Assembly (NCBI GenBank): GCA_020847735.1
Contig: JADLBL010000001.1
Coordinates: forward strand, 62,001 to 126,000
Length of the DNA: 64,000 nucleotides
Direction: 5' to 3'
DNA from: Candidatus Eisenbacteria bacterium
Lineage (GTDB): Bacteria; Eisenbacteria; RBG-16-71-46
A model generated the notes under the pieces. The model was not told where the DNA came from. It ran no database searches and was given only the letters and a program-made list of their open reading frames with translations. Below are positions 1 to 64,000 of the stretch, one piece after another. The number at the start of each line of letters is the position of its first letter. Within the stretch, counting starts at the first letter, position 1. Made by a program: the position numbers and the translations under genes.

Positions 1-1
1 C

Positions 2-292
2 GAGTACTGGCTCAACCTGATGGCGATGATCAGCCTCGCCGTCATGGCGTTCAACCTGCTGCCGATTCCGCTGCTCGACGGCGGACACGTCTTCCTCGCG
101 CTGCTCGAAGCGGTGCGCCGGCGGGCCCTGTCGGCCCGCGGCTACCTTCGCTTCATGCGGGTCGGGCTGGTGTTCGTCGGGCTGCTGTTCGTCTTCATCA
201 TCGCGCAGGACGTCATGCGGCCGCTCCGGCGCATGCAGGCGCTGGGGAAGGCTCCCCGGGAGACGACGACGGTTGCGCCCGCGCCACGCTAG
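2..292 (+). CDS. rseP: RseP-type site-2 membrane metalloprotease, C-terminal end (partial)
   Basis: This is the last ~96 codons of an M50 intramembrane zinc protease; the start lies left of the window. The visible part has the second conserved M50 motif, NLLPIPLLDGGH, in which the Asp of LDGG is a zinc ligand in the family. It is followed by a basic loop and a final membrane segment (about RVGLVFVGLLFVFIIAQD), the usual C-terminal layout of RseP/YluC. Family members cut membrane-bound anti-sigma factors or signal-peptide remnants within the inner membrane. The next gene, an outer-membrane Omp85 protein, starts 20 nt inside this gene in another frame. An rseP-Omp85 arrangement (as in rseP-bamA) is common in diderms and supports the call. 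Confidence 0.88.
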   Translation, partial: EYWLNLMAMISLAVMAFNLLPIPLLDGGHVFLALLEAVRRRALSARGYLRFMRVGLVFVGLLFVFIIAQDVMRPLRRMQALGKAPRETTTVAPAPR

Positions 293-2225
293 CGGGGCGG
301 TCGCGCTCCTGGTCGGACTGGCGCTCGCGGCCGTCGCGCCGCCCTCGTCGGCGCAGCGCTCCGAGTTTCCCGAGGAGCTGCGCACCATCGAAAGCGTCCG
401 CTACACGGGCCTGCACGCGATCTCGAAACGGCAGCTGCTCAAGGGCGCCTCGATGCGCACCCGGCGGCCGTCGGTCTTTCCCTGGCGCGAGAAGCCGGCT
501 TTGCGGCGCGACTACCTGCGCGCCGACTCGTCCTCCATCGTCGGCCTGTACCGGCACTACGGCTTTCTCGACGCGCGCGTGCGCGTCCGGCTGCTGCCGG
601 CGAGGGACGTCCGATCCACCCGGGTCGTGTTCGAAATCACCGAAGGCCCGCGCACGCGCATCGAGCGCGTGGACCTGGCCGGCGTCGTCTCGTACCCGGA
701 GAAGGAACTTCGCCGCTCCCTGCTGTCGCGGCCGCGCGAGCCGTTCGATCCGGCGCTCGTGCAACTCGACACGCTGCGGATCAAGGCGCTCTACCGGGAA
801 CGCGGCCACTTCGTCGGCGCCGACGGCGAAGCCCTGCCGGGCTCGGATTCGGCGAAGGCGATCGTGGCCTTTTCCGTGCGCGAAGGCCCGCTGTTCCGCA
901 TCGGCAAACTCGAGTTCGAGACGAACGGCAAGGTGCGCGAGTCGCTCGCACGTCGCGAGATGCTGCTGCGCCCGGGCGACGTGTACCGCCAGACCAATCT
1001 CCAGCATTCGATCGAACGGCTTTACGGCACCGGGCTCTACCGGCAGGTGCAGGTGTCGTCCGTGCTGGACACGGCGGACGGCGAGGTCAACCTCGACATC
1101 CGGTTGTCCGCGCGCAAGAGCCGCTGGATCGACGGCGGCGTCGGCAGCGGAACGACCGACCGGTTCCGCGTCTCGGGCGAATGGGGACATCGCAATCTCG
1201 ACACGCGTGCGCTCGGCGGCGCCGTGGACGGGGAGTACTCGCTCGACGGCACGGGCCATTTCCGCAAGGCGGGCGCGAGCGCGACGTTGACCGAACCGTG
1301 GCTCCTGGGCGTCCGACTGCTGGGGCAGGCGGGGGTCTACACGCTGCGCGAGGACGACCGCTCGAACTCGAACTTCATCCGGCGGCGGGACGAGCAGGGC
1401 TTCACCTTCACGCTGTTCCGCGAACTGAGCCGCCTGTCGCGGGTGACGCTCGCGCAGTCGAACCGCTTCGTGCGCCAGGACTACGACACGCTGCCCGGCG
1501 GCGTGGTCGCCCGGCCGGACACGCTGCGGGCGCGCTACCGCACGAACTCGCTCCGCCTGACGGTCGAGCGCGACCTGCGCGACAACCGCGTCGCGCCGCA
1601 GCGTGGCTCCTACCAGATCGTGAGCGGCGAACTCGCCGGCGGCCCGCTGCGCGGCACGAGCAGCTACCGCAAGGTGCTCGTGACCTCGACGTGGTATTCC
1701 CAGCTCGCCAACGGCTGGGGGCTGGCGGCACGCGCCTCGGGGGGCGTCATGGAGCCCTTCGGAACGCCGCCCGACAACTTCTCGCCGACCGAAGGACTCG
1801 ATGGCGAGGTCGCGCGCGTGCCGTTCGAGTCGAGGTTCTTCATCGGCGGCGTCAATTCCCTGCGCGGCTACGGCGAGAACTCGGTGCCGCCCTCGGGAGG
1901 CATGGCCATGGCGCTCGCGAACCTGGAGCTGCGCGTTCCGCTGGTCGGGCCGCTGGGCGTCGAGGCGTTCGTGGACGCGGGGAATGTCTGGGCGCGCCCG
2001 GAGTACATTCTCGCGCGCGACCTCGTGCTCCCCTGGCAGGCGACCCGGAGCCGGGCCGACGACCTGCGCTGGACCTACGGCATCGGCGCGCGGCTGCTGC
2101 TGCCGTTCGGGCCGCTGCGCGTGGACCTCGCGTGGAGCGACCGGCCCGATTTTCCGGAGGGCCGGCTGGGTAACTGGAAGGGCCTTCCGTTCGTCTATCA
2201 GTTCGCCATCGGACCTTCTTTCTGA
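273..2225 (+). CDS. tamA: Omp85-family outer membrane assembly protein, TamA-like
   Basis: The 650-residue product has a signal peptide ending near residues 26-28 (SSAQ) and three POTRA-like modules (about residues 36-100, 115-190 and 200-280, each with a YRxxG or LYxxGLY turn). A C-terminal beta barrel follows, with the Omp85 signature SLRGYGENSV near residue 529. BamA usually has five POTRA domains and about 800 residues, so this shorter form, directly followed by tamB, fits TamA, the outer-membrane half of the translocation and assembly module. The TTG start at 273 overlaps the rseP end and has GGGAG 10 nt upstream. The stop is 3 nt from the tamB start, so the two are probably co-translated. 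It could instead be the only BamA of this organism; the sequence alone cannot exclude that. Confidence 0.85.
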   Translation: MRPRHASGAVALLVGLALAAVAPPSSAQRSEFPEELRTIESVRYTGLHAISKRQLLKGASMRTRRPSVFPWREKPALRRDYLRADSSSIVGLYRHYGFLDARVRVRLLPARDVRSTRVVFEITEGPRTRIERVDLAGVVSYPEKELRRSLLSRPREPFDPALVQLDTLRIKALYRERGHFVGADGEALPGSDSAKAIVAFSVREGPLFRIGKLEFETNGKVRESLARREMLLRPGDVYRQTNLQHSIERLYGTGLYRQVQVSSVLDTADGEVNLDIRLSARKSRWIDGGVGSGTTDRFRVSGEWGHRNLDTRALGGAVDGEYSLDGTGHFRKAGASATLTEPWLLGVRLLGQAGVYTLREDDRSNSNFIRRRDEQGFTFTLFRELSRLSRVTLAQSNRFVRQDYDTLPGGVVARPDTLRARYRTNSLRLTVERDLRDNRVAPQRGSYQIVSGELAGGPLRGTSSYRKVLVTSTWYSQLANGWGLAARASGGVMEPFGTPPDNFSPTEGLDGEVARVPFESRFFIGGVNSLRGYGENSVPPSGGMAMALANLELRVPLVGPLGVEAFVDAGNVWARPEYILARDLVLPWQATRSRADDLRWTYGIGARLLLPFGPLRVDLAWSDRPDFPEGRLGNWKGLPFVYQFAIGPSF

Positions 2226-2228
2226 CCC

Positions 2229-5200
2229 ATGAGCGACGAGCACGACCACCGTCCCGAGACACCGCCCGAGGGCGCGCCCCACGGCGTCGTGGAGACGATC
2301 CGCGAGGAACTCCACGAGGTCGCCGAGCACGTCCCGAAGCCGGTGCGTTGGACGGTGGGCAAGCTCGTGCGGATCTCGCTGCTCGCGCTGGCGGGGCTCG
2401 TGGTGCTGCTGGTCGTGAGCGCCCTCGCGTACCTCGCGAACCGCACCGAGCTGGTCGCGAAGGAGCTGACGCTGGTGCTGAACCACGCGCTGGCGCAGAA
2501 CAGCGACCTCGAGCTGGAGATGCGCGACGTGAAGGGCAACCCGCTGACGGGGTTTCGCGTGCTGGACCCGCGGGTCCGCTTCCGGGGCGGCGGCGGGACG
2601 CTGCTCGAAGCGCGGGAAATGCGCTTCGGCTACGGGGCGTTCAGCCTGCTGCGCGGCGGACGCGGGCCGGTGCGGGTGGTGGTCGAGCAGCCCGTCGTGC
2701 ACCTCGACCTCGGCCGGGGCGGCGACTGGCGCTTCCCGCGATTCGCCCGGCGCGCGCCGCGTGCGTCCCGGCCGGCGCGGGAATTCGACTTCTCGCTCGA
2801 GCTCGACGACGCCACCGTCCTGGTACCGCGTCCGATGCGGCGCTTCGCCGGCGTGGACCTGAAGCTCACCGGCTCGACCGGACCGGTGACGCGCGCCGAC
2901 ATCGCGAGCCTTCGCTGGCGGGAGGGACCGTGGGACAGCCGACTCGAGGAACTGCGCGCCGGCTTCGTGCGGGACGCCGACAGCACGCGGTTCACGCTCA
3001 GCCGGCTGCGCACGCCCGACCTGTCGTTGAGCCTGGACGGCGCCTGGGGCAACGACGCGCCCGCGCCGCGCGTGCACGCCGAGGTGGCGCGCGTGCGCTG
3101 GAGCTGGCTCGCGAAAGTCTTCGACAACTCCACCTTCGACGTGCCCGGCGAGGGCGCGGCCTCGGTGGAAGCGACCGGCGGCAGGCGCTGGGACGGCACG
3201 TTCCGCTCGAGCGTGACCTGGGACAGCCTGGCCGTGGACGGCACCGGTCGGTTCGCATGGAACGACGGCCAGCTGACGATCGATTCCCTCTCCGGCCGTT
3301 CGCTCGCCGGAAACCTCGTCGGCCACGTGCGCTGGTCGAAACGGGGCTGGGAGGTCGGCGGCGAGGCGCGCGCCGCGGACCCGGCGTACTGGCAGGCGCT
3401 GCGGCTCTCGGGCTGGCCGGAAGGAAGGCTCAATGGCCGGTTCCTCTACCGCGTGCGGACCGAAACGAAGGCGACGACCGAGTCCCGGCTGACGGCGGAA
3501 CTGATCGCCTCGGAATGGGCCGGCTGGCGCGTGGACAGCGCCCGGGTGCGCGTGGACTTCCCGGCGGTCGCGCACGATTCGTTCTCGGTCACCGGCTGGC
3601 GGCGGAGCGGCGCGTTCGACCTGAGGGCGGTGATCGACTCGGGCGGCTGGCAGGGGCCGTACTCGGTCGTGAACCTGCCGCTCGAGGAGTGGCCGGACGG
3701 CCGTGCGACCGGACTGCGGGGAGTGCTCGCGCGCGCGCAGGGTCGGGCGATCAACCGTGCCGGCAAGCTGTGGGTGACGGGCGATCTCTCCGGCGGAGCG
3801 ACCGAATGGAGCGCGGCGCGATTCGCCTCATGGGAGCTGCGCGGCGTGAACGGCCGGCTGCTGCCGACGCCGGACCTGACGGCGGACGCGTTCGCCCGCG
3901 ACGGCTTCTTCGTCGGCATTCACCTCGACAGCGCCGCCGCCCCGCTGCGCCTGGGTGACCAGCGGGTGGACTTCGGCGAGTTGCGGGCGCGCGCCGGCGA
4001 CACGCTGGTGGTGCTCGGCGGCGAGGCGGCGTGGAACGCCGACCGCTGGCGGCTGACCGCGGCGCGTGCCCGCGCGAGCAGCGCCCAGTTCGACTGGACG
4101 GCCGAGCCGCCGCTGGTGCTCTCCGGCGACCGCGACGGCACGATCTCGGAGAACGTCGTCGCCCGGGACGGCGACGCGCGCCTCGAGTCGCGCGGGCGCT
4201 GGGCGAGCGCCGGCGGCCGTTACGATTTCGCGCTCGACGCCCGGAACCTCGACCTCGGCCGGCTCGGCCTTCCCCCGGAGTGGGGAATGGGCGGCCACGC
4301 CGACGTGCGCCTGGAGGTGGACGGCCCGGCGGACGAGCCGCGCTGGTCGTTCACCGGGCGGGCCTCGGATCCGGAGTTCGGCGACCACCGCGGGGATTCG
4401 CTGGCCGTCACGCTCGAGGGCGAATCCGGGACGCTGCGCGTGAAGGACCTGATGTTCTCGCTGGACGACGGCCTGCTGCGCGCCCAGTCGGACTTCGAGC
4501 GCGTCGCGCATCCGTGGCCGGACTCGCTGACCGCGACCGCCGTGACGCGCTGGCTGTCGGGCGCGGGCGCCTGGCAGGGGGTGGTGCGCGCCACGCGCTT
4601 TCCGGTGGACCGGTTCTCGGCCATCGCCCCGGAGGCCGCCGGCTGGACGGGCCGCGTGGACGCGACGCTGACGATCGGGGGCAGCGCGCCCGAGCCGCGG
4701 CTGGACCTGCGGGCGAGCGCGGCGTCGTTCGGCTGGCGCGACTACCGGGCGCAGAAGATCGAGCTCGACGCGCACTACGCGGACGGCGTGCTGACCGTGC
4801 CGGACACGCGCGTGACGATGCTCGACGTGGTCTCGACGGTGCGGGGCCGGATGCCGCTGCGCCTGGCCCTCGGACGCGAGGTGAGCCTTCCGGACGAGCC
4901 GATGTCCTGGAAGGTCGAGGTGCCGCGCGGCGATCTCGAGCTGCTGCCGGTGCTCGTGCCGCTCGTCCAGACGGCGAACGGCCGCTTCGATCTCGACGCG
5001 ACCATCGCCGGCACGCCGCGTGTGCCGAAGGTCACCGGCGTGGGACACGTGCGCGACGGCATCGTCCGCCCGGCGGGCCGGGAGGAGATCCTCGAGTCCG
5101 TCTACGCCGACCTGCATTTCGACGAATCGCGCGTGACGCTCGACTCGCTCTCGGCCCGCCAGGGCCGCGCGGGGCGGGTGTGGGCGCGAGGCACGGTCGA

Positions 5201-6305
5201 GATGGACGGATTCGAGATGCAGCGCTACCTGTTCGAACTGACGCTGCGCGACTTCGCCTCCCAGCAGGAAGGGCTCTACGCGGCGCTGTTCGACGGAGAC
5301 TTCAAGGTCACGGACGGTCCGCGCGTGAAGGGCGTGCGGCTTCCGCAGGTGGTCGGCGACGTGCAGCTCAAGCGCGGCGTGGTCGAATTCGACTTCGCGA
5401 ACCAGAGCGAGGTGCAGGCGCGCATGGCCACGACCGAGCCGCTCTACTGGACCTATCGCGTCCACCTCGAGGCACCGCGCAACCTGCGCTGGCGCCCCCC
5501 GGACGGCGACATCGAGTTCGACGCCGACCTCGATCTCGAGCAGACGCCGGACTCGCTGCTCATTTACGGCGAGATGCACCTCATTCGCGGCACCTACTAC
5601 TTCCTGAGCAACCGATTCACGCTGACGCAGGCCGACATCACGTTCGACAACCAGCAGGGCGTGGATCCGGACATGACCATTTCCGCGTACACGCGACTGC
5701 TTCCGAGCCGCCGCGACCTCTACAGCGGGCAGTGGGACAAGCGGCAGCCCGTGACCATCACCATGGAAATCTCCGGCCGTTCGAGCCAGCCGGTGATCAC
5801 GCCCAGCGGACCGGAGGGCTGGGACCAGCGGGAGATCTACGCCGAACTGACCTACGGCCGGTTCACCAGCGACGAGGGCGGCATCATCAATCAGGTCGCC
5901 GACCCGCTCGAGAACTACGTGACCCGGCAGCTCACGAACCAGCTCTCGCAGGACCTTTCGAAGTACCTGAACAACGCGATCACGCAGTGGACGGTGGAGC
6001 GCGAGCAGGGAGCCCTGTTCGGATCGAGCGGCGTCGGGGACGTCTACGTGGGCGTCTCGGGCGACGTCAATGCCCGGACGTCGTGGACGTACCGGCAGCG
6101 CGTGCCGGGGCTCGATCGCGGGACGATCCCGGTCGAGATCGCCAACCAGTTCGAGCGCGACGTCGAGGTCGAGTACCGCGTCAACCGCTTCATCTACGTG
6201 ACCACGGAGCTGACCCAGCGGCGCACGACCCTCACGCAGACCCCCGGCACGGCGGGCGGGCCGGCGGACTTCAACGTCAGCCTCAAGGCGCGCTGGGAGT
6301 ACTGA
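2229..6305 (+). CDS. tamB: TamB-like translocation and assembly module / AsmA-like protein
   Basis: The 1,358-residue product has a short acidic and His-rich N terminus, one membrane segment at residues 48-70 (LVRISLLALAGLVVLLVVSA), then a very long region of short beta repeats. It ends in the TamB/DUF490 domain (about residues 950-1358), including RGTYYFLSNRFTLTQADITF and late GVSGDVNARTSWTYR-type strands. TamB proteins form a hydrophobic periplasmic groove anchored in the inner membrane. They meet TamA at the outer membrane and are linked to phospholipid transport and outer-membrane protein assembly. The gene follows tamA by 3 nt, the usual partner order. Its length is typical (E. coli TamB is about 1,259 residues). 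No truncation is seen. Confidence 0.9.
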   Translation: MSDEHDHRPETPPEGAPHGVVETIREELHEVAEHVPKPVRWTVGKLVRISLLALAGLVVLLVVSALAYLANRTELVAKELTLVLNHALAQNSDLELEMRDVKGNPLTGFRVLDPRVRFRGGGGTLLEAREMRFGYGAFSLLRGGRGPVRVVVEQPVVHLDLGRGGDWRFPRFARRAPRASRPAREFDFSLELDDATVLVPRPMRRFAGVDLKLTGSTGPVTRADIASLRWREGPWDSRLEELRAGFVRDADSTRFTLSRLRTPDLSLSLDGAWGNDAPAPRVHAEVARVRWSWLAKVFDNSTFDVPGEGAASVEATGGRRWDGTFRSSVTWDSLAVDGTGRFAWNDGQLTIDSLSGRSLAGNLVGHVRWSKRGWEVGGEARAADPAYWQALRLSGWPEGRLNGRFLYRVRTETKATTESRLTAELIASEWAGWRVDSARVRVDFPAVAHDSFSVTGWRRSGAFDLRAVIDSGGWQGPYSVVNLPLEEWPDGRATGLRGVLARAQGRAINRAGKLWVTGDLSGGATEWSAARFASWELRGVNGRLLPTPDLTADAFARDGFFVGIHLDSAAAPLRLGDQRVDFGELRARAGDTLVVLGGEAAWNADRWRLTAARARASSAQFDWTAEPPLVLSGDRDGTISENVVARDGDARLESRGRWASAGGRYDFALDARNLDLGRLGLPPEWGMGGHADVRLEVDGPADEPRWSFTGRASDPEFGDHRGDSLAVTLEGESGTLRVKDLMFSLDDGLLRAQSDFERVAHPWPDSLTATAVTRWLSGAGAWQGVVRATRFPVDRFSAIAPEAAGWTGRVDATLTIGGSAPEPRLDLRASAASFGWRDYRAQKIELDAHYADGVLTVPDTRVTMLDVVSTVRGRMPLRLALGREVSLPDEPMSWKVEVPRGDLELLPVLVPLVQTANGRFDLDATIAGTPRVPKVTGVGHVRDGIVRPAGREEILESVYADLHFDESRVTLDSLSARQGRAGRVWARGTVEMDGFEMQRYLFELTLRDFASQQEGLYAALFDGDFKVTDGPRVKGVRLPQVVGDVQLKRGVVEFDFANQSEVQARMATTEPLYWTYRVHLEAPRNLRWRPPDGDIEFDADLDLEQTPDSLLIYGEMHLIRGTYYFLSNRFTLTQADITFDNQQGVDPDMTISAYTRLLPSRRDLYSGQWDKRQPVTITMEISGRSSQPVITPSGPEGWDQREIYAELTYGRFTSDEGGIINQVADPLENYVTRQLTNQLSQDLSKYLNNAITQWTVEREQGALFGSSGVGDVYVGVSGDVNARTSWTYRQRVPGLDRGTIPVEIANQFERDVEVEYRVNRFIYVTTELTQRRTTLTQTPGTAGGPADFNVSLKARWEY

Positions 6306-6409
6306 CGGGCCGCGGAACGCGGGGGCCGGGAACGGGACGCCGCTTTCGGTGTAGAGTGCCGCAGGACGCCGCGAGGGCGTCGCGACGGCCGGGTCGGAAA
6401 GGAAGGCGG

Positions 6410-9400
6410 ATGCGAGTTCGGGGTTGGGCGGTCGCGACACTGGCCGCGGCCGGGATCCTGCTGGCGGCGTGCCGGGCGGAGGCCCAGTATTTCGGACAGA
6501 ACAAGGTCCAGTACGAGCTCTACGACTGGCGCTCGATCACCTCGGACCACTTCGAGGTGTACTTCTACCCGGGCTCCGACAGCCTGGCGATGCGCACGCT
6601 CGACCTCGCCGAGAAGACCAACGCCGAATTCTCGAAGCGACTCGGTCACCGGCTGAGCAAGCGCATCCCCATCATCCTCTACGGATCGCACAACGATTTC
6701 GCGCAGACCAACGTCACGCCGGAACTGATCGATGGCGGGACGGGCGGGTTCACCGAACTGCTGCGCGACCGCGTCGTCGTTCCCTTCACCGGGTCCTACG
6801 AGGACTTCCGCCACGTCCTGGTGCACGAGCTGGTGCACGCGTTCCAGTTCGACATCCTCTACAACAACACCGGCATGTCGCTGCTCTCGGGGCAGGGCTT
6901 CTTCCAGATGCCGCTGTGGTTCGCCGAGGGCATGGCCGAGTACTTCTCGCTCGGCATGGAGCCGAACGCCGAGATGTGGTGCCGTGACGGCACGATCGCC
7001 GGCTACATTCCGCCGCTCGACTACATGGGCGGATATCCGGTCTACAAGTTCGGCCAGTCGGCGATTCAGTACCTGCACGTGCGCTTCGGCCCCGAGCGGT
7101 TCCGGGACCTGCTCAAGCGGGCGCGGCAGATGCGCAATTTCGACCGCGCGTTCGAGCGCACCTACGGCATGCCGACGTCGCGCTTCGACCAGCAGTGGCG
7201 GCAGTGGCTGCGCCGCACCTACTGGCCCGAGGTCGCCAGGCGCGACGATCCGGACGACTTCGGCAAGCGGCTCACCGACCACCGGCGCGACCAGAGCAAC
7301 CTGAACCTGATGCCGGCGGTTTCGCCGCAGGGCGACCGCATCGCCTACTTCAGCGACCGCCGGCAGTACACGGACCTCTACCTGATGTCGGCGTTCGACG
7401 GGAAGGTCCTGCGCCGCGTGCTGCGCGGCGAGCGCAACGTCCAGTTCGAGGCCTGGCCGCTGTTCCGCGGCTCGATCGCCTGGTCGCCCGACGGCACGAA
7501 GCTCGCGACCACCGCCAAGAGCGCCGGGCACGACCACCTGTACGTCGTGGACGCCGGGAGCGGCGCGGTGACGAAGAGCTTCTCGCTGCCGTGCGACGCG
7601 CTGTCGTACCCCGCCTGGTCCCCGGTCTCGGATTCGCTGGTCGTGACCGGCGTCCTGCATGGCCGCTCGGACCTGTGGCTGGTGGACGTCGGGACGGGAG
7701 CGATCCAGCGTCTCACCGATGACACCTGGGACGAGCGCGAACCCTCCTGGTCGCCGGACGGCCGGAGGATCGTGTTCTCGAGCGACCGGCTCGCGCCCGT
7801 GGTGCTGCGCCCGGACCCGGTCACCGGCGGCTACGGCCGCTATGGCCTGTTCGAGCTCAACCTGGACGGGGGAGCGGTGGACTCCCTCCTCGACACCGCG
7901 GGCGACGACCACAATCCGGTCTGGTCGCCGGACGGGCGCAAGCTCGCGTTCCTGTCGGACCGCGGCGGGGCGATGAACCTTTACCTGCTCGACACCACGA
8001 CGCACGACGTGACCCAGTTGACCGACGTCCTCGGCGGCCTCCAGAGCATCTCCTGGTCGAGGCTGAACGACCGGCTGGTGTTCTCGGCGTTCGACCGCGG
8101 CGGCTGGGACATCTTCGCCGTCCAGGAGCCGGTCGGCTCGGAGGCGGTGCTGCGCCGGCTGCAGCGGGACGCGGGCGCCGCGGTGCTGAGCGCCGAGGCG
8201 GTCTCGCGGCCGGCCGCGCGCGACACCTCGACCGCGCCGGCACTCGGCGCCCTGGCCGTCTCCTGGCCGGACAGCGTGACCGTTCCCGACACCTCCGCCG
8301 CGCCGCCCCGACTCGGCCGGCGGACGCCGCTGCCGAGCGTCGCCGGCGAGCCGCCCGGGGCGGCGCCGCAGGTGGGCTACGCTCCCGCCCTCGGCGAACT
8401 CGTGCCGCCGCCCCGCGACATGGTTCCGCCCGACACCACGGCGGCGGCGCCCGAGCGCACTCCGCTGCTCGAAAGCGGCGGCGCGTTCGCGCTCTCCGAC
8501 AGCGTTCTCGGCCAGCGGCCGCGCGGCTACCGCTGGAAGCTCGCGCCGGAAGCCGCGAACGGCCAGGTGGTGGCGGCGACCGGCTACGGCTTCGCCGGCA
8601 CGACCTCCATCCTGTTCAGCGACTTCCTCGGGGATCGCAACCTGTACGTGGCGACCGACCTGTTTCCCGGCTCCATCGAGGAGACCAACGCGCTCGCCAT
8701 CTACAGCTACCTGCCACGACGCTGGGACTGGGGCGCGGGCGCCTTCCATTTCAAGAACTACTACGAATCGCGCGTCACGACGCTCGGCGAGCAGCTGACC
8801 AGCGCGCAGCTCTTCAGCGAGCGGAACTTCGGCGCGCTCTTCCAGCTGTCGTACCCCTTCGACCGCTTCCGCCGGCTCGACACGCAGCTGACCCAGTTCT
8901 GGGTCGAGCGCACCTTCTTCAACGAGGTCGTTCCCGGCTACTTCGAGCGCGGCCCGCGCGAGTTCCGCAGCGTGACGAGCCCGTCGTTCTCGCTGGTCGG
9001 CGACAACTCGCTGTCGAGCTACTACGGTCCGGTCAACGGTTCGCGCTACAACGTCACCTTCTCGCCGGCCTTCCGGATCACGAGCAACAGCCTGGAATAC
9101 CGCACGCTGACCGCGGACTACCGGCGCTACTGGGACCTGACCGCGGGCTACACCTGGGCCGTGCGCGGCCTGGCGGCGGGCAGCTGGGGTCGCGACCCCC
9201 AGGCGTTTCGCCTCGGCGGATTCTCGACGCTGCGGGGCTTTCGCGACTTCGACATCGTCGGCTCGCGGGCGCTGATGGTCTCGCAGGAGCTGCGATTCCC
9301 GTTCATCCAGCAGCTCGGCGTGGTCGGACCGGTGCCGCTCGGCAGCTTCAACCTCAAGGGCGCGCTGTTCACCGACGCGGGCATGGTCTGGAACGAAGGC

Positions 9401-9586
9401 GACCCGCTGCGCTTCACGGTCGTGGACGAGCGTGGCCGGCACCTCGCGAGCCCGCTGCTTTCGTTCGGCGTCGGCATCCGCAGCTTCGTGTGGTTCGCGC
9501 TCGTCAAGCTGGACGTGGGCTGGCGGACGGACCTGCACGACGTCGCCAGGCCCCGCTGGCACCTGAGCCTCGGCCCCGAGTTCTGA
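6410..9586 (+). CDS. Secreted peptidase-MA / TolB-propeller / Omp85-barrel fusion protein
   Basis: This 1,058-residue protein has a signal peptide (about residues 1-25, ending AEAQ). A gluzincin-type domain carries H139-E-L-V-H143 (HExxH) and a likely third zinc ligand, E173, in WFAEGMAEYF. Residues about 300-590 form a TolB/WD40-like propeller with repeated WSPDG blades. A Pro/Ala-rich linker covers about 590-690, and the C-terminal third is a beta barrel with an Omp85/surface-antigen motif (LGGFSTLRGFRDF). The architecture suggests an outer-membrane barrel carrying a peptidase and a propeller; the side of the membrane and the substrate are unknown. The ATG at 6410 has GGAAAGGAAGG just upstream. 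The reading frame is open far upstream of 6410, but that part is a shadow of tamB. A TAGAGT -10-like element lies at 6352-6357. The gene may be transcribed alone. Confidence 0.8.
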   Translation: MRVRGWAVATLAAAGILLAACRAEAQYFGQNKVQYELYDWRSITSDHFEVYFYPGSDSLAMRTLDLAEKTNAEFSKRLGHRLSKRIPIILYGSHNDFAQTNVTPELIDGGTGGFTELLRDRVVVPFTGSYEDFRHVLVHELVHAFQFDILYNNTGMSLLSGQGFFQMPLWFAEGMAEYFSLGMEPNAEMWCRDGTIAGYIPPLDYMGGYPVYKFGQSAIQYLHVRFGPERFRDLLKRARQMRNFDRAFERTYGMPTSRFDQQWRQWLRRTYWPEVARRDDPDDFGKRLTDHRRDQSNLNLMPAVSPQGDRIAYFSDRRQYTDLYLMSAFDGKVLRRVLRGERNVQFEAWPLFRGSIAWSPDGTKLATTAKSAGHDHLYVVDAGSGAVTKSFSLPCDALSYPAWSPVSDSLVVTGVLHGRSDLWLVDVGTGAIQRLTDDTWDEREPSWSPDGRRIVFSSDRLAPVVLRPDPVTGGYGRYGLFELNLDGGAVDSLLDTAGDDHNPVWSPDGRKLAFLSDRGGAMNLYLLDTTTHDVTQLTDVLGGLQSISWSRLNDRLVFSAFDRGGWDIFAVQEPVGSEAVLRRLQRDAGAAVLSAEAVSRPAARDTSTAPALGALAVSWPDSVTVPDTSAAPPRLGRRTPLPSVAGEPPGAAPQVGYAPALGELVPPPRDMVPPDTTAAAPERTPLLESGGAFALSDSVLGQRPRGYRWKLAPEAANGQVVAATGYGFAGTTSILFSDFLGDRNLYVATDLFPGSIEETNALAIYSYLPRRWDWGAGAFHFKNYYESRVTTLGEQLTSAQLFSERNFGALFQLSYPFDRFRRLDTQLTQFWVERTFFNEVVPGYFERGPREFRSVTSPSFSLVGDNSLSSYYGPVNGSRYNVTFSPAFRITSNSLEYRTLTADYRRYWDLTAGYTWAVRGLAAGSWGRDPQAFRLGGFSTLRGFRDFDIVGSRALMVSQELRFPFIQQLGVVGPVPLGSFNLKGALFTDAGMVWNEGDPLRFTVVDERGRHLASPLLSFGVGIRSFVWFALVKLDVGWRTDLHDVARPRWHLSLGPEF

Positions 9587-9609
9587 GACCGGGAGAGGGG
9601 CGGCGCTCG

Positions 9610-9624
9610 CGCCGGCCACCGGCG
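9610..9624 (+). terminator. Possible hairpin terminator after the peptidase-barrel gene
   Basis: A 6-bp G+C stem (CGCCGG/CCGGCG) with a 3-nt loop starts 24 nt after the stop and is followed by TTGCAAAATG. It has no real U-run, so this is a weak call. Confidence 0.35.
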
Positions 9625-9781
9625 TTGCAAAATGCCAGTGGCGGGCGTGCGACGGACTGCGCTAGTGTCCTGCGACGCTGGTTCACCGGGTTCGTCACGG
9701 GTTCGCTCGTGACGGATCCCATTTTCCAACGGATCTGCACGGAGCGGTTCGGTTCGTGCCGGTCGGAACTGGAGGAATCCC

Positions 9782-11995
9782 GTGACCGCCTCACGCACTT
9801 CGGCCCGCTTCGCGATCCTGGGCCGCCACCCGCGCACGTTCGAGGCTCCCCGCCTGCCGGACGGACACCGCTCGCCGGTCAGCACCTACTTCGGGCGGCA
9901 CGTCCTCGACCTCATCAAGCTGCGCGAGAAGCTGCCCCGCGAAGTCTTCCAGTCGCTCGTCTCCACGCTTCGTAACGGCACGCCGCTGACGCGCGAAGTG
10001 GCCGAGACGGTCGCCTCCGCGGCCCGCGAATGGGCCGTCTCCCACGGCGCGACGCACTTCACGCACTGGTTCCAGCCGATGACCGGCCTGACGGCCGAGA
10101 AGCACGACGCGTTCATCGATCTGAACGTGCAGATGTCCGGCGAGACCCGCGTGCTCGAAAAGCTGTCCGGCTCGCAGCTCTGGCAAAGCGAACCGGACGC
10201 GAGTTCGTTCCCCTCGGGCGGCATGCGTTCGACCTTCGAGGCGCGCGGCTACACCGCCTGGGACCCGAGCGTTCCGATGTTCCTCGTCGAGAGCGCGAAC
10301 GGCCGCACCCTGTGCATTCCTTCCGCCTACATCAGCTACCACGGCGACTCGCTCGACCAGAAGACGCCGCTGCTGCGCTCCAACGAGGCGATGAGCCGGC
10401 ACGCGGTCGCCTTCCTCAAGCTGCTCGGAGACGTGGACGTCAAGCAGGTCTCGGCGACGCTCGGCGTCGAGCAGGAATACTTCCTCGTGGATCGCGCGCA
10501 CTACGCGCTGCGTCCCGACCTGACCCAGACCGAGAAGACGCTGCTCGGGGCCGGCTCGCCGCGGCATCAGCAGTTCGAGGATCACTATTTCGGCTCGATC
10601 CCGGCCCGGGTCCTGGCGTTCATGGAGGAGCTGGAGTTCGAGCTCTACCGGCTCGGCATCCCCATCAAGACCCGCCACAACGAGGTCGCGCCGATGCAGT
10701 TCGAGATGGCGCCGATCTTCGAGGACGCGAACATCGGCAACGACCACAACGTGCTGGCGATGGACGTGGCGCGCAAGGTCGCGCTTCGGCACGACTTCGT
10801 CTGCCTGTTCCACGAGAAGCCCTACGCCGGCATCAACGGCAGCGGCAAGCACTGCAACTGGAGCATGTCCACCGACCGCGGCGAGAACCTGCTCGACCCG
10901 GGCAAGACCCCGCACCAGAACCTCCGCTTCCTCGCGTTCGTGGCCGTCTGCCTCAAGGCGGTGCACGACCGCTCGGTCGCCCTGCGCTTCTCGGTCTCCG
11001 GGGCGAACAACGACCTGCGCCTCGGAGCCAACGAAGCGCCGCCGGCGATCCTGTCGGTGTTCGTGGGCGAACAGTTGACGAGCATCCTCGAGCGGACGAT
11101 CGCCGGCGAGGCGGCGAAGGATCCCGAGCACTTCGTGCTCGAGATGGGCGTCGCCAAGCTGCCGGCGCTCGCCCGCGACAACACCGACCGCAACCGGACC
11201 TCGCCGTTCGCCTTCACGGGAAACAAGTTCGAGTTCCGCGCGGTGGGCTCCTCGGCGAACTGCGCCGTGCCCATGGCGACCCTGAACGCGGCGGTCGCCG
11301 CGGCGCTGGCCGAGATGGGAGAGCGCCTCAAGCGGAAGCTCGACGTCAAGGGCACGAGCCGCGACCAGGCGGTCGCCGAGCTGCTGCGCGAAGTGTTCGC
11401 CGAAACCGCCAGCGTGCGTTTCGAGGGCAACGGCTACAGTCCGGAGTGGAAGGCCGAGGCCGCGCGGCGCGGACTGCCGGACCTCGCCGACACGCCCGCG
11501 GCGCTGGCGGCCGTTCGCGAGCCGAAGGCGCACCGGTTCCTGATCGAGATGGGCGTGTTTTCGGAAGCCGAGGTCGAGTCGCGCTTCAACGTCGCGATGG
11601 AACGCTACCTGAAGCAGGTGACGCTCGAGGCCGAGACGCTGGCGGAGATGGTGACGACCCTGGTCGTGCCGGCGGCCGAACGGCAGCTGGCCGTGACGCT
11701 CGCGGCGTGGAACGCCGTCTCGTCCGCGGGGGCGCGGAAGGAATCGGCGCACGCGCGGCGGGTCGCCGCGCTCGGCGAGACGCTCGAAGCGGCGCTGGCC
11801 GGGGTGGAGTCGCTGCAGCGCAGGCTCTCCGACATCCACGCGTCGCACGACGAGATGAAGGCCTGCCAGAGGCTCGGCGCCGAGGTGCGTCCGCTCATGC
11901 AGGAACTGCGGGCGGCCGCCGACCGGCTCGAGGCGCTGGTGGACGACGATCTGTGGCCGATGCCGAAGTATCGCGAGATGCTGTTCGTCAAGTAG
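9782..11995 (+). CDS. glnN: Glutamine synthetase type III
   Basis: Makes glutamine from glutamate, ammonia and ATP. At 737 residues it matches type III glutamine synthetase (about 700-730) rather than GlnA (about 450). Type III landmarks are visible: FPSGGMRSTFEARGYTAWD, the catalytic strand V229-E-Q-E-Y in LGVEQEYFLVD, TRHNEVAPMQFEMAPIFE, and N352-G-S-G-K-H-C-N-W-S of the ATP/glutamate site. The C terminus ends in a long helical tail. The GTG start at 9782 has GGAGG 6 nt upstream. The gene stands alone, with a perfect 12-bp hairpin after it and a possible TAGTGT -10 element at 9663-9668, which would give a leader of about 105 nt. No PII or ammonium-transporter gene lies next to it. Type III enzymes are frequent in Bacteroidota and related phyla. 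Confidence 0.95.
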   Translation: MTASRTSARFAILGRHPRTFEAPRLPDGHRSPVSTYFGRHVLDLIKLREKLPREVFQSLVSTLRNGTPLTREVAETVASAAREWAVSHGATHFTHWFQPMTGLTAEKHDAFIDLNVQMSGETRVLEKLSGSQLWQSEPDASSFPSGGMRSTFEARGYTAWDPSVPMFLVESANGRTLCIPSAYISYHGDSLDQKTPLLRSNEAMSRHAVAFLKLLGDVDVKQVSATLGVEQEYFLVDRAHYALRPDLTQTEKTLLGAGSPRHQQFEDHYFGSIPARVLAFMEELEFELYRLGIPIKTRHNEVAPMQFEMAPIFEDANIGNDHNVLAMDVARKVALRHDFVCLFHEKPYAGINGSGKHCNWSMSTDRGENLLDPGKTPHQNLRFLAFVAVCLKAVHDRSVALRFSVSGANNDLRLGANEAPPAILSVFVGEQLTSILERTIAGEAAKDPEHFVLEMGVAKLPALARDNTDRNRTSPFAFTGNKFEFRAVGSSANCAVPMATLNAAVAAALAEMGERLKRKLDVKGTSRDQAVAELLREVFAETASVRFEGNGYSPEWKAEAARRGLPDLADTPAALAAVREPKAHRFLIEMGVFSEAEVESRFNVAMERYLKQVTLEAETLAEMVTTLVVPAAERQLAVTLAAWNAVSSAGARKESAHARRVAALGETLEAALAGVESLQRRLSDIHASHDEMKACQRLGAEVRPLMQELRAAADRLEALVDDDLWPMPKYREMLFVK

Positions 11996-12016
11996 CGCCC
12001 GCGCGAAGCGGATTCG

Positions 12017-12044
12017 GGGCCGCCGGTCGCGGGACCGGCGGCCC
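12017..12044 (+). terminator. Strong hairpin terminator after glnN
   Basis: A perfect 12-bp stem (GGGCCGCCGGTC with its exact complement) closes a 4-nt loop, starting 22 nt after the glnN stop. Only TT follows the stem, so it lacks a canonical U-tract. Its position before the uvrD promoter region still makes transcription termination the likeliest role. Confidence 0.65.
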
Positions 12045-12061
12045 TTCGCGTCGGCGCGCGG

Positions 12062-12090
12062 TGGAGGCGCCGCGCGCGTTCGGGTAAATT
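12062..12090 (+). promoter_or_regulatory. Possible promoter of the uvrD-gat operon
   Basis: TGGAGG (12062-12067), 17 nt, TAAATT (12085-12090). The -35 box is poor and the -10 good. Transcription would start near 12097, giving a ~37-nt leader before the GTG at 12134. It would also rule out the TTG at 12089, which lies inside the -10 box. Confidence 0.4.
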
Positions 12091-12133
12091 GCGTGCTCCG
12101 TCCGACCTCCCCGACACCTTAAGAGGCGCCCGC

Positions 12134-14464
12134 GTGTCCGTGCCGCTCCCGAATCCCGAAGGGCTCAATCCCGCCCAGCGCGCGGCGGTGGAACACGACT
12201 CCGGCCCGGCGCTGGTCATCGCCGGAGCGGGTTCCGGCAAGACACGGGTGCTGACCGCGCGCATCGCGCGGCTGCTGGCGCGCGGCGTGCGGCCGGAGGC
12301 GGTGCTCGCGTTCACGTTCACCAACCGTGCGGCGCGCGAGATGCGCGAGCGCATCGAGCGCGCCGTCGGCGCGCTGGCCGGACGCCTGTGGATCGGAACG
12401 TTCCACGCCACCGCGGTGCGGCTGCTGCGCCGCGAGGCCGCGACCCTCGGACTTCCCGCCGCCTTCTCGATCTACGACCGCGAGGACCAGGAAGGCCTGC
12501 TGCGCGAGGCGCGGCGCGATCTCGGCCTCGACGACAGCGCCTACCGGGCGGGCGTCGTGCTGGCCCGCATCTCGGACTGCAAGAACGCGCTGGTCGGGCC
12601 CGAGCACGCCGAGCGCGCGGCGATGACGCCGTTCGATCGCAACGTCGCCGCGATCTTCGCGCGTTACCAGGCCGCGCTGCGTCGCGCCGGGGCGCTGGAC
12701 TTCGACGACCTGATCGCCGAGGCCGCCCGGCTGTTTCTCGAGCACCCGGAGGCCGGCGCGCGCTGGAGCCGCCGCTTCGAACACGTGCTGGTGGACGAGT
12801 ACCAGGACACGAACCACGCGCAGTTCCGGCTGGTGCAGGCGATCGCGTCCGCGCACGGGAACCTGTTCGTGGTCGGGGACGACGACCAGTCCATCTATGG
12901 CTGGCGCGGCGCGGATCTCAGCAACGTCCTCGAGTTCGAACGGGCCTTCCCCGGCGCGGTGACCCTGCGGCTGGAGCAGAACTACCGCTCGACCGGCAAC
13001 ATCCTGGCGGCCGCCAACGCGGTCATCGCCCACAACCGGGCGCGCAAGGGCAAGACCCTGTGGTGCGACCGGGAAGCGGGCGCGCGACTGCGTTTCGTGC
13101 TGTGCGCGGACGAGGCCGCCGAGGCGCGGCGCGTCCGCAGGCACCTCGAGGATCGCCGGAGAGCGGGCGGCCGGCTGGCCGACTGCGCGGTGCTGTACCG
13201 CACGAACGCGCAGTCGCGGGCGCTCGAAACCGAACTGCGGCACGCCGGACTCGCCTACGAGATCGTCGGCGGCGTTTCGTTCTACCAGCGGCGGGAGGTC
13301 AAGGACGTGCTGGCCTGGCTCCGGCTGGTCGTGAACCCGGCCGACACGGCGTCCTTCTTCCGCGTCTGGAACACGCCGCGCCGCGGCCTCGGCCCCGCCG
13401 TCCAGGGGCTGATCGAGTCCCGGCTCGCGCTCGGGGCGACGCCGGCCGCCGCGCTGCGCGCGCTGCGCGACGAGGGCGCGTTGCGCGGCGCCGCCCGCGC
13501 GGGGGCGACGCAGCTCGTGGATCTGCTCGACGAGTTGGGCGCGCTCCGCGAGGAGCCGCTCGGCGTGCTCTTCTCGCGGCTGCTGGAGCGCAGCGGCTAC
13601 CTCGGCCACCTCGAGGCCGCGAGCGACGGCGAGGAGGACCTGCGCGACCGCCTCGCGAACGTGCAGGAGCTGGCCGCGGCCGGAGCGCAGTTCTCGGAGG
13701 AGGGCCGCGGCGGATTGCTCGAATATCTCTCGGAGTGCTCGCTGCTGACGGACGCCGACCGTCTGGACGAGGCCGCCGACCGCGTGCTGTTGCTGACGGC
13801 GCACAACGCCAAGGGGCTCGAGTTCGCGAGCGTCGTCGTCGCGGGCCTGGAGGAGGGCCTGCTGCCGCACGCCTCGGCCCTGGACGACGACGGCGAACTC
13901 GAGGAGGAGCGGCGGCTGTTCTACGTGGCGCTGACGCGCGCCCGCGACCAGGTGCTGCTGACGGCCGCCTCGTTCCGGCGCCGGTTCGTGTCCGCCGAGA
14001 GCGGGGTTCCGGCGTGGGGCGCGCAGGTGTCGCGTTTCGTGGACGAAATCCCGGCGGAACTGCTGGAGCGCGAGGCCGACGGCCAGGGTTCCTGGGGAGG
14101 CGGGGATCGCGAGGCGCGCACGGCGCACCGGGCGCGCGCCGGCCTGCGACGCGGCGAAGCCCGGGGCGGCGCGGCCTCGCGCCGGGAGGGCGGGCGGTAC
14201 GACCCGCGCGAGGAGGCGGCGGACGCTTCGTTCGACTTCGACGACGGCGCCGGCGGACCTTCGTACGGAGTCACGGCGGCGCCGGTGCGGGGCGCCGCGG
14301 CGCGGCGGGCGGTCGGCCGGAGGGTGATGCACGAGCGGTTCGGCGCGGGGACCGTGCTGGAGGCCGAGGGCGAAGGCCCCGACATGAAGCTCACGGTGCG
14401 ATTCACCGGCTCGATCAAGAAGGTCCTGGCGCGCTTCGTGAGCGGGGTGGGCGATGACGATTGA
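12134..14464 (+). CDS. pcrA: UvrD/PcrA/Rep-family superfamily 1A DNA helicase
   Basis: An ATP-dependent 3'-5' DNA helicase (776 residues) for repair and replication restart. Q-motif LNPAQRAAV is followed by Walker A A30-GAGSGKT37, motif Ia TFTNRAAREM, motif II VDEYQDT (residues 220-226), motif III GDDDQSIYGWRGA and motif VI VALTRARDQ. A basic, low-complexity linker (about residues 655-700) leads to a C-terminal Tudor-like module (VMHERFGAGTVLEAEG) as in PcrA, where it contacts RNA polymerase. The GTG start at 12134 is chosen because AAGAGG lies 7 nt upstream and the N terminus then aligns with the family; a TTG at 12089 would overlap the -10 box. The stop overlaps gatC by 11 nt, which ties the helicase to the gat operon. 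Confidence 0.93.
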   Translation: MSVPLPNPEGLNPAQRAAVEHDSGPALVIAGAGSGKTRVLTARIARLLARGVRPEAVLAFTFTNRAAREMRERIERAVGALAGRLWIGTFHATAVRLLRREAATLGLPAAFSIYDREDQEGLLREARRDLGLDDSAYRAGVVLARISDCKNALVGPEHAERAAMTPFDRNVAAIFARYQAALRRAGALDFDDLIAEAARLFLEHPEAGARWSRRFEHVLVDEYQDTNHAQFRLVQAIASAHGNLFVVGDDDQSIYGWRGADLSNVLEFERAFPGAVTLRLEQNYRSTGNILAAANAVIAHNRARKGKTLWCDREAGARLRFVLCADEAAEARRVRRHLEDRRRAGGRLADCAVLYRTNAQSRALETELRHAGLAYEIVGGVSFYQRREVKDVLAWLRLVVNPADTASFFRVWNTPRRGLGPAVQGLIESRLALGATPAAALRALRDEGALRGAARAGATQLVDLLDELGALREEPLGVLFSRLLERSGYLGHLEAASDGEEDLRDRLANVQELAAAGAQFSEEGRGGLLEYLSECSLLTDADRLDEAADRVLLLTAHNAKGLEFASVVVAGLEEGLLPHASALDDDGELEEERRLFYVALTRARDQVLLTAASFRRRFVSAESGVPAWGAQVSRFVDEIPAELLEREADGQGSWGGGDREARTAHRARAGLRRGEARGGAASRREGGRYDPREEAADASFDFDDGAGGPSYGVTAAPVRGAAARRAVGRRVMHERFGAGTVLEAEGEGPDMKLTVRFTGSIKKVLARFVSGVGDDD

Positions 14465-14753
14465 CGCCTCCGAGGTCCGGCGCGTCGCCGCGCTCGCGAA
14501 GCTCGAACTCGCCGAAGGATCCCTCGAGCGCGTCGCCGGAGAACTCTCGAGCGTGCTCGAGTTCGCCGCGACGCTGAACGCGCTCGACCTCGCGGACTGC
14601 GAACCGGCGGCGTTCGCGCCCGCGGACGCGCCGCTTCGCGCCGACGCGCCCGACGGCCGGACGCTCGGCGCCGAGGACGTGCTGGCCGGCGCGCCCGAGA
14701 CCCGCGACGGCTGTTTCGTCGTGCCGCCGATCGTGGAGAACCTGAACCCGTGA
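14454..14753 (+). CDS. gatC: Aspartyl/glutamyl-tRNA amidotransferase subunit C
   Basis: The 99-residue GatC clamps GatA to GatB in the GatCAB complex, which converts misacylated Glu-tRNA(Gln) and Asp-tRNA(Asn) to Gln- and Asn-tRNA. It shows the family pattern: N-terminal EVRRVAALAKLEL, an ELSSVLEFAATLNALD helix, and the C-terminal hook ending FVVPPIVEN. Size is typical (about 95-100). It overlaps the helicase by 11 nt upstream and gatA by 4 nt downstream (GTGA), so the three subunits are translationally coupled. Confidence 0.95.
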   Translation: MTIDASEVRRVAALAKLELAEGSLERVAGELSSVLEFAATLNALDLADCEPAAFAPADAPLRADAPDGRTLGAEDVLAGAPETRDGCFVVPPIVENLNP

Positions 14754-16231
14754 CGGACCCTGGCCTCGCCTGGCGCGACTCGGCCGCACGGATCGCCGCG
14801 CAGGTGCGCGCCGGCGTGCTTGAGCCCGTGGCGGCGGCGGAGAGCGGCTGGGACGGCCCCGCGAAGCGCTGGGAGCGCGACGTTCACGCGGTCGTCCACT
14901 CGGATCCCGAGGCGCGCCACGCGGCGGCGAGCGCGGCTTCGCGCGAGGGTCCGCTCGCCGGCGTTCCGGTGCTGCTCAAGGACAATCTGTGCACCACCGA
15001 CTATCCGACCACCTGCGCGTCGCGCATCCTCGCCGGCTGGCACTCGCCCTACGACGCGACCGTGGTGCGGCGCCTGCGCGAAGCCGGAGCGGTGGTGGTC
15101 GGCAAAAGCAACATGGACGAGTTCGCGATGGGCTCCTCGACCGAGTTCAGCTGCTACGGACCGACGCGCAACCCGCACGACCTCGAGCGCGTGCCCGGCG
15201 GATCGAGCGGCGGCTCGGCGGCGGCGGTCGCCTACGGGCTCGTGCCGCTGGCCCTGGGCTCGGACACCGGCGGGTCGGTGCGCCAGCCGGCCGCGTTCTG
15301 CGGCGTCTACGGCCTCAAGCCCACCTACGGACGGTTGTCGCGCTACGGGCTCGTCGCCTTCGGCTCCTCGCTCGACCAGGTGGGAATCTTCGCGCGCCAC
15401 GCCGGCGACGTCGCGCTCGCCTACGCTGCGCTCGCGGGCGACGATCCCTTCGACGCGACGCTGCGCGAGGGCGCGCCTCCCGACGTGTCGGGATGGGACG
15501 GTGGCGTGCGCGGACTGCGCTTCGGATGGCCCGCCAACCTGTGGGCGCACGGCGTGGACGCGGCCGTGGTCGGCGCGCTGGAGCGCTCCGCCGGCGCGCT
15601 CGAGCGTTCGGGCGCGATGCGCGTCCCGATCGAGTTCCTGCCGGGAGAGTTCGGGGTCGCCGCCTACTACCTGATCGCCACCGCCGAGGCGAGCAGCAAC
15701 CTCGCCCGCTTCGACGGCGTGCGCTACGGCCGCAGGGCCGCGGGCGTGGAGGACGTGAACGCGCTGTACGCGCGCTCCCGGGGCGAAGGCTTCGGGCCCG
15801 AGGTCCAGCGGCGCATCCTGCTCGGGACGTACGCGCTCTCGTCCGGCTACTACGACGAGTATTACGCGAAGGCGCAGCGCGCGCGCACGCGCATCGTCCG
15901 CGAGTACGCGGCCGCGTTCGCGCGCTGCGACGTGATGCTGATGCCGGTCGCGCCCACCCCGGCCTTCCGGCTCGGCGAGAAGACCGACGACCCGCTGGCC
16001 ATGTACCTGAGCGACGTGTTCACGATCGGCGCCAATCTCGCCGGCCTGCCCGCGCTGGCGGTGCCGGCGGGCCGGTCGCCGGAGCGGCTGCCGGTCGCGG
16101 TCCAGCTGCTGGCGCCCGCCGACGGCGAGCCGCTGCTGCTGCGCGCCGCGCGGGCGATCGAGTCGGAGGGAGTCGAGGCGCGGATTCCGCGCGGCTTCGA
16201 ACCGGAGGTGGTATGGCCTGGGAGCCGGTGA
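14750..16231 (+). CDS. gatA: Aspartyl/glutamyl-tRNA amidotransferase subunit A (amidase)
   Basis: This 493-residue amidase-signature subunit releases ammonia from glutamine and passes it to GatB. The Ser-cisSer-Lys triad is visible: K77 in VLLKDN, S152 in GGSSGGS, and S176 in SDTGGSVRQPAAF. The catalytic core and the late FTIGANLAGLPALAVPAG region are complete, and length matches the family (about 485). The GTG start overlaps the gatC stop, and the end overlaps gatB by 19 nt. The operon order is gatC-gatA-gatB. Confidence 0.96.
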   Translation: MTDPGLAWRDSAARIAAQVRAGVLEPVAAAESGWDGPAKRWERDVHAVVHSDPEARHAAASAASREGPLAGVPVLLKDNLCTTDYPTTCASRILAGWHSPYDATVVRRLREAGAVVVGKSNMDEFAMGSSTEFSCYGPTRNPHDLERVPGGSSGGSAAAVAYGLVPLALGSDTGGSVRQPAAFCGVYGLKPTYGRLSRYGLVAFGSSLDQVGIFARHAGDVALAYAALAGDDPFDATLREGAPPDVSGWDGGVRGLRFGWPANLWAHGVDAAVVGALERSAGALERSGAMRVPIEFLPGEFGVAAYYLIATAEASSNLARFDGVRYGRRAAGVEDVNALYARSRGEGFGPEVQRRILLGTYALSSGYYDEYYAKAQRARTRIVREYAAAFARCDVMLMPVAPTPAFRLGEKTDDPLAMYLSDVFTIGANLAGLPALAVPAGRSPERLPVAVQLLAPADGEPLLLRAARAIESEGVEARIPRGFEPEVVWPGSR

Positions 16232-17670
16232 TCGGGCTCGAGTGCCACATCCAGCTCGCCACGCGCACGAAGATGTTCTGCGGCTGCCCGGTCGCTTTCG
16301 GGGAGGAGCCGAACACGAACGTCTGCCCGGTGTGCCTCGGCCTGCCCGGAGCGCTGCCGCGGCTGAACGCGGCCGCGGTGGACGACGCGCTCGCGCTCGG
16401 GCTCGCGCTCGGCTGCCGCATCCGGCCCGAGAGCGTGTTCGCGCGCAAGAACTACTTCTATCCCGACATGCCGAAGAACTACCAGATCACGCAGTACGAC
16501 CGGCCGCTGTGCGAAGGCGGCGCGCTGACGGTGGCGGGGGGCGACGGAGCGCGCGCGATCGCGCTCACCCGCATCCACTGCGAGGAGGACGCCGGCAAGT
16601 CGTTCCATCCCGAACGCCACGGGGACCTGCGCCTCTCGAAGGTGGAGTTCAACCGGGCCGGGACGCCCCTGCTCGAGCTGGTGACCGAGCCGGAGCTGGC
16701 GAGCGCCGGGGAATGCGCGGCGTTCCTGCTCGCCCTGCGCCGGCTGGTGCGCTGGCTCGGCGTGTCGGGCGGCGACATGGAGAAGGCGCAGCTCCGCTGC
16801 GACGCCAACGTCTCGCTGCGCAGGACGGGGACCGCCGGGCTGGGCGTCAAGACCGAGATCAAGAACCTCAACAGCATCAAGGCCGTCGAACGCGGCGTCG
16901 CCGCGGAGATCGCCCGCCAGTCGGCGCTGCTCGATCGCGGCGAGCCGGTGGTCCAGTCCACGCTGCTCTACGACGCCGACCACGATCGCCTGGCGGTCAT
17001 GCGCACGAAGGAGGACGCGCACGACTACCGGTACTTCCCCGAGCCCGACCTGCCGGTGCTGCGCGTGGACGAGCAGCGCCTGGCGGTCGCGAAGGCGGCG
17101 CTTCCCGAACTGCCGTGGGCACGCGAGGCGCGCTTCGCCGGGCAGTACGCGTTGCCGGCCTACGACGCCGGCGTGCTCACCGACTCGCGCGAACTCTCGG
17201 AGTACTTCGAGGCCTGCGCACGCGGCGCGGATGCCAAGCTCGCGAGCAACTGGATCATGGTCGAGGTGCTGCGCGTTCTGAAGGACCGCGGCTGGTCCGT
17301 GTCGCGCTGGGCCGATCGGGTGCCGCCCGGGCGGCTGCGCGACCTGCTGGCGAGAGTCGGAGCGAAGGATCTTCCCGGCCCGGTCGCCAAGCAGGTGTTC
17401 GCCTGGATGGCGGACGAGGACGGCACGGTGGACGCGCTGCTCGCCCGCCACGGCGTGCAGGTGCGGGCTTCCGCCGACGATCTCCGGCCGCTGGTGCGCG
17501 AGGTGCTCGACGCGCACCCGGAAGCCATCGCGCAGCTGCACGGCGGCAAGGCGGCGGCCTTCGGCTTCCTGGTCGGGCAGGTGATGAAGCGCAGCGGCGG
17601 GCAGGCGGTGCCGCAGACCGTCCAGGCGCTGCTGCGCGAGGAACTCGCCGCCCGCACCGGGAAGCCGTGA
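16213..17670 (+). CDS. gatB: Aspartyl/glutamyl-tRNA amidotransferase subunit B
   Basis: This 485-residue subunit binds the misacylated tRNA, phosphorylates the side-chain carboxylate and amidates it with ammonia from GatA. The N terminus (WEPVIGLECHIQL) is diagnostic. The zinc-binding cysteines are present (CGCP and CPVC), as are the kinase-like MPKNYQITQYD and RCDANVSLR segments and a C-terminal YqeY-like tail. The ATG at 16213 lies inside the end of gatA and has GGAGG 5 nt upstream, which decides the start. Length is typical (about 475-490). Confidence 0.96.
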   Translation: MAWEPVIGLECHIQLATRTKMFCGCPVAFGEEPNTNVCPVCLGLPGALPRLNAAAVDDALALGLALGCRIRPESVFARKNYFYPDMPKNYQITQYDRPLCEGGALTVAGGDGARAIALTRIHCEEDAGKSFHPERHGDLRLSKVEFNRAGTPLLELVTEPELASAGECAAFLLALRRLVRWLGVSGGDMEKAQLRCDANVSLRRTGTAGLGVKTEIKNLNSIKAVERGVAAEIARQSALLDRGEPVVQSTLLYDADHDRLAVMRTKEDAHDYRYFPEPDLPVLRVDEQRLAVAKAALPELPWAREARFAGQYALPAYDAGVLTDSRELSEYFEACARGADAKLASNWIMVEVLRVLKDRGWSVSRWADRVPPGRLRDLLARVGAKDLPGPVAKQVFAWMADEDGTVDALLARHGVQVRASADDLRPLVREVLDAHPEAIAQLHGGKAAAFGFLVGQVMKRSGGQAVPQTVQALLREELAARTGKP

Positions 17671-17671
17671 G

Positions 17672-18373
17672 ATGTCGTTTCGCGAGCGCGTGCGAAAGGC
17701 CCTCGCTTCGCCGCTCGGGGGACCGCTGGCGCGGCTCTTCGCCATTCCCGCCGTGACCGCGATCGTCGCCGACGCGCAGGGCTCCGGACTCGACCGGGTG
17801 GCGCTGTCCGAACTGTCGGCCGCGATGGCGGGCGTGGGAGTTCCGCCGGGCCGAACGTTCGTGCTCCTGTCCGGTGAACCGTCCGCGGACGCGCGCGAAC
17901 GTGCGCGCGCGCTGCGGGCGGAGCTCGGGTTGCCGGTGATGGCCCAGGATCCTTCGCACGCCGCGTTCGTGCCCGGCAGCCTCGCGGACGGCTCTCCGCT
18001 GGAGCTCGACGACGAGCTTCGTGAAGCGGAGGCGATCGTGGTGGTCGGGCGCATCGGCGCCGATTCCGCGGGCCGGCTGCGCGGCGGTCCCGCCGCGCTG
18101 CTTCCGGGGGTCGCATCGCGCGCGACGCGCGAGGCGCAGGCCGTGCGGCTCGCGGCCCGGGCGGACGCGGCCTCGCGCGCGAGCGCGGCGTGGCGTGAAG
18201 CGCTGGATGCGGCGAGCCTCGCACCGGTGGACTTCGCGCTCCTGTGGAACGACGCCGACCCGCCGGAAGTCCTGGCGGGCGAGGGCCCGGCGGTGTTCGC
18301 CGCCTGCGCGGACCGGTCCTGGCACCTGCCGTCGCCTGGCCGGCCGCGGGCTCGCGGGGCGGGCGGCGCTTGA
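17672..18373 (+). CDS. Degenerate LarA N-terminal-domain-like protein (DUF2088-like), possible pseudoenzyme
   Basis: A 233-residue protein of unknown role starting 1 nt after gatB. Its pattern follows the N-terminal half of the LarA (nickel pincer lactate racemase) family: ALASPLGGPL, then AIVADAQG where the family has a D-TRP strand, MAGVGVPPGRTFVLLSG, QDPSHAAFVPGSLADGSPLE, AEAIVVVGRIGAD and RGGPAALLPGVASRAT. The last matches the family's SGG-K-LLPG stretch. The cofactor-handling residues look replaced: the GTHR His, the EPH His and the SGG-K Lys are absent (SGEPS, GADSAG, RGGPAA). The C-terminal half is missing (LarA is about 425 residues). A catalytic role is therefore unlikely. The fold assignment is inference from pattern, not a search. 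The stop codon is part of the purD promoter. Confidence 0.5.
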   Translation: MSFRERVRKALASPLGGPLARLFAIPAVTAIVADAQGSGLDRVALSELSAAMAGVGVPPGRTFVLLSGEPSADARERARALRAELGLPVMAQDPSHAAFVPGSLADGSPLELDDELREAEAIVVVGRIGADSAGRLRGGPAALLPGVASRATREAQAVRLAARADAASRASAAWREALDAASLAPVDFALLWNDADPPEVLAGEGPAVFAACADRSWHLPSPGRPRARGAGGA

Positions 18374-18399
18374 ACTGCGCTCGCGCGGCTTCGTAGAGT
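18370..18399 (+). promoter_or_regulatory. purD promoter overlapping the upstream stop codon
   Basis: TTGAAC (18370-18375), 18 nt, TAGAGT (18394-18399). The TGA stop of the preceding gene (18371-18373) lies inside the -35 hexamer. The expected transcription start is near 18406, the GTG of purD itself, so the mRNA would be leaderless or nearly so. Confidence 0.65.
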
Positions 18400-18405
18400 C
18401 GGCGC

Positions 18406-19710
18406 GTGGAACCTTCGCGCATCCTCGTCGTCGGCTCCGGTGGCCGCGAGCACGCGCTCGCCTGGCGACTGGCGCAGGACGCTCACCGCCCCGAAGTCCT
18501 GATCGCGCCGGGCAACGACGGCGCGGGCCGCGCCTTCGAGCGGCTCGAGGTGCGCGAGACCGACGCCGCCGGGATCGTCGCGGCCTGTCGCGAGCGCGCG
18601 ATCGGACTCGTCGTCGTGGGACCGGAGTCGGCGCTCGCATCCGGGGTCGGCGATGCGCTCGAGGAGGCCGGTGTGCCGGTCTTCGGAGCCTCGCGCGCGG
18701 CCGCCCGGCTGGAGTCCAGCAAGTGGTTCGCGAAGGAGGTGCTGCGGGAGGCGGGAGTGCCCACCGCCGGCGCCGAATGCTGCGGCGACCTCGCGGCGGC
18801 GCGTGCGGCGCTGCACCGCTTCGGCGGCCCGCACGTGGTCAAGGCCGACGGCCTGGCGGCCGGCAAAGGGGTGCTCGTGACGCCCGACCCTGCGGCCGCC
18901 GAGCGTTTCGCGCGCGAGTGCCTCGAGGGCGGCGCGTTCGGTGCGAGCGGCAGCAGCGTCGTGATCGAAGAGTATCTCGCGGGCGAGGAAGCCTCGGTCA
19001 TCGCCGTCTGTGACGGCCGGCGCTTCGTGCTCCTGCCGGCGGCGCGCGACCACAAACGCGCGCACGACGGCGACCGGGGCCCGAACACGGGCGGCATGGG
19101 CGCCTACGCACCCATGCCCGCGGTCACCGCGGCGCTCGAATCCGCGATCGGCGAGCGCATTGTCGCGCCGGTGCTGCGCGCCATGGCGGCACGCGGCACG
19201 CCGTATCGCGGCGCCCTCTACTGTGGATTGATGCTGACTCCCGGGGGACCGAAGGTGATCGAGTTCAACGCCCGCTTCGGCGACCCCGAGACGCAGGCGG
19301 TCGTGCCGCTCCTCGCCGGCTCGTTCACGGGGCTGCTCGCCGGCGCGGCGCGCGGAACGCTCGATCCGGGCGCGATCTCACGGGCGGGTGGTGGCGCGGT
19401 GACCCTCGCGCTCGTGGACGAAGGCTACCCGGAAGCGGCTCGCGGAGGAGGCAGGATCGGCGGTCTCGATGCGCTCGCGGACCGGGAAGTGACGGTGTTC
19501 CACGCGGGCACGAGGTGGGAGGATGGCGGCTGGGTCGTGCGCGGCGGTCGCGCCGCCTACCTGACCGCGGCGCGGGGGACGATCGCGGAGGCGCGGGCCG
19601 CGGTCTACGCGGCATGTGCGACGCTGACAGGTTCGGGCTGGCGCTGTCGCTCCGACATCGCCGCAACGATCGCGGAGCCGGTGAGCCCCGCGGAGGGAAG
19701 GACAGCATGA
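18406..19710 (+). CDS. purD: Phosphoribosylamine-glycine ligase (GAR synthetase)
   Basis: The second step of purine synthesis: joins phosphoribosylamine and glycine with ATP to give GAR. The 434-residue protein has the N-terminal GSGGREHALAWRL loop, GPESALASG, the ATP-grasp KADGLAAGKGV loop, DHKRAHDGDRGPNTGGMGAYAP, and the Mg-binding EFNARFGDPETQ. Length is typical (about 425-430). The GTG start sits where transcription should begin, with no obvious Shine-Dalgarno sequence upstream. The stop overlaps the purE ATG (ATGA), so these two purine genes are coupled. Confidence 0.95.
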   Translation: MEPSRILVVGSGGREHALAWRLAQDAHRPEVLIAPGNDGAGRAFERLEVRETDAAGIVAACRERAIGLVVVGPESALASGVGDALEEAGVPVFGASRAAARLESSKWFAKEVLREAGVPTAGAECCGDLAAARAALHRFGGPHVVKADGLAAGKGVLVTPDPAAAERFARECLEGGAFGASGSSVVIEEYLAGEEASVIAVCDGRRFVLLPAARDHKRAHDGDRGPNTGGMGAYAPMPAVTAALESAIGERIVAPVLRAMAARGTPYRGALYCGLMLTPGGPKVIEFNARFGDPETQAVVPLLAGSFTGLLAGAARGTLDPGAISRAGGGAVTLALVDEGYPEAARGGGRIGGLDALADREVTVFHAGTRWEDGGWVVRGGRAAYLTAARGTIAEARAAVYAACATLTGSGWRCRSDIAATIAEPVSPAEGRTA

Positions 19711-20186
19711 AACGGACGAAGGCGCGGGTCGGGATCGTCATGGGCAGCGAATCGGACCGGCCCGTGATGGAGGAGGCGGCCAGGGTGTGCGCGGACTTCG
19801 GCGTCCACTGCGAGGTCGTGGTCCGCTCCGCGCACCGCACGCCGGAGGCGGCGGCGAAGTGGGCGCGCACCGCGAAAGGGCGGGGTCTCGAGGTGATCAT
19901 CGCCGGAGCCGGCGGCGCCGCTCATCTGGCGGGGGCGATGGCGGCGCACAGCCGCCTGCCCGTCCTCGGGGTTCCGCTCGCCAGCTCGCCTCTCGGCGGC
20001 TTCGACGCGCTGCTCTCGACCGTGCAGATGCCGCCGGGCGTGCCGGTCGGCACCCTCGGGGTCGGATCGTGGGGCGCGCGCAACGCCGCGCACCTGGCGC
20101 TGCGAATCCTGGCGCTCGGCGACGCCGCCCTGGCGCGTCGGCTCGAGGACGTCGCGGCGGCCATGGCCGGCGGACGGCGGCGCTGA
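19707..20186 (+). CDS. purE: N5-carboxyaminoimidazole ribonucleotide mutase, PurE class I
   Basis: Moves the carboxyl group of N5-CAIR to C4 of the ring to give CAIR. The 159-residue protein has the active-site set [22 protein letters not shown] and [18 protein letters not shown], followed by [11 protein letters not shown]. Length and the SAHRTP histidine fit class I PurE, which normally needs PurK to make N5-CAIR; no purK lies in this window. The start overlaps the purD stop (ATGA). Confidence 0.95.
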
Positions 20187-20206
20187 CCGCGCGGACGGGG
20201 AGACGC

Positions 20207-20863
20207 ATGGAGATCCTGAAGATCGACGCCGCTGCACCGCAGCCCGAGGCGCTCGAAGCCGCGGCCGAGGCCGTGCTGCGCGGCGGGGTCATCGCTTTTC
20301 CGACGGACACGCTGTACGGCCTGTCGTGCTCGCTGCTCGACGCGTCCGCGGTCGAGATGCTCGCCCGGCTCAAGCGCCGGGATCCGTCGCACGCGGTGAT
20401 CTCGCTGATTCCCTCGCCGGACATGGCGTGGGCGCTCGCCTACGAGGTTCCGCCCGCGGCGGAGCGCCTGATCCGCGCGTTCTGGCCCGGACCGCTGTCC
20501 ATCATCCTGCCCGCTTCCGGGTTCGTGCCGGAACGCGTGCGCGGAAGCGGCGCGACCGTCGCGCTCCGCTGTCCGAACGACCGACTCTCGCTGGCGCTGC
20601 TCGCGCGGATCGGAGGGCCGATCGTCTCGAGCAGCGCGAACCTCTCCGGCCGTCCGCCGGCGACGACGGCGGAGGAGGTCGTGAGCTACTTCGGGAACCA
20701 GCTCGACCTCGTGCTCGACGGCGGGCCGCGCCTCGGAGGCCTGCCCTCGACGCTCGTGGACTGCAGCGGCGCGCGACCGAAGCTTCTTCGCCGCGGAGCC
20801 GTGGACATTTCCTCCGTGTTGACGGATTTCGAAGATCTTTCGTCCCCGCCGGGCGACGGTTGA
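20207..20863 (+). CDS. L-threonylcarbamoyladenylate synthase (Sua5/YrdC/TsaC family)
   Basis: Makes threonylcarbamoyl-AMP from threonine, bicarbonate and ATP, the first step of the t6A37 modification of ANN-decoding tRNAs. The 218-residue protein has the nucleotide-pocket signature [32 protein letters not shown], and [11 protein letters not shown]. Length corresponds to the YrdC-domain-only form (TsaC or YciO type) rather than full Sua5 (about 340). The family KxR/KR signature is only partly kept ([13 protein letters not shown]), so the more distant YciO subgroup is possible. The ATG at 20207 has GGGGAGA upstream and is 20 nt from purE. The stop codon lies inside the next promoter. Confidence 0.85.
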
Positions 20864-20889
20864 CGGCCTCGAAATCGCGCGCCTATGCT
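20860..20889 (+). promoter_or_regulatory. Promoter of the LMW phosphatase gene, overlapping the upstream stop codon
   Basis: TTGACG (20860-20865), 18 nt, TATGCT (20884-20889). The TGA of the Sua5-family gene (20861-20863) lies within the -35 hexamer. The expected start, near 20896, gives a leader of 0-2 nt before the ATG at 20898. Confidence 0.65.
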
Positions 20890-20897
20890 GGCCTCGA

Positions 20898-21389
20898 ATG
20901 TCCGGCGAACCGCAGTTGCGTGTGCTGTTCATCTGCACGGGAAACACGTGCCGCAGCCCGATGGCCGCGGCGGCGCTGACGGACGAACTCGGCTCCGACG
21001 CCGCTCGGGTCGTGGTCGAGTCGGCGGGGATCTCGGCCCAGGACGGGCAGCCCGCGAGCACCGACACGCGCGAACTGCTGCATGCGCAGGGCCTCGACGT
21101 CTCCGCGCACCGGGCGCGGCGCGTGAACGCGAGCCTGCTGCGGGACGCGGACTTCGTCATCGTGATGGACCCGCTGCATCGCCAGGCGCTGGAAGCGCAG
21201 GGCGTGCCGCGGGAGCGGGTGCAGATCCTCAGCGAGTTCCCGGCTCCGGGAGAGCCCGGACTGCCGGTGTCGGACCCCTACGGGGCATCGAAGGAAGCTT
21301 ACGAGGAGTGCTGGCGAAGGATCCGCCTGCACGTCCGGCGCCTGGCGCCGGTGGTCAGGGAAGCCCTCGACGCGCGCAACCCTTCCTGA
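20898..21389 (+). CDS. Low-molecular-weight protein tyrosine phosphatase
   Basis: A cytosolic phosphatase acting on phosphotyrosine, or on phosphoarginine in the YwlE branch. The P-loop C13-TGNTC-R19-S (CX5R) is complete and the general acid D126 in SDPYG is present; length is 163 residues (family about 150). In YwlE-type enzymes a Thr in the P-loop (CTGNTCRS) favours phosphoarginine over phosphotyrosine, and exactly that CTGNTCRS loop is present here. As the same window encodes McsA, McsB and ClpC, this could be the matching arginine phosphatase. The motif is seen; the substrate is inference from the known family. The transcript is probably leaderless. The next gene, ilvE, starts 33 nt downstream. 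Confidence 0.92.
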
Positions 21390-21422
21390 GTCGGGCCCGC
21401 GGGCCCTAGCGAGGTGCGAACC

Positions 21423-22367
21423 ATGGCGATGAAGAAGAGCGAGAAGATCTGGATGAACGGTCAGTTCGTCGCGTGGGACGACGCGAAGGTGCACGTGATG
21501 TCCCACGTGATGCACTACGGATCGAGCGTCTTCGAGGGTATCCGCGCCTACGACTCGAAGAGCGGTCCGGCCATTTTCCGGCTCGGCGAGCACATCGAGC
21601 GGCTCATGGCGTCCAGCAAGATCTACCGCATGCAGGTGCCCTTCTCGGCCGAACAGATCGAACGCGCCTGCCTGGAGGCGGTGGCGGTGAACGGCCTGCG
21701 CGACTGCTACATCCGGCCGCTCGTCTATCGCGGCTACTCGCACGTCGGCGTGGACCCGAGGGGCACGCCGATCGACCTCATGATCGCGGTCTTCCCGTGG
21801 GGCAAGTACCTGGGCGAGGACGCGCTCACCAAGGGCGCGGCGGTCAAGATCGGCACCTGGGCGCGCATGGCGCCGAACACGCTTCCGGCGCTGGCGAAGG
21901 CCGGCGGCAACTACATGAACTCGCAGTTGCTCAAGCTGGAGGCCGTCGAGGACGGCTACGACGAGGCGATCGCGCTGGACGTTCAGGGGTTCGTGAGCGA
22001 GGGCTCGGGCGAGAACCTGTTCGCCGTCCACCGCAGGGAGATCCTGACGCCGCCGGTCAGCTCCAGCATCCTTTCGGGCATCACGCGCGACAGCGTCATG
22101 CGCCTGGCGCAGGACATGGGCTACACGGTTCGCGAGGCGGTGCTGCCGCGCGAGCTGCTGTACATCGTGGACGAGCTGTTCTTCACCGGGACCGCGGTCG
22201 AGATCACCCCGATCGGATCGGTGGATCGCATCCCGGTGGGAACCGGAGAACGCGGGCCGGTGACGAAGGCGCTGCAGGACGCGTTCTTCGGCATCGTCAA
22301 GGGCGAGCTGCCGGACCGCTACGGCTGGCTCTCGCCGGTGCCACAGGCGTCCGCGAAACGCGCGTGA
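21423..22367 (+). CDS. ilvE: Branched-chain amino acid aminotransferase
   Basis: A PLP enzyme of fold type IV that moves the amino group between glutamate and the keto acids of Leu, Ile and Val. The 314-residue protein has the HVMHYGSSVFEGIRAY N-terminal core, RPLVYRGY, the PLP lysine K159 in ALAKAGGNYMNSQLL, the GFVSEGSGENLF phosphate cup, and FFTGTAVEITPIGSVD. Length is typical (about 305-310). The ATG at 21423 is chosen over the GTG at 21414 because GCGAGG is correctly spaced for it. rpiB follows after 19 nt. Confidence 0.95.
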   Translation: MAMKKSEKIWMNGQFVAWDDAKVHVMSHVMHYGSSVFEGIRAYDSKSGPAIFRLGEHIERLMASSKIYRMQVPFSAEQIERACLEAVAVNGLRDCYIRPLVYRGYSHVGVDPRGTPIDLMIAVFPWGKYLGEDALTKGAAVKIGTWARMAPNTLPALAKAGGNYMNSQLLKLEAVEDGYDEAIALDVQGFVSEGSGENLFAVHRREILTPPVSSSILSGITRDSVMRLAQDMGYTVREAVLPRELLYIVDELFFTGTAVEITPIGSVDRIPVGTGERGPVTKALQDAFFGIVKGELPDRYGWLSPVPQASAKRA

Positions 22368-22386
22368 GCGGCGCGGAGCGTCGGCG

Positions 22387-22845
22387 GTGAAGGTCGCGAT
22401 CGGCAGCGATCACGCGGGCTATGCACTCAAGCAGGCCGTGGGCGCGGAACTGCGCCGCCTCGGCCACGAGGTCGTGGACGTCGGCACGAACTCGGGCTCG
22501 GAGTCGGTGGACTACCCGGATTACACCATCCCGGTCGCCGAGAAGGTGGCCGCCGGCGAAGCCGAGCGGGGCGTGGTGGTGTGCGCCACGGGCATCGGCG
22601 CGAGCATCGCGGCGAACAAGGTGGAGGGTGTCCGGGCCTCGGTCGTGACCAGCGACGAGACGGCCCGGCTCACCCGCCAGGACAACGACTCGAACGTCCT
22701 CGCGCTGGGTGGGCGGACGGCCCCGGATACCGCCGCGGCGCTCGAATGGCTGCGCACCTGGCTCGACACTCCGTTCGCGGGCGGCCGCCACCAGCGGCGC
22801 GTGGACAAGATCCGGGACTACGAACGCCAGCATCCCCGAACCTGA
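22387..22845 (+). CDS. rpiB: Ribose-5-phosphate isomerase B
   Basis: Interconverts ribose 5-phosphate and ribulose 5-phosphate. The 152-residue protein matches Rpi[27 protein letters not shown], the catalytic cysteine C66 in [16 protein letters not shown], and [11 protein letters not shown]. It supplies ribose 5-phosphate for PRPP and so links to the purine genes nearby. The GTG start at 22387 is favoured by the N terminus being at family length. It lies between ilvE and glyA, with glyA only 13 nt downstream; rpiB-glyA is a common neighbour pair. Confidence 0.94.
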
Positions 22846-22858
22846 CGGAGACCCGCCC

Positions 22859-24139
22859 GTGTCCGACCCGAGAGCGCAGGACCCTCAACTGTTCGACGCC
22901 ATCGCGCGCGAGCGCCAGCGCCAGTCGCAGTACCTCGAGCTGATCGCCTCCGAGAACTTCGTCAGCGACGCGGTGCTCGAGGCGACCGGGTCGGTGCTGA
23001 CCAACAAGTACGCCGAGGGCCTTCCGGGCAAGCGCTACTACGGAGGTTGCGAGTGGGTGGACGTGGCCGAGAACCTCGCCCGCGACCGGGTCCGCCAGCT
23101 GTTCGGCGCCGACCACGCGAACGTCCAGCCCCACTCGGGCGCTTCGGCGAACCTCGCCGCCTACCTGGCGGTGGCCGAGCCGGGAGGGACGCTGCTCGGC
23201 ATGAGCCTGGCGCACGGCGGCCACCTCACGCACGGGCATCCCGTGTCGGTCTCCGGCCAGTTGTGGAAGCCCGTGCAGTACGGGGTGAGGCCGGAGGACG
23301 GGCGCATTGACTACGACGAGGTCGCGCGCCTCGCGCGCGAGCACCGGCCGGCGATCCTCGTCGCCGGGGCCAGCGCCTACCCGCGGCAGCTGGACTTCGC
23401 GCGCTTCGGCGCCATCGCCGACGAGGTCGGGGCGACGCTGGTCGTGGACATGGCGCACATCGCGGGGCTGGTGGCGGCCGGACTTCACCCGAGCCCCGTG
23501 CCGCACGCGGGGCTGGTGACGAGCACGACGCACAAGACCCTGCGCGGCCCGCGCGGCGGGATCGTGCTCGCGAAGCAGGCCTTCGCGGCGAAACTGGACA
23601 AGGCCGTCTTCCCGGGGCTGCAGGGTGGTCCGCTCATGCACGTCATCGCCGCCAAGGCGGTGTGCTTCGGCGAAGCGCAGAGCGAAGGATTCCGCGACTA
23701 CCAGCGCCGCATCGTGGAAAACGCCCGGGTGCTGGGAGAAACGCTGCGGGACGCCGGCTTCGACCTGGTCTCGGGAGGCACCGACAACCACCTGCTCCTC
23801 GTGGACCTGCGCCGTCGCGACCTGACCGGCAAGACCGCCGAGGAAGCCCTCCACCGCGCGCGGATGACCGTGAACAAGAACGCCGTGCCGAACGACCCGC
23901 ACAAGCCGTGGGTGACGAGCGGCATCCGGGTCGGGACGCCCGCCCTGACCACGCGTGGCATGGGTCCCGACGAGATGCGCGCGATCGGTGGCTGGATGGC
24001 GCGGGTGCTCAAGAAACCGGACGACGAGGCGCTGGCGCGCGAGGTCGAGCGCCAGGTTCTCGAGCTGACGGCGGGCTACCCGCTGTTCAGCTGGCAGCCG
24101 GTCCCGCGCTCCGGCGCGGCGGCGGGCCGTGCAGGCTGA
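22859..24139 (+). CDS. glyA: Serine hydroxymethyltransferase
   Basis: Converts serine and tetrahydrofolate to glycine and 5,10-methylene-tetrahydrofolate, providing glycine for PurD and one-carbon units for purines. The 426-residue protein has [36 protein letters not shown], the PLP lysine K226 in [14 protein letters not shown], and the C-terminal [19 protein letters not shown]. Length is typical (about 415-430). The GTG start at 22859 yields this N terminus; the open frame upstream is a shadow of rpiB. A G+C hairpin follows the gene. Confidence 0.96.
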
Positions 24140-24170
24140 GCGCGGACGGACGCCGATTTGCAATGCCGGG

Positions 24171-24195
24171 GCCGGCCGCGGGCCGCGGGCCGGCG
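24171..24195 (+). terminator. Possible hairpin terminator after glyA
   Basis: A G+C-only imperfect hairpin (GCCGGCC paired with GGCCGGC, a one-base bulge, three more pairs and a 4-nt loop) lies 31 nt after the glyA stop. There is no U-run. Confidence 0.35.
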
Positions 24196-24298
24196 CCCGA
24201 ATCGGCACCTGCGAGGGGCCGGGAACTGGCACCGTTTCTGCTGCTCTCCGCTCCGTCCGCGGACCCGTCCGCATCGCCCGTCACCCGGAAATCGCCTC

Positions 24299-24706
24299 GT
24301 GCTCGACACCCTGATGATCCGCGTGGCCGCGCTCGCCGCGCCGGTGCTGGTTCCGGGCCGGACGCTGCACCACGCGGCGCTCGGCGCCGCCGCCGCCGGC
24401 CGGTTCGCCGAGGCGGAACGAGTGTTCGAGTCCGCGGCCTCCGCGTATCGCGCCTCACTGGATGTCGAGGGACTCGCACGGCTGCGCGTGCACCAGCGCA
24501 TGGCGTGCGCCCGGGCGTGCGGCGATCCGGTGCGCGAGGCGGAGATGATGCTCGACATCGTGCGCGGCGTGAACCGCCTGGAGCGGCTCGAGTCGTTCCA
24601 CGCGCCGCATCCGCTGCTGAACGCGCGCGCGATGTTGTCCGAGTGGCTGGGTGAGGCGGGCACGGCGTTCGACGCCGAGGAGCAGGAAGCCCGCCGGAGC
24701 GCCTGA
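24299..24706 (+). CDS. Small helical hypothetical protein (TPR-like)
   Basis: I do not recognise this 135-residue protein. It is rich in Ala, Glu and Arg and reads as consecutive amphipathic helices. AALGAAAAGRFAEAERVFESAA resembles a single tetratricopeptide-type helix pair, followed by LARLRVHQRMACARACGDPVREAEMML, which looks like another. No signal peptide or membrane segment is seen. GTG at 24299 is chosen with a weak GGAA upstream; ATG at 24314 is an alternative. The frame is open back to 24158, but that part has a poor, Arg-rich composition. It lies alone between the glyA hairpin and the moxR promoter. The helices suggest a protein-interaction role; nothing more specific is supported. 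Confidence 0.6.
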   Translation: MLDTLMIRVAALAAPVLVPGRTLHHAALGAAAAGRFAEAERVFESAASAYRASLDVEGLARLRVHQRMACARACGDPVREAEMMLDIVRGVNRLERLESFHAPHPLLNARAMLSEWLGEAGTAFDAEEQEARRSA

Positions 24707-24720
24707 GCCGGGCGCGGCGC

Positions 24721-24748
24721 TGGACCGCGCCGGTCGCTTCGCTATACT
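24721..24748 (+). promoter_or_regulatory. Promoter of the moxR/bat operon
   Basis: TGGACC (24721-24726), 16 nt, TATACT (24743-24748), the best -10 hexamer in the window. The start near 24755 gives a leader of about 90 nt before moxR. Confidence 0.55.
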
Positions 24749-24843
24749 GCGCGCCTTCACACCCCCCGAGGGACGGGATCGCGAAAGGTCGCCCGCGACC
24801 GCCGCTGCCGGCGGCCCGCGGCATTGCTTCCAGGAAGGAACGC

Positions 24844-25827
24844 ATGACCGTCGACATGCAAACCGCCCGGCGCATCGAACGCGCCGGTGAAGTTCTCGGC
24901 CGTGTGCGCGAGGAAGTGGGACGCGCCGTCGTGGGTCAGCACGCGATGGTGGACCGGCTGCTCATCGGGCTGCTGACCGGCGGACACGTGCTTCTCGAAG
25001 GCGTCCCGGGACTCGCCAAGACGCTGGCCGCGAACAGCCTCGCGCAGGCGCTGTCGCTCAAGTTCCGCCGCATCCAGTTCACACCCGACCTGCTGCCCGC
25101 CGACCTGACGGGGACGCTCGTCTACAACCCGCGCGACGGATCCTTCACGGCCAAGCGGGGGCCCGTGTTCGCGAACCTGGTGCTGGCCGACGAGATCAAT
25201 CGCGCGCCCGCCAAGGTGCAGTCCGCGCTGCTCGAGGCGATGCAGGAGAAGCAGGTCACCCTCGGCGACGAATCCGTGCCTCTCGACGAGCCGTTCCTGG
25301 TGCTCGCGACCCAGAATCCGATCGAGCAGGAGGGCACCTACCCTCTGCCCGAGGCGCAGAGCGACCGCTTCATGCTCAAGGTCAAGGTGGGTTACCCCGA
25401 GCGCGCCGAGGAGAAGGAGATCCTGCGACGCGCGGGGCTCGCCGCGATGCCGACGCTGGAACCGAAGGCGACCCGCGAGCAGCTGCTCGAGGCCCGCGAG
25501 GCGCTCGCCAGCGTCTACGTGGACGACAAGATCCAGGAGTACGTGCTCGATCTGGTGGGCGCCACCCGCCGGCCCCGCGACTTCGGCCTGTCCCTCGAAG
25601 CGCTCGTTTCCGTCGGCGCCTCGCCGCGAGCCACGCTTTTCCTGGTGCGCGGCGGGCAGGCGCACGCCCTCGTCCGCGGCCGGCCCTACGTGCTGCCCGA
25701 GGACATCAAGGCGATCGGCCTCGACGTGCTGCGCCACCGGATCATGGTCTCCTACGAGGCCGAGGCCGAGGGCGTGGACGGCGAAGAGGTCGCGCGGCGG
25801 ATCCTGGAGCAGGTGCGCGTGCCCTGA
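24844..25827 (+). CDS. moxR: MoxR-family AAA+ ATPase
   Basis: A cytosolic AAA+ chaperone-like ATPase that works with von Willebrand A (VWA) partners, here the Bat proteins. The 327-residue protein has Walker A GVPGLAKT (residues 53-60), Walker B LVLADEINRAPAK, sensor 1 LATQNPIEQEGTYPLPEAQSD, and the C-terminal MoxR domain with ATRRPRDF and GASPRATLFLVR. Size matches MRP-subfamily MoxR proteins (about 320-330). AGGAAGGAAC precedes the ATG. The stop and the next start share one nucleotide (TGATG), so it is coupled to the DUF58 gene. It heads an operon of about 8.5 kb. Confidence 0.93.
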   Translation: MTVDMQTARRIERAGEVLGRVREEVGRAVVGQHAMVDRLLIGLLTGGHVLLEGVPGLAKTLAANSLAQALSLKFRRIQFTPDLLPADLTGTLVYNPRDGSFTAKRGPVFANLVLADEINRAPAKVQSALLEAMQEKQVTLGDESVPLDEPFLVLATQNPIEQEGTYPLPEAQSDRFMLKVKVGYPERAEEKEILRRAGLAAMPTLEPKATREQLLEAREALASVYVDDKIQEYVLDLVGATRRPRDFGLSLEALVSVGASPRATLFLVRGGQAHALVRGRPYVLPEDIKAIGLDVLRHRIMVSYEAEAEGVDGEEVARRILEQVRVP

Positions 25828-26708
25828 TGGACACCGCGGAACTCCTGCGCAAGGTTCGCCGCCTCGAGATCCGCAGCCGCAGGCTCGTCGAGGACCTTTT
25901 CTCCGGCGGGCGCGAGAGCGTGTTCAAGGGACGCGGCGTCGAGTTCGAGGAAGTGCGGCCGTACGTGCCCGGCGACGAGGTCCGCGACATCGACTGGAAC
26001 GTCACCGCGCGCGCCGGTCATCCGTACGTGAAGCGCTTCGTCGAGGAACGCGAGCTGACCGTGCTGCTGGTCGTGGACGTCTCGCGCTCGATGCGCTTCG
26101 GCACCGCCGCGCAGGAGAAGCGCGAGCTGGCCGCCGAGCTGGTGGCCGTGCTGGGTTTCGCGGCGATGCGCAACAACGACCGGGTCGGCCTGCTGCTCGC
26201 GGCGGGAAAGGTGGAGCACTTCGTGCGGCCCTCGCGCGGGCGGACGCACCTGCTGCGGCTGCTCCGCGACGTGCTCGACCACGAGTCGGAGAGCGAGGGC
26301 ACGCGCCTCGGCGACGCGGCCCGGTTCGTGAGCCGGACGATCCGCCATCGCGGCCTGGTGTTCTGGATCTCGGACTTCGAGGACCGGCTCGAAGTGCGCG
26401 ACTGGCGCGTGCTCGCCTCCCGGCACGAGGTGACGGCGTTCGCGCTGCGCGACCCGCGCGACGAGCAGCTCCCGGGCGTCGGCTGGACGCTGTTCGAGGA
26501 TCTGGAGTCCGGCGAGCGGCGGCTGGTGAACACGCGATCGAAGGAGGTCCAGCGCCGCTACGCCTCGCAGGCGCGTGACCGCCGCCGTCACACGGACCAG
26601 ACGCTCGCGCGTGCCCGTTGCCCGCTGGTGGAGCTGCGGACCGACCGCCCGTATCTGCCGGTGCTGATGCGTTACTTCGCGCGCCGCGGCCGGCGGGGGG
26701 TCGCATGA
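25827..26708 (+). CDS. DUF58 protein with a VWA-like domain
   Basis: A 293-residue DUF58 protein, the standard partner of MoxR. The family signature region is clear: SRRLVEDLFSGGRESVFKGRG and VRPYVPGDEVRDIDWNVTAR. A VWA-like half follows, whose metal-site motif D-V-S-R-S sits in VVDVSRSMRFG. No membrane segment is seen, so it is probably cytosolic or peripheral. The biochemical role of the family is not settled; it is thought to join MoxR to the membrane-bound Bat proteins. The gene overlaps moxR by 1 nt and the next gene by 4 nt. Confidence 0.9.
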   Translation: MDTAELLRKVRRLEIRSRRLVEDLFSGGRESVFKGRGVEFEEVRPYVPGDEVRDIDWNVTARAGHPYVKRFVEERELTVLLVVDVSRSMRFGTAAQEKRELAAELVAVLGFAAMRNNDRVGLLLAAGKVEHFVRPSRGRTHLLRLLRDVLDHESESEGTRLGDAARFVSRTIRHRGLVFWISDFEDRLEVRDWRVLASRHEVTAFALRDPRDEQLPGVGWTLFEDLESGERRLVNTRSKEVQRRYASQARDRRRHTDQTLARARCPLVELRTDRPYLPVLMRYFARRGRRGVA

Positions 26709-27784
26709 GAATCGCCCGAGCGTTCGTGGCCGTCGCGCTCGCAACCGGCGCGCTGCTCGCCGCCCGGCCGGCGGAGGCGAGCCTGATTCCGCCCGGCGGC
26801 GCGGCCCGGCGCGCGAACGACCGCGTGCAGCCGGTGGCGAAGGGACTCGCGGGACTCGACCGCGTCGGGGGCCGGGCGCGCCCGCCGTATCCGATGCGCG
26901 TGAGCGTTTCTCCCTCGCCGGCCCGGCTCGGGCAACGGCTCTTCTACCGGGCCAGCATCCTCGTCGAGCCGGGCACGCGCGTGCGCATGGATCGGCCGCA
27001 GCAGGGCGGCGACCTGTCGTGGGGCGCGCCGCGGACCGGACGGACGAGGGTCACTTCGGCCCGTCTCGGACAGGGCCAGTATCTCGTGGCGGGGGACAGC
27101 GTGTGGCTGGAAGCGCCGCTGCAGGTGTTCGCCACCGGCACGGTCGCCGTGCCGGGGCTCGCGGTCGAAGTCCGCTGGGACGGCCGAGAGCGGCCGGCCG
27201 TGACCCGCATGCCGACCGCGCACCTGGTCGTGCTGCCGACGCTCACGGCGGCGGATTCCAACGCCCGCCTGCGGTCGCTGCACGGGCCGCTGCGCGCGCC
27301 CTGGTGGGAGCGGGTGCCCTGGCGATGGGTGGCGGCGGTCGCGCTGCTGGTGATCGTGGCCGTGATCGTCCTCGTCCGGCTGCTGCGTCCGAAGCGGATC
27401 GTGGCGCCGCCACCGGTGGCGGTGCGCCCGCCGCCGGTGCGCGACCCCGGCACCGAGGCTCTCGCCGAGCTGGCGAGGCTGCGGGCGCTGCGCCTGCCCG
27501 AGGCGGGACGCTTCGCCGATCATGCGTTCGAGTTGAGCCGCATCCTGCACCGCTATCTCGAGGCGGTCGTGGGAACCCCGAGGCCGGGCGACACCAGCGG
27601 CGAGCTGGTCGAGAGGCTTCGCCAGTCGCGACTGCCCGGCGAGGACGTGAACCGGCTCGAGGGACTGCTCGGACTCTGGGACCGGGTCAAGTTCGCGCGC
27701 GCGCCACTGGGCGTGGACGAAGCCGTCCGCTGCGAGTCTGCCGTCGAGTCGCTCGTGCGCCGGGAACAGCGGGGCGCGGCATGA
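26705..27784 (+). CDS. Membrane-anchored Bat-operon protein (BatD/DUF4381-like)
   Basis: A 359-residue protein with a signal peptide (about residues 1-26, ending AEAS), an extracytoplasmic beta-rich domain (about 60-185), a membrane segment (about VAAVALLVIVAVIVLVRLL, residues 212-230) and a cytoplasmic helical tail. The tail contains HRYLEAVVGTPRPGDTSGELVERL. This layout matches the single-span proteins found between DUF58 and BatA in bat operons. I infer a partner role for the VWA proteins in the envelope. It overlaps both neighbours by 4 nt, so translation is coupled. No catalytic motif is visible. Confidence 0.7.
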   Translation: MRIARAFVAVALATGALLAARPAEASLIPPGGAARRANDRVQPVAKGLAGLDRVGGRARPPYPMRVSVSPSPARLGQRLFYRASILVEPGTRVRMDRPQQGGDLSWGAPRTGRTRVTSARLGQGQYLVAGDSVWLEAPLQVFATGTVAVPGLAVEVRWDGRERPAVTRMPTAHLVVLPTLTAADSNARLRSLHGPLRAPWWERVPWRWVAAVALLVIVAVIVLVRLLRPKRIVAPPPVAVRPPPVRDPGTEALAELARLRALRLPEAGRFADHAFELSRILHRYLEAVVGTPRPGDTSGELVERLRQSRLPGEDVNRLEGLLGLWDRVKFARAPLGVDEAVRCESAVESLVRREQRGAA

Positions 27785-28767
27785 TCCGCTTCGAGTATCC
27801 GTGGCTGCTCCTGCTGCTGCTGCTCGTGCCGGCGCTCCTGCTGTGGCGCTCGCGACGCCCCGACACACGCCCGGCGGCGGTGTTGTGGGGCACGGTGGGC
27901 GGCCTGCCGCGCGGCGGCGCCGGCGCGTGGCTGCTGCAGTTCGCCCGGGTGCTGCCGTGGCTGGTGCTGTCGCTCGGAATCGTCGCGGCGGCCCGCCCGC
28001 AGGCCGGCGTCCAGCAGAGCGAGGTGGACACCCGCGGGGTGGACATCGTGCTCGCCATCGACATCTCGCGAAGCATGAACGCCTCGGACATGGGCGGCGG
28101 CAAGAGACTCGACGTGGCGCGCGCGACGGCGCGCGACTTCGCGCGCGGCCGCTCGCACGACCGCATCGGGGTCGTGGGATTCGCCGGCACGGCGTTCACG
28201 CTCTGCCCGCTGACGCTCGACCACGAGACGCTGATCTCCCTCATCGACGGCCTCAACTTCGGGCTCGCCGAGGACGGCACGGCGATCGGCATGGGCTTGG
28301 CGACCGCGGTGCAGCGGCTGCGCGAGAGCCGGACGCCGAGCAAGGTCGTCGTGCTGCTCACCGACGGCGAAAACAACCGCGGCGCCATCGATCCGCTCAC
28401 CGCCGCCGACCTCGCGAAGGCGCTCGGGATCAAGGTCTACGCCATTCTCGTCGGACGGCCGAGCGTCGAGCCGGTGACCGTGGACGACCCGGTGCTGGGC
28501 CGCGTGCAGCAACTGATGAACGTCGGTGTGGACGAGCGGCCGCTCGTCGAGATCGCCCGCCGGACCGGAGGGCGCTTCTTCCGTGCCGGCGATGCGAGCA
28601 CGCTGGCCGTCGTCTATTCCGAAATCGACCGGCTCGAGCGGGCCCCGATCCGCGCGCTCGTCTATCGCGAGTACCGCGACCTCGGCCCGCAGGTCCTGGG
28701 CGTCGCGGCGCTGCTGCTCGCGGCCTGGTCGCTCTCGCTGTCCACCTGGGCGTTCCGGGCGCCGTGA
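27781..28767 (+). CDS. batA: BatA-like VWA-domain membrane protein
   Basis: A 328-residue protein with an N-terminal pair of membrane segments (residues about 6-22 and 54-70), a VWA domain and a C-terminal membrane helix (about 303-322). The metal-ion-dependent adhesion site is complete: D-I-S-R-S in AIDISRSMNASD, the Thr in EDGTAIGMGL, and the Asp in LLTDGENNRG. This is the standard BatA form (about 330 residues). Bat proteins were named for aerotolerance in Bacteroides; the molecular role is not established. It overlaps the previous gene by 4 nt and is 10 nt from the next. Confidence 0.9.
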   Translation: MIRFEYPWLLLLLLLVPALLLWRSRRPDTRPAAVLWGTVGGLPRGGAGAWLLQFARVLPWLVLSLGIVAAARPQAGVQQSEVDTRGVDIVLAIDISRSMNASDMGGGKRLDVARATARDFARGRSHDRIGVVGFAGTAFTLCPLTLDHETLISLIDGLNFGLAEDGTAIGMGLATAVQRLRESRTPSKVVVLLTDGENNRGAIDPLTAADLAKALGIKVYAILVGRPSVEPVTVDDPVLGRVQQLMNVGVDERPLVEIARRTGGRFFRAGDASTLAVVYSEIDRLERAPIRALVYREYRDLGPQVLGVAALLLAAWSLSLSTWAFRAP

Positions 28768-28777
28768 GGAAGCGGGC

Positions 28778-30499
28778 ATGAGCTTCGAACATCCGGCCTG
28801 GCTGTGGGGCCTCGCCGCCCTGCCGCTGCTCGCGCTGCTCGAGTGGCGCGCGCTCGAACGCGCGCGGCGCGCGGCGCGCTCGCTCGTCGGGTCGCGGCCC
28901 GACCACGCGCTGCTCGCGCAGTCGCTGCCCGGCGTGCGGATCGCGGGTCTGGCGCTGCGGCTCGCGGCGCTGGCGATGCTCGTCGCCGGCGCGGCCGGCC
29001 CGCAGTGGGGCCGCGAGACCGTGCGCCGGCAGTCGCAGGGATCCGACCTGGTGTTCGTGCTGGACGTGTCGGCGAGCATGGACGCGAGGGATGTCGCGCC
29101 GTCACGGCTCGACGAGGCGCGGCGCGAGGCGCTCGGGCTGCTCGAACGGGTGCCGGGCAGTCGCGTCGGCGTCGTGGCGTTCGCCGGCGACGCGGTTCGC
29201 CTGTGCCCGCTGACGCTCGACCATGCGGCGGTGCGCCTGGTGCTCGCGTCGCTCTCCAGCTCCTCGGTGAGCACTCCGGGCACGGATCTCGGCCGCGCGC
29301 TCAAGGCGATGCTCAAGCTGCTGCCGCAGGGCCGGCGCGAGGAGCAGGCGGCGGTCGTGTGGACCGACGGCGAGGACCTGGAAGGCGGCGCGAGGGAGGC
29401 GATCGAGGACGTCCGGCGCGCGGGCGTGCGCGTCTTCGCGGTCGGCGTCGGCACCCCGGCGGGCGACGTCGTTCCCGTCTTCGACGGCTCGGATCAGGCG
29501 GTGGACGTAAAGCGGGACGAGAACGGCCAGGTCGTGCGCAGCCGGCTCGACGAACGCCTGCTGCGCGATCTCGGGCGCTCGACCCGCGGGGGCTACTTCG
29601 CGGCCTCGCGCTCCGGCGGGGAACTTTCGCGCCTCGCCGCGTCCATGGGCTCGCTCGCGCGTTCCAGCCATGGTGCGCGGCTGGTCGAGCGTCCGGTGGC
29701 GCGCTTTCCGCTGCTGGCGCTGCTCGCCGTCGCCGCGCTCGCCTGGGAACTCGCGCGGCCGCGCCGCCGGGAGGCGCGGCCGCGCAACCAGGCGCTGGCA
29801 CGCGCCGCGGCGCTGCTGCTGGTCGCGGGCGCGATGGCGTCGCCCGCGCACGCCCAGAGCCCGTGGGCGAGGGGCGACCGGGCCTTCCAGCGCGGCCTGT
29901 GGGCGAAGGCCGAGTCGCTGTACGCGAAGCGCGCGCTGCGTTCCGCGCCGGCGCGCCTGCAGGTGAACCTGGCGACGGCGCGGGCGTTGAACGGCAAGCG
30001 CGAGGCGGCCGAGAAGGCGCTGGACCGCCTGACCGCCGAACGAGGGCGGGCCGGACAGGTGGCCGGCTACAACCTCGGCACCCTGTACGGAGAGCAGAAG
30101 GACTACGACCGCGCGCTCGGCGAGCTGCGCCGCGCGCTCGAGCGCGATCCCGGCGACGCCGACGCGCGCTGGAACTACGAGCTGCTGCGACGGGAACGGG
30201 ACGCGGCGCGCGAGCCCTCGTCACCCCGGCAACCGGACGCGCCGCCCACGCCGGACCAGAAGGGGAAGCCCAATCCCGGCGGGCCGAACCCCGAGCAGCA
30301 GGGGGCCCGGCCCAGCCCGAACGCCCCGCCGCAGGCGCAGGGGGCGCCACCGCCTCCGGCGCCGGGCGGCGGCGCGCCCGGGATGACGAAGCAGCAGGCG
30401 GAGCAACTGCTCGGGTCGCTCCAGGAGCTCGAGCGGCTCGAGCGCCAGCGTGCGCAGCGCGTGCGCGCGACGCGCGAGAAGAAGGGCAGGGACTGGTGA
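28778..30499 (+). CDS. BatB-BatC fusion: VWA membrane protein joined to TPR protein
   Basis: A 573-residue protein. Residues 1-330 are BatB: two N-terminal membrane segments, a VWA domain with D-V-S-A-S in VLDVSASMDARD, and a closing membrane helix. Residues 337-360 then look like an intact signal peptide (ALLLVAGAMASPAHA-Q, cleavage-like AHA|Q at 359/360). Tetratricopeptide repeats follow (about 362-470), then a Pro/Gln-rich region (about 475-530) and a charged C-terminal helix, as in BatC. In many genomes batB and batC are separate genes, so this is a fusion that has kept the batC signal sequence. No internal start codon with a ribosome site was found at the junction. The ATG at 28778 is 10 nt after batA. 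The stop overlaps the next start (GTGA). Confidence 0.85.
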   Translation: MSFEHPAWLWGLAALPLLALLEWRALERARRAARSLVGSRPDHALLAQSLPGVRIAGLALRLAALAMLVAGAAGPQWGRETVRRQSQGSDLVFVLDVSASMDARDVAPSRLDEARREALGLLERVPGSRVGVVAFAGDAVRLCPLTLDHAAVRLVLASLSSSSVSTPGTDLGRALKAMLKLLPQGRREEQAAVVWTDGEDLEGGAREAIEDVRRAGVRVFAVGVGTPAGDVVPVFDGSDQAVDVKRDENGQVVRSRLDERLLRDLGRSTRGGYFAASRSGGELSRLAASMGSLARSSHGARLVERPVARFPLLALLAVAALAWELARPRRREARPRNQALARAAALLLVAGAMASPAHAQSPWARGDRAFQRGLWAKAESLYAKRALRSAPARLQVNLATARALNGKREAAEKALDRLTAERGRAGQVAGYNLGTLYGEQKDYDRALGELRRALERDPGDADARWNYELLRRERDAAREPSSPRQPDAPPTPDQKGKPNPGGPNPEQQGARPSPNAPPQAQGAPPPPAPGGGAPGMTKQQAEQLLGSLQELERLERQRAQRVRATREKKGRDW

Positions 30500-32793
30500 G
30501 CGGCCGCGGTCTCGCGCTCGCCGGGTTCGCCGCGCTGGCGTTCGTCACGGGCGCGCCTGCCCGCACCGCGCACGCGGCGGCGCAGGTCGAGGCCCGGCTC
30601 GAGGCGGCCTCGATCCCCGCCGGCTCCGCGGTCGGGTTGATCGTCACGGTGACGAACCCGAGCGGCGGCACCGGCGATCCCTCCTTCAATCTGCCCCCCG
30701 GCGTCTCGCTACTCGGGAGCGACCGTTCGCAGAGCTTTTCGTGGGTCAACGGCCGCTCGACGACGGTCGTGACGTTCCGCTACCAGCTCGGCGCCGACAC
30801 GCCCGGCGCCTATCACATCGGCCCGATCCGCGTCCGCGTCGGGAGCACCGATTTCCTGAGCGCGTCGCTGCCCCTGCGCGTCACCTCCGCGCCGTCGCCG
30901 TCGCCCTCCGGCTCCTCGGGCGGCGGCGGCGCCCCGGCCTGGCTGGTGGTGGACGTCCGGCCGCAGCGCCCCTACGTGGGACAACTCGTGCAGCTGTCCA
31001 TGAAGCTCGTGCAGGTGAGCGGAATCGCGGACAGCCGCGGGTTCAGCCCGCCCGCAACGCCCGGTTTCTGGTCCGAGAGCTGGGGCGATCCCACGGACTA
31101 CAGCGCACGTGCGGGCGGGCGGGCGGCCGAGGTCACCGAGCGCCGTGCGAGGCTCTACCCGCTTGCGCCCGGAACCGCCACCATCGGCCCGGCGGCGCTG
31201 ATCGTCGTCGCCTCCTCGGTGGCCGTGGATCCGATCTTCGGCGGCACCGTGCCGGTGGGCCGTCCGGTCGAAATTCGCAGCGAGTCGCTGCGCGTGGCGG
31301 TGCGGCCGTTGCCGGCGGGATCCCCGGCCGGCTTCGAGAACGCCGTCGGCGATTTCGAGGTGAGCTGGGGCCTCGACCGCGGACACACGGCCCAGGATCA
31401 GGCGGTGACGCTTCGGCTCGACGTGCGCGGCACCGGCAACCTGCCGCTGCTCCACACGCCGGAGCTCTCGCTGCCGGACTTCGAGGTGTTCGCGAGCACC
31501 GTGGACGACAGCTTCGCGCCTTCGGGCGAGATCGAGCCCGGGCGGCGGCGCTTCCAGTGGACGCTGCTGCCCCGGCGAAGCGGCACGCTCGAACTCGAGC
31601 CTCCCGCCTTCGCGTGGTTCGACCCCGGTCCGGCCACGTACCGCCAGGCGAGCCTGCGGCCGATCCTGCTCGAGGTGCTCTCGGCCGCTCCCGGCGCTGC
31701 CACGTCGGCGGACGACGACTTCCCGCGCGAGTTCGCGCGCGAGCCCGCCTCGCCCGGCTCTCGCGCCGCGCTGCCGTGGGCGTTCGCGCTCGCCGGGGCG
31801 CTGCTCGGCGTCGCGATCGGGTTCGCGCGCGCGGCGGGCGGCGCCGACCGGCTTTCCGGTGAGCGCGCGCGACAGCGCGAGTTCCTGCGCGCGGTGGGGC
31901 TCGCGCACGGACCGGATTTCTGGCGAGCCGCGGACGAGGCCGCCGCGTGGGCCGAGTCGCGGGGGGAGCGCGTCGCCGTGCTGCGCCACGACATTTCCGT
32001 CGCCCGCTACGGCGGCACCGGCGCCGGCGAGGATGACGTGCGCCGGCGGCTGGTCGAGCGGGTCTCGGTCTGCGTTCCGCCCGAGCCCCAGCGCACGCCG
32101 CGCGTCCTGCTGGCTCTGTCGCTGGCGACCGTCGCGCTGGCGCTCGCCGGCTACGGCGCGCCGCGCCCGGGTTCGGGTCCGCTCGCCGCCCGCGCGCGAG
32201 TCGCCGACGCGCAGGCGCGCGAGCACCAGCTCGGCACCGCGGCGGCGGAGTGGCGCAGGCTGTGGGAGGAGGGCGGCCCGAGCGCGCCGCTGGCCGCACG
32301 TCTCGCCTGGGCGGCCCTGTCGCGGCAGAGCACCGGCGAGGCGGCCGCCTGGGTGCTGCGGGGACGCGCCGCCGGGGCGCGCAGCGGCGCTCTCGCATGG
32401 GCGACCGAGCGTGTCCGGGAAGCGGGCGGTCTGGTGGGCGCCGACGCGGGGTCGTGGCCGGTTCGCCCGCTCGAGTGGGGCGCCCTCGCCCTGGCGCTGG
32501 CGCTCGCCGCCACGCTGCTCTGGCCGCGTCGCTGGTCCGCCGCGGCCCTGCTGGCGCTCGCGCTGGCCGCCGCCTTCGCCCCGGTGCTTCAGTCGGCCGC
32601 GCTTCGGCGGACTCCGCTGGCGGTGGTCGAGTCGCAAACGCCGCTGTCCGGCGCCGGCATGGATCTCGATCCCGGCCAGGTCGTGCGGATCGTGCGGCGG
32701 GAGGGAACGAACGTGCGTGTGCGCGCCGGTCGCGGCGTCGAGGGCACCCTCCCGGCCGGCGCGATCCACGCGGTCTGGGGAAGCGCGCCGTGA
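30496..32793 (+). CDS. BatD-BatE fusion: envelope beta-domain protein with TPR and SH3 parts
   Basis: A 765-residue protein. It has a signal peptide (ending AHAA near residue 28) and long beta-sandwich oxygen-tolerance (BatD) domains (about 30-400) with VEARLEAASIPAGSAVGLIV and PRSGTLELEPPAFAWFDPG. A membrane helix lies near 425-445. A cytoplasmic helical part and another membrane helix (near 537-555) come next. Residues about 570-765 look like BatE: a TPR-like helical stretch, two membrane helices and a C-terminal SH3-like module (LDPGQVVRIVRREGTNVRVRAG). BatD and BatE are usually separate. The GTG start overlaps the batB-batC stop; the end overlaps the PAP2 gene by 4 nt. Confidence 0.75.
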   Translation: MSGRGLALAGFAALAFVTGAPARTAHAAAQVEARLEAASIPAGSAVGLIVTVTNPSGGTGDPSFNLPPGVSLLGSDRSQSFSWVNGRSTTVVTFRYQLGADTPGAYHIGPIRVRVGSTDFLSASLPLRVTSAPSPSPSGSSGGGGAPAWLVVDVRPQRPYVGQLVQLSMKLVQVSGIADSRGFSPPATPGFWSESWGDPTDYSARAGGRAAEVTERRARLYPLAPGTATIGPAALIVVASSVAVDPIFGGTVPVGRPVEIRSESLRVAVRPLPAGSPAGFENAVGDFEVSWGLDRGHTAQDQAVTLRLDVRGTGNLPLLHTPELSLPDFEVFASTVDDSFAPSGEIEPGRRRFQWTLLPRRSGTLELEPPAFAWFDPGPATYRQASLRPILLEVLSAAPGAATSADDDFPREFAREPASPGSRAALPWAFALAGALLGVAIGFARAAGGADRLSGERARQREFLRAVGLAHGPDFWRAADEAAAWAESRGERVAVLRHDISVARYGGTGAGEDDVRRRLVERVSVCVPPEPQRTPRVLLALSLATVALALAGYGAPRPGSGPLAARARVADAQAREHQLGTAAAEWRRLWEEGGPSAPLAARLAWAALSRQSTGEAAAWVLRGRAAGARSGALAWATERVREAGGLVGADAGSWPVRPLEWGALALALALAATLLWPRRWSAAALLALALAAAFAPVLQSAALRRTPLAVVESQTPLSGAGMDLDPGQVVRIVRREGTNVRVRAGRGVEGTLPAGAIHAVWGSAP

Positions 32794-33347
32794 TCGCTCG
32801 GCTGCTGGCGGCGTTGCTGCTCGTGACCTGGCCGCTGCAGTCGCTCGACGACGCGGTCGCGCGGACGGTGCAAGGCTCGCGCGCGCCCGCCCTCGAGCCG
32901 GTCGCGAGGGCGATCTCCGATCGCAGCCGTCCTGCTCTCGCGCTCGCCGCGGTCACGGGTCTGCTGGTCGGCGGAGCGGCACGGGTGGCGACGGTCGAAG
33001 GGCTCGTCGTGCTCCTGCCGGTCAATCTCGCGGTCGAAGGGCTCAAGCGGGCCACGTTCAGGGCCCGGCCGGACGGCGAGCACCGGCGCAGCAACGCCGC
33101 CTTTCCCTCGAGTCACGCGGCGAACGCGTTCGCGGTGGCGACCGTGCTGGCTCGTCGCTGGAAGCGGGCGACTCTGCCCGCGTTCGCGCTGGCCTCGCTG
33201 GTCGGCTGGTCCCGTCTATACCTCAACCGTCACTGGCTGAGCGACGTCGCGGTCGGGGCAGCGCTGGGTGTCGGGCTCGCGATGCTGGTCCTCGCCTTGT
33301 GGCAACGCGGGAGCACGGGCCGTCCGCGAACGGCCGAAACCGCATAG
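32790..33347 (+). CDS. PAP2-family membrane phosphatase
   Basis: A 185-residue PAP2 superfamily phosphatase with several membrane segments. All three phosphatase motifs are visible: K-X6-R-P in LKRATFRARP, PSSH in AAFPSSHAANAF, and S-R-X5-H-X3-D in SRLYLNRHWLSD. Such enzymes act on phosphatidic acid, phosphatidylglycerol phosphate or undecaprenyl diphosphate at the outer face of the inner membrane; the motif set does not tell which. The GTG start overlaps the batD-batE stop. It is the last gene of the moxR/bat operon. A role in lipid-carrier recycling would suit an envelope operon, but that is inference. Confidence 0.88.
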   Translation: MIARLLAALLLVTWPLQSLDDAVARTVQGSRAPALEPVARAISDRSRPALALAAVTGLLVGGAARVATVEGLVVLLPVNLAVEGLKRATFRARPDGEHRRSNAAFPSSHAANAFAVATVLARRWKRATLPAFALASLVGWSRLYLNRHWLSDVAVGAALGVGLAMLVLALWQRGSTGRPRTAETA

Positions 33348-33465
33348 CTTTGAGGTCGAGGGCAAAGGGACCGCATCAACCTGCCGCCGGGGTTTTCAGG
33401 AGTCATCAATTTCTGCTCCGGCCCGCCGCTCAGGGGAGTTTCCTGCGCCGGGCGGCCGCGAACGG

Positions 33466-33474
33466 TGCTAGCCT
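33466..33474 (+). promoter_or_regulatory. Extended -10 promoter of the EIIA-Ntr-like gene
   Basis: TGC-TAGCCT, an extended -10 (TGn) with no recognisable -35 hexamer at the right distance. The start near 33481 leaves a short leader with GGGAGGAA before the TTG at 33498. Confidence 0.5.
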
Positions 33475-33497
33475 GACTTCCGTCGCGGGAGGAACCC

Positions 33498-33965
33498 TTG
33501 GCGATCGCAGAAATGCCCCTGGTCTCCGGCAACCCGCTCGACCTGCTCGAACTGCGGCACCGCCGCCGCGATTCCGTGCTCACACAACTCGCCTTCGCAG
33601 CGCACCGGCACGGCGTCATTCGGGACGTCGAAGCGCTTGCCGCGCTGCTCGCCCGCCGCGAGCGGCTGGGGACGACCGCACTCGGGAAGGGAGTCGCGCT
33701 CACGCACGCGCGCTCCATTCTCGTCAGCCGGTCGCTGTGGATCGTCGGTCGCGCGCCCCGGGGTGTGGACTGGGGCGCCGCCGATGGCGAGGCCGTGAAA
33801 CTCGTCGTGCTCCGGCTCGAGGGTCTGGAGCAGAGCGCGACCGCGCACCTGGCCCGGCTCGTCGCCGCCGCGCAGTCGTTGCGGCAGCAGCGCACGCGGG
33901 TCCGGCTGGCGACGGCCGATGCCGATGGCGCGCTCACGCTGCTGCAGGCGGGCCCGGTGTCATGA
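33498..33965 (+). CDS. PTS EIIA-Ntr / fructose-type EIIA domain protein
   Basis: A 155-residue single-domain EIIA protein of the PtsN type. The phosphorylation-site region GTTALGKGVALTHARS has the active His in the family position (GNGIAIPHxR in PtsN), and the later EAVKLVVLRLEG strand fits the fold. Standalone EIIA-Ntr proteins carry phosphate in a regulatory PTS chain rather than moving sugar. No HPr, EI or sugar permease gene is near. The start is TTG with GGGAGGAA placed 6-7 nt upstream. The stop overlaps the next ATG (4 nt), so it is coupled to the zinc-ribbon gene. Targets cannot be read from the sequence. Confidence 0.8.
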   Translation: MAIAEMPLVSGNPLDLLELRHRRRDSVLTQLAFAAHRHGVIRDVEALAALLARRERLGTTALGKGVALTHARSILVSRSLWIVGRAPRGVDWGAADGEAVKLVVLRLEGLEQSATAHLARLVAAAQSLRQQRTRVRLATADADGALTLLQAGPVS

Positions 33966-34303
33966 ACGACGTGCGGGCGATGCTGGAGCTGAACGACCTC
34001 GACCAGCTGCTGCTGCTGGTCGGCGCCGACGGCAGCGCCGGGGCCCTGCGCCGAATCGGCTACTCCACGGCCGGCGTCGGCACGCTCGCGGGCGAACGCG
34101 AGCAGCTCGCCGCCGGCATCGATCGCCGCTGGCTGGGGTGGTACGAGCGTTCGCTCGGCCGCTACGGCCGCGGACTGACGCTGGTGCGCGAGCGCGTCTG
34201 CCAGGGCTGCTTCGTGACGCTGCCGACGTCGGCGGCGCCGCCACCGGGAGAAGGCCACCTGCACCTGTGCGAGAACTGCGGCCGGCTGCTCTACTGGAGC
34301 TGA
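33962..34303 (+). CDS. C4 zinc-ribbon protein (COG1579-like, short form)
   Basis: A 113-residue protein. The C-terminal half is a treble-cysteine ribbon: CQGC (about residues 80-83) and CENCGRLLYW (about 103-112). The CGR-LYW ending is the hallmark of the COG1579/CdsZ-like zinc-ribbon family, whose members usually carry a long coiled coil before the ribbon. Here that part is short (about 70 residues), with AGEREQLAAGIDRRWLGWYERS as the likely helix. The function of the family is not firmly known; nucleic-acid or ribosome links have been proposed. It overlaps the EIIA gene by 4 nt. Confidence 0.75.
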   Translation: MNDVRAMLELNDLDQLLLLVGADGSAGALRRIGYSTAGVGTLAGEREQLAAGIDRRWLGWYERSLGRYGRGLTLVRERVCQGCFVTLPTSAAPPPGEGHLHLCENCGRLLYWS

Positions 34304-34328
34304 CGCCTCGCCCGCGCGGGAGTTCGCG

Positions 34329-34337
34329 TGCTAGCGT
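34329..34337 (+). promoter_or_regulatory. Extended -10 promoter of the lipoprotein gene
   Basis: TGC-TAGCGT, an extended -10 element without a clear -35 box. The start near 34344 gives a ~50-nt leader. Confidence 0.45.
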
Positions 34338-34394
34338 GATCGCGACGCGCGCCGCCGTGTTCGGATCGGGGCCGCCTTCGTTCGGAGAGCCGGA

Positions 34395-34811
34395 ATGACG
34401 ACCTCGAGGTGGATTCGCGCCGCCGTGCTCACCTTCTGGACCCTGTCCGCCGGGTGCACGACCCTTCGCGAGCTGCCGCGCGCCGATTACGGAGCGAGCC
34501 CCGAACGCAAGGGCGTGCGGATCGAGACGCGCGACGGACTCGTCTACGAGTTCGATCGCGCGACCTACGACGCCGATTCGCTGACGGGCTACCGGCTGCG
34601 ATCGGAACTCGAAGGTCCGGTGGACGAGCTCGCGGTCGTGCGGATCGCGCTCGACGACGTGACCCGCATGCGCACGCGCCGCGTGGACTGGTACCGCACC
34701 GGCCTCGTCGGCGGGGGCGTGCTCGCGGGCGTTCTCGCGGTCGGCCTCGCGAAGGCCGCGAGCAACGGCGGCTCGTCCGGCTCCGGCGGCTGCCCTCGCT
34801 GTCCCGACTGA
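34395..34811 (+). CDS. Small lipoprotein of unknown function
   Basis: A 138-residue protein with a lipoprotein signal peptide whose lipobox LSAG-C places the lipidated cysteine at residue 21. The mature part is a beta-rich domain (about 35-95: GVRIETRDGLVYEFDRATYD, then VRIALDDVTRMRTRRVDW). A hydrophobic stretch follows (GLVGGGVLAGVLAVGLAKAA, about 104-123), and the tail is Gly/Ser-rich with two cysteines. The second hydrophobic segment is unusual in a lipoprotein and may be a membrane hairpin or glycine-zipper region. Lnt and LolC/E-LolD in this window would mature and sort it. The ATG at 34395 has GGAGAGCCGG upstream. Family not recognised. Confidence 0.75.
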   Translation: MTTSRWIRAAVLTFWTLSAGCTTLRELPRADYGASPERKGVRIETRDGLVYEFDRATYDADSLTGYRLRSELEGPVDELAVVRIALDDVTRMRTRRVDWYRTGLVGGGVLAGVLAVGLAKAASNGGSSGSGGCPRCPD

Positions 34812-34828
34812 AAGCCGGATGCCGCGCC

Positions 34829-34849
34829 GCCCGCGGGTGTCCGCCGGGC
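34829..34849. terminator. Weak hairpin between converging genes
   Basis: GCCCGCGG and CCGCCGGGC pair (one bulge, loop GTGT) in the 58-nt gap between the converging lipoprotein and YfiM-like genes. It could serve both strands. No U-run. Confidence 0.3.
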
Positions 34850-34869
34850 CCGTGCGCCGCCCGCGCGCC

Positions 34870-35241
34870 CTAGCGGTCCCGCGCGGCCACGACGCCCAGC
34901 GTCGCTCCCGCGGCGTCGGCGGCGAGGTCGACGGCGTCGAATCCCTCCGCGCGGGAATCCCAGGCCTCCTTCGCGAGCCCGAGCGCGAGCACGCCGGCGA
35001 ACGACGCGGCCGGGCGCCGGGTCGCGAGGGTGGCGCCGGCCGCGAGCACGAACGAGAGCGAGGCGTGCTGCAGGCGATCGGGTCGGACCAGCCCGACTTG
35101 CCACGCACGCACGCGCGGCGGAGGGTAGGCGGCGAGTGAATCGCCGGCGGCCGGGTCCGCATGCGCGACGGCGGGCAGCCCGAGCGAAGCGACGAGCGAG
35201 AACGTGAACGAGAGGAGCGCGCCGCGGTGAACGCGTGGCAC
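34870..35241 (-). CDS. YfiM/DUF2279-like small membrane protein
   Basis: The only minus-strand gene I accept. The 123-residue product has a signal peptide (LLSFTFSLVASLGLPAVAHA-D). The DUF2279/YfiM pattern follows: DRLQHASLSFVLAAGATLA, then LALGLAKEAWDSRAEGFDAVDLAADAAG. The order D-x-x-x-H, K-E-x-x-D and D-L-x-x-D-x-x-G is characteristic of that family, whose function is unknown. The start is the GTG read from 35241 down. This overlaps the first 15 nt of the cca gene on the other strand, so the two genes diverge with overlapping 5' ends. A promoter would have to lie inside cca. A later start would cut into the signal peptide. Confidence 0.72.
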   Translation of the reverse strand: MPRVHRGALLSFTFSLVASLGLPAVAHADPAAGDSLAAYPPPRVRAWQVGLVRPDRLQHASLSFVLAAGATLATRRPAASFAGVLALGLAKEAWDSRAEGFDAVDLAADAAGATLGVVAARDR

Positions 35242-36654
35242 GACAGCCCCGCCGAAAAGGCGCGCCTGCGCGCCGAGGCCGTGCTTCGCGCGCAGGCGTG
35301 GCCGCCCGCGGTCGCCTCGGCGCTCGCGCGATTTCGCGAGGCCGGCGGCCGCGCCTGGCTGGTCGGCGGAAGCGTTCGCGACGTCCTGCTCGGGCGAACC
35401 GGGGGCGGCGAGACCGATCTCGCGACCGACCTGCTCCCCGAGCGGGTGCGGGCGCTGTTTCCGCGCACCGAACCGATCGGCGAGCGCCACGGCACGGTCC
35501 TGATCCTGCACGAAGGGGCGCGCATCGAGTGCACGACGCTGCGGCGCGAAGGCGAGTACGCGGACGCCCGGCACCCGGACCAGGTCTGGTTCACGCGCGA
35601 CCCGCTCGAGGACCTCGATCGTCGTGACCTGACGGTGAACGCCCTCGCGTTCGATCCGCTCGAGGGCCGGCTGCTCGATCCGCACGACGGCGCCCGCGAT
35701 CTCGAGCGGAGGATCCTGCGCGCCGTCGGCGATCCGCTCACGCGCTTCCGCGAGGACGCGCTGCGCCCGCTGCGCGTCGCCCGGCTCGCGGCGGTGCTCG
35801 GCATGGAGATCGAAGCGCGGACGCGCGCCGCGCTGGGCGCCGTGCGCGAGCGCGCCGGCACGCTGGCGGCGGAACGCGTGCGCGCCGAACTCGAGAAGCT
35901 GGTGCTGGCGCCGAAGCCGTCCGTGGGGCTCGAGATCCTCCGCGAAGCGGACCTGCTCTCGCTCTGGCTGCCCGAGTTGCAGGCGTGCCGCGGCGTGCCG
36001 CAGAACCGCTTCCACGCCTACGACGTCTACTTTCACTCGATCTACTCCTGCGACGCGGCGCCGGTGGTGCGCCCGGTCGTTCGCTGGGCGGCGCTGCTGC
36101 ACGACATCGGCAAGCCCGCGACGCGCGTCGAACGCCGCGGGGAGGGCACTTTCTACCACCACGAGGCGGTCGGTGCCGAATTGGCGCGCACCCTGCTCGA
36201 GCGGCTTCGCTTTTCGACGCGGTTCACCGGGCGTGTCGTGCACCTGGTGCGTGAGCACATGTTCGACTATCGCAGCGACTGGAGCGATGCGGCGCTGCGG
36301 CGCTGGCTGCGGCGCGTCGGGCCGGAGTTCGTCGCCGAGCTGTTCGACCTGCGGATCGCGGATCACCTCGGCAACGGACTCAAGTCGGGGAACCCGGCGT
36401 ACCTGCCGGAGATGTCCGCGCGCGTGGACCGGCTGCTCGCCGCGGGCGCTGCGCTCACCGTGGCCGACCTGACGGTGGATGGAGACGACGTCATGCGCGC
36501 GCTGGGAATCGGCCCGGGACCGGAGGTCGGAAGGACGCTCGCGGCGCTGCTCGAGGAAGTGACCGACGACGCGGCGGGCAACACGCGGGAACGCCTGCTC
36601 GCACGCCTCGCGCAACGTCGCGCGAGCGCGCCGCGCGAAGCCCCGAGTGCTTGA
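35227..36654 (+). CDS. cca: CCA tRNA nucleotidyltransferase / poly(A) polymerase family with HD domain
   Basis: Adds or repairs the 3' CCA end of tRNAs, or polyadenylates RNA in related enzymes. The 475-residue protein has the class II nucleotidyltransferase core (WLVGGSVRDVLLG at about 44-56 and GGGETDLATD), the RRDLTVNALAFDP motif, the DPLTRFREDALRPLRVARLA neck helix, and an HD phosphohydrolase part with H292-D293 in LLHDIGKPA. The GTG at 35227 is chosen because GAGAGGAG lies upstream and the N terminus then has family length; the frame is open to 35161. It overlaps the minus-strand YfiM-like gene by 15 nt. Its TGA stop is inside the next promoter. Whether it adds all of CCA or only part cannot be told from sequence. 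Confidence 0.92.
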   Translation: MNAWHDSPAEKARLRAEAVLRAQAWPPAVASALARFREAGGRAWLVGGSVRDVLLGRTGGGETDLATDLLPERVRALFPRTEPIGERHGTVLILHEGARIECTTLRREGEYADARHPDQVWFTRDPLEDLDRRDLTVNALAFDPLEGRLLDPHDGARDLERRILRAVGDPLTRFREDALRPLRVARLAAVLGMEIEARTRAALGAVRERAGTLAAERVRAELEKLVLAPKPSVGLEILREADLLSLWLPELQACRGVPQNRFHAYDVYFHSIYSCDAAPVVRPVVRWAALLHDIGKPATRVERRGEGTFYHHEAVGAELARTLLERLRFSTRFTGRVVHLVREHMFDYRSDWSDAALRRWLRRVGPEFVAELFDLRIADHLGNGLKSGNPAYLPEMSARVDRLLAAGAALTVADLTVDGDDVMRALGIGPGPEVGRTLAALLEEVTDDAAGNTRERLLARLAQRRASAPREAPSA

Positions 36655-36680
36655 CACTCGTTCGAAGCGGCCCCTATCCT
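36651..36680 (+). promoter_or_regulatory. Strong promoter of the polyprenyl synthase operon, overlapping the cca stop
   Basis: TTGACA (36651-36656), 18 nt, TATCCT (36675-36680): a consensus -35 box and a good -10. The TGA of cca (36652-36654) is part of the -35 hexamer. The start near 36687 gives a ~43-nt leader that includes a seven-T run (36690-36696). Confidence 0.75.
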
Positions 36681-36729
36681 GCGGCGCATTTTTTTCCCTA
36701 CCCCACACCCTTCAGGCCCGCGCTCTCCC

Positions 36730-37722
36730 ATGACCGTAGACGCCCAGATTCTCGAGGTGCAGCGGCCCGTCCGGCGCCAGCTGGAGGCCGTCCAACGGCG
36801 CCTCCGGGGGCTTTTTCGCACGCCGATTCCGATCCTCAACGAGGTCGGGGGCCACGTTCTGGCGACGCGCGGCAAGAAGTTCCGGCCGACGCTGCTGCTC
36901 CTGACGGCGCGCCTGCGCGGTCCGCTGGGGCCCGACGCGATCGTCTGCGCGACCGTGGTCGAGCTGGTGCACGCCGCGGCGCTGATCCACGACGACTCGG
37001 TGGACCGCAGCCACCTTCGGCGCGGCATGCCGACGGTCAACGGGCTTTGGACCGATGAGATGGCGATCATCATGGGGGACTACCTGTACGCCCAGTCCAT
37101 GTCGTTGCTGGTCGAACACCGGCTGAACGACGCGATGGGCGTTCTCGCGGGCGTGGTCACCGAGATGTCCTGCGGCGAGGCGCTCGAGTTCCAGCACGCC
37201 TTCGATCTCGACGTTTCCGAGGCGGACTACGAGGAGCTGATCCGCGCCAAGACCGGTTCGCTCATCGGCGCGGCCACCGAGCTGGGCGCGGCGCTGAACG
37301 GCGGCAGCCGGAACGCGAAGCGCCGCGGGCGGCTGAAGCGCTTCGGCGAGGCGGTCGGTGTGGCCTTCCAGATCGTGGACGACCTCTTCGACTACCTGAG
37401 CGATTCCGAGGTCACCGGCAAGCCGGTCGGCTACGACCTCGCCGAGGGCAAGGTCACCCTGCCGCTCATCGCCGCGCTGCGGCAGGCCACGCCGGCGGAC
37501 CGGCGCAAGCTGCGGACGCTGGCGGCGCGCAAGCGCTGGACGCCGGGACAATGGGCCGAGCTTTGCGCGCTCATCGAACGCGCCGGCGGATTCGCCTACT
37601 CGCGTGCCCGCGCGGCGGCGCTGGCGAACGAGGCGCGCGGGCTGCTCGCGCCGGAACCTCGTTCGGCGGCGAGTCGCGCGCTCGACGTCGCGATCGACTA
37701 CGCCGTGAAGCGCGTCCACTGA
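36730..37722 (+). CDS. Trans-polyprenyl diphosphate synthase
   Basis: Extends farnesyl or geranyl diphosphate with isopentenyl units to make the long side chain of a respiratory quinone (octaprenyl/heptaprenyl type). The 330-residue protein has both Asp-rich motifs: D88-D-S-V-D92 in ALIHDDSVDRSHLRRG and D217-D-L-F-D221 in FQIVDDLFDYLSD, plus GKKFRPTLLLL and KTGSLIGAA. Small residues before the first DDxxD (HAAALIHDD) fit long-chain products, but chain length is inference. It follows a strong promoter and is 35 nt from rsfS; the three genes downstream overlap, so an operon to 40787 is likely. Confidence 0.9.
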   Translation: MTVDAQILEVQRPVRRQLEAVQRRLRGLFRTPIPILNEVGGHVLATRGKKFRPTLLLLTARLRGPLGPDAIVCATVVELVHAAALIHDDSVDRSHLRRGMPTVNGLWTDEMAIIMGDYLYAQSMSLLVEHRLNDAMGVLAGVVTEMSCGEALEFQHAFDLDVSEADYEELIRAKTGSLIGAATELGAALNGGSRNAKRRGRLKRFGEAVGVAFQIVDDLFDYLSDSEVTGKPVGYDLAEGKVTLPLIAALRQATPADRRKLRTLAARKRWTPGQWAELCALIERAGGFAYSRARAAALANEARGLLAPEPRSAASRALDVAIDYAVKRVH

Positions 37723-37757
37723 GCGCCGCCGCGAGCTCGGAGAACGGATCCCCGCCC

Positions 37758-38135
37758 ATGACCCCGCGTCCACAAACCTCGCATTCGGTTTCCGGCGTGC
37801 AGCTGCTGCGCGCGGCCGCCGGAGCGGCCGTCTCCAAGAAGGCCAGCGACCTGGTCGGGCTCGACCTCTCGGGGCTGGACGGCGTCGCGGACTACTTCCT
37901 GATCTGCTCGGCCGCGAGCGAGCCGCAGGTCCGGGCGGTCGCCGAGGCGGTCGAGGAGCGCCTGCGGGCGATCGGCGCGCGGCCGTGGCACGTCGAGGGC
38001 CGGGAGGGCCGGCGCTGGGTGCTGCTCGACTACGTGGATCTCGTGGTGCACGTCTTCCACGAGCGCACGCGCGAGTACTACCTTCTGGAGCGATTGTGGG
38101 GCGACGCCCGGAGCGTGGACCTTGGTGTGGACTGA
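37758..38135 (+). CDS. rsfS: Ribosomal silencing factor RsfS
   Basis: Binds ribosomal protein L14 and blocks joining of the subunits when nutrients are short. The 125-residue protein has the family run SKKASDLVGLDLSGLDGVAD, YFLICSAASEPQVRAVAEAV, and WHVEGREGRRWVLLDYVDLVVHVF, ending in YYLLERLWGDA. Length is typical (about 105-130). It overlaps argS by 14 nt. Confidence 0.94.
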   Translation: MTPRPQTSHSVSGVQLLRAAAGAAVSKKASDLVGLDLSGLDGVADYFLICSAASEPQVRAVAEAVEERLRAIGARPWHVEGREGRRWVLLDYVDLVVHVFHERTREYYLLERLWGDARSVDLGVD

Positions 38136-39861
38136 ACTGAAGGAAGCGCTGGCCCGTGCCCTCGCGTCCGCCGGCCTCGCGACGCCGGAACGCATCGCGC
38201 GGATCGAGCTGGCGGTTCCGCGCGATCCGGCGCACGGAGATTGGACGACCAATCTCTGCCTGCTGATCGCGAAGGAGGCCGGGCGGCCTCCGCGCGCGCT
38301 GGCCGAGACTCTCGTCGCGCACATGCAGCACGGCGACGGGATGTTCGCCGCCGCCGAGGTCGCCGGTCCGGGCTTTCTCAACTTTCGCTACTCCGACTCG
38401 TTTCTCGCCTCGCTGCCCGCACGCATTCTCGGAGAAGGCGGGAGCTTCGGCCGCTCGGCCGCCGGAGCGGGCGAGCGCGTGCTGGTCGAATACGTGAGCG
38501 CCAATCCGACCGGACCGATGAACGTCGTGAGCGCCCGCGCCGCCGCGGTCGGAGCGACGCTGGTCGAGTTGCTGCGCGCCGCCGGCTGGGACCCGGCCGG
38601 CGAGTTCTACGTCAACGACGCGGGCAACCAGGTGGACCTGCTCGGCGAGTCGGTCGCGGCCCGGTTCGCCGAGCGGATCGGAGTGAGCCGCGAGCTGCCC
38701 GCCGAGGGTTACCAGGGTTCCTACCTTCGCGACCTGGCGGCAACGCTGCCCGAGTCGGAGGCGCGCGCGCAGCTCGCGGCGCCGGGGGGCGCGCGCTGGT
38801 TTCGCGATCAGGCGCTCGCGCGCATGCTCGCCTGGCAGCAGCGCGACCTCGCCGACTACGGCGTGACGTTCGACCGCTGGTTTCGCGAGAGCGAGCTGCA
38901 CGACTCGGGCGAGGTGGAGGGCGCGCTGCGGAAGCTGACGGCGCGCGGCGTGACCTATCGCGCCGTCAAGCCCGAGGGCGTCAGCGAGGCGGCGCGCGCG
39001 CGGGTGGAGGGCGAGGCCGGCGCGTCCGCCGGCGCGGCGGAGGCGACCTGGCTGCGCACGCACCCGCACGGCGACGACATGGACCGGGTGGTGGTGCGCG
39101 CGGACGGCCGGCCGACCTACCTGCTGCCGGACATCGCCTATCACCTCGACAAGCGCGCGCGCGGCTTCCGCCGCGCGATCAACCTGTGGGGCCCCGACCA
39201 CCACGCGTACGTCGCCACGCTCTCGGCGGCGCTCAAGGCGGCCGGGCTCGAGGACGATTTCCTGCGCGTGTTGATCGTCCAGCAGGTGAACCTGCTGCGC
39301 GACGGACAGGAAGTGAAGATGAGCAAGCGCCGTGGCGAGTTCGTGACGCTGCGGGACCTGATGGACGAGGTCGGAGCGGATTGCGCGCGCTTCTTCTTCC
39401 TCATGCGTTCGACGAGCGCCCACCTCGATTTCGACCTCGACCTCGCGGCGAAGCGCAACGACGAGAACCCGGCGTTCTACGTGCAGTACGCGCACGCGCG
39501 CATCGCTTCGGTGCTGCGGGTCGCGGCCGAGCGCGGGCTCGCGCCGTCCGAGGGGCCGGCGACGCCGCTCACGGCTCCCGAGGAGGTGGCGCTGGTGCGC
39601 AAGCTCGCGACGTTTCCCGAGATCGTGCGCGGCGCCGCCGTGGCGCTCGAGCCGCACCGGATCCCGACCTTCCTGGTCGAAACCGCGGCCGAGTTCCATC
39701 GCTACTATCACGCCTGCCGGGTGGTCGGCGAGGACGCGGCCCTCGCGCGCCATCGGCTGCGCGTCTGCGCCGCGGCCCGGCAGGTGCTGCGCAACGGCCT
39801 GGCGCTGATGGGCGTTTCCGCGCCCGAGCGGCTGGAGCACGCGGCCGGGGCCGCGTCGTGA
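38122..39861 (+). CDS. argS: Arginyl-tRNA synthetase with a non-standard HIGH motif
   Basis: Charges tRNA(Arg). The 579-residue class I enzyme has an N-terminal Add-1-like domain (about 1-115), the catalytic core, and a DALR anticodon domain. The KMSKR loop is intact (K399-M-S-K-R403). The first class I signature is not: where most ArgS have H-x-G-H, this one reads N134-V-V-S137 in SANPTGPMNVVSARAAAVG. Other core motifs are normal (FYVNDAGNQVDLLG, LPDIAYHLDK, LWGPDHHAYV, NPAFYVQYAHARI). It is the only argS here and sits in a housekeeping operon, so it is presumably functional. The TTG at 38122 or the GTG at 38125 may start it; the overlap with rsfS is 14 nt or less. Confidence 0.94.
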   Translation: MVWTELKEALARALASAGLATPERIARIELAVPRDPAHGDWTTNLCLLIAKEAGRPPRALAETLVAHMQHGDGMFAAAEVAGPGFLNFRYSDSFLASLPARILGEGGSFGRSAAGAGERVLVEYVSANPTGPMNVVSARAAAVGATLVELLRAAGWDPAGEFYVNDAGNQVDLLGESVAARFAERIGVSRELPAEGYQGSYLRDLAATLPESEARAQLAAPGGARWFRDQALARMLAWQQRDLADYGVTFDRWFRESELHDSGEVEGALRKLTARGVTYRAVKPEGVSEAARARVEGEAGASAGAAEATWLRTHPHGDDMDRVVVRADGRPTYLLPDIAYHLDKRARGFRRAINLWGPDHHAYVATLSAALKAAGLEDDFLRVLIVQQVNLLRDGQEVKMSKRRGEFVTLRDLMDEVGADCARFFFLMRSTSAHLDFDLDLAAKRNDENPAFYVQYAHARIASVLRVAAERGLAPSEGPATPLTAPEEVALVRKLATFPEIVRGAAVALEPHRIPTFLVETAAEFHRYYHACRVVGEDAALARHRLRVCAAARQVLRNGLALMGVSAPERLEHAAGAAS

Positions 39862-40787
39862 CCGCGGCCAACCGCATCCTGGTCGTCGGCTCGGTGGCGC
39901 TCGACAGCATCCGCACGCCCTATGGCGAAGCGGTCGAGGCGCTCGGCGGCTCGGCGTCGTACTTCTCCTTCTCGGCGAGCCATTTCGCGCCGGTCGCCGT
40001 GTGCGCCGTCGTCGGCGAGGACTTCCCCGCGCCGCACCGGACGGAACTCGAGCGGCGCGGAGTGGACCTGACGGGCCTGCAAACGGCCGCGGGCCGCACC
40101 TTCCGCTGGCGCGGCGAGTACATGGCGGAACTGGGTCACGCGCACACGCTCGAGACCCAGCTCAACGTCTTCGCCGACTTCCACCCGAAGCTCGACGAGG
40201 CACAGCGTCGCGCGCCGTACGTGTTCCTCGCGAACATCGACCCCGAGCTCCAGCTCGAGGTGCTCTCGCAGGTGAAGCGCCCGCTGCTGACCCTGTCCGA
40301 CACGATGAACTACTGGATCGCCCGCAAGCCCGACCGCGTCTTCGAGGTGCTGCGCCGCGTGGACGTCGCGCTGCTGAACGAGGAGGAGGCCCGTGCGCTC
40401 GCCGGTGAGACCCACCTCGCGAAGGCGGCCGACCGGCTGCTCGAGCAGGGTGCGAACGCGGTGATCATCAAGAAGGGCGAGCACGGGGCCCTCTACCACT
40501 CGCGCGAGGAGCGCTTCATCACCCCGGCGTTTCCCGTGCTGGCCCTGACCGATCCGACCGGCGCCGGCGATTCGTTCGCGGGCGGGTTCCTGGGCATGCT
40601 GGCGCGCTGCGGCCGGCTGGACGGCGAGGCGCTGCGCCAGGCCATGGCCTGCGGCACGGCCATGGCCTCGCTGGCGATCGAATCGTTCAGTCCCTCGCGG
40701 CTGATCGAGACCGACCTGGACGAGATCGAGTCGCGGGTGCGCGCGCTGCACGACATGGTCCATTACGACCTGTTCCCGCTGCGCTGA
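39858..40787 (+). CDS. PfkB-family carbohydrate/nucleoside kinase
   Basis: A 309-residue ribokinase-fold kinase. The N-terminal GSVALDS strand and the GGSASYFSFSASHFA substrate loop are recognisable. The C-terminal PfkB signature is complete, D232-P-T-G-A-G-D238-SFAGGF, with D238 the catalytic base. Substrate is not readable; inosine/adenosine-type or sugar kinases both fit. It overlaps argS by 4 nt (GTGA) and ends the operon. A nucleoside kinase would suit a genome with dense purine genes, but that is a guess. Confidence 0.87.
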   Translation: MTAANRILVVGSVALDSIRTPYGEAVEALGGSASYFSFSASHFAPVAVCAVVGEDFPAPHRTELERRGVDLTGLQTAAGRTFRWRGEYMAELGHAHTLETQLNVFADFHPKLDEAQRRAPYVFLANIDPELQLEVLSQVKRPLLTLSDTMNYWIARKPDRVFEVLRRVDVALLNEEEARALAGETHLAKAADRLLEQGANAVIIKKGEHGALYHSREERFITPAFPVLALTDPTGAGDSFAGGFLGMLARCGRLDGEALRQAMACGTAMASLAIESFSPSRLIETDLDEIESRVRALHDMVHYDLFPLR

Positions 40788-40840
40788 CCGCCGCCGAAAT
40801 CACATCCTTCGATCTTGCTTGCCCGCGGTTCGTCCGCGCA

Positions 40841-40849
40841 TGCTAATGT
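40841..40849 (+). promoter_or_regulatory. Extended -10 promoter of the uncharacterised 247-residue gene
   Basis: TGC-TAATGT, an extended -10 element; a weak TTGCCC lies 19 nt before the hexamer (40819-40824). The start near 40856 gives a ~34-nt leader to the ATG at 40890. The ATG at 40857 would instead be leaderless. Confidence 0.5.
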
Positions 40850-40889
40850 CCTCCGCATGCAGATCCACCCGGGGGACCGGAGTCGCCTT

Positions 40890-41633
40890 ATGACAGGCTC
40901 CAACCGCACGCTCGCCGCCCGCGCCGAGGCCGCGATCCGCGAGCTACGCGACATCGAAGGCGTGAGCGTCCGCGCCGAGGGCGAGGACATCCTCGAGATC
41001 CATGTCCTGACGGGCACTCAACGGCCCCTGAAGCAGATCGTGCGGGATGTGCAGACGGTGCTGCGCACGCGGCTCGACGTCCGCATTGACCACCGCGTCG
41101 TTTCCATCGCGCACACGCAGCCGGCGGACGCGCGGCCGACCGAAAGCGCGGTCGCGCCCGCCGAGGCGCGACTGGAGGGCGAGCCGGAACCGGAGCTGCC
41201 GCGCACCGACGAGCGCATCCGCTTCGAGGGCGTCAACCTGTTCGTCTCCGGTCCGCGCACGCAGGCGCAGGTGGAACTTCGCTGGCGGGGCCTGCCGCGC
41301 ATCGGCAGCGCCGCCGGCTGGAGCGCGCGCGACGAGGCCCATCACCTGGTCGCCCGGGCGACCGCGGCGGCGGTCCAGGAGTTCCTCGCCGAGCCGATCG
41401 CGCTCGACGTGCAAGGCGTGGAGTTCGAGGCGTTTGGCCGCCATCGGGTGGTGGTGGTCGCGCTCTCGCTGGTGGCCCACCGGCAGGGAAAGTTGCTGAC
41501 GGGCAGCTGCCGGATAGAGCAGGATACGCCGCAGGCTGTCGCGCTCGCGGCGCTCGATGCGCTCAACCGCATCGTCGGCGGACTGCGGGTGAAGGAGCCA
41601 ACCGAGTACGTTCTGCGGCCGACGACGGGCTGA
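40890..41633 (+). CDS. Uncharacterised conserved protein with EIHVL/VRD region
   Basis: A soluble protein of 247 residues. The N-terminal half has ELRDIEGVSVRAEGEDILEI, HVLTGTQRPLKQIVRDVQTV and DHRVVSIAHT, an alpha/beta module I recall from unannotated proteins of other phyla, though I cannot name it. An acidic, Pro-rich linker (about residues 80-105) leads to the second half, FEGVNLFVSGPRTQAQVELR ... AVALAALDALNRIVGGLRVK. This reads as a beta-beta-alpha unit. No signal peptide, membrane segment or catalytic motif is seen. The start at 40890 is chosen because CGGAG lies 7-8 nt upstream; 40857 and 40815 are alternatives. It precedes the mini-ORF region and the HD-GYP gene, so a role in that signalling setting is possible but unproven. 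Confidence 0.65.
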   Translation: MTGSNRTLAARAEAAIRELRDIEGVSVRAEGEDILEIHVLTGTQRPLKQIVRDVQTVLRTRLDVRIDHRVVSIAHTQPADARPTESAVAPAEARLEGEPEPELPRTDERIRFEGVNLFVSGPRTQAQVELRWRGLPRIGSAAGWSARDEAHHLVARATAAAVQEFLAEPIALDVQGVEFEAFGRHRVVVVALSLVAHRQGKLLTGSCRIEQDTPQAVALAALDALNRIVGGLRVKEPTEYVLRPTTG

Positions 41634-41668
41634 CGGCCCGGCCGGGCAGGACGGGAGCAGACGTGAAC

Positions 41669-41687
41669 GCCGGGGCGCCGCCCCGGC
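41669..41687 (+). terminator. Hairpin after the 247-residue gene
   Basis: A perfect 8-bp stem with a 3-nt loop, 36 nt after the stop codon. No U-run follows, so termination is plausible but unproven. Confidence 0.45.
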
Positions 41688-41726
41688 GGCGATTCGGCGG
41701 AGACCGGCAGTCCCAGCGGAGGACCC

Positions 41727-41758
41727 AGCGAAGCGGAGCAGCATCCGAGCGAAGCGGA
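41727..41758. repeat. 11-nt direct repeat with 21-nt period
   Basis: AGCGAAGCGGA occurs exactly at 41727-41737 and 41748-41758; a partial AGCGGA lies at 41715. Two helical turns between copies would put them on one face of the DNA, as for a tandem regulator site. Confidence 0.5.
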
Positions 41759-41812
41759 CCCGATCCGTGCGCATCACCCTCACGGAATCCCCTGAAGAGG
41801 AGGTGGGTCTGA

Positions 41813-41863
41813 ATGGATCTGCTCATCGAGATCGTCGAGCTGTTCGGAAAGGCGGGCTGGTAA
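41813..41863 (+). CDS. Candidate 16-codon mini-gene with very strong ribosome site
   Basis: ATG at 41813 to TAA at 41863 encodes MDLLIEIVELFGKAGW. AAGAGGAGGTG (41795-41805) is the best Shine-Dalgarno sequence in this stretch and is correctly placed, about 9 nt from the ATG. The peptide would form an amphipathic helix (acidic and aliphatic faces) with a Lys-Ala-Gly-Trp end. It is flanked by the 14-nt repeat pair. It could be a signalling or leader peptide, or a toxin-like membrane peptide. No maturation or export gene is adjacent. I recognise no family, and chance cannot be ruled out. Confidence 0.4.
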   Translation: MDLLIEIVELFGKAGW

Positions 41864-41963
41864 ACGCCTGACGTGAACACCGGAAGTCTCCCTTCGTGAC
41901 GAGTGTCGGTCTCTTCCACCTTGCGAGCAGGCGTCCCCGGAGCCTCCGGCGATTGATTCCAAA

Positions 41964-43286
41964 GTGAGCGAAACGCCGATCCACCGGCATCCGGTTCTCT
42001 TCCGCTTCTACTACGCAGCCGTCCTCGCGGGCGCGGTGGCGCTGTTCACATTCGCGCCGCGCGGCGCGCTGGCGCCCTCGCCCTACCTCCTGGCCGGCGG
42101 TTTCGCGCTCCTGCTCCTGAGCGAACTGGCGCCGGTGCCGATGCCGGGAGGCGGCTACGTCACCGCCAGCACCGTCTTCAGCCTGCCGCTGCTGCTGATC
42201 GCGGGCCCGTTCTGGACGTCGCTGCTGGACGCGGCGGCCACCGTGGTCTCGCACGGGATCGTGCACCGGAAGTCGCCGGTGCGGATCGCGCACAACATCG
42301 CGATCTTCACGCTCGGCTACTGGGCGACCGCCTGGACCTTCATCTCGCTCGGCGGGCGGCTGGGCGAGTTGCGAATCCCCGGAGACGGCCTCGCGCTGCT
42401 CGCCGCCGGGAGCGTCTACTTCCTGGTCAACTCGGGCTGCGTCTCGCTCGTGCTGGGGCTGACCACCGGGCCGAGCCCGTGGCGCATCTGGCAGCGGAAC
42501 TTCCAGCAGGGACTGCTCCACCATCTGTCGTTCCTCGCCCTGGGCGCGCTCGTGCTGGTGGCCTGGAAGACCGCGGGCCCATGGGGAATCGTCCTCTTCG
42601 CCCTGCCGTTCCTGGTCGCGCGCTATTCGTTCCAGGCGCACCTCGAGCTGCGCAGCGACCTCAAGGATTTCGTGCGGGCGCTGACCGAGGTGCTCGAGGA
42701 GGTGGATCCCTACACGCGGCATCACAGCGTCCGCGTCTCCGAGTACGCGGTGAGGCTGTCGCGCGGCCTGGGCCGCGCCGAACGCGAGGTGGACGAGATC
42801 GAGTACGCGGCGCTGGTTCACGACCTGGGCAAGATCGGTCCGCAGCACCAGCACATCCTGCAGAAGCCGGGCTCGCTCTCGCACGAGGAACAGCGCACGC
42901 TGCGCGCGCATCCCGCCGCGGGCGCCGAGATCGTCGCCAAGGTGCGCGCGTTGAAGCGCGCCTCCGAAATCGTTCGCTCGCACCACGAGCGGCCGGATGG
43001 CCAGGGCTATCCGTTCGGCCTGCGTTCGCAGGACGTGCCCGTCGGAGCGCGCATCCTGAACGTGGCCGACGCGTTCGACGCGATGACTTCCGACCGGCCC
43101 TACCGGCGGGCGCTGCCGCTGGAGGCGGCCCTGGGCGAGCTCGAGCGCGGGGCGGGCACGCAGTTCGACGCCGAGGTCGTCGGCTGCCTGCTTCGCCTGC
43201 ACCGCGCGGGACAGTTCCCGCTCGTGCCCAGCCCGAGCAGCGAGGACCTGCAGCTGTTGCGGCTCAGGACCCGGGCGGGGGGCTGA
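41964..43286 (+). CDS. Membrane HD-GYP cyclic-di-GMP phosphodiesterase
   Basis: A 440-residue protein. Residues about 15-225 form a multi-pass membrane region (for example LLAGGFALLLLSELAPVPMP and LPLLLIAGPFWTSLLDAA), a likely sensor. Residues about 235-420 form an HD-GYP domain: H286-D287 in LVHDLGKIG, H340-H-E-R-P-D-G-Q-G-Y-P350 with the GYP signature, and NVADAFDAMTSDRPYR. HD-GYP domains cut c-di-GMP to pGpG or GMP. The intact HD, HHE and GYP residues point to an active enzyme. No GGDEF gene lies in the window. The GTG start gives a soluble N terminus of about 14 residues. It overlaps purM by 1 nt. Confidence 0.88.
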   Translation: MSETPIHRHPVLFRFYYAAVLAGAVALFTFAPRGALAPSPYLLAGGFALLLLSELAPVPMPGGGYVTASTVFSLPLLLIAGPFWTSLLDAAATVVSHGIVHRKSPVRIAHNIAIFTLGYWATAWTFISLGGRLGELRIPGDGLALLAAGSVYFLVNSGCVSLVLGLTTGPSPWRIWQRNFQQGLLHHLSFLALGALVLVAWKTAGPWGIVLFALPFLVARYSFQAHLELRSDLKDFVRALTEVLEEVDPYTRHHSVRVSEYAVRLSRGLGRAEREVDEIEYAALVHDLGKIGPQHQHILQKPGSLSHEEQRTLRAHPAAGAEIVAKVRALKRASEIVRSHHERPDGQGYPFGLRSQDVPVGARILNVADAFDAMTSDRPYRRALPLEAALGELERGAGTQFDAEVVGCLLRLHRAGQFPLVPSPSSEDLQLLRLRTRAGG

Positions 43287-44305
43287 TGCGCTACCGCGAC
43301 GCGGGCGTGGACCTGTCGCGCTCGGACGCGATCAAGGACGAGGTGGTCCGCGAGATCCGCTCGACCTGGCACCCGGGCGTCGCGCCGCTGGTCGGCGGCT
43401 TCGCCGGCGTGATGGCGTGGGAGAGCGGAGCGCCGCTGGTCGCCGCGACCATGGACGGGGTCGGCACCAAGCTGCACCTCGCGCTCGCGGCCGGGCGCGT
43501 GGAGGACGCGGCCGCCGACCTCGTTTTCCACGGCGCCAACGACCTGCTGGTGCACGGCGCGAGGCCGGTCGCGTTTCTCGACTACATCGCGCAGGCGCGT
43601 CTCGACCCCGCCGTCGTCCTGGCGGCGGTGCGCGGCCTCGCGCGCGCGTGCCGCGAAGTCGGCGCGGTGCTGCTGGGCGGAGAGACGGCCGAGATGCCCG
43701 ACACGTACCTGCCGGGCGTCGTGGACGTCGCCGGCTGCATGATCGGCGCGGTCGCGCCGGGTGCGCTGCTCGACGGCTCGCGCGTGCGCCCCGGCGACCG
43801 GCTGTTCGGCATCGCCGGCAACGGGCTGCACACCAACGGTTATTCGCTCGCCCGCCGGGTGCTCGCCGGCTCGGGGCTGGGGCTGGACTCGCGCCTGCCC
43901 GGGGGCGCGGGCGAGAGCGTCGGCGACGCGCTGCTCGCGCCGCATCGCTGGTATGGACGCGCGCTGTCGCCGTTGCTGGCGGAGAGCCGCGTGCGCGCGC
44001 TGGCGCACGTGACCGGCGGCGGTATCTCGGGCAACCTCGTCCGCGTGCTTCCGGAGGGTTGCCGTGCGGTCGTGCGCGCGGGCGCGTGGCCGCGGCCGGC
44101 GCTGTTCGAGTGGCTGGTGCGCACCGGCGGCGTGCCCGAGGACGACGCGCGCGCGTCGCTCAACCTCGGCATCGGCATGCTCGCCGTGTCGGCGCCGGGC
44201 GATGCCGACGCGCTGGGAGCGGCGCTGGGCGCCGCCGGCGAATCCGCGTGGGAGATCGGCCGGATCGAGGCCGGCCCGCGCGGCGTGGAGTGGCAGGCCC
44301 CCTGA
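43286..44305 (+). CDS. purM: Phosphoribosylformylglycinamidine cyclo-ligase (AIR synthetase)
   Basis: Closes the imidazole ring of FGAM with ATP to give AIR. The 339-residue protein has MDGVGTKLHLALAAG, DLVFHGANDLLVHGARPVAFLDY, LLGGETAEMPDTYLPG, and GIAGNGLHTNGYSLARRV, then THVTGGG-type HVTGGGISGN. Length is typical (about 340-350). It is away from the main purine cluster, overlapping the HD-GYP gene by 1 nt (TGATG). This odd pairing suggests operon shuffling rather than a functional link. Confidence 0.95.
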   Translation: MRYRDAGVDLSRSDAIKDEVVREIRSTWHPGVAPLVGGFAGVMAWESGAPLVAATMDGVGTKLHLALAAGRVEDAAADLVFHGANDLLVHGARPVAFLDYIAQARLDPAVVLAAVRGLARACREVGAVLLGGETAEMPDTYLPGVVDVAGCMIGAVAPGALLDGSRVRPGDRLFGIAGNGLHTNGYSLARRVLAGSGLGLDSRLPGGAGESVGDALLAPHRWYGRALSPLLAESRVRALAHVTGGGISGNLVRVLPEGCRAVVRAGAWPRPALFEWLVRTGGVPEDDARASLNLGIGMLAVSAPGDADALGAALGAAGESAWEIGRIEAGPRGVEWQAP

Positions 44306-44350
44306 TCGATCGCATCGCCCCCGCGGGACGTGGTGAGGAGGAGGTGGCGG

Positions 44351-45355
44351 ATGGAGAGGGGACGGGAGCGGGTGGCGTCGGGACGCGAGGCGGCGGCCCC
44401 CGAGCTGATCGGCGATTCGCCGGCCTGGCGCGAGCTGGTCGGGCGCCTGCCGGCGGTGGCGGGCAGCGGACTGCCGGTGCTGCTGATCGGCGAAACGGGA
44501 TCGGGCAAGGAACTGGTCGCGCGCGCGCTGCACGCGTTCAGCCCGCGTGCCGGGCACGGGTTCGTCGCTCACAACTGCGGGGCGACGCCCGACAGCCTGA
44601 TCGAGAGCGAGCTCTTCGGGCACGCGCGCGGGGCGTTCACCGGCGCGGTGGCCGACCGCGAGGGACTGTTCGACGCGGCCGAGCGCGGCACGCTGTTTCT
44701 CGACGAGATCGGGGACGCGAGCCCGTTGCTGCAGACGAAGCTGTTGCGGGTGCTGCAGGAAGGAGAGGCACGGCGCGTCGGCGACACGCGCCTGAGACGC
44801 GTGGACGTGCGCGTGGTCTCGGCGACGCACCGCTCGCTGGAGACCTGCGTGCGCACAGGCACGTTCCGGGCCGACCTGCTCTTTCGCCTCAACGCCGTGC
44901 GGCTGCGGCTGCCGCCGCTTCGCGAGCGCGGCCGCGACGTGCTGCTGCTCGCGCGGCATTTCCTGCACGCCGCGGCCGCGCTCGAGGGGCGCGAGGCCCC
45001 GGCCATGGACCCGGCGCTGGCCGAATGGATGCAGCGTTACGCGTGGCCCGGCAACGTGCGCGAGCTGGCCAACGCCTGCCAGTTCGCGGTGCGTGTCGCC
45101 GGCGCGCGCGGGATGGTGACCTCCGCGCACTGGCCCGAGCTGACGCTCGCCGACGCCGTCGCCGAGGGCGCCGGGCTGCACGCCGAGACCCGTGCACTCG
45201 AGGAGCGCCGACTGCGCGAGATGCTCCGTCGCACGCACGGCAACAAGACGCAGGCCGCTCGCGCGCTCGGGCTTTCGCGCCAGGGCCTGCTCAAGAAGCT
45301 GCGACGCTTCGGCCTGTCGGTCGCGGTGCTTGACGCTGGCACGGGTGCTGACTAG
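44351..45355 (+). CDS. Sigma-54-dependent activator (AAA+ domain plus Fis-type HTH)
   Basis: A 334-residue bacterial enhancer-binding protein without an N-terminal sensory domain. Walker A is G47-ETGSGKE, the sigma-54 contact loop G94-AFTGA99 is intact, and Walker B is [32 protein letters not shown] follows, with the R-finger [10 protein letters not shown]. The C-terminal Fis HTH is [20 protein letters not shown]. With no receiver or ligand domain it resembles PspF: control would come from a partner protein or expression level. Targets are unknown, and no -24/-12 promoter was identified with confidence. The ATG at 44351 is chosen because GAGGAGGTGG is correctly spaced; GTG at 44330 is an alternative. 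Its TAG stop is part of the next -10 box. Confidence 0.9.
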
Positions 45356-45358
45356 GTT
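45330..45358 (+). promoter_or_regulatory. Promoter of the oxidoreductase-lnt operon; -10 contains the upstream stop
   Basis: TTGACG (45330-45335), 17 nt, TAGGTT (45353-45358). The TAG stop of the sigma-54 activator gene (45353-45355) forms the first half of the -10 hexamer. The start near 45365 gives a ~63-nt leader. Confidence 0.6.
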
Positions 45359-45427
45359 CCGCGCCGGTCCTGCGCGGGCCCGCGCGAGCCGCGGCAGGCA
45401 CCCTCGCCCACGGAATCGGGAGGTCGC

Positions 45428-46447
45428 GTGGCCAGGAAGAACCTGAAGATCGGGCTGGTGGGCGTCGGCGGAACCGCGCAGGTCAACCACATCCCGGCCC
45501 TCATGAAGGTCGGGGGCCTCGAACTGGTCGGGCTCGTGGATCGCGACGCCGAAAAGGCCCACCGGGTCGCGCAGAAGTTCGGCATCCCGGTGAGCGGCGA
45601 CCGCATCGAGCTCCTGCTCGATCGCGACGACCTCGACGCGGTGGACGTCTGCACGCCGAACTACCTGCACGCGCCGATGGCGATCGCCGCGCTCGAGGCG
45701 GGAAAGCATGTCCTGTGCGAGCGACCGCTGGCTCGCAACGGCTCCGAAGCCGCGAGCATGGTGAAGGCGGCGAAGAAGGCCGACCGGCTCCTGATGTGCG
45801 CCGTGCAGCACCGCTTCCGGCCGGACGCCCAGTTGCTGCGCCGGTTCGTGGACAAGGGCGATCTCGGCAGGGTGTTCCTCGCCAAGGCGGGCTGGCTGCG
45901 GCAGAAGACGGAGTGGGACTCGGACGAGTGGCGCAGCACGAAGCGCGAGTCGGGAGGCGGCGTGGTGCTCGACCTGGGCTTCCACATGCTCGATCTCGCG
46001 CTCTGGGTTCTGGGCCAGCCGGAGGTGGAGTCGGTCACCGCCAGCGTGCACCGCAGCCGCAAGGACGAGGTCGAGGACAGCGCGACCGCGTTCTTCCGTC
46101 TCTCGAACGGCGCGACCCTGACGCTCGAGCTGACGTGGGGCCTGCTCATGGAGAAGGACTTCGCCTACCTCAACCTGTTCGGGGCGGGCGGCGCGGCGCT
46201 GCTCAACCCGTTCCGCGTGCACAAGGGCATGCACGGCTCGCTCGTCAACGTCACGCCGGAGCTCGAGACCTCGAGGAACCAGTATCGGCAGTCCATGGAG
46301 GCGCAGGTCGCGCACTTCGCCGAAGCGCTGCGCGGCTCGAGCCGGGTGATGGGTGGGGCGGAAGAGATCCTCACCGTGATGGAGCTGATGGACGCGGTCT
46401 ATCGCAGCGCCGAGCTCGGCAGGGAAGTGAAGGTCGGCGGCGGGTGA
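45428..46447 (+). CDS. Gfo/Idh/MocA-family NAD(P)-dependent oxidoreductase
   Basis: A 339-residue dehydrogenase with an N-terminal Rossmann fold (IGLVGVGGTAQVNHIPAL, then VGLVDRD binding the cofactor). The family motif near residue 98 reads CERPLA instead of the usual EKPLA; the catalytic Lys position is therefore Arg. The DLGFHMLDLALWVLG stretch with its His follows in the C-terminal domain. Members oxidise or reduce sugars, inositol or related compounds; the missing Lys suggests an altered or lost activity. The GTG start follows CGGGAGG. lnt overlaps by 4 nt (GTGA), a coupling that could hint at envelope sugar or lipid work, but this is not shown by the sequence. Confidence 0.85.
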   Translation: MARKNLKIGLVGVGGTAQVNHIPALMKVGGLELVGLVDRDAEKAHRVAQKFGIPVSGDRIELLLDRDDLDAVDVCTPNYLHAPMAIAALEAGKHVLCERPLARNGSEAASMVKAAKKADRLLMCAVQHRFRPDAQLLRRFVDKGDLGRVFLAKAGWLRQKTEWDSDEWRSTKRESGGGVVLDLGFHMLDLALWVLGQPEVESVTASVHRSRKDEVEDSATAFFRLSNGATLTLELTWGLLMEKDFAYLNLFGAGGAALLNPFRVHKGMHGSLVNVTPELETSRNQYRQSMEAQVAHFAEALRGSSRVMGGAEEILTVMELMDAVYRSAELGREVKVGGG

Positions 46448-47991
46448 CCCCGGCGCGCACCGACCTCGCGCTCGCCGCCGCGTCGGGCCTCGTGCTCGGC
46501 GCGGCGTTCCTGCCCCTGCCGCTCGGCGGACTGGCCTGGGTGGCGTTCGTGCCGCTGATCGCGGCCCTCGAGAGGCGCGTCGCCGCGGGCGCCTCGCCGC
46601 GCTCGCTCTACGCGCTCGGCTGGCTCGGCGGGTTCGCCTTCTTCCTGACCGGAACGCACTGGATCGCGCTGCTCGCCGACGTCGCGCTGACGGTGCCGTG
46701 GCTCAAGTACCTCGGCTGGCTGCTGGCCGGCGCCTACCTCGCGAACTTCTGGGCGCTGGCGATCCTGCTGGCGGGCGTGCTCGCGCGGCGCTCCGGTGTC
46801 GCGGCGCGCTGGACGTTCGTGCCGGTGATGCTGCTCGTCGAGGAACTTCGCGGCTCGGGCGAACTCGGCTTTCCCTGGTTCCAGCCCGGCTACACGCAGC
46901 ACGCGCTGCCGTCGCTGGGGCTCGCCGCGGCGGGGAGCGTGACGCTCGTCACGCTCTGGGTTCTGGCGCTCAACGCCGTCGCCGCCGAAGCCCGGGCGCG
47001 CCGGAGCCGGCGGGCTCTGCTGGCGTTCGTGGCGCTGCTCGCGGGCGGGCTGCTCGCCGGAGGCGCGCTGCAGGGAGCGTCGCCCCGCACGGGCCCGGGC
47101 TCGCCGAGGGTCGCGCTCGTGCAGGGAAACATCCCGGGGGCGATCAAGTGGGCGGGCACCCACCAGGAGCAGATCCTGAGAACCTTCCTGGCGCTGTCCG
47201 ATTCGGCGTTCGCGCCTCCAGGCAGCGAAGCTCCGCAGCTCGTCGTCTGGCCGGAGACGGCGACCGGCAGTTACCTGCGGCTGCAGGTGGACCAATCCCT
47301 CGAGGTGGCGGACTGGGCGTCGAGCCGCGGGGTGCCGGTGTTCACGGGTTTCGCGGACGCGAGCCGCGGTCCGGACGGGCGGACGCTGGCGTGGAACGCC
47401 GCGGGCCTGTGGCGGCCCGACGGCTCGCTCTCGGCGCGCTACGCGAAACGGCACCTCGTGCCGTTCGGCGAACGCATGCCCTTCCAGTGGCTGGTGCCCG
47501 CGCTCGGAAAGCTCGACCTCGGGCAGGCCGAATGGGAGCCCGGGCGCGGCACGGTGCTGTTCGAGGGTCCGGGCGGGAAGTTCTCGTGCCTGATCTGCTT
47601 CGAGTCCATCTTTCCGGACCTCGCGCGCGAGGACGTCCGTGCCGGCTCGCGCATGCTCGTCAACATCACCAACGACGAATGGTTCGGCAACAGCGCCGCG
47701 CTCTACCAGCATGCGGCGATGGCGCCGTTCCGCGCGGTCGAGAACGGCGTGCCGCTGCTGCGCTGCGCGAACACCGGACTCACCGAGGTGATCGGTCCCG
47801 ACGGTCGCGTGCGCGCGCGACTGCCGGTGTTCGAGCCGGGCGTGCTGCGCGCCTCCGTTCCCGGGGCGCGGGCCGGCCGGACGCCGTGGACGCGCTTCGG
47901 GGACTGGCCGGGAGCGCTCGCGCTGCTCGCGACGCTGCTGCTCGTGTTCGTTCGCCGCCGGCGCGCGGCCGGCGCCGGCGCCGGGCGTTGA
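46444..47991 (+). CDS. lnt: Apolipoprotein N-acyltransferase
   Basis: Adds the third acyl chain to the N-terminal Cys of lipoproteins in the inner membrane, the form needed for Lol release. The 515-residue protein has an N-terminal multi-pass membrane half (to about 205), a periplasmic nitrilase-like domain and a C-terminal membrane helix. The E-K-C triad is present: E271 in VVWPETATG, K335 in YAKRHLVPFGERMP, and C385 in LICFESIFP; ITNDEWFGNSAALYQH also matches. Length matches the family (about 510). The GTG start overlaps the oxidoreductase stop, and its own TGA is inside the asd promoter. Confidence 0.95.
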   Translation: MTPARTDLALAAASGLVLGAAFLPLPLGGLAWVAFVPLIAALERRVAAGASPRSLYALGWLGGFAFFLTGTHWIALLADVALTVPWLKYLGWLLAGAYLANFWALAILLAGVLARRSGVAARWTFVPVMLLVEELRGSGELGFPWFQPGYTQHALPSLGLAAAGSVTLVTLWVLALNAVAAEARARRSRRALLAFVALLAGGLLAGGALQGASPRTGPGSPRVALVQGNIPGAIKWAGTHQEQILRTFLALSDSAFAPPGSEAPQLVVWPETATGSYLRLQVDQSLEVADWASSRGVPVFTGFADASRGPDGRTLAWNAAGLWRPDGSLSARYAKRHLVPFGERMPFQWLVPALGKLDLGQAEWEPGRGTVLFEGPGGKFSCLICFESIFPDLAREDVRAGSRMLVNITNDEWFGNSAALYQHAAMAPFRAVENGVPLLRCANTGLTEVIGPDGRVRARLPVFEPGVLRASVPGARAGRTPWTRFGDWPGALALLATLLLVFVRRRRAAGAGAGR

Positions 47992-48016
47992 CACCCCGAA
48001 AGGCGGCCTCTAGATT
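47988..48016 (+). promoter_or_regulatory. Strong promoter of the asd-purine operon, overlapping the lnt stop
   Basis: TTGACA (47988-47993), 17 nt, TAGATT (48011-48016). The TGA of lnt (47989-47991) lies in the -35 hexamer. The start near 48023 leaves a ~110-nt leader. It contains a 6-bp hairpin (TCCGCG/CGCGGA, 48099-48116) just before the GGAGGA ribosome site. Confidence 0.75.
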
Positions 48017-48132
48017 GCCGCCATCGACTTTCACCCGCCGGGGCCTGACGCGAACCGGTCCGGTCCCGCCGCAGGTTCCGTGAAGGCTCCTGGACCCGTC
48101 CGCGCAGAGACGCGGAGCACCCGGAGGAACGC

Positions 48133-49152
48133 TTGAGTCGCACCGTCGCCATTCTCGGCGCCTCCGGCCTCGTCGGCCGGACCATGCTCGCCGTCCTCGA
48201 GGAGCGGAACTTTCCGCTCGAGCGCGTGCGATTGCTCGCGAGCCCCCGCCACGCCGGACGCACGGTGGAATTCCGCGGCCGGCCCGTGCCCGTCGAACCC
48301 GTGTCCGAGTCGGCGTTCGTTCGCGTCGAGATCGCGCTGTTCGCGGTCAAGAACGCGATCGCCCGGCAGTGGGCGCCGATCGCGCGCGCCGCGGGAGCGT
48401 GCGTCATCGACAACAGCAGCGCGTACCGTTACGACGACGCGGTCCCGCTGGTCGTGCCCGAGGTGAACGGCTCGCTGCTCGATTCGCGGCCGACGCTGGT
48501 CGCGAACCCGAACTGTTCGGCGGCGCCGATCGTCGTCGCCCTCAAGCCGCTCGAAGCGCTCGGGGAACTGCGCCGGCTGGTGGTCGCGACCTACCAGTCG
48601 GTGTCCGGGGCCGGCAGCGCCGCGCTCGAGGATCTCGAGGCGGGCATGCGCGCGGCCGCGGGCGGAGGCGCGCCGCCGCGCCTTGCCGACGGGCGTCCGC
48701 CCTTCGCGCTCAACTGTGTTCCGCACATCGATGCGTTCGAGGACAACGGCTACACGCGCGAGGAGATGAAAGTCGTCTGGGAGACGCGCAAGATTCTCGC
48801 GCATCGCGACCTGCCGGTCAGCGTCACGGCGGTGCGCGTGCCGGTGCGGATCGGGCACAGCGCGGCGGTGCACGCGACGTTCGACCGGCCGGTGGATCCG
48901 GTCGCGGCGCGCGCGGCGTGGAAGGCCTTTCCCGGAATCGAGGTCGCCGACGATCCGGCCGCCGCGCGCTACCCGATGCCGATCGACGTTGCGGGACGCG
49001 ACCCGGTGGTGGTGGGGCGCGCGCGCACCGATCTCGCGGAGCCGAACACGCTCGCCTTCTTCGTCGTCTCGGACAACCTGCGCAAGGGAGCGGCGCTCAA
49101 CGCGGTGCAGATCGCCGAGCGCTGGCTGGGCCTTTCGGCGGTCGCGCGGTGA
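48133..49152 (+). CDS. asd: Aspartate-semialdehyde dehydrogenase
   Basis: Reduces aspartyl phosphate to aspartate semialdehyde with NADPH, for Lys/DAP, Met and Thr. The 339-residue protein has the N-terminal VAILGASGLVGRTML, NSSAYRYDDAVPLVVPEVN, the catalytic cysteine C128 in VANPNCSAAP, and the acyl-enzyme pocket YQSVSGAGSAA, with later VRIGHSAAVH. In most relatives the loop is NPNCST; here the residue after Cys-Ser is Ala. The TTG start at 48133 is fixed by CCGGAGGAA about 6 nt upstream. It is the first of an operon of about 9.4 kb; the stop overlaps truA (GTGA). Confidence 0.95.
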   Translation: MSRTVAILGASGLVGRTMLAVLEERNFPLERVRLLASPRHAGRTVEFRGRPVPVEPVSESAFVRVEIALFAVKNAIARQWAPIARAAGACVIDNSSAYRYDDAVPLVVPEVNGSLLDSRPTLVANPNCSAAPIVVALKPLEALGELRRLVVATYQSVSGAGSAALEDLEAGMRAAAGGGAPPRLADGRPPFALNCVPHIDAFEDNGYTREEMKVVWETRKILAHRDLPVSVTAVRVPVRIGHSAAVHATFDRPVDPVAARAAWKAFPGIEVADDPAAARYPMPIDVAGRDPVVVGRARTDLAEPNTLAFFVVSDNLRKGAALNAVQIAERWLGLSAVAR

Positions 49153-49913
49153 TCGGGACGCGGACGTTCCGCATGACGGTGGCGTACGACGGAACGGATT
49201 TCCACGGCTGGCAGCGCCAGGTCGGATTGCGCACCGTCCAGGGCGAACTCGAGCAGGCGCTGACGAAGGTTCTCGGGGGCGAACCGGTGACCGTGAACGG
49301 CGCGGGCCGCACCGATGCGGGCGTGCACGCGCGCGGGCAGGTGGCCTCGTTCCGCGCCGGGACGAACCTCCCGGCGCGGGCGGTGGCGGCGCTCGCGGGC
49401 CGCGAGCTGCCCGGCGACGTGCGACTCGTCGAGGCGCGCGAGGCGGACGAGACCTTTCATGCCCGCCACTCCGCGCGAGCGCGCCGCTACGCGTACCGCC
49501 TGCTGGAGTCCGACGACCTGCTGCTCGGGCGCTTCGCCTGGTGGCCGATGAAGCCGCTCGACGGCGAGGCGCTGAACCGCGCGGTCGCGCCGCTGATCGG
49601 TCGGCACGACTGCCGGGCCTTCGAGGCGGCCGGAAGTTCCCCGGTCCGCCCGGAGTGCGACGTCCGGCTCGCGCGCTGGGAGCGTTGCGAGGGCGGCTGG
49701 CGTTTCGAGGTGAAGGCCGACCACTTCCTGTACCACATGGTCCGCAACGTCGTGGCGACCGCGCTGCGCGCCGCCTCGCTCGCGGACCCGGCCGCGCACA
49801 TGGCCGAGGTGCTCGCCTCGCACGACCGTGCGCGCGGCGCGGGCACCGCGCCCGCGCGCGGCCTGTGCCTCGAGGAGGTGGAGTACGGGAACGAGGGAGG
49901 GCTCGCGGCATGA
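49149..49913 (+). CDS. truA: tRNA pseudouridine(38-40) synthase TruA
   Basis: Makes pseudouridine at positions 38-40 of tRNA anticodon stems. The 254-residue protein has AYDGTDFHGWQRQ, TVQGELEQAL, the catalytic D56 in GAGRTDAGVHARGQVASF, and the late FLYHMVRNVVATAL. Length is typical (about 245-265). It overlaps asd upstream and htrA downstream by 4 nt each. Confidence 0.95.
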   Translation: MIGTRTFRMTVAYDGTDFHGWQRQVGLRTVQGELEQALTKVLGGEPVTVNGAGRTDAGVHARGQVASFRAGTNLPARAVAALAGRELPGDVRLVEAREADETFHARHSARARRYAYRLLESDDLLLGRFAWWPMKPLDGEALNRAVAPLIGRHDCRAFEAAGSSPVRPECDVRLARWERCEGGWRFEVKADHFLYHMVRNVVATALRAASLADPAAHMAEVLASHDRARGAGTAPARGLCLEEVEYGNEGGLAA

Positions 49914-51055
49914 CCCCGCCGCCGCGCACTCCGCGCGTTCCGGGCCGGCTCGCGGCGCTGCCGATCGCGGCCGCGATCCTGTTCGCCGCGGCGCTCGCGG
50001 GGGCGAAGCCGGGCGATCCCGGGGATTCGCGCCGCTCGGCGATCGTCGTCGCCGCGCAGCGCGTCAGCCCGGCGGTGGTCACGGTCGGCGTCGTGCAGAC
50101 GCGCGTGGTGCGCACCGATCCGTTCGGCGGCATGATGCACGACGAGTTCTTCGACCGCTTCTTCCCGCGCAGCGAATACCGCCAGAAGGTGCCGAGCATG
50201 GGCTCGGGCGTGATCGTGGATCCGTCGGGGATCGTGCTGACGAACTCGCACGTCATCCGCCAGGCCGACGAGATCAAGGTCACCCTGCCCGACGGCCGGA
50301 GCTTCGGCGCGAAGGTGCTCGGCGATTCGCCCGTCTACGACCTCGCCGTGCTCAAGATCGACGGGACGAAGTTGCCGAGCGCGGTGCTCGGGAACAGCGA
50401 CTCGCTGGTGGTGGGCGAGTGGGCGATCGCCATCGGGAACCCGTTCGGGATGCTGCTCGAAGACACGCAACCGACGGTCACCGCCGGCGTCATCAGCGCC
50501 ACCCGTCGCGACATCAAGAGCGAGGCGACCGACGCGAGCGGGGGCGGGACCGGCATCTACAAGAACATGATCCAGACCGACGCCGCCATCAATCCCGGCA
50601 ACAGCGGCGGTGCGCTGGTCAACGGCGACGGCGAGGTGATCGGCATCAACACCTTCATCTTCACCTCGGGAGGCGGTTCGATCGGACTCGGGTTCGCGAT
50701 CCCGATCAACATGGCGAAGTCGCTGCTCGCGGAAATTCGCCGCTACGGGCGCGTGCGACAGGCGTGGCCCGGCATGCAGGTCCAGCCGGTCACCGAGTTG
50801 CTCGCCCGCCGGCTCGGCTGGAGCGACGTGGCCGGCCTGGTGGTGACGCGCGTGGACCCGGCGGGACCCGCGGCGCGCACGGGCGTGCGGCCCGGGGACC
50901 GCATCCGGCGCGTCAACGGGCGGATCACGAACACGGTGGACGACGTGCAGGCCAGCATCTACGGCGCGCGGGTGGGCGACGACCTGGTGCTCGAGATCGA
51001 GCGGGACGGCCGGCCGATGACCCTGCGCGTGCCGCTCGAGGAGGCCCCGCGCTGA
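49910..51055 (+). CDS. HtrA/DegP-family periplasmic serine protease with one PDZ domain
   Basis: A 381-residue trypsin-fold protease that degrades misfolded envelope proteins. It has an N-terminal hydrophobic signal or anchor (about 14-33) and the catalytic triad H114 (TNSHVIR), D144 (YDLAVLK) and S232 (NPGNSGGALVN). A single PDZ domain spans about 290-375 (GLVVTRVDPAGPAARTGVRPGDRI). One PDZ places it nearer DegS or HtrA than DegP, which has two. RseP at the left end of the window and this protease could belong to the same envelope-stress chain, but no anti-sigma factor is seen. The start overlaps truA; purB begins 1 nt after its stop. Confidence 0.93.
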   Translation: MTPPPRTPRVPGRLAALPIAAAILFAAALAGAKPGDPGDSRRSAIVVAAQRVSPAVVTVGVVQTRVVRTDPFGGMMHDEFFDRFFPRSEYRQKVPSMGSGVIVDPSGIVLTNSHVIRQADEIKVTLPDGRSFGAKVLGDSPVYDLAVLKIDGTKLPSAVLGNSDSLVVGEWAIAIGNPFGMLLEDTQPTVTAGVISATRRDIKSEATDASGGGTGIYKNMIQTDAAINPGNSGGALVNGDGEVIGINTFIFTSGGGSIGLGFAIPINMAKSLLAEIRRYGRVRQAWPGMQVQPVTELLARRLGWSDVAGLVVTRVDPAGPAARTGVRPGDRIRRVNGRITNTVDDVQASIYGARVGDDLVLEIERDGRPMTLRVPLEEAPR

Positions 51056-51056
51056 G

Positions 51057-52358
51057 ATGATCGAACGCTATTCGCTGCCCGAGATGGCCGCGGTCTGGAG
51101 CGACGCGCACCGGCTGGACCTCTGGCTGCGGGTCGAGCTGGCCGCGACCGAGGCTCGCGAAGCCGCCGGCGCGGTGCCGGCCGGCGTGGCGTCGCGCGTG
51201 CGCGCGAAGGCGAGGCTCGACCAGGCACGCATGAACCGGATCGAGGCGGAGGTCCAGCACGACGTCATCGCCTTCCTGTCCATGGTGGCCGAGACCGTCG
51301 GGGACGACGCCCGTCATCTGCACGCGGGCATGACCTCGTCGGATCTGGTGGACACGGCGCTGGCGCTGCAGATCCAGGAGGCGGGCCGCGTGCTGGTGCC
51401 GGCGCTCGCGCGGCTGCGGCGCGCGGCCTGGACGCTGGCGCAGACGCACCGGCGCACCGCGATGGTCGGCCGCAGCCACGGCGTGCACGCCGAGCCCATC
51501 ACCTTCGGCCTCAAGGCCCTGCTGTGGTGCGAGGAGCTGGGCCGGGACCTGGACCGCGTGCAGACGGGGCTCGAGGAGTGCTCGGCGGGCAAGTTCAGCG
51601 GCGCGGTGGGCACGCTCGTCCACCTCGACGCCGCGATCGAGAAGCGGGCGCTCGAGTCCCTGGGCCTGGTCCCCGAACCGGTCGCGAACCAGGTCGTGCA
51701 GCGCGATCGTCACGCGGCGCTGCTCGCGGCCCTGGCGGTGACCGGCGGAACGCTCGACAAGGTGGGGCTCGAGATCCGGCACCTGATGCGCACCGAGGTC
51801 CGCGAGGCCGAGGAGCCCTTCGGCGAGAAGCAGAAGGGCTCCTCGGCGATGCCGCACAAGCGCAACCCGGTGCGCTGCGAGCGCGTGTGCGGCCTGGCGC
51901 GCCTGCTGCGCGGCTATGCGCTGGCGGCCTTCGAGAACCAGGCGCTGTGGCACGAGCGGGACATCAGTCACTCCTCCGTCGAGCGCGTGATCCTGCCCGA
52001 TGCCTTCCTCGTCCTGCACTTCATGGCCAGCGATCTGGCCGGCGTTCTGGAAGGCCTGCGGGTGCACCCGGAGCGGATGCGGGCGAACCTCGAAGCGGGG
52101 GGCGGGCTGGTGTTTTCGCAGCGCGTGCTGCTCGCGCTGACCGAGGCGGGCCTGCCGCGGGACGACGCCTACCGGATCGTCCAGCAGCACGCGCTGGCGG
52201 CGGCCGACGGCGGGACGCCGTTCCGCGAAGGGCTCGAGCACGACCCGCGGGTGACCGCGAAGCTCGACGCGCGAAAGCTGGCGGCGTGCTTCGACCTCGA
52301 TCATTTCCTGCGCAGCGTCGAGACGATCTTCGCGCGCGCCGAGGAGCCGCTCGCGTGA
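51057..52358 (+). CDS. purB: Adenylosuccinate lyase
   Basis: Acts twice in purine synthesis, splitting fumarate from SAICAR and from adenylosuccinate. The 433-residue protein has [31 protein letters not shown], the His-containing [14 protein letters not shown], and the signature [14 protein letters not shown] of the fumarase/aspartase superfamily. Length is typical (about 430). It follows htrA by 1 nt and overlaps purL by 4 nt. Confidence 0.96.
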
Positions 52359-54709
52359 CGGTGGTGACCGCTGCGGGCACGGCGGCATGGACGCTCGAGG
52401 AAGCGGCCGAGCCGGCGTCGGTCTCGGCCCGGCTGCGCGCACGCGGGGTCGTGCTCGATCCCGAGGAGGTGACACTGCTCGGGCAATTGCTCGGTCGTGC
52501 GCCGAGCTGGGCCGAAGCGGTGCTGTTCGGCATCCTGTGGAGCGAGCACTGTTCGTACAAGTCCACGCGCCACCTGCTCAAGCGACTGCCGACGCAGGCC
52601 CCGCAGGTCGTGATCGGCCCGGGCGAGGACGCCGGCGTGGTGTCTCTGCCCGAGCCCTGCGCGGACACCGTGCTCGTGCTCGGACACGAGAGCCACAACC
52701 ATCCGAGCCAGTTGCTCCCGGTCGAGGGCGCGGCGACCGGCATCGGCGGGATCGTGCGCGACATCGTCTGCATGGGCGCCGAGGTGGTCGGGGTGCTCGA
52801 CGCGCTGCGCTTCGGCGATCCGCGCGGCGACGTGCACGTGCGCGACGTGATGCGCGGCGCCGTGCGGGGCATCGCCGAGTACGGCAACGCGCTCGGGGTT
52901 CCGAACCTGGGCGGCGACACGGTCTTCGACGGCGGCTTCGACACGAACTGTCTCGTCAACGCCATGGCGATCGGACTCGCCCCGGCCGGCGGCGTGCTTC
53001 GCTCGCGGGTGCCCGAAGGGCCCGGGCCGTGGGCGTTCGTGCTGGTCGGCAAGCCGACCGACGAGAGCGGCTTCGGCGGGGCGGCGTTCGCGTCCGGCGA
53101 GCTGGACGAGCGCGACCAGCGCGGCGCGGTGCAGCTGCCCGACCCGTTCCTCAAGCGCGTGCTCAACGTCGCGACGTACGAGGCGTTCCGGCGGATCCGC
53201 GAGGCGGACGTCCCCTGCGGCTTCAAGGACCTCGGGGCCGGCGGGATCGCCTGCGCGACCAGCGAGCTGGCGGCGGCCGGCGGGTGCGGGGCCGAGATCG
53301 CGCTCGATCTGGCGCACCGCGTCGAGCGCGCGCTGCCGCCGGAAGTGCTGCTGTGCGCCGAGACGCAGGAGCGCTACTGCTGGGTGGTGCCGGAAGCGTT
53401 CGCGCCGCAGCTGCTCGCGATCTACAACGACGATTTCGCGCTCGCCCGGGTGCATCCTGGAGCCGGGGCGCGGGTCATCGGCAGGGCGACGCCGGGCTCG
53501 CGCTACCACGTGACCTGGCAGGGCGCGACGCTCGTGGACTGCGACGCCGGGGCGATCACGACGGGACGGCGCATCGAGCGGCCGGCGCGGCGGCGCCCGC
53601 GGCGCCCGACGACGAGATCCCGCCGCCGCGCCACCGACGTGCGCGCGGCGCTGCTCGCGATGCTCAAGGGCGACCACGTCGGCTCGCGAGCGCACCTGTT
53701 CCGTCACTACGACTCCGAGGTGCAGGGCCGCACCTGGCTGCGCCCGGGCGAGGGCGACGCGGTGGTGCTTCGCTGTCACCCGGACCGCCCGCTCGGACTG
53801 GCGTTCGCGGTCGCGGGCAACCCGTTCTGGTGCGCCGGCGACCCCGCGCTGGGCGCGCGCCACGCCGTCGCCGAAGCCGCGCGCAACTGCGCGGTCGTCG
53901 GCGCGCGTCCCTGGGCGCTCACCGACTGCCTGAACTTCGGGCACCCCGAGGACCCGGAGGTCATGGGCGACCTCGAGGAGGCGATCGACGGCCTCGCCGA
54001 GGCCGCGCGCGCACTCGGTTCGCTGGCCTCCGCCGGCGCGGCGCTGCCGTTCGTGAGCGGAAACGTGAGCCTCTACAACCAGGTCGGGGCACGGGCCATT
54101 CCACCTTCGCCGATCGTGATGTGCGCGGGCGTGCTCGGCGACGTCAGCGGCGCGCTCGGGCTCGGGCTGCAGCAGTCCGGCGATGTGCTGGTGCTGGTGG
54201 GCGAACCGCGCGACGGCCTGGAGGGCTCGACGTACCGGCGGGAGGTGCTTCGCGAGCGCGAGGGCCCACCGCCGGCGCTGAGCCTCGAGCACGAAGCGCG
54301 CCTGCAGGCGTTCGCGGTGGCCGTCGCCGAAGGGCGGTGGGCCTCGGCGGCGCACGACGTCTCCGACGGGGGCCTCGCGGTGGCGCTCGTCGAGATGGCG
54401 CTCGGCGCCCGCGAAGGCGCAGCGCTCGGAGTGGAGGTGAACCTCGACCCGCTCGAAGTCGAACCGGCGGTCGCGCTCTTCTCGGAGCGCCCGGCGATCC
54501 TCTACGAGGTGGGCTTCGACCGTCTGCCGCGGCTCTCGCAGGCGTCGCGCGAGCACGGGCTGGTGGCCTGGCCGGTCGGGACGGTGACGGCGCAGCCGCT
54601 CGCGCGCGTCCTGCTGCCGGGCGGCGAGCAGGTGCGCTGGACCGTGCAGGAGCTGGCGGAAGCCTCTGCGTCGGGCCTGCGCCGGCGCTGGAACGAGGAG
54701 GGCGTGTGA
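52355..54709 (+). CDS. purL: Phosphoribosylformylglycinamidine synthase, small-type large subunit
   Basis: Amidates FGAR to FGAM with ATP and ammonia from PurQ. At 784 residues it is the small PurL (about 720-760 in the PurS/PurQ system), not the 1,300-residue single-chain form. Visible are WSEHCSYKSTRHLL, HESHNHPSQLLPVEGAATGIGG, KDLGAGGIACATSELA, and AHDVSDGGLAVALVEMA. The linker between the two halves (residues about 411-425) is a run of Arg-rich residues not expected there; the neighbouring frame reads a typical Ala/Pro/acidic linker over the same ~40 nt. Small PurL needs PurQ and PurS; purQ and a PurS-like gene follow. The GTG start overlaps purB. Confidence 0.95.
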   Translation: MTVVTAAGTAAWTLEEAAEPASVSARLRARGVVLDPEEVTLLGQLLGRAPSWAEAVLFGILWSEHCSYKSTRHLLKRLPTQAPQVVIGPGEDAGVVSLPEPCADTVLVLGHESHNHPSQLLPVEGAATGIGGIVRDIVCMGAEVVGVLDALRFGDPRGDVHVRDVMRGAVRGIAEYGNALGVPNLGGDTVFDGGFDTNCLVNAMAIGLAPAGGVLRSRVPEGPGPWAFVLVGKPTDESGFGGAAFASGELDERDQRGAVQLPDPFLKRVLNVATYEAFRRIREADVPCGFKDLGAGGIACATSELAAAGGCGAEIALDLAHRVERALPPEVLLCAETQERYCWVVPEAFAPQLLAIYNDDFALARVHPGAGARVIGRATPGSRYHVTWQGATLVDCDAGAITTGRRIERPARRRPRRPTTRSRRRATDVRAALLAMLKGDHVGSRAHLFRHYDSEVQGRTWLRPGEGDAVVLRCHPDRPLGLAFAVAGNPFWCAGDPALGARHAVAEAARNCAVVGARPWALTDCLNFGHPEDPEVMGDLEEAIDGLAEAARALGSLASAGAALPFVSGNVSLYNQVGARAIPPSPIVMCAGVLGDVSGALGLGLQQSGDVLVLVGEPRDGLEGSTYRREVLREREGPPPALSLEHEARLQAFAVAVAEGRWASAAHDVSDGGLAVALVEMALGAREGAALGVEVNLDPLEVEPAVALFSERPAILYEVGFDRLPRLSQASREHGLVAWPVGTVTAQPLARVLLPGGEQVRWTVQELAEASASGLRRRWNEEGV

Positions 54710-55524
54710 GCGGCGCGCGCGTCGCCGTGATCCAGTTCCCCGGCGTCAACTGCGAGGCCGAAACGGTTCGCGCGCTCGAACGCGCCGGGCTGGGAGCCAG
54801 CGTCTTCCGCTGGACGCGCCCCGCCGGGGAACTGCGGTCGTTCGAGGCCTACGTGCTGCCGGGCGGCTTCTCGTACCAGGACCGCGTGCGCGCCGGCGTG
54901 CTCGCGGCCAAGGATCCGCTGGTCGGCGTGCTGGCCGAACGCGCCGAAGCCGGCCGTCCGGTGCTCGGGATCTGCAACGGCGCGCAGGTGCTGGTGGAAG
55001 CGGGGCTGGTGCCGGGAGGGGGCGCGGTCGAGGTGGCGCTGGCCGCCAACCGCATGCCCGCACGCTCGGGCTACTACACCCGCTGGGTGACCTGCAGGGT
55101 CGAGGCGTCGCCGTGCCTGTTCCTCCGACACCTCGAACCGGGAACCCTGTTGCCGCTCCCGGTCGCGCACGGCGAGGGCCGGTTCGTCTCCCGGCGGCGG
55201 GGCGCGGTCGCGGCGCTGCTGTCCGCGGGCCAGGTGCCGCTGCGCTACGCGTCCGCCGCCGGGGTGCCTGCGGAAGCGTTTCCCGACAACCCGAACGGCG
55301 CCGAGCAGGCGGCGGCCGCGATCTGCAACCCGGCCGGCAACGTGCTGGCGATGATGCCGCATCCCGAGCGCACGCTCGACCTGGGTGCGATCGCGCGCAC
55401 CACCGGTGGCGAGTGGGGCCGCCGCCAGCGCGAGGCGCTCTCGCGAGGCGGCGCGCTCGCGTTCGCGGACGCGCCCGGAACCGGGCCGTTCCTTGGACTG
55501 CGCGCCTTCCTGGAGCAGGCATGA
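54706..55524 (+). CDS. purQ: Phosphoribosylformylglycinamidine synthase, glutaminase subunit
   Basis: Class I glutamine amidotransferase that supplies ammonia to PurL. The 272-residue protein has VIQFPGVNCEAETVRAL, LPGGFSYQDRVRAG, and the triad C90 (GICNGAQVL), H219 and E221 (MMPHPERT). Length slightly exceeds the usual 220-260. It overlaps purL by 4 nt and the PurS-like gene by 4 nt, so all three complex members are translationally coupled. Confidence 0.95.
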   Translation: MSGARVAVIQFPGVNCEAETVRALERAGLGASVFRWTRPAGELRSFEAYVLPGGFSYQDRVRAGVLAAKDPLVGVLAERAEAGRPVLGICNGAQVLVEAGLVPGGGAVEVALAANRMPARSGYYTRWVTCRVEASPCLFLRHLEPGTLLPLPVAHGEGRFVSRRRGAVAALLSAGQVPLRYASAAGVPAEAFPDNPNGAEQAAAAICNPAGNVLAMMPHPERTLDLGAIARTTGGEWGRRQREALSRGGALAFADAPGTGPFLGLRAFLEQA

Positions 55525-56111
55525 GCACGACCCCGGGGCGGCGGATCGCGCAGGCCTGGATCGCGCTCCGGGCCGACGACCCCGAGGCCGCGAGCGCGTT
55601 CACCGTCGCCTGCGAACGGCTGGAGGCCGCGAAATCCCTGCGCGGCCTGCGGCGCTTCCGGGTCTTCGAACTGCGCGGCGCCCTGCCGGCGCCGGAGGTG
55701 ATGGCGGACCTTCTGCACCGCTCGACGCAGTTCTACAATCCAAGCAAGGAACGGTGCGTGGTGCGCTGCTCTTCCGCGGAGCCTTCGCCGGTCCAGGCCG
55801 GCGAAGCCGTCGCGGTGGTCGTCGAGCGCGGCGGGGACCGGCGGGCGGCCGCCGAACGCTGGTGGCGCCACGAAACCGGCACGCGCGTCGAGGTGCGTGA
55901 GGGCGTGGCGTGGGTGATGCGCTTCGATCCGGGGGCGGACGCTGCCGCGCTCGGCGGCGCGCTGGCGGTGACGCGCGGACGGCTCTCGGGTCTGTTCGCG
56001 AATCCGCATTCGCAGGACGTGGACGTGGTCACGGGTCCGCCCTCGCTCGAGCACTGGCCCGGCGCCCGCCGGGGCCCTGCCGGGCGCGGCGGGAGAAAGG
56101 GGAGGCCATGA
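55521..56111 (+). CDS. PurS-like tandem protein of the FGAM synthase complex
   Basis: A 196-residue protein placed where PurS is expected, between purQ and purF. It appears to be two PurS-like units in tandem. The first (about residues 8-82) ends in MADLLHRSTQFYNPSKERCVVR; the second (about 90-178) ends in LSGLFANPHSQDVDVV. Both resemble the PurS end pattern (LLANPVIEDY-like), the second more clearly. Ordinary PurS is about 80 residues and works as a dimer that joins PurL to PurQ. A fused dimer would suit a small PurL. No ordinary purS was found in the window. Assignment rests on context and faint patterns, so it is tentative. The basic tail GRGGRKGRP is extra. It overlaps purQ and purF by 4 nt each. 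Confidence 0.6.
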   Translation: MSTTPGRRIAQAWIALRADDPEAASAFTVACERLEAAKSLRGLRRFRVFELRGALPAPEVMADLLHRSTQFYNPSKERCVVRCSSAEPSPVQAGEAVAVVVERGGDRRAAAERWWRHETGTRVEVREGVAWVMRFDPGADAAALGGALAVTRGRLSGLFANPHSQDVDVVTGPPSLEHWPGARRGPAGRGGRKGRP

Positions 56112-57547
56112 GCGATCTGCCGGCGGCGAAGTCGTGGAGGGAGGAGTGCGGCGTGTTCGGCGCGGTGGGTGTGCCGCGGGCCGCGGAGCTCACGGCACTC
56201 GGCCTGCACGCGCTTCAGCATCGCGGTCAGGAGGCGACGGGCGTCGTCGCCTGCGGCGACGACGGAGCGTTCCAGGTGCGCAAGGGCATCGGGCTCGTCG
56301 CCGACGTGTACCGCCACGCGGGCCTCGCGCAGCTGACGGGCCAGATGGCGATCGGTCACAACCGCTACTCGACCTCGGGCGGGCTGACGCTCGAGAACAC
56401 GCAGCCGCTGCGGGTCGTTTATCGCGGCGGCGAGCTGGCGCTGGGCCACAACGGCAACCTCACCAACGCCCGCGAACTGCGTCAGGGGCTCGAGGAGTCG
56501 GGCTCGATCTTCCAGACGACGCTGGACTCCGAGGTCTTCCTGCACCTGGTGGCGCTCTCGCAGCTCGACTCGGTCGAGGACGCCCTCGCCGAGGCGGCCC
56601 GGCAGGTGCGGGGAGCCTACTCGCTGGTCGTGCTGACCCGCGAGTCGGTGATCGCCCTGCGCGACCCGCACGGCTTCCGGCCGCTGTGCCTCGGGCGGCT
56701 GGGCGACGGTTACGTCGTGGCCAGCGAGACCTGCGCGCTCGACCTGGTCGGCGCCGACTTCCTGCGCGAGATCCAGCCCGGGGAGATGGTGACGATCGAC
56801 CCGCAGGGGGTGCGCAGCCGCCAGGTCCTGCCGTCCGCGCAGCCGCTCCAGCACTGCGTCTTCGAGCACATCTACTTCTCGCGGCCCGACAGCCGGGTGT
56901 TCGGCTCGGGGGTGGACCGCGTCCGGCGCCGGCTCGGTCACCAGCTGGCGCGCGAGCACCCGGCCGACGCCGACCTCGTCCTCTCGGTGCCGGACTCGAG
57001 CAACTCGATCGCGCTCGGATACAGCGAGGAGTCGGGCCTTCGTTACGAGCTCGGCCTGATCCGCAACCACTACGTCGGACGAACGTTCATCCAGCCGTTG
57101 CAGGCGGGGCGCGACTTCGGCGTCCGGGTCAAGTTCAACCCGGTGCGGGAAGTGCTCGAGGGTCGGCGCGTGGTCGTGGTGGACGATTCGATCGTGCGGG
57201 GCACCACCAGCCGCAAGCTGGTCCGGCTTCTCAAGCGCGCCGGCGCGCGCGAGGTGCATTTCCGCGTCGGCTCGCCGCCGGTCACCCACCCGTGCTTCTA
57301 CGGCATCGACACCCCGAGCCGGCGCGAGCTGATCGGCGCGCTCAAGAGCGTCGAGGAGATCCGCGACTACCTCGGAGTCGAGTCGCTGGGCTACCTGTCG
57401 CTCGAGGGCATGCTGTCGTGCGAGGCCGAGCCGCGCAACTTCTGCCGGGCCTGCTTCACGGGCCAGTACCCGGTGCCCGTGGATCCGACCACGACCAAGC
57501 TGTCGCTCGAGAACCTGCGGCGCAGCCCGAGCGGCGCGACCGGGTAG
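56108..57547 (+). CDS. purF: Amidophosphoribosyltransferase (Fe-S type)
   Basis: The first committed step of purine synthesis: replaces the diphosphate of PRPP with an amine from glutamine. The 479-residue protein has a short propeptide (13 residues) before nucleophile C14 in EECGVFGAVG, then LHALQHRGQEATGV, NRYSTSG, and the PRPP loop VVVVDDSIVRGTTSRKLV. Cysteines fit the Bacillus-type [4Fe-4S] enzyme (QHCVFEHIYF, HPCFYGID, NFCRACFTG). The propeptide is presumably removed to free Cys14. Length is typical (about 475). It overlaps the PurS-like gene by 4 nt and ends the operon; lysS has its own promoter. Confidence 0.96.
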   Translation: MSDLPAAKSWREECGVFGAVGVPRAAELTALGLHALQHRGQEATGVVACGDDGAFQVRKGIGLVADVYRHAGLAQLTGQMAIGHNRYSTSGGLTLENTQPLRVVYRGGELALGHNGNLTNARELRQGLEESGSIFQTTLDSEVFLHLVALSQLDSVEDALAEAARQVRGAYSLVVLTRESVIALRDPHGFRPLCLGRLGDGYVVASETCALDLVGADFLREIQPGEMVTIDPQGVRSRQVLPSAQPLQHCVFEHIYFSRPDSRVFGSGVDRVRRRLGHQLAREHPADADLVLSVPDSSNSIALGYSEESGLRYELGLIRNHYVGRTFIQPLQAGRDFGVRVKFNPVREVLEGRRVVVVDDSIVRGTTSRKLVRLLKRAGAREVHFRVGSPPVTHPCFYGIDTPSRRELIGALKSVEEIRDYLGVESLGYLSLEGMLSCEAEPRNFCRACFTGQYPVPVDPTTTKLSLENLRRSPSGATG

Positions 57548-57620
57548 TCTCCCGCGCCGGATCGGCGGGCCGCGCCCCGCACCGGCGGACGCACGTCCGG
57601 CCCGCGCGGTGGTCGCGCGG

Positions 57621-57650
57621 TTGACACCCGCGCGCGCGCCTTCCTAGAGT
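57621..57650 (+). promoter_or_regulatory. Strong promoter of the lysS-lol-mcs-clpC operon
   Basis: TTGACA (57621-57626), 18 nt, TAGAGT (57645-57650). The start near 57657 gives a ~49-nt leader before lysS. No CIRCE or CtsR-like repeat was recognised around it. Confidence 0.75.
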
Positions 57651-57705
57651 CGCCGATTCACGCGCGCCCGGCGCGCCGGTTTCGACCCCGCGAAGGATGC
57701 CCCGC

Positions 57706-59229
57706 ATGTCGCTCGCGATGCTGATGGAGCAGCGCCGCGCCAAGATCGCCGCCTGGAAGGCGATCGGCTGCGAGCCCTACGCCTACCGCTTCGACGTCAC
57801 GCACCACGCCGCGCAGCTGCAGGCGCGCGGCGACGCCGTGACCGCCGAGTACGGCGAGCGGGTGCGGGTGGCGGGGCGCATCATGACGATGCGCGGCCAC
57901 GGCAAGGCCGGATTCGCCCACCTGCTGGACCACACCGGTCGCGTGCAGGCCTACTTCAAGAGTGACGTGCTGGGCGAGCAGTACCGGCGCTTCGAGCTGC
58001 TCGACGTAGGCGACTGGGTGGGAATCGAAGGTCCGCTCTTCCGCACGCGCACGGGCGAGATCACGGTGCGCGCCGACGCGATCGAACTGCTCGCCAAGTC
58101 CATCCGGCCGCTGCCCGAGAAGTGGCATGGACTGACCGACCCCGAGACGCGCTACCGCCAGCGCTACGCCGACCTGTTCGTCAACCTCGAGGTGCGGGAG
58201 GTGTTCCGCCGGCGCGCGGCGCTCACCTCGCGGATCCGCGCGTTCCTCGACTCGCGTGCCTACCTCGAGGTCGAGACGCCCGTGCTTCAGCCGCTCTACG
58301 GCGGGGCGTTCGCGCGGCCGTTCGTGACGCACCACAACGCCCTCGACGTGGACCTCTACCTGCGGATCTCCAACGAGCTCTACCTGAAGCGCCTGATCGT
58401 CGGCGGGCTCGACCGTGTCTACGAGTTCTCCCGGAACTTCCGCAACGAAGGCATGGACCGGTCGCACAATCCCGAGTTCACGCTGCTCGAGTACTACCAG
58501 GCCTTCGCCGACGTGCACGAGATGATGGACCTGACCGAGGCCCTGGTCTGCGACGCGCTGCAGGCGGCGTGCGGGACGCTCAAGGTCGCCCACCAGGGTC
58601 GGATCCTCGACTTCACGCCCCCGTGGCCGCGCGTCTCGATGCTCGACGCGGTCAGCGAGAAGGTCGGCGAGAGCGTTCATTCGCTCGACGAGCGGACGCT
58701 GGCCCGGCACGTCGAGCGGCACAGCCTGCATCCCCGGGCGGGCACGGGCGCGGGCGGCATGCTCGACGAGCTGTTCTCGGCCCTCGTCCAGCCCGGGCTT
58801 CAGGACGCCGCGTTCGTCGTGGACTTTCCGCTCGAGACCTCCCCGCTCGCGCGCGTGAGCCGCGCGAACCCGGCGGTCGTCGAGCGCTTCGAGCTGTTCG
58901 CGGCCGGGATGGAACTGGCCAACGCGTTCAGCGAGCAGAACGATCCGGACGCCCAGCGCCGAGCGTTCGAGGCGCAGGTGCGGGCCCGCGAGCGCGGGGA
59001 CGAGGAGGCGCAGGCGCTCGACGAGGACTACCTGCGGGCGCTCGAGTACGGCATGCCTCCGACCGGCGGCGTCGGCATCGGCATCGACCGGCTGGTGATG
59101 CTGGCGACCGACTCGCGCTCGATCCGCGACGTCGTGCTGTTCCCGCAGCTGCGTCCCGAAGAGGGCCGGCCGGTCGCCGACTCGGACGAGGAGCCCGCGG
59201 AGGACGGGGAGGGAGCCGTCTCCGGGTGA
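57706..59229 (+). CDS. lysS: Lysyl-tRNA synthetase, class II
   Basis: Charges tRNA(Lys). The 507-residue class IIb enzyme has an N-terminal OB fold (about 45-145, with VRVAGRIMTMRGHGKAGFAHL), motif 1 (RAYLEVETPVLQP), motif 2 (FRNEGMDRSHNPEFTLLEYYQ) and motif 3 (GVGIGIDRLVML). The acidic C-terminal tail (DSDEEPAEDGEGAV) is extra. The second ATG (57706) is chosen because GAAGGA lies 8 nt before it and would overlap the first ATG (57697). It overlaps lolC/E by 4 nt. Confidence 0.95.
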   Translation: MSLAMLMEQRRAKIAAWKAIGCEPYAYRFDVTHHAAQLQARGDAVTAEYGERVRVAGRIMTMRGHGKAGFAHLLDHTGRVQAYFKSDVLGEQYRRFELLDVGDWVGIEGPLFRTRTGEITVRADAIELLAKSIRPLPEKWHGLTDPETRYRQRYADLFVNLEVREVFRRRAALTSRIRAFLDSRAYLEVETPVLQPLYGGAFARPFVTHHNALDVDLYLRISNELYLKRLIVGGLDRVYEFSRNFRNEGMDRSHNPEFTLLEYYQAFADVHEMMDLTEALVCDALQAACGTLKVAHQGRILDFTPPWPRVSMLDAVSEKVGESVHSLDERTLARHVERHSLHPRAGTGAGGMLDELFSALVQPGLQDAAFVVDFPLETSPLARVSRANPAVVERFELFAAGMELANAFSEQNDPDAQRRAFEAQVRARERGDEEAQALDEDYLRALEYGMPPTGGVGIGIDRLVMLATDSRSIRDVVLFPQLRPEEGRPVADSDEEPAEDGEGAVSG

Positions 59230-60464
59230 ACCTGCCGCTGTGGATCGCGGCGCGCTACCTGCGCAGCCGGCCGCGGAGCGGGTTCGTCACGCTCCTGACC
59301 GGCATCTCGATCGCCGGCGTCGCGCTGGGGGTGACGGCGCTGCTCACGGTCCTGGCGGTGATGAACGGCTTCGAGAACGAGATCCAGACGCGCATCGCCG
59401 GCACCGACGCGCATGTCGTGCTGCTCGGCGCGAACACCGCGGGGGTCGGCGATGCCGACAGCCTCGCGGCCCGCATGCGGCGGGTGCCCGGCGTCACCGG
59501 CGTGGCGCCGTTCACGTACGCCAAGGCGATGCTGTTCCGCGACGGCGTCACGGAGGGGCTGGTCGTCAAAGGCGTGGACCTGGCGGCCGAGCGCGCGGTG
59601 ACGACGATCGATTCGCACATCCGCCCGGCGCTCGACTCGATTCCCGCTCGAACGCCGCAGGGCGAACCGGGGATTGTCCTGGGCTCGGAGCTGGCCGCCC
59701 GGCTCGGGGTGAGCCTCGGAGACGTGGTGCTGCTCGGAACGCTGCGCGCGGACGCCGGATCGGCGTTCGGCTGGGCGCCGAGGTTGCGGCCATTCCGCCT
59801 CGTCGGCGTCTTCACCTCGGGCTTGTACACCTACGATTCGAGTTTCGGCTTCGTGAGCCTCGGGGCCGCGCGCGACTTCTTCGAACTCGGGGATCGCGTG
59901 ACCGGCGTCGAGGTCCGCCTCGCCGACATGTTCGAGGCGCCGCGGATGGCGAAGCGCCTGCTCGCGGCCGCGGGGCGCGACGACCTGCGCGCCAACAACT
60001 GGATCGAACTCAATCGCAACCTGTTCACCTGGATGAAGCTCGAGAAGGCGGTGATGTTCCTGATCCTCGCGCTCATCGTGCTGGTCGCGGCCTTCAACAT
60101 CGTGAGCACGTTGTTCATGGTGGTGATGGAGAAGCGGATCGAGATCGGGGTGCTCAAGACCATGGGGGCGGCGCCCGCGCTCGTGCTGCGCGTCTTCCTG
60201 CTGGAAGGGCTGCTGATCGGCGGACTGGGAACGGCGCTCGGCACGGCGCTCGGTGGAGCGCTGATCGCGGTGCTCGCCCGCTACCCGATCGTCCGCCTGC
60301 CGGGAGACGTCTACTTCATCGAGAAGCTGCCGGTGCGGGCCGAGGCTGGCGATTTTGCCGCCGTGATTCTGGCCGCCCTTGCCCTATGTATGGCCGCGGC
60401 CTGGTACCCGGCCTGGCAGGCCTCACGGATCGACCCGATCCAGGCGATCCGGAAGACGACCTGA
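59226..60464 (+). CDS. Lipoprotein-releasing ABC transporter permease (LolC/LolE)
   Basis: Inner-membrane permease that moves mature lipoproteins to the outer-membrane route with the LolD ATPase. The 412-residue protein has the standard MacB/FtsX layout: membrane segment 1 (about 22-48), a large periplasmic domain (about 50-265), and three C-terminal membrane segments (about 275-300, 320-345 and 375-395). The start LPLWIAARYLRSR and the end ARYP then SRIDPIQAIR are diagnostic. Only one permease is present; many phyla use a single LolC/E-like protein as a homodimer. The GTG start overlaps lysS and lolD follows 26 nt later. Confidence 0.9.
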   Translation: MNLPLWIAARYLRSRPRSGFVTLLTGISIAGVALGVTALLTVLAVMNGFENEIQTRIAGTDAHVVLLGANTAGVGDADSLAARMRRVPGVTGVAPFTYAKAMLFRDGVTEGLVVKGVDLAAERAVTTIDSHIRPALDSIPARTPQGEPGIVLGSELAARLGVSLGDVVLLGTLRADAGSAFGWAPRLRPFRLVGVFTSGLYTYDSSFGFVSLGAARDFFELGDRVTGVEVRLADMFEAPRMAKRLLAAAGRDDLRANNWIELNRNLFTWMKLEKAVMFLILALIVLVAAFNIVSTLFMVVMEKRIEIGVLKTMGAAPALVLRVFLLEGLLIGGLGTALGTALGGALIAVLARYPIVRLPGDVYFIEKLPVRAEAGDFAAVILAALALCMAAAWYPAWQASRIDPIQAIRKTT

Positions 60465-60490
60465 AGTCCAGCCTGAGGGGAGCCCCGCAA

Positions 60491-61198
<708 letters not shown>

Positions 61199-61209
61199 CG
61201 GGGGTGCGA

Positions 61210-61740
61210 ATGCTCTGCCAGATCTGCGGCAAGAACCCGGCGACCGTGCACTTCACGGAGATCCACGACAACAAGATGTCGGAGATCCACGTGTGTGAGC
61301 GTTGCGCCGAGGAAAAGGGCATGCAGGCGGCGGCGACCCAGCACAAGTTCGAGATCGCCGACCTGCTGGCCGGCATGGTGGACGCCATGACCCAGACCGA
61401 CGAGGAAAGGGTCGGTCACGTCCAGTGCCCGCGCTGCGGCATGCTCTATTCGAGCTTCAAGGAGACGGGCCGGCTGGGTTGCGCGGAGTGCTACACGGCC
61501 TTCCAGTTCCAGCTTCGGCCGCTGTTGCGCCGCATCCACGGCGACACCCGGCATCGCGGCAAGCACCCCAGCCGCGGCGGCGAGGGTGCGACCCGCACGA
61601 GGCAGATTCACCGCCTGCACGACGAACTGCAGCGGGCCGTCGAGCGCGAGGACTTCGAAAAGGCGGCGGCGATCCGCGACGAGATCCGGCGCCTCGAGGC
61701 CGAACAGGCCGCGCACGCGGCGCCCCCGGGGGCGGCATGA
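61210..61740 (+). CDS. mcsA: McsA-like zinc-finger activator with UVR domain
   Basis: A 176-residue partner of the McsB arginine kinase. Four CxxC pairs occur: CQIC (3-6), CERC (about 29-32), CPRC (about 74-77) and CAEC (about 91-94), forming two zinc ribbons, with SSFKETGRLGCAECY typical of the family. The C-terminal UVR-type helix pair reads LHDELQRAVEREDFEKAAAIRDEI. In Firmicutes McsA activates McsB. The ATG at 61210 is preferred because the family N terminus is MLCQ-C; a GTG at 61195 would add five residues and overlap lolD. It overlaps mcsB by 4 nt. Confidence 0.9.
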   Translation: MLCQICGKNPATVHFTEIHDNKMSEIHVCERCAEEKGMQAAATQHKFEIADLLAGMVDAMTQTDEERVGHVQCPRCGMLYSSFKETGRLGCAECYTAFQFQLRPLLRRIHGDTRHRGKHPSRGGEGATRTRQIHRLHDELQRAVEREDFEKAAAIRDEIRRLEAEQAAHAAPPGAA

Positions 61741-62831
61741 GCGCGCCGCGCGATTTCGAGGAGTTGTTCACGTCCACCAGCCCCTGGCTGCTGGGCGAGG
61801 GCCCGCATGCCGAGATGGTGCTGTCCACGCGCATCCGGCTGGCGCGCAACCTGCGCGAGGTGCCGTTCACGCACCGTGCCCGCGAGGAGCAGTTGCAGGG
61901 CGTGCTGGCGGGCGTGACCAGCGCCGCGCAGCAGTCGGCGTCTCTGCGGGACGGCCTGCTGCTGAAGATGAGCGAGTGCACCGCCATCGAGCGCCAGGTG
62001 CTGGTCGAGCGCCATCTCGTCAGTCACGAGCTCGGCGACGGCGCGCGGCCGCGCGGGATCCTCGTCGCGTCGGACCCGCGCCTGTCGCTGATGATCAACG
62101 AGGAGGACCACCTGAGGCTGCAGGCGCTCACGCCGGGCTTCCAGCTGGCGGAGGCGTGGTCGCTCGCGGATCGGGCCGACGACGAACTGGATCCGTCGCT
62201 CGAATTCGCGTTCTCGGAAGAAATCGGCTATCTCACCTCGTGCCCGACGAACGCGGGCACCGGCCTGCGCGCCTCGGTGCTCATCCACCTGCCGGCGCTG
62301 GTGCTGCTCGAGGAGATCCAGCAGGTCCTCAAGAGCGTGATGCAGGTGGGGCTCAACGTTCGCGGCCTGTACGGCGAGCACAGCGAAGTGATGGGCAACC
62401 TCTTCCAGATCTCGAACCAGACGACGCTCGGGCGCAGCGAGCGCGACTCGATCGAGAGCCTGGAACGCGTGACACGGCAGATCATCGAGACCGAGGAACG
62501 GGCCCGCGAACGGATGCTGCGCGACGCCCGGGTGCAGATCGAGGACAAGGTGTGGCGCGCGTACGGGACGCTCCGGTACTGCCGGTCCATCCATGCGCGC
62601 GAGGTGATCAACCTGTGCTCCGCGGTACGGCTCGGGGTGGCGATGAACCTGCCCGGCCTGTGCCCGCTGCGGACGCTGAACGAGCTGCTCGTGCTCACGC
62701 AGCCCGCGCACCTGCAGCGCGCCCACGGTGGGGAGCTGTCGCCCGCCGAACGGAACATCGTCCGTGCCCGTCTCGTGCGCGAACGGCTTGCCGCCGGCGA
62801 CCACGAGTCGGGAGCGAATCCCCAGGGATAG
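61737..62831 (+). CDS. mcsB: Protein arginine kinase McsB
   Basis: Phosphorylates arginine residues on proteins, marking them for ClpC. The 364-residue phosphagen-kinase-fold protein has VLSTRIRLARNLREVPF, NEEDHLRLQ, C169 in TSCPTNAGTGLRASV, and the allosteric pArg pocket. That pocket, reported as RDxxRA in Firmicute McsB, reads R339-N-I-V-R-A344 here, so the Asp has become Asn. Catalytic regions look intact. It overlaps mcsA by 4 nt and lies 45 nt before clpC. The order mcsA-mcsB-clpC is as in Firmicutes, but no ctsR repressor precedes it; lolD does. Confidence 0.93.
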   Translation: MSAPRDFEELFTSTSPWLLGEGPHAEMVLSTRIRLARNLREVPFTHRAREEQLQGVLAGVTSAAQQSASLRDGLLLKMSECTAIERQVLVERHLVSHELGDGARPRGILVASDPRLSLMINEEDHLRLQALTPGFQLAEAWSLADRADDELDPSLEFAFSEEIGYLTSCPTNAGTGLRASVLIHLPALVLLEEIQQVLKSVMQVGLNVRGLYGEHSEVMGNLFQISNQTTLGRSERDSIESLERVTRQIIETEERARERMLRDARVQIEDKVWRAYGTLRYCRSIHAREVINLCSAVRLGVAMNLPGLCPLRTLNELLVLTQPAHLQRAHGGELSPAERNIVRARLVRERLAAGDHESGANPQG

Positions 62832-62876
62832 CCAAGGAGGAGGCCGCGGCGCGGAGCGCCGGGAGCCGGAAACCCC

Positions 62877-64000
<1,124 letters not shown>

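Follow-up and report, generated by a model that had tools for sequence, protein, structure and literature searches.

Introduction

In LarA, a racemase that depends on a nickel-pincer cofactor, D72, H108, H174 and K298 are described as catalytic and R75, K184 and H200 as contacting the cofactor, and the N-domain spans residues 30-265 (PMC7583248). The same report (Desguin 2020) describes LarA homolog groups 12, 13 and 16 as being without conserved catalytic and cofactor residues. According to a further report, larB, larE and larC occur without larA in about 15% of the genomes analysed, and unknown cofactor-binding proteins were suggested (PMC11796402).

Here we analysed a stretch of 64,000 nucleotides from a Candidatus Eisenbacteria bacterium (contig JADLBL010000001.1, positions 62,001 to 126,000), referred to as the window. 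It contains a gene of 233 codons (17672..18373, plus strand), referred to as the solo gene, whose product corresponds to the N-domain of LarA. We consider it probable that this product is a LarA-derived, cofactor-free pseudoenzyme that has been kept as a non-catalytic binding module.

Results

The solo protein is homologous to the N-domain of LarA

The solo gene is an open reading frame running from ATG to TGA, and it was assigned from profile matches and from the predicted fold of its product. The NCBIfam model for LarAH6 malate racemase matched the solo protein with an E-value of 1.7e-9, at a score far below the model's full-length cut-off. Pfam Lar_N matched it with an E-value of 2e-4 and 21.0 bits, just missing the gathering cut-off of 23.3 bits, which the ortholog in genome G003 clears (25.8 bits). 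At E ≤ 0.1, eight of the nine solo orthologs were matched by the LarAH6 model and five by Lar_N. A search of the PDB found the malate racemase Mar2 (E 0.009). Homology of the solo protein to the LarA N-domain is confirmed as above chance. The LarA C-domain (PF21113) had no match anywhere in the window's own genome, and the reading frame ends after the N-domain.

We predicted the structure of the solo protein with AlphaFold2 from a nine-row alignment, and obtained a model with a pLDDT of 86.8 and a pTM of 0.85 (the worst of the five models had a pLDDT of 49.6). Foldseek returned 18 matches at E ≤ 0.001, every one a LarA-family chain, and the same was found for the model of the G018 ortholog (pLDDT 86.3, 18 of 18 matches). 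In VIA-align, the twelve best entries belonged to the LarA family with Z from 22.6 to 15.4, while the next entry had a Z of 7.8; one of the twelve, 4nar, is GntE2 (PMC7583248). Methyltransferases, eIF2B and universal stress proteins also appeared, all below Z 8, and were disregarded as fold relatives. Residues 1-232 of the model align with LarA residues 37-280, which is the whole N-domain.

An earlier reading of the DNA by a model working from the letters, the first-pass annotation, had described a 233-residue product following the order of the N-terminal half of LarA, with the second domain absent. Both points agree with the reading frame, the LarAH6 and Lar_N matches and a model that spans the N-domain only, and the structure prediction and structural search that it proposed as a check returned the LarA fold. 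Its statement that the product ends at RGGPAALLPGVASRAT was incorrect: about 80 more residues follow and complete the N-domain.

A search of genome contigs with the window's protein alone gave no locus. With the solo alignment, a search of contigs from named genomes identified eight ortholog loci, all in Candidatus Eisenbacteria; this search relied on one peptide pattern and would miss solo forms without that motif. As to a viral origin, no relative was found in IMG/VR with the one peptide pattern used, and as to a defence function, PADLOC gave nothing for the solo protein at E ≤ 1.

Cofactor residues are lost and conservation has shifted

We compared six active-site positions by alignment. 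R75, H108 and K184 are replaced in all nine solo orthologs, with A, C, F or T at the K184 position, where the cofactor is attached. Neither H174 nor H200 is present in any of the nine: eight solos have other residues there, and the ninth, G005, has a gap at H174 and is cut off by the end of its contig ahead of H200. Alignment is uncertain in the loops that contain the H108 and H200 columns, and the residue facing H108 in the window's protein is E in one alignment and S in another; neither alignment puts a histidine in either column. In the window's protein, the equivalent of the acid/base residue H174 is D131 (18062..18064, plus strand) and that of K184, which forms the cofactor thioamide, is A141 (18092..18094, plus strand). 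The first-pass annotation held that every residue binding substrate, nickel or the pincer cofactor had been replaced. This is borne out for R75, H108, H174, K184 and H200, but not for catalytic D72, whose equivalent D34 (17771..17773, plus strand) is D in eight of the nine orthologs and E in G019.

We then looked at the mean column identity of four of the five catalytic loops, namely those following D72, surrounding H108 and H174, and at H200. In the solos, identity was 0.26 in these loops versus 0.50 elsewhere (Mann-Whitney, p 9e-5), while in 14 LarAs whose sites are intact or nearly so it was 0.55 versus 0.29 (p 5e-4). The solos are closer kin than the LarAs, so that identity levels are comparable only as a contrast inside each set; the 14 LarAs include two with one altered position (G034 contig 2 at K298 and G058 at D72), and the loop around K184 is counted with the rest. 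This GG..PG loop is conserved in both sets (0.65 in solos, 0.71 in LarAs), and the strand 99-112 departs from the trend (0.37 and 0.41). Relative to the rest of the protein, identity in the four loops is low in the solos and high in the LarAs, and constraint has therefore moved out of most of the old catalytic site. In the solos it lies in the N-terminal helix, in the VLVHDP segment and in LDDELREAEAIV. The second of these reads VMAQDP in the window (17936..17953, plus strand) and V(L/V)xHDP in all other orthologs but one, and LDDELREAEAIV (18005..18040, plus strand) is the most conserved stretch of the family. Because the K184 loop is conserved and D72 is retained, some function of the pocket could survive.

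This pattern bears on the possibility that the solo protein is a new enzyme, which would have kept the fold and D34 and built another active site, for example around D93, D113, E118 and E120, for chemistry unrelated to nickel. These acidic residues are invariant in all nine orthologs, which together with the retained D72 equivalent would fit such an enzyme. However, the segment LDDELREAEA aligns with (V/L)NRxVxEAD of LarA and its conservation may be partly structural, and the other loops of the old pocket vary freely. We regard a new enzyme as unlikely.

Intact, residue-less and solo forms occupy one chromosomal slot

In the window, the solo gene is preceded by genes named by eye from their sequence as a uvrD-like helicase (12089..14464), gatC (14454..14753) and gatA (14750..16231), and by gatB (16228..17670), whose stop lies 1 nt ahead of the solo start. 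It is followed, 32 nt past its stop, by purD (18406..19710) and then purE (19707..20186). All of these genes are on the plus strand, with uvrD and purD forming the left and right borders of the slot. A scan of 14300-19900 for terminators and promoters found a single terminator-like site, on the minus strand, and none resembling a promoter; neither count exceeds that in shuffled sequences.

We inspected the region behind gatB, or the surroundings of LarA, in 47 genomes of the class, and found a conserved slot with the order uvrD-(gatCAB)-X-purD-purE. The slot holds a solo gene in nine genomes (the window's own genome G000, G001-G005, G015, G018 and G019), a full-length LarA in nine, nothing in 18 and a probable remnant in one; it is rearranged in two (G007, G014) and runs into a contig end in three (G006, G008, G011), and gatB was not found in five (G025, G031, G036, G042, G045). 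The full-length LarA stands behind gatB in G020, G021, G024, G028 and G029, and behind uvrD with no gat between in G026, G032, G034 and G040. It is followed by purD in all nine except G040, where none was seen and the assignment rests on the uvrD side only. In the 18 empty slots gatB is followed by purD, with 8-245 nt between the BLAST hits (in G039, 49 nt with a purD hit starting at residue 60). In G013 (L064), a gatB-purD gap of 395 nt contains a weak, broken solo match of 13.6 bits, compared with 7.9 bits for the best of 1932 windows outside the gap. The gap probably holds a broken remnant of the solo gene. G013 shows that the solo gene can decay and is dispensable in at least one genus.

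Two further observations concern the arrangement of the slot. G026 and G032 (L119, L120) have the order uvrD-LarA-purD-purE without gat, which suggests that one and the same operon has gained or lost gatCAB in different families. In G021 (L083), the LarA behind gatB is divided between two frames and gatB has an internal stop, which may reflect an assembly error or a real frameshift.

In eight of the nine full-length slot LarAs, each of the eight positions inspected is intact; this residue comparison did not include two LarA loci, in G025 and on contig 72 of G024, for which the motif used gave no reading frame. The exception is G020 (L023 5157-6524, minus strand), from the window's order and another family. 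Its protein is full-length with both domains and keeps D72 and Q295, and R75, H108, H174, K184, H200 and K298 are lost. Judged by these residues, it would be an intermediate stage, a full-length but residue-less LarA-like protein. G020 joins the solos in a tree of the N-domain, computed without the two partial solos G003 and G005, with a support (82/92) that is not decisive. A tree of GatB unites eight of the solo genomes in a clade (100/99), places G005 next (60/81) and puts G013 just outside. The comparison shows that the solo protein descends from LarA, that the forms at the slot make an in-place series, and that both residues and a domain have been lost. The solo protein looks like a LarA that has been stripped in place.

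The solo gene is under purifying selection

For the pair G018/G019, the solo gene had an omega of 0.090 under a maximum-likelihood codon model (omega 1 rejected with 2dlnL 108.6), similar to gatC (0.097) and about twice that of gatB (0.047), with uvrD at 0.076 and gatA at 0.047. Counting methods gave 0.19 for the solo gene and gatC, 0.12 for gatB and 0.11 for gatA. In no other pair is the divergence low enough for omega to be reasonably free of saturation, and t is 1.18 even here; distant pairs were saturated (t up to 1e7), and for these the likelihood ratios were used and the omega values discarded. An omega of 1 was rejected in all six solo pairs tested (2dlnL 51.6-108.6), and none of the nine reading frames has a stop codon. 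These results show purifying selection on the solo gene.

The first-pass annotation had suggested that the gene is kept for a reason, had named a sensor, a scaffold or a decaying gene as possibilities, and had proposed conservation and dN/dS across relatives as a check. The low omega in the closest pair supports a gene that is kept, and decay of the solo lineage was rejected by both the codon model and the counting methods. A dying gene that is leaving the slot and is expressed without function would be consistent with the probable remnant in G013, with the slot being empty in five other genomes of the family and with an omega about twice that of gatB. However, an omega of 0.09, the rejection of omega 1 in every pair, the nine open frames and the preserved coupling to gatB make this reading quite improbable for the solo lineage, the remnant in G013 notwithstanding.

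The position behind gatB is inherited from LarA

In all eight orthologs with a readable start, the solo gene overlaps the gatB stop (GTGA) or starts 1-17 nt after it. This would fit a protein that acts with the GatCAB amidotransferase or regulates it, and whose synthesis is tied to that of GatB by translational coupling. However, full-length LarA is equally tight behind gatB, with the two genes overlapping by 4 nt in both G024 and G029 and spaced by 0 nt in G028 and 16 nt in G020, and in G026, G032 and G034 LarA occupies the slot without gat. The coupling to gatB is therefore inherited and does not single out GatCAB, and a GatCAB partner is very unlikely. The first-pass annotation had taken co-transcription with gatB as a sign that the gene is kept for a reason. 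The gene is indeed kept, as its omega indicates, but the adjacency says little about a partnership, as intact LarA occupies the slot even without gat.

The nickel-pincer pathway is present in most solo genomes

We searched for the genes of the cofactor pathway. In the window's own genome, LarB (283.8 bits), LarC (426 bits) and TIGR00268 (298 bits), which we take to be the LarE model, are all over cut-off; the matches lie on contig 15 at 220948-222072, 222105-222728 and 174462-175235. The same genome has no Lar_N match over cut-off and no match to the LarA C-domain, and no canonical LarA was found in it. LarB and LarC are over cut-off in seven of the nine solo genomes and TIGR00268 in six, and G001, which is 93% complete, has the solo gene with none of the three over cut-off. 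Among the 59 genomes searched, LarC is over cut-off in 42, of which 31 have no Lar_N over cut-off. The presence of the pathway in the window's genome without another Lar_N or LarA C-domain match would suit an accessory of the nickel-pincer nucleotide, acting as a non-covalent carrier or sink, but the cofactor-contacting residues are lost, G001 lacks matches over cut-off to all three pathway genes and LarC occurs in many relatives that have neither a solo gene nor LarA, and this role is therefore rated as highly improbable.

Discussion

Our results favour the reading of the solo protein as a cofactor-free pseudoenzyme derived from LarA. The ancestral state in the phylum would have been a nickel-pincer-dependent LarA racemase gene with uvrD, or uvrD-gatCAB, on its left and purD-purE on its right. 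Loss of the cofactor and acid/base residues may have come first, in the window's order, and may have been followed in the window's lineage by loss of the C-domain, so that the N-terminal Rossmann-like domain remained alone, in its complete form. The gene would subsequently have been lost, once or several times, in some genera. This is the simplest history. The solo protein would have no racemase activity and would not bind the nickel-pincer nucleotide in the manner of LarA. Binding would instead involve the newly conserved segments, namely N-terminal FRxxVRxAL, VLVHDP and LDDELREAEAIV. Of the roles named in the first-pass annotation, a sensor or a scaffold is conceivable; we favour non-catalytic binding.

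As a rule, pseudoenzymes are identified with no record of how they arose. In this case, positional orthology shows, at a single locus, the loss of cofactor residues and then of a domain under continuing selection. The solo genes may represent a new family restricted to the phylum, in which a racemase was converted in place to a cofactor-free, single-domain binding protein and the stages (intact LarA, residue-less LarA, N-domain, remnant and nothing) can be read at one slot, with some host genomes still making the cofactor and no canonical LarA found; we put the chances of this at about even. In the literature searched, the coverage of which was incomplete, a cofactor-free LarA consisting of one domain was not described. 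With larB, larE and larC and no larA found, the window's genome belongs to the kind noted earlier (PMC11796402), and the only LarA relative found in it would be unable to hold the cofactor in the LarA way.

The solo protein and LarA have in common the fold, the full extent of the N-domain, the order of the motifs, the D72 position and the GG..PG loop, and the solo gene shares its chromosomal slot with the intact LarA of the phylum. In contrast to LarA, the solo protein has no C-domain and none of R75, H108, H174, K184 and H200, and the window's protein scores below the Lar_N gathering cut-off. Within the LarA family (PF09861 plus PF21113), it is closest in sequence to Mar2/LarAH6. Homolog groups 12, 13 and 16 are, like the solo protein, LarA-like without cofactor residues, a likeness drawn from their description (PMC7583248). 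The single-histidine LarA homologs (9q3j, 9q3k) share the fold and also have an altered active site, but as described they lose just one histidine and, unlike the solo protein, keep cofactor binding and both domains (PMC12611868).
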